Positions 1 through 12,575 of a stretch of 12,575 bases of DNA are shown one piece after another; position 1 is the first letter of the stretch; each line of letters starts with the position of its first letter. A program made the translations under genes and the position numbers. Below the pieces are notes generated by a model that had not been told where the DNA came from, did no database searches, and worked only from the letters and a program-made list of their open reading frames with translations. Origin of the DNA: Cytophagales bacterium (GTDB lineage Bacteria > Bacteroidota > Bacteroidia > Cytophagales > Cyclobacteriaceae). The DNA lies in the NCBI GenBank assembly GCA_003504855.1, contig DNZD01000307.1:1-12575 (forward strand), read 5' to 3'.

Positions 1-996
1 GGGCCTGCCGAGGTAAGGCTGCGACAACCGGGCTGTGCGTTCAGAGATGGAGCCGTCACACGTCATCTTCATGGCACCGACACGCACCCACTCATTGCCC
101 ATGCCGGTCCGAATACCCGCATCGATCATCTTGCTGATATGGGTGAACCCAATGAGGCAGTATACCCGAAGGCCCAGGTCTCCGTTTTCATGTGCATCCT
201 GATAGGCCCGAAGGTATTCGGGTGAACCGTAGGCATCATGCACGGAAGTGACACCCGTCTTTGTCATCATCTTTGAAATCAACTTCACTCCTTCGCGCAG
301 GTCATTGCGGGTGTAGGCATAAGGGATCACTTTCTCAAATGCATCACAGGCACTTTCCTTCACGCGCCCCGTCATCTTCTTCGACGCGGGGTCGCGATCG
401 AACATGCCGCCGGAAGGGTCCGGTGTTTCATGGGTAACGCCCGCGAGCTTCATCGCCAGCGTATTGACATACATGGTGTGCCCGCCGCGGTGCGAAATGC
501 GTACCGGGTGCTCTGGCGCACAGGCGTCCAGGTCGGCGATGGTAAGAAAGCGACCCTCCGCAGTTTTGGTATCATCGTATTTGAAGCCCAGCACCCAACT
601 TCCCTTTGGGGTATTCGCGGCACGATCGCGGATTGCATCCTGAATGGCCTTGATGGAACGCAGGTCACAGTCTACTTCACGTAAATGATTCAATCCGGAA
701 CTGCCTGGATGTGAATGGGCATCGATAAATCCGGGCAATACGGTCTTGCCGCCCAAATCGATTTTCCGGGTCCGGCCAGTAACAAGATTTTTTATTTCAT
801 CATTGGTACCTACCGCTATGAATTTCCCATCCGCAATGGCAACCGCCTGGGCACTGGGTGTATTGCCCATGGTGACAATGTTCCCGTTCAGCAGAACCAG
901 GTCGGCTTCGCGTGTCGCGAATGCGGGTGCTACCGAAAGAGTGGCCAGGGTTCCGAGGAACTGCCGGCGCGATTGGGGGATGGCGTGGTCAAACAT
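1..996 (-). CDS. Tat-exported YtcJ-like amidohydrolase (family 3), C-terminus missing
   Basis: The frame is open from the ATG at 996 to the window edge, giving 332 N-terminal residues of a protein that is usually well over 500. Residues 9-14 (SRRQFL) followed by a hydrophobic stretch ending in APAFA form a Tat signal peptide, so a folded, metal-loaded enzyme is probably exported. The mature part begins with the small beta-sandwich typical of amidohydrolases (ADLVLLNGNIVTM, 31-43). It then shows LPGFIDAHSH (87-96) with the HxH metal motif, the GGHTMYVNTLAM block (171-182) and the GAMKMTCDGSISERTA block (307-322), all characteristic of YtcJ-type enzymes. Substrates of this family are mostly unknown; hydrolysis of an amide or cyclic amide is inferred. 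An in-frame GTG eight codons upstream (1018-1020) is possible, but the ATG places the twin arginine at a normal distance. The gene is divergent from the flavoenzyme at 1119. Confidence 0.9.
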   Translation of the reverse strand, partial: MFDHAIPQSRRQFLGTLATLSVAPAFATREADLVLLNGNIVTMGNTPSAQAVAIADGKFIAVGTNDEIKNLVTGRTRKIDLGGKTVLPGFIDAHSHPGSSGLNHLREVDCDLRSIKAIQDAIRDRAANTPKGSWVLGFKYDDTKTAEGRFLTIADLDACAPEHPVRISHRGGHTMYVNTLAMKLAGVTHETPDPSGGMFDRDPASKKMTGRVKESACDAFEKVIPYAYTRNDLREGVKLISKMMTKTGVTSVHDAYGSPEYLRAYQDAHENGDLGLRVYCLIGFTHISKMIDAGIRTGMGNEWVRVGAMKMTCDGSISERTARLSQPYLGRP

Positions 997-1048
997 TTTG
1001 GTGGGGTTGAAAGGCTGCACCCTGTTACAATCCGATGCATACCTAATT

Positions 1049-1056
1049 CCAATATA
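1049..1056 (-). promoter_or_regulatory. Possible -7 box for the amidohydrolase gene
   Basis: Read on the minus strand this is TATATTGG, one base off the Bacteroidota -7 consensus TAnnTTTG, and it lies about 55 bases upstream of the ATG at 996. A CTTGG about 20 bases further upstream is only a weak match to the -33 TTTG element. The 122-base divergent gap (997-1118) holds nothing else that I recognise. I found no comparable box for the plus-strand gene at 1119. Confidence 0.2.
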
Positions 1057-1118
1057 AGGTTTACACCGGGCACCACCAAGGGCTTCCCCACCCTCGGAAA
1101 TAGTATTATCTTACTTTC

Positions 1119-2378
1119 ATGAAACGCAGAAAATTTCTGGCTACGGCCACGGCCGCTGTAGGGCTTCCTTTGCTAACCACCAACCAATCCAACGCTCAAC
1201 TAGAATCTCTTTCGCCTATGTCTCCTGCCAATTCTCATTTTGACGCCATCGTGCTTGGTGTCGGTTCTATGGGTTCTGCCACCGTATGGCAACTGGCCCA
1301 GCGCGGACACCGCGTACTCGGCATCGAACAATTTGATATTTCCCATGACCAGGGTTCGCATGCCGGTCAAAGCCGCATCATCCGCCAATCCTACTTTGAG
1401 CATCCGGATTATGTGCCACTGCTGCAACGTTCTTACAGCAACCTCGCCGCGTTTGAAAAAGAAACAGGCGCAAAGATTTTTCATAAAGCTGGCGTGCTCT
1501 ACTTCGGTAAGCGAGGCAACGAACTGACCGCTGGTGTGGAGAAGTCGGCAAACATCTACAAACTTCCCATCCAAAAACCCGGACATCAGGAGGCGGCAAG
1601 GCAATTTCCATCCTTCGCTATCCCCGCTGATTTCGATATCATCTTTGAACCAGATGCGGGATTCATGACACCAGAGCGCACCATACTTACCTACACCGAA
1701 GAGGCCATCCGCCTGGGCGCTACCATTCAAACCAAAGAATCGGTACAGTCGTGGAAACAGGAAGGCAACCTGATAAGGGTCATTACTGACAAGGGTGAGT
1801 ACACAGCAGACAAACTCATCATAACTGCCGGAGGCTGGGCGCCGCACCTGATACCCCAACTGAAACAGGAGTTGACGGTGACCAAGCAAATGATCATGTG
1901 GGTGAATCCCAAATCCTGGAAGCCTTTTGCCTATGGCAACTTCCCGTGCTGGATCATGGAAGATCCGGAACGCGGGTCATACTATGGATTTCCGATTGTG
2001 CCCACGAAAGAATTTGGCGGTCCGCTCGGATTGAAACTCGCCCACCATCAGCATGGTGAGGTGACAGATGCCAGGAATGTGAACCGGGCCGTAACCCCCG
2101 GAACCGAAGAAGACCTGATGTCTATTCTTAGAAAGTATATCCCGGAAGCGGTGGGCTCCATCCTCAGCCTCAAGAGCTGTCTCTACACCAATAGCAAGGA
2201 CCAAAACTTTATTATCGATTACCTCCCCGGCTCGGATAAACGAGTGACCATCGCCACCGGCTTCAGCGGACATGGTTTTAAGTTTGTTCCCGTGGTCGGT
2301 GAGATTCTTGCAGATCTTGCGATGAAGGGGAAGACGGAGTTGCCGATCGGGTTTCTTGGAATTAACAGAATTAAGTAA
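1119..2378 (+). CDS. Tat-exported monomeric sarcosine oxidase / N-methyl-L-tryptophan oxidase-type FAD enzyme
   Basis: This 419-residue protein belongs to the DAO/MSOX flavoprotein family, whose members oxidise N-methyl (or similar secondary) amino acids to imines with release of H2O2. It opens with a Tat signal (KRRKFL at 2-7, hydrophobic core, SNA before a likely cleavage at residue 26), about 35 residues longer than cytoplasmic MSOX. GVGSMGS (47-53) is the FAD Rossmann loop. Aligned by eye with Bacillus MSOX, the active-site residues Arg49, Arg52, Tyr254, Lys265 and His269 correspond to R86, R89, Y288, K306 and H310. The cysteine that covalently binds FAD (Cys315) corresponds to C354 in KSCLYTN. 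GFSGHGFKFVP (381-391) is the C-terminal flavin motif. MSOX His45 appears to be Ala82 here (SHAGQSRIIR). Covalent FAD fits export by Tat, which carries folded proteins. The exact substrate cannot be read from sequence. Confidence 0.9.
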   Translation: MKRRKFLATATAAVGLPLLTTNQSNAQLESLSPMSPANSHFDAIVLGVGSMGSATVWQLAQRGHRVLGIEQFDISHDQGSHAGQSRIIRQSYFEHPDYVPLLQRSYSNLAAFEKETGAKIFHKAGVLYFGKRGNELTAGVEKSANIYKLPIQKPGHQEAARQFPSFAIPADFDIIFEPDAGFMTPERTILTYTEEAIRLGATIQTKESVQSWKQEGNLIRVITDKGEYTADKLIITAGGWAPHLIPQLKQELTVTKQMIMWVNPKSWKPFAYGNFPCWIMEDPERGSYYGFPIVPTKEFGGPLGLKLAHHQHGEVTDARNVNRAVTPGTEEDLMSILRKYIPEAVGSILSLKSCLYTNSKDQNFIIDYLPGSDKRVTIATGFSGHGFKFVPVVGEILADLAMKGKTELPIGFLGINRIK

Positions 2379-2425
2379 GTGGTAAGTGGTAAGTGGTAAG
2401 TAGAAGTTGGAAGTTGGAAGTTGAG
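2377..2425 (+). repeat. Tandem heptamer array, AAGTGGT then AGTTGGA type
   Basis: Seven consecutive 7-base units start on the last two bases of the flavoenzyme stop codon. Three are exact AAGTGGT (2377-2397), then comes AAGTAGA, two exact AGTTGGA (2405-2418) and AGTTGAG. The units drift stepwise from one sequence to the next, as expected for slippage followed by point mutation. There is no spacer, dyad symmetry or coding frame. Confidence 0.9.
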
Positions 2426-2451
2426 TGAAATGAAAGAGTATACCTAAAAAT

Positions 2452-2507
2452 CTAAGATCTAAGTTTTAAGCCCTAAGATCTAAGTTCTAAGCCCTAAGTT
2501 CTAAGTC
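2452..2507 (+). repeat. Tandem heptamer array, consensus CTAAGNN, with 21-bp higher-order period
   Basis: Eight 7-base units of the form CTAAGNN (one begins TTAAG) run without interruption. Their last two bases read AT, TT, CC, AT, TT, CC, TT, TC, so three heptamers form a 21-base superunit that occurs twice and then decays. The array ends 18 bases before the ATG of the deacylase gene. Together with the array at 2377 it occupies most of the 147-base gap between the two genes. A degenerate two-unit trace (TTAAGAT CTAATAA) recurs at 4146-4159, just before the next gene. Confidence 0.9.
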
Positions 2508-2525
2508 CCAAACCCATTTCAAACC

Positions 2526-4091
2526 ATGAGAAATCTCCTCCCCCTCCTTCTCCTTGTTGTCCTTTCCTGCTCCTCCCCTTCATATGACATCATCATCAAA
2601 GGAGGAAAGGTATTGGATGGAACCGGTGCAACAGCCATCAAAGCAGATGTCGCCATTCAAAATGGAATGATTGTTAAGATCGGTGACCTGGGTGCTGCGA
2701 AGGCAACCAAAACAATTGACGCCACAGGCCTGATCGTTTCGCCGGGGTTCATTGACTTGCACGCACACATCGAGCCCATCATGTCTTTGCCCGATGCCGA
2801 AAGCAATGTGAGGCAAGGCGTAACCACAGCCGTGGGCGGCCCGGATGGTGGAGGCCCTATGCCCTTCAAACCTTACCTCGATTCGCTCGATAAGTTCAGA
2901 CTGGGGATCAATGTTGCTTACCTAACTGGACACAACGTTATTCGGTATGCGGTAATGAAAAACGACAACCGCAAGCCGACGCCGGAAGAACTGGAGAAAA
3001 TGAAAGCGCTGGTGAAAGATGCCATGGATGCCGGCGCTTTTGGTATCTCTACCGGACTCAAGTACATGCCTGGAACCTTCTCCGAGACATCCGAGGTCAT
3101 CGAACTTTCCAAAGTGGCCGCTGCGCAGGGTGGTTTCTACACCTCCCATTTGCGCGAAGAAGGGCTTGGTCTGATTGCCGGTGTAAAAGAGGCGATCGTG
3201 ATTGGCAAAGAAGCGAGTATTCCCATCGTACTCACGCACCACAAAGCCATTGGCAAACCCATGTGGGGCAAAAGCGTGGTAACCCTGGGACTGGTTGATT
3301 CCGCACGGGCTGCAGGTATCGACGTGATGATGGATCAGTATCCTTACACAGCCAGCAGCACCGGTTTGTCAGTGCTCATTCCCACCTCAGCGATGGCCGG
3401 GTCATCAGCCGATTTCAAAAAACGCATCGAACGCAAGTCCTTCAAGGACAGTGTACTGGCCGGCATCCGTTTTAATTTACTCAATGACCGCGGCAGCGGA
3501 GATCTAAGATTGATTCAGTTTTCAACCGTGGATTGGGATCCATCCCTGAATGGCAAAACTCTTTATGACTATGCCGCGCTTAAGGGTGTAAAACCCGATG
3601 TGGAGAATGGCGCGAAGCTGGTACTTGAAATGGAATTGAAAGGAAGTGCCAGTTGCATTTTTCACGCCATCAATGAAGACGACGTTCAACGCATCATGAA
3701 ACATCCCTTTGCGATGCATGCTTCGGATGGTGAAACGGTGAAGTTTGGTGTCGCCCATCCCCACCCCCGGGCATATGGCACATTCCCCCGCGTGCTCGGT
3801 CATTACGTTCGCGAATTGAAAGTCATACCCCTTGAAGAGGCTATCCGCAAAATGACTGGTTTGCCAGCCCAACGGCTGGGGCTCACAGACAGAGGGTTGA
3901 TCAGGGAAGGATATGTCGCTGACATTACTTTGTTCAACCCCGAAACCGTGATCGACAAAGCGACCTTTGAACAACCCCATCAGTATCCGGAAGGAATTCC
4001 CTATGTTATTGTCAATGGTGTGATCACGGTTTCCGACGGCCAGATGACTAATGAGCGCGGCGGAAAGGTGTTGCGAAAAAAGAGGCAATGA
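2526..4091 (+). CDS. Lipoprotein N-acyl-D-amino-acid deacylase (D-aminoacylase family amidohydrolase)
   Basis: This 521-residue protein is predicted to hydrolyse N-acyl-D-amino acids to the D-amino acid plus a carboxylate. The N-terminus is a lipoprotein signal (hydrophobic run to VLSC, lipid on Cys15), which places it at the periplasmic face of the inner or outer membrane. An amidohydrolase beta-sandwich (20-70) leads into SPGFIDLHAH (72-81) with the HxH metal motif. TGHNVIRYA (134-142), SHLREEG (207-213; metal His208), LTHHKAIGKPMWGKS (236-250; metal His238 or His239), DQYPYTASSTG (270-280) and HASDGE (398-403; Asp401 as catalytic or metal Asp) are the family blocks. The tail GLIREGYVADITLFNPETV is the usual closing strand of the beta-sandwich. 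Length is normal for the family. The block GVTTAVGGPDGG (98-109) carries Asp107 where classical D-aminoacylase has the metal-ligand Cys. The gene is codirectional with the flavoenzyme but separated from it by repeat arrays. Confidence 0.92.
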   Translation: MRNLLPLLLLVVLSCSSPSYDIIIKGGKVLDGTGATAIKADVAIQNGMIVKIGDLGAAKATKTIDATGLIVSPGFIDLHAHIEPIMSLPDAESNVRQGVTTAVGGPDGGGPMPFKPYLDSLDKFRLGINVAYLTGHNVIRYAVMKNDNRKPTPEELEKMKALVKDAMDAGAFGISTGLKYMPGTFSETSEVIELSKVAAAQGGFYTSHLREEGLGLIAGVKEAIVIGKEASIPIVLTHHKAIGKPMWGKSVVTLGLVDSARAAGIDVMMDQYPYTASSTGLSVLIPTSAMAGSSADFKKRIERKSFKDSVLAGIRFNLLNDRGSGDLRLIQFSTVDWDPSLNGKTLYDYAALKGVKPDVENGAKLVLEMELKGSASCIFHAINEDDVQRIMKHPFAMHASDGETVKFGVAHPHPRAYGTFPRVLGHYVRELKVIPLEEAIRKMTGLPAQRLGLTDRGLIREGYVADITLFNPETVIDKATFEQPHQYPEGIPYVIVNGVITVSDGQMTNERGGKVLRKKRQ

Positions 4092-4114
4092 TATTTGTGA
4101 TAACCACGGTGGCT

Positions 4115-4137
4115 GGACCGGATTTGCAATCCGGTCC
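4115..4137. repeat. Perfect inverted repeat, 10-bp stem with 3-nt loop (terminator or REP-like palindrome)
   Basis: GGACCGGATT at 4115-4124 is followed by the loop TGC and the exact reverse complement AATCCGGTCC at 4128-4137. It starts 24 bases after the deacylase stop. There is no T-run after the stem (TTACGAGTTT follows), so it is not a standard intrinsic terminator in either orientation. It could act as an mRNA 3'-end stabiliser or be a dispersed REP-like palindrome. A shorter palindrome, CCACGGTGG (4104-4112), sits just upstream. Confidence 0.7.
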
Positions 4138-4165
4138 TTACGAGTTTAAGATCTAATAAGGAACC

Positions 4166-4570
4166 ATGCCTAAATCATCAGATACACAACAGGTGACCGA
4201 CCACATTGCACAGCTTGATCCCCACCTTAGCAAGGTTATCACGTATTTGCGCAAGGTGATCCTGAGCACGGACAAGATCATTGGCGAGCGCATCAAGTGG
4301 AATAACCCCAGTTTCTATTATACCGGAGAAATGAAAGTCTTTGATCCGAAGGAATACAAGCGCGAACTCATCGTAATGAACCTTCACAAGGGACGCATTA
4401 TGCTCGTATTTCCATCAGGTGCTAAGGTGAAGGACACATCCGGCTTACTGACCGGCGACTACAAGGATGGAAGGAGGCTCGTGGTGTTTGCTGACCTGGA
4501 TGATGTGAAGTCGAAGGAAAAGCAATTGAAGAAAGTGATCAAGGACTGGATCAGCCTGATCGATGAATAA
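4166..4570 (+). CDS. DUF1801 domain protein (YdhG/iron-chaperone-like fold)
   Basis: This 134-residue soluble protein has no signal or membrane segment. The pattern of an N-terminal helical pair (DHIAQLDPHLSKVITYLRKVIL, about 12-33), then IKWNNPSFYYTGEM (43-56), a beta-hairpin (ELIVMNLHKGRIMLVFPSG, about 67-85) and a C-terminal helix rich in Lys (115-133) matches the DUF1801 family, which shares the fold of frataxin-like 'iron chaperone' proteins. The biochemical role is not established for the family. AAGGAACC ends just before the ATG and may serve as a weak ribosome binding site. The hairpin at 4115 separates it from the deacylase gene, so it may be a separate transcript. I have no sequence-based reason to link it to its neighbours. 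Confidence 0.85.
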   Translation: MPKSSDTQQVTDHIAQLDPHLSKVITYLRKVILSTDKIIGERIKWNNPSFYYTGEMKVFDPKEYKRELIVMNLHKGRIMLVFPSGAKVKDTSGLLTGDYKDGRRLVVFADLDDVKSKEKQLKKVIKDWISLIDE

Positions 4571-4585
4571 TCCAGCTGTGAGCTA

Positions 4586-4627
4586 ATTAATCGGCCGTTT
4601 GATCGGATTTCCCATCTGGCCATTAAT
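4586..4627. repeat. Imperfect inverted repeat, possible 3'-end structure
   Basis: ATTAAT-C-GGCC (4586-4596) can pair with GGCC-ATTAAT (4618-4627), leaving one bulged C and a 21-base loop. It begins 15 bases after the DUF1801 stop. The loop is long and there is no T-run, so terminator function is only a guess. The rest of the 117-base gap to the next gene shows no clear promoter. Confidence 0.3.
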
Positions 4628-4687
4628 CACTCGATAGTCACGTAACAATTCCGCCAACTTATCCGTCTATGGCGTAAACCCCATTCC

Positions 4688-5344
4688 ATGCTTTCCACTT
4701 CCACTATTCGAATTGTTGCCGTGATGCTGCTGGTCACCGAGGTACTCGGCGCGCTGTTCAATCAATACTTTGTCGGGCCGGTGATCTTTGCAAAAGACTT
4801 CCTGACCAGTGCTGCCTCCAACGATTCCAGAATCATCACCGGAGTTTTGTTGTCCGTAGTGGACGGAATAACAGGCCTGTCCATCGCTATTCTCCTCTGG
4901 CCTTTGTTCAAAACAACCAACCGGTTCGTGGCTGCGCTCTACATTGGCCTCTCCTTAATCGGTTTTGTGACCGTCCTGATCGATGATGTTGCCGTACTGA
5001 CGATCCTTGGACTCAGTCGCGAATATGTGAAGACATCCGATTCAGCCTTGCAATCGCTAAGTGTTGTGTTTTTTCAAACAAGGTGGTGGACGCATTACAT
5101 TACTCTGCTGATGGCAGGCCCGTCGTTCACGGCGCTTAATGTACTCCTGTTTCAATCACGACTGGTGCCGCGATTCATTTCCGTTTGGGGTATTATCGGC
5201 GCCGGATTGCTGATGATAGAAATCGTATTATCGATGTATGGCAAACCCACCAACATGTTGATGCTAATGCCGTTTGGATTGCAGCAATTGGTATTGATCG
5301 TTTGGTTGCTGATCCGACCCGCAAGCAATTCGGCAGTTAGATAA
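4688..5344 (+). CDS. DUF4386 family integral membrane protein
   Basis: This 218-residue, very hydrophobic protein has about six predicted membrane helices (roughly 7-29, 48-71, 79-108, 136-155, 161-182, 190-209). The order of segments resembles the DUF4386 family: a first helix ending GALFNQY, the SVVDGITGLSIAILLWPLFK block (56-75), an acidic turn at DD (99-100), the RWWTHYITLLMAGPS block (132-146), and a last helix followed by a short basic tail. No function is known for the family. There is no recognisable ribosome binding site before the ATG at 4688. The gene converges on the GH172 gene, and the octamer arrays fill the gap between their 3' ends. Confidence 0.85.
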   Translation: MLSTSTIRIVAVMLLVTEVLGALFNQYFVGPVIFAKDFLTSAASNDSRIITGVLLSVVDGITGLSIAILLWPLFKTTNRFVAALYIGLSLIGFVTVLIDDVAVLTILGLSREYVKTSDSALQSLSVVFFQTRWWTHYITLLMAGPSFTALNVLLFQSRLVPRFISVWGIIGAGLLMIEIVLSMYGKPTNMLMLMPFGLQQLVLIVWLLIRPASNSAVR

Positions 5345-5358
5345 GCGAGGGTCAATTT

Positions 5359-5510
5359 GGTTTAGTTCTACCGGATTTAAACCACCAAACTCACGCCACT
5401 TCAAATTTTCAAATCTTCCAATTTTAAATTACAGGCTTTAGTTCTCGCCATCTTCAAATCATTCAAATTTTCAAATCTTCAAATCTTCAAATTCCCGGTC
5501 TTAGTTCACC
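5359..5510. repeat. Octamer arrays (TTCAAATY) interleaved with three TTTAGTTC-type motifs between convergent genes
   Basis: Two octamer blocks are present. The first (5400-5431) reads TTCAAATT, TTCAAATC, TTCCAATT, TTAAATTA. The second (5453-5493) reads TTCAAATC, a single A, then TTCAAATT, TTCAAATC, TTCAAATC, TTCAAATT. A separate motif recurs three times: GGTTTAGTTCTACC (from 5359), GGCTTTAGTTCTCGCC (from 5434) and GGTCTTAGTTCACC (from 5497). It brackets the octamer blocks at offsets of 75 and 63 bases, so the whole is a composite repeat. The last copy includes the TTA that is the stop codon of the minus-strand gene. Apart from this the 156-base gap (5345-5500) is empty. Confidence 0.8.
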
Positions 5511-6658
5511 TCCAACTCATCTTTCGCCGGCAATTTCGGAAACGGAGCATGCGGCTCGGTCTGATACCAATATACCACGCTTGCAATATCTGATTGTTGC
5601 GGAAGGTATCTTCCATCATAACGCCACCCCAGATCCTGAATGGTCACTTTGAGGTCCGAATCAAACCGGATCGGGTCCGTGATATGCCAGCGATACATCC
5701 CAAAGCGCTGCATCACCTGATAATGTCCATCACCGCGGATTACCTGATGAAGGCCGGCATACGGCGTACAGAATTCGGTGTAGTGTGATTCCTCCACCCC
5801 GGCACTATTCTTTTTGTTTGTGTCAAAATCATAACTGCCGCAGAAGTAATCTTCTGTGCCCGTGCCATTGATGGTGGGATATTCTTTATCACCATCCATG
5901 AAGAACTTAATCTCCCCTTCACCCCACCAGCCATTATTGTGCACACCCCAGGCCATGTAAGTACCCACATATTGCCCTTTGCCTTTGATGTTATCGACCA
6001 GGGTATACACATCCTTGTACTTCACCGGATTGGTACGGCGGAACTGTGCATGGAAATAGGCCGCATCATCAGGAACCTTGGTCAGCGTGTAATCCACCTG
6101 ATAGAACATCCGCACCTTTTCGTGATCGAGGTTTTCGAGGGTGATCCTGCATTTCTTCCGGAACGGCATTACCCAATAACTATTAAATGCGCTACCCGGA
6201 TTCACACATATGGCCAGTGAATTGAGATGGGCATATTGCTCCCATCCCATGCCAAAGAAGTCCCCCAGCGGGGCCTCCACTGACGGTGTCGGTTCATCAT
6301 CCCAATAAATCCGCAAAATGGAAAACCGCCAATGCCCTGTTGGTGTAAGCCAGATGTGTTGCACAGCGCCAGGTCCGGTAATGTCTGCAAGCACGGCCGT
6401 CTTGCCCGGCTCAATCCATATGTAGGGGCTCACCTTCCAGCCCTGACCTAGGTCCTTCGCATTGCGGGACGCCACTCCTTCCTTATCCATTCCTCCTTTG
6501 CCCTTTTCACCCGTCGGGTTCTCGGCACTGATGGATCTGGATTTTGCATCCGATAACCGGAAGAGATTGCCCATGTTGGTACTCAATCCATTGAATCCGC
6601 CATCCTGGGCGCACAACCTGACGCTGATGAGCATTGCAGCAATAAATAGTGTTTTCAT
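5501..6658 (-). CDS. Exported DUF2961 / GH172-family glycosidase
   Basis: This 385-residue protein has a Sec signal peptide (1-17, cleavage likely at LCA|QDG). Blocks typical of DUF2961 follow in order: SRSISAENPTGEKGKGG (40-56), ITGPGAVQHIWLT (93-105), the short strand RIYWDDEPTPSVEAPLGDFF (116-135), the jelly-roll strands to about 250, GEGEIKFFMDGD (246-257), and GTGTEDYF (265-272). DUF2961 is glycoside hydrolase family 172; the characterised member is a difructose-dianhydride-I-forming alpha-D-fructofuranosidase, and other members act on furanose-rich glycans. Glu249 and Glu269 lie in the two blocks that carry the catalytic glutamates of that enzyme; I aligned this by eye. Length is normal for a single-domain member. 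A periplasmic or surface role in furanoside breakdown is inferred. No SusC/SusD pair or other glycan gene is visible nearby. It starts only 37 bases from the plus-strand operon. Confidence 0.88.
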   Translation of the reverse strand: MKTLFIAAMLISVRLCAQDGGFNGLSTNMGNLFRLSDAKSRSISAENPTGEKGKGGMDKEGVASRNAKDLGQGWKVSPYIWIEPGKTAVLADITGPGAVQHIWLTPTGHWRFSILRIYWDDEPTPSVEAPLGDFFGMGWEQYAHLNSLAICVNPGSAFNSYWVMPFRKKCRITLENLDHEKVRMFYQVDYTLTKVPDDAAYFHAQFRRTNPVKYKDVYTLVDNIKGKGQYVGTYMAWGVHNNGWWGEGEIKFFMDGDKEYPTINGTGTEDYFCGSYDFDTNKKNSAGVEESHYTEFCTPYAGLHQVIRGDGHYQVMQRFGMYRWHITDPIRFDSDLKVTIQDLGWRYDGRYLPQQSDIASVVYWYQTEPHAPFPKLPAKDELEVN

Positions 6659-6690
6659 ACAAGGAGGTTAACAGTAAGAAAGTTATGGAT

Positions 6691-6698
6691 TATATTTG
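6691..6698 (+). promoter_or_regulatory. Exact Bacteroidota -7 type box TATATTTG before the TPR-SLOG operon
   Basis: TATATTTG is an exact match to TAnnTTTG. It overlaps the TTG (6696-6698) that is the most upstream possible start of the next gene. No good -33 TTTG is visible 17-23 bases upstream. On the opposite strand TAACTTTC (6685 to 6678) is one base off the same consensus and is well placed for the GH172 gene, so the 37-base divergent gap may hold two overlapping promoters. AAGGAGGT at 6661-6668 looks like a Shine-Dalgarno sequence but is 27 bases from the TTG. Confidence 0.35.
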
Positions 6699-8444
6699 TT
6701 TCTGTCTGACTGCAGCCTGAATCCCACAGAACATATTAACAACTTGTTGAATCAAGGGCGCTACCTGGAAGCGCGTACCCTGACCACCCGGCAATCAGCG
6801 AATTCTTCGGAACTCAGGATAAAGCAATTGCATGCATTGGCACTTTCCAAATCCGGTACCCCACAAGCCGCAGTTGAATTTTTTGAACCCATCTACCACG
6901 AACATCCCGAAGATGCGGAGACGGCCGGTATCATGGGTGGCATCTATAAAGAATTGTTCAGACAAACGCGCCAACAATCTTTTGCCATTCTTTCGCGCGA
7001 TGCCTATCAGAACAATTTTACAATCACAAGAAATTATTACACAGGCATCAATGCAGCCACGATGTCAGCGATCGCCGGCAAATTTCAACGAGGCCGTGAA
7101 CTGGCCCAGGAAGTAATTGCGCTGCTCCCGGAACAACCCGCTGACTTCTGGGAACTGGTGACAAAGGCAGAAGCCGTGTTACTCAACAAAGATCCACGCC
7201 AAGCGGTCTCTTTGTATTATCAGGCGCACCAGCTGGCCGGCCCCGATTGGGGCAAGCTCAACATTGTTTATAATCAGTTGTGGATGCTGAACCACTATCT
7301 GCTGGTGCCAGCCGAAATCCTGAAACTATACAGCCCCCCTACGGTTGCTGTGCTGGTCGGACATATGATCGACAGCCCTACCCGTGCTGTCCCGCGCTTT
7401 CCCGCATCGGTTGAAGGCAAAGTACAGGAGGAACTCAACGCTGTTATCAAGGCCTCCAATATCAAAATCGGATATACGTCCCTTGCCTGTGGAAGTGATA
7501 TAATGTTTGCTGAGGCTGTTCTTGCATCCGGGGGAGAAATCAATCTCTACGTTCCGTTCCGCCAGACGGATTTCATCGAGACGAGCGTCCGCTTTGCAGG
7601 TGAAAGCTGGGTTCAGCGCTTCCATCAATTGGCCGACCACCATTCCGTTCACTTCCTCACCCGCGAAGGATACCTCGGTAATGACGAGCTCTTTTCATTT
7701 CACGGCAGAATACTTTTCGGACTGGCCACTTTGCGGGGAAAACTCTTGCACGCTGAACCTCACCTGGTGACCATCCTGTCTGAACGGGACCGCACCCTCA
7801 AAGAAGGAGGTACGCGAGATCTGCTGAAGCTTTGGCCCTTTCCTAAACACACCCATCACATCGATCCATCCAAATGGTTGCCACTTGCTCCTGCCCAAAA
7901 GGAATCCGCACCTGCGGAAACCGTTCCCGGCGGACAACCCAATCGGTTTGTGGCCTATATGGTTACCCTTTCGTTCAGTGGTCCCATTATGCTGGAAGTA
8001 ACCCATGCCGCCGGTAAAATGCAGGAAGAAACTTTGCAAGAATTAATTGCACTGGAACTTGAACCTGACCGGGTTCGCGCTGGTTTTACGTCATCGCATC
8101 GGGCCATTCGTTTCGCCAAAGACCTCGTACAGCTCATTCATCAGCGTAGCAAGCAGTCCGGATACCGGATTGGATTACATGCGGGTCCCGTTACCATCCA
8201 ACATGTAAATGGAAAAAAGATGATGACGGGTGATCACGCGACGTTATTGAACAAGATCTACGACCTGACCATCGCCGGAAGCATTTGCGCCAGCGAAACG
8301 TTCGCTGCCTCCCTTGCCCTGGATGCCGGCACCTACGGTTTCGTTCAGACCGGTCAGGTACATCTCGGCGAAGAACTGGGTGACCACAACATCTATAGTA
8401 TTGAATGGACGGGCAGCGAGGTTTCACAACATGTGCGCCGATGA
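6696..8444 (+). CDS. TPR/TRAFs-binding-like, SLOG-like and degenerate cyclase-homology signalling protein
   Basis: This is a 582-residue soluble protein with no signal or membrane segment. Residues 10-205 are helical repeats (pairs such as NNLLNQGRYLEARTLTTRQ), resembling TPRs and the MAP3K TRAFs-binding-like region of bacterial signalling proteins. Residues 216-365 look like a Rossmann-type SLOG/LOG nucleotide-binding domain: VAVLVGHMIDSPTRAVPRFP (217-236), then SLACGSDIMFAEA (262-274), YVPF (285-288), and a closing strand HLVTIL (356-361). After a linker with a His cluster (385-388), residues 417-571 follow the class III nucleotide cyclase order: YMVTLSFSG (421-429), DRVRAGFTSSHRAIRFA (458-474), YRIGLHAGPV (490-499), MTGDHATLLNKI (510-521), GSICASETFAA (528-538), HNIYSIEW (564-571). 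The first metal Asp is Ser426, and the usual Asn and Arg of the GDxVN helix are T516 and K520, so a ligand-binding pseudo-cyclase is likely. TTG is the only plausible upstream start; ones further in are possible. First gene of an operon. Confidence 0.8.
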   Translation: MFLSDCSLNPTEHINNLLNQGRYLEARTLTTRQSANSSELRIKQLHALALSKSGTPQAAVEFFEPIYHEHPEDAETAGIMGGIYKELFRQTRQQSFAILSRDAYQNNFTITRNYYTGINAATMSAIAGKFQRGRELAQEVIALLPEQPADFWELVTKAEAVLLNKDPRQAVSLYYQAHQLAGPDWGKLNIVYNQLWMLNHYLLVPAEILKLYSPPTVAVLVGHMIDSPTRAVPRFPASVEGKVQEELNAVIKASNIKIGYTSLACGSDIMFAEAVLASGGEINLYVPFRQTDFIETSVRFAGESWVQRFHQLADHHSVHFLTREGYLGNDELFSFHGRILFGLATLRGKLLHAEPHLVTILSERDRTLKEGGTRDLLKLWPFPKHTHHIDPSKWLPLAPAQKESAPAETVPGGQPNRFVAYMVTLSFSGPIMLEVTHAAGKMQEETLQELIALELEPDRVRAGFTSSHRAIRFAKDLVQLIHQRSKQSGYRIGLHAGPVTIQHVNGKKMMTGDHATLLNKIYDLTIAGSICASETFAASLALDAGTYGFVQTGQVHLGEELGDHNIYSIEWTGSEVSQHVRR

Positions 8445-8896
8445 GAATTCGCATCACACCCGCTTACACCGTTAGTTTTCTGCTGCTCCTCATCGTCATG
8501 ATGGAACTGCACGAATTAGCACACATCACCGTTGGTCGGTGGTTGTGCGGATGCTGGGGACCCAGGGACTTTAATGTCTGGAACCTGTGTGATGGTTGTG
8601 AGTCAACACAACCCCACGCCTGGGTAGCCACTCTTACCGGACCGCTGTTTTCTTTTGTGATCATGTATCTGGGTATCCTGGGACTCCGCTCGACAGATCC
8701 AGTCCGCAAGTCAATCGCATTCTCATTGATCTTTGCCAATATCCCGTTCGGTAGAATCACCACCGTGATGATGGGCGGTGGCGATGAAATGGTGGTGCTG
8801 AGAAGCTTGCTTCCGTCTCTTGACAGGTCATCACAAATTTGGATTGGTAGTGCGCTGCTGCTGATCGTTGGCGTGCCTCCGATCTATAAAGCATAA
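8441..8896 (+). CDS. Small HELAH-motif membrane protein, site-2-protease (M50)-like
   Basis: This 151-residue integral membrane protein starts at ATG 8441, inside the ATGA overlap with the previous stop, which points to translational coupling. An ATG at 8405 is in frame but would lengthen the overlap and add 12 hydrophilic residues. Helix 1 (about 8-30) contains HELAH (24-28), the HExxH zinc signature with its catalytic Glu inside the membrane. Helix 2 (61-82) begins ATLTGPLFSF, resembling the GPxxN element of M50 proteases. ANIPFGRITTVMMGGGDE (99-116) resembles the NxxPxxxxDG motif, with Asp115 as possible third zinc ligand. A last helix spans about 132-148. Four cysteines lie between helices 1 and 2 (C36, C38, C50, C53) and could bind another metal or form disulfides. 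Intramembrane proteolysis is inferred; the protein is smaller than most site-2 proteases and has no PDZ or CBS domain. Confidence 0.75.
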   Translation: MRIRITPAYTVSFLLLLIVMMELHELAHITVGRWLCGCWGPRDFNVWNLCDGCESTQPHAWVATLTGPLFSFVIMYLGILGLRSTDPVRKSIAFSLIFANIPFGRITTVMMGGGDEMVVLRSLLPSLDRSSQIWIGSALLLIVGVPPIYKA

Positions 8897-9124
8897 ATGG
8901 CCGTCAGTAACCGTCGGTCCTGGCTCTATATCCTGGGGTTTATGACCGTGCCTTTAGCGTTCTTGCTGGTGTACACCCTGATCGGACTCAACTCACTGCT
9001 GAAGTCAGGGTTCATGAGTGAACCCTGGATATTGGGCACTCCACTGCTGATTACCCTGCACACGGCAATTGCCGCAGCATGGTTGCTGGTCGTCAGGAAG
9101 AAATTGGGAACCCTCGCCGATTAG
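8897..9124 (+). CDS. Two-helix small membrane protein in the SLOG/M50-like operon
   Basis: This 75-residue protein starts at the base after the previous stop (TAAATG), so it is almost certainly translated with it. Basic residues at 6-7 precede helix 1 (about 9-32, ending LIGLNSLLK). A short loop with FMSEPW follows, then helix 2 (about 43-67), then a basic VRKK segment and a short tail. The positive-inside rule puts both termini in the cytoplasm. I recognise no family. Its position and size suggest a partner subunit, or a regulator or substrate of the HELAH protein. Its last four bases overlap the 3' end of the minus-strand peptidase gene. Confidence 0.7.
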   Translation: MAVSNRRSWLYILGFMTVPLAFLLVYTLIGLNSLLKSGFMSEPWILGTPLLITLHTAIAAAWLLVVRKKLGTLAD

Positions 9125-12100
9125 CGTTGCACCACCAATCGTCCGGTTCTTACCCGTACCTGACCCGGAAGGTTTACTGTAAGCCGATAAACGTATACTC
9201 CTTCAAACAACGGATTTCCAAATGCGTCGGTGGCCGGGAGCACAATGGTATTCGTTCCTGGATGAAGAACCGGTAGATCCGACGCTGAAAGATCACGCAC
9301 CAGACTGCCAGTTGCAGAGAACAGTTGCAACGAGTAATCGGATGGATCAGTAAGGGACTGCAGTTCAACGGTAAACCGGAATAAATCTGATGCCGGGTTG
9401 GGATAAACTGATTTCACGGCAAACCCATGGGTATCTTCCACCACAAAGGAAACTTCATACGGCAAAGGTCCACTGCTGTTGCCACTGCCATCAACGGCCT
9501 GTGCTGAAAGCCGGTACGTGCCTGGTTGCAGGTCTGTTGGATTAATCTCTACCGAAAAATCTGATGACGCCGTAGCCGGGTGCCACTGCACATGGGCTTT
9601 GTCTGAAAAGACAATGCGGCGGTACACGCAGTTCCGGGTACAAGGGTATTGCATAAAAAGGTCTATACCGAGCGTATCCGTTTTCAATCGGAAAGGGTTG
9701 GCGTCGCGAACGCGAATAAGCATGCGTGGGGAAGAAGAAACCACGTCGCCGTTCAATATAGTTCGCCCATCGATCGTAACGTCCAGTACCGGTGGTGTCT
9801 GGTCCCGGTTCACCTGGAGGCGATACTGCAGCGACAAGACGTTATTGTCGTATCCTGGTTCCGGAAGTATGCGGGGGTTCGCAAATACGGTTACATCGTT
9901 GCTCCCGGCCTTACCCAGGGTGGATGTTCGAACGATAAAGTGTGTGGTGTCGGAAGGAGCCGGAGCCTTGATCCGGAACCGATTCACTTCCCGGTTACCT
10001 GCATCGGAGGAAAATATGTCCACCGAAACCGTGATGGAATCCGTAAAGTTGATCGCCGAAAGATTTGCAAAGCCATAGGTCGCCGACCAGGGCTGCCCTT
10101 CCTGCAACACTTCCCCGGATCTTGTTCCATGGTAGGTCAACATCCCTTCTGCCATTGGAGTGTACGAAACCAACCAATGTCGCAAACGAACCGGTGACAA
10201 GTCGATAGAGTCTGCAGAAGAAAGTTTCAAGCGCAGGTATGGATATGTGACGGCACTAATGTCTGTCAGGAGGGTACTACCGCCAACGGCTGTTTTCAAA
10301 GGCGTGGCGTTACCATTGATATCCAACCCCTCCACCGAAACGGAGAATTGGTCCGATGGACCAACATCTTTAAAGTGCTGGGTTAGCTGACTCCAGGCTT
10401 GAGCCGGACCGATGGTCACCGTGGCCATAGACCCGGAAGCCCCCCGGCCCGTAATGGTGCGGCTTGCAGAAAGCGATTGCGCATTGACCGGTGAGGTCGT
10501 TGGCCGGACTACCTTCGCGGCATTGGCCGGTGCCCCTTTCATGCCAAAAATAATAAACGGCTCACCGGGTGAAAGCGTGGACAACTGCCCCGCACCAATA
10601 CCAAGCTGGGTGAGGGCCGTCTTCACATTCGTTGACCACGAGGCATAGCCGGCATCGCCCATCGAATACAAAAGCACCGAGTCACCCGCCTTCACCTGGC
10701 TTATCCACGTCAGCAGATCATTGCTGCCAGTTTCAAGTTCATTCGACAAAAAGTTATTAATCACCTGCGGTGCCCGGCCGCATGCGCGCGGATCGAAGAA
10801 ACTCTCAAAATTAATTCCTGCGTAGGGTGCCGAAGAGAATTTATCAAATGCGATCAGGTTCAGGGAGTTGTTTCTGCATGGTTGCTCCTGCGTTGCAATA
10901 TTCAGTTCATCGCCATTGAGCTTGAGCGAAACGCTGGTAAATGGATTGCCATTCGCAGAACCAAACGTGGTGATATCCAGCGACGAAGTTGTTTGTGGAA
11001 AAACAAGCCTGCGTATCCCCTCGTTCCGTGTCAAACCGGTAAGCGCATTGTCGGCCGTTTGGGCGAAAGACAACTGGGCCCAACCTTCTGCTCCTTGTTT
11101 GATATAGGAAAAGGTACTGACCGTCCAACTGGTGCTTTCTCCTGATAAGGGATTGGCCAATCGCGTGCGCCAGAAATAAGTGGTTGAATCACTCGACAGC
11201 AGACTGATCGATAAACGCGCCAGCACCTTTCCGGTCGCCACCTGCCGCTTCAAATAAGGACTGTCGAAAGTGGCTGCGGTATCTACCTCAACCTGAAAAG
11301 ACCTTGAGGCTGACATGAGATCGGTATGCTGAAACATCAGGTCTACTGCAGACTTGTTAAGTACCGCGTAATTCACCGGAAAGATATTGCGCGTGCCATT
11401 GGTCGGAATAAAAAAGCCAATGGTAGCCTTGTTGTTGGTCTCATTGAGTTCGGGAACTGTGTGTGCCGGGTCCAATTCAATGGTAAAGGCATTTTGTCCG
11501 AACTCTTTATCAGTCCTGCCGCGGTGCACCACATATTGCAATACATCCTGATACATGACAGGTGCATAGGTGGTGTCCTTCACAATGGTTGTATTGTCGC
11601 TAAGGGTCCGCGTGATGCGCACCGTCAACGGTGTTTGTTGCGCACGTCCAAAGTTCCGGACCGTGAAGTTAATAGCAAATGACTTCGACAATGCATTGAC
11701 CGGCTTGCTGTCGAGGCTTTGAACGGACACGGTTCCCGCATTGATTTCGTAATCCGGCGCCGATGCACCAAACAAAGACACAGCTGGATCACCTAGCAGC
11801 ACCATTTGCTGCACTTGCGAAACGGATTGCAAATCAACGCCAGATGAGAGATATCTGATCGCGACCTCCTGCTGTACTTCGCCGATGCCGCGGTGCAGGA
11901 AGGTGGAATCACCATAGGCCACTGAATAAAAAATATCAGAATATTGTTTAAGGGTTGTTGTGAAGCCGAAGGAACTATGCGCAATAAACAGCCTTGCACC
12001 TTTACCCGATGTAAGCATCCAGTCCTCGCCAAATGAAGTTCGGTTAGAAAAGAACTGACCTGCATTACATCCATTGATCAGAAAGCCCGGGTACTTGCCT

Positions 12101-12575
12101 TTGTTATTATAACCTAACTTCGGGTCACTCACATTGCCGATATCAATGTCAATGGTGCCGGGACCTGAGTGACCAAAAAAGGTAATCAGGTTGAGTCCCC
12201 GATTAACCTGGTCCTTGACATTGACCAGTTCAACATTCAGGCTTTGCTTGCCGATGGTTTCAACTTTTCCGCCCAGATAGAATCCCTCGGCTATTGATTT
12301 GAAACCATCGGTATACGAACGAAAAACGGCCGGTTCGCCTTCATGAATCCCTCCGCTGAGGTGCAACAGGTTCTTTCTCCACAGCGCATCAAAGGGCGCA
12401 GCTTCCGTTTCCTTTATCTTGTTAAGGTATCCCGCAACCTGATCGGCAGTGCTTGCAGTCAATCTACCTGTGGGAATTGCAGGCACATGGGGTACGCCGT
12501 TCAAGCCGGCGCTGAAGGCCATATCACTCGCCGGCCATCCTGCCGTGGGTACCAGGTCATGAAAATCCACTGAGG
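9121..12575 (-). CDS. T9SS-secreted C25 (gingipain/PorU2-type) cysteine peptidase with ILEI domain, N-terminus missing
   Basis: The frame is open through the right edge; about 1150 C-terminal residues are visible, numbered here from the GTG codon at 12570. Residues 1-270 are the catalytic part of peptidase family C25: TFFGHSGPG carries His134 (12169-12171), INGCNAG carries Cys168 (12067-12069), and GDPAVSLFG (260-268) is the conserved end of the fold. A CARDB-like beta domain follows (about 278-390, with ELNETNN), then an Fn3-like region (395-490). Residues 540-690 resemble the interleukin-like EMT inducer (ILEI) domain found in many PorU2-annotated proteins. A second CARDB-like domain (808-918, with GYDNNV) and another beta domain precede the type A sorting domain (1052-1149: VYPNPASD, GVYVYRL, GRLVVQR), which directs outer-membrane translocation by the type IX system. 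It may be a secreted protease or a sortase paralogue. Its stop overlaps the stop of the convergent operon by four bases. Confidence 0.9.
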   Translation of the reverse strand, partial: SVDFHDLVPTAGWPASDMAFSAGLNGVPHVPAIPTGRLTASTADQVAGYLNKIKETEAAPFDALWRKNLLHLSGGIHEGEPAVFRSYTDGFKSIAEGFYLGGKVETIGKQSLNVELVNVKDQVNRGLNLITFFGHSGPGTIDIDIGNVSDPKLGYNNKGKYPGFLINGCNAGQFFSNRTSFGEDWMLTSGKGARLFIAHSSFGFTTTLKQYSDIFYSVAYGDSTFLHRGIGEVQQEVAIRYLSSGVDLQSVSQVQQMVLLGDPAVSLFGASAPDYEINAGTVSVQSLDSKPVNALSKSFAINFTVRNFGRAQQTPLTVRITRTLSDNTTIVKDTTYAPVMYQDVLQYVVHRGRTDKEFGQNAFTIELDPAHTVPELNETNNKATIGFFIPTNGTRNIFPVNYAVLNKSAVDLMFQHTDLMSASRSFQVEVDTAATFDSPYLKRQVATGKVLARLSISLLSSDSTTYFWRTRLANPLSGESTSWTVSTFSYIKQGAEGWAQLSFAQTADNALTGLTRNEGIRRLVFPQTTSSLDITTFGSANGNPFTSVSLKLNGDELNIATQEQPCRNNSLNLIAFDKFSSAPYAGINFESFFDPRACGRAPQVINNFLSNELETGSNDLLTWISQVKAGDSVLLYSMGDAGYASWSTNVKTALTQLGIGAGQLSTLSPGEPFIIFGMKGAPANAAKVVRPTTSPVNAQSLSASRTITGRGASGSMATVTIGPAQAWSQLTQHFKDVGPSDQFSVSVEGLDINGNATPLKTAVGGSTLLTDISAVTYPYLRLKLSSADSIDLSPVRLRHWLVSYTPMAEGMLTYHGTRSGEVLQEGQPWSATYGFANLSAINFTDSITVSVDIFSSDAGNREVNRFRIKAPAPSDTTHFIVRTSTLGKAGSNDVTVFANPRILPEPGYDNNVLSLQYRLQVNRDQTPPVLDVTIDGRTILNGDVVSSSPRMLIRVRDANPFRLKTDTLGIDLFMQYPCTRNCVYRRIVFSDKAHVQWHPATASSDFSVEINPTDLQPGTYRLSAQAVDGSGNSSGPLPYEVSFVVEDTHGFAVKSVYPNPASDLFRFTVELQSLTDPSDYSLQLFSATGSLVRDLSASDLPVLHPGTNTIVLPATDAFGNPLFEGVYVYRLTVNLPGQVRVRTGRLVVQR

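Follow-up and report, generated by a model that had tools for sequence, protein, structure and literature searches.

TPR-S and the SLOG network were reportedly defined by Burroughs and Aravind in 2020 and Burroughs et al. in 2015. The closest known proteins to gene 1 of the locus described here are the TPR-S (PF20308) and MAP3K TRAFs-binding (PF13281, DUF4071) proteins, with the central region of animal ASK1. SLOG domains are described as sensing or processing nucleotide signals, the ThsA SLOG domain of Thoeris sensing variant cADPr (PMC9503650), and the ASK signalosome is given an origin in bacterial conflict systems (PMC8195603). Compared with ASK1 and the TRAFs-binding proteins, gene 1 of our window, by which we mean the whole 12,575-nt stretch analyzed, encodes no kinase domain and carries SLOG-like and degenerate cyclase domains after its TPRs. 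It also differs from the YpsA-like members of the SLOG superfamily, since its SLOG-like domain is fused between TPR-S and cyclase domains and has no Pfam SLOG match, and from the class III nucleotidyl cyclases (Rv1264, Rv1900c), since it is devoid of their catalytic residues. Of 20 loci of gene-1 relatives, 4 have Pycsar-type cyclases and 7 have nSTAND1 modules alongside, whereas the window has neither and the neighbor of its gene 1 is a protease-like gene, gene 2. The latter resembles the M50 site-2 proteases (mjS2P, 3b4r; SpoIVFB) in having HExxH, GP, N-P, and a candidate Asp in the same order and at close spacing. It departs from them in its CxC...CxxC loop, in having GxGDE where they have DG, in the lack of a Pfam M50 match, and in a weak fold score. 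A search of a small literature library returned no paper on the gene 1-gene 2 pair, which says little.

The locus and the domains of gene 1

Minus-strand genes at 5501-6658 and 9121-12570 of the window enclose three plus-strand ORFs of 582, 151, and 75 aa (Table 1). The sequence-only reading had described them as three genes coupled by an ATGA overlap and a TAAATG junction. Both junctions are real, the former between genes 1 and 2 and the latter between ORFs 2 and 3, but ORFs 2 and 3 belong to one gene; judged from the sequence, the unit consists of two genes, the second of which is interrupted. The unit drew no useful match from NCBIfam or Rfam.

Table 1. Features of the two-gene unit, in window coordinates
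Feature	Position	Strand	Basis or conservation
Gene 1 (582 aa, uncertain TTG start), protein with TPR-S, SLOG-like, and degenerate class III cyclase domains	6696..8444	+	ORF, PF20308 above cut-off, AF2 model, fold matches
TPR superhelix, residues 10-199	6723..7292	+	
SLOG-like Rossmann domain, residues 214-395, motifs GHM-D, ACGxD, GGTR	7335..7880	+	
Degenerate class III cyclase homology domain, residues 416-571	7941..8408	+	
Gene 2, N-terminal 151 codons (site-2-protease-like membrane protein), ended by in-frame TAA	8441..8896	+	
HELAH, HExxH metal-site motif, residues 24-28	8510..8524	+	H24, E25, H28 in 62/62
Cys cluster C36xC38...C50xxC53, in the loop from helix 1 to helix 2	8546..8599	+	C36 62/62, C38 57/62, C50 61/62, C53 61/62
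GP motif, residues 67-68	8639..8644	+	G67, P68 in 62/62; placed by hhalign on S2P AGP
N-x-P ... GxGDE segment (residues 100-116), proposed equivalent of S2P NxxP...DG	8738..8788	+	Alignment of 62
In-frame TAA interrupting gene 2	8894..8896	+	Residue present here in all 62 aligned homologues
Gene 2, C-terminal 75 codons, earlier taken as a third gene	8897..9124	+	Profile columns 155-227

Gene 1 had been read as a TPR-SLOG-pseudocyclase protein, and this is borne out by a profile match and by the folds of its model. The AF2 model has a mean pLDDT of 90.4 and a pTM of 0.89, and PF20308 (TPR-S) matches residues 23 to 123 with 62.6 bits, against a Pfam cut-off of 27.6. In the model, the middle domain is predicted to adopt the Rossmannoid fold of SLOG proteins, with YpsA as the fold match, while no SLOG model was found among the Pfam or NCBIfam matches at an E value of ≤1; its pocket-like motifs are conserved. 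The C-terminal domain likewise appears, from its modeled fold, to be a cyclase homology domain, and a PDB sequence search with gene 1 gave weak cyclase matches only (best E value, 0.013). At the positions of the two metal Asp, the catalytic Asn, and the Arg, the window protein has V, D, T, and K, so that the catalytic set is not retained. Both metal Asp residues were found in 0 of 59 family members in the alignment used, but an alternative register (residue 426) places Ser in the window and Asp in 32 of the 59 relatives, which makes a family-wide loss of the metal Asp dependent on the register.

Translation of gene 1 may in fact begin downstream of the TTG at 6696. The consensus of the Bacteroidota -7 element is TAnnTTTG, and TATATTTG at 6691-6698, which overlaps this TTG, fits it. 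On the other side of the unit, the minus-strand gene at 9121-12570 encodes a C25 (gingipain-type) peptidase (E value, 2.5e-42), whose match to a type IX secretion tail is weak (E value, 0.0033) and below the cut-off. This gene and gene 2 converge and share the last 4 bases of gene 2.

The second gene, its interruption, and its likeness to site-2 proteases

Each homologue of ORF 2 is a single protein, in most cases of 200 to 260 aa, and in 62/62 aligned relatives the protein continues across the position of the window's stop. An intact protein of 227 aa, P0121, matches ORF 2 at 151/151 residues and ORF 3 at 74/75, that is, with one residue different besides the stop. On the family profile, the two ORFs occupy columns 1 to 152 and 155 to 227 in one frame, with the TAA between them. 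The "small membrane partner" of the sequence-only reading is thus the C-terminal third of gene 2, and an intramembrane protease formed from a second and a third gene gives way to a single gene split by a stop codon; it would be wrong to annotate this so-called third gene, created by one TAA, as a small new partner. A three-gene operon was ruled out by the colinearity of ORFs 2 and 3 with single proteins of about 227 aa, the near-identical intact one included.

When the profile was run over 49 genome loci, one frame covered at least 190 columns in 43 of them, the gene was cut by the contig end in one (L016), and in five (L041, L042, L046, L047, and L049) it was partial or broken by a frameshift with no contig end involved; no other split at the window's stop position was found among these loci. 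The ORF caller had missed gene 2 in L029, L031, L034, and L049, of which the profile search shows the first three to be intact. As the window sequence stands, only a 151-aa product is possible, with the protease motifs kept and the last third absent, and the interruption therefore reflects either decay of this copy or a sequence error.

The gene 2 product, a multi-pass membrane protein, belongs to a Bacteroidota family, and no Pfam model of this family was found. The two Pfam M50 models, PF02163 and PF13398, were absent from the families listed for the 62 members at an E value of ≤1, no significant peptidase match was obtained in Pfam, PDB, or Foldseek, the PDB sequence search being empty, and a search with a distant member returned 18 proteins, all without Pfam domains. 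The survey points to an unnamed membrane family with invariant metal-site-like and cysteine motifs. Its HExxH lies within a predicted helix (residues 7 to 36), which would place it in the membrane, and N100, P102, R105, G112, G114, D115, and E116 are each present in 62/62 proteins. The spacing of N-x-P...D differs from that of NxxPxxxxDG, and hhalign does not align D115 with the S2P Asp. Since a spacing script took an earlier GP (in CWGP) in 28 of the 62 proteins, the motif spacings were counted by hand on P0121. The alignment of the gene 2 family with a 31-row S2P set by hhalign gave an E value of 5e-4, while M50 sets of 2 to 5 rows were uninformative (best E value, 0.024 over 16 columns), and comparison of the S2P core fold with the gene 2 model gave a weak fold score. 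As to the M50-like membrane protease proposed earlier, a distant relationship of gene 2 to the site-2 (M50) proteases is moderately supported, by a moderate profile match and a weak fold match.

The near-invariant CxC...CxxC cluster follows the HExxH helix in a loop and may form a metal or redox site; to our knowledge, such a cluster is not a usual site-2 protease feature.

These features bear on two other views of gene 2. The near-invariance of the cysteine cluster and the missing peptidase matches would suit a membrane metal-binding or redox protein rather than a protease, with the cluster and the HExxH acting as a metal or thiol switch, but HExxH, GP, N-x-P, and a candidate Asp occur together in the order known from site-2 proteases, and this and the profile match make such a protein quite improbable. 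We give even less credit to a real and functional split in which ORFs 2 and 3 supply the subunits of a two-part protease: ORF 2 does retain all of the conserved motifs and the ATG of ORF 3 comes directly after the stop, but the uninterrupted relatives, the near-identity of P0121, and the lack of another split at this point among the 49 loci all speak against it.

Distribution, neighbors, and possible coupling of the two genes

Co-occurrence of the two genes was surveyed in the GTDB family (245 genomes), genus (62 genomes), and order (390 genomes) of the genome holding L016, with family thresholds of E ≤ 1e-30 for gene 1 and E ≤ 1e-5 for gene 2. In the family, gene 1 was found in 18 genomes, gene 2 in 8, and both in 4; the corresponding numbers were 24, 4, and 3 for the genus and 7, 24 (gene 2 at E ≤ 1e-10), and 3 for the order, and the genes were adjacent in one genome in each search. 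When family and genus were united, 38 genomes had gene 1, some as fragments or partial matches (e.g., G278, G291, and G139), many of these genomes being drafts; gene 2 was adjacent in one (G001, the genome of L016), on another contig in 5, and absent from 32. In these genomes, the proteins that the sequence-only reading had joined show no conserved co-occurrence. Conversely, a gene-1 relative was present in 1 of 49 gene-2 loci, within flanks of up to 7 kb, some of them ended by the contig. Three more gene-1/gene-2 protein pairs came from contigs of equal size (182745, 14863, and 5516), suggesting that these are adjacent as well. P0009 with P0142 is an example of an intact pair. In a 40-row gene-1 tree, the window, L016, and the three further pairs fell into one 15-row clade (100/100), and the 20 gene-1 loci without an adjoining gene 2 fell outside it. 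The pairing is narrow and found only in close relatives.

A general three-part system was ruled out by the rarity of co-occurrence and adjacency in the family, genus, and order searches.

An amidohydrolase gene at 2526-4091 (plus strand) of the window has counterparts upstream of gene 1 in two other loci: immediately before it in L016, with 75% identity, and about 6 kb away in L106, with 66% identity. The 18-kb region of L106 contains no gene 2. This shared neighbor points, on sequence grounds, to a vertically inherited chromosomal place for the gene 1 locus.

The 20 gene-1 loci from other genomes, picked for contig size from the family and genus matches and not a random sample, showed other partners, and no gene 2 was seen in the stretch examined at their nSTAND1 or REC-cyclase loci. 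Seven (L095, L097, L098, L100, L102, L108, and L113) had two large nSTAND1-type NTPase genes upstream and, 10 to 85 nt upstream of gene 1, a gene for a 258- to 270-aa protein with 6 to 7 predicted TM helices and no Pfam match; since the gene 1 sequences of L095, L097, L098, and L100 are nearly identical, the independent cases number fewer than seven. The Pfam run covered the pair of L095 (E values, 2.3e-47 and 1.4e-69), the other nSTAND1 loci being assigned by BLAST clusters. It is possible that this group is a conflict or signaling cluster. Four further loci (L107, L109, L110, and L111) had Reg_prop histidine kinase, REC, and REC-adenylate cyclase (REC-cyclase) genes beside gene 1, the REC-cyclase lying directly upstream by 12 to 26 nt in three of them. 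That of L110, the one included in the Pfam/PADLOC run, resembles PADLOC PycC (E value, 6.9e-23); the four were otherwise identified by BLAST clusters and sequences. A pairing of the active REC-cyclase with the degenerate domain of gene 1 is possible. These relatives offer several intact systems for asking what TPR-S/SLOG proteins sense.

We tentatively favor a two-gene unit in which a membrane protease is linked, in one clade, to a nucleotide-sensor-like hub, and put its probability at roughly 0.4. The SLOG pocket, the degenerate cyclase pocket, or both would bind a nucleotide signal, the TPR-S part would relay it, and the gene 2 protein would provide the output by cutting or releasing a membrane-bound regulator. 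Such a coupling would be lineage specific, gene 1 being a hub with different signaling partners in each group and the protease-like gene its partner in the clade of the window; the system as proposed can be no more than a variant confined to one lineage. Of the interpretation proposed earlier, the domains of gene 1 stand, the protease-like gene 2 stands with moderate support, and the third gene falls. A bolder version, in which gene 1 swaps partners between Bacteroidota lineages, from an nSTAND1 pair with a 6-7-TM protein to a two-component/REC-cyclase set or, in the clade of the window, a protease of an undescribed Cys-cluster, site-2-type family, with a nucleotide signal switching intramembrane proteolysis, seems to us rather unlikely in full. 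If the coupling is true, the unit would be a nucleotide-gated intramembrane protease and, at the same time, a relative of the ASK1 scaffold that occurs in bacteria and whose output could be tested.

A serious rival, and a real possibility, is that the two genes are functionally unlinked, a decaying and often lost membrane-protein gene having settled behind gene 1 in one clade, with the ATGA overlap reflecting co-transcription only. The rarity of adjacency, the five decayed copies among 49 loci, the interruption in the window itself, and the ordinary chromosomal place indicated by the shared amidohydrolase all fit this explanation. It accounts less well for the same-strand order of genes 1 and 2 in both the window and L016, whose gene 1 belongs to a different subclade of the 15-row clade, and for the three further pairs that point to adjacency. 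One may also think of an anti-phage or other conflict system, in which gene 1 would sense an infection signal and gene 2 would damage or cut membrane components, as conflict networks are discussed as including SLOG and TPR-S domains (PMC9503650 and PMC8195603) and as gene-1 relatives adjoin nSTAND1 NTPases and the PycC-like REC-cyclase. We consider this improbable, given that PADLOC had no match for any of the three window ORFs at an E value of ≤1, that comparison of the window, L016, and L106 shows synteny and a chromosomal setting in all three, and that two scans of viral contigs with short, exact patterns, a weak test of a phage-borne system, found no relative of either gene.

Some gene-2 relatives have neighbors of their own: in L007, L009, L010, and L030, the gene-2 relative is immediately followed by a same-strand His_kinase gene, and in L007, L009, and L010 the next gene encodes a LytTR response regulator.
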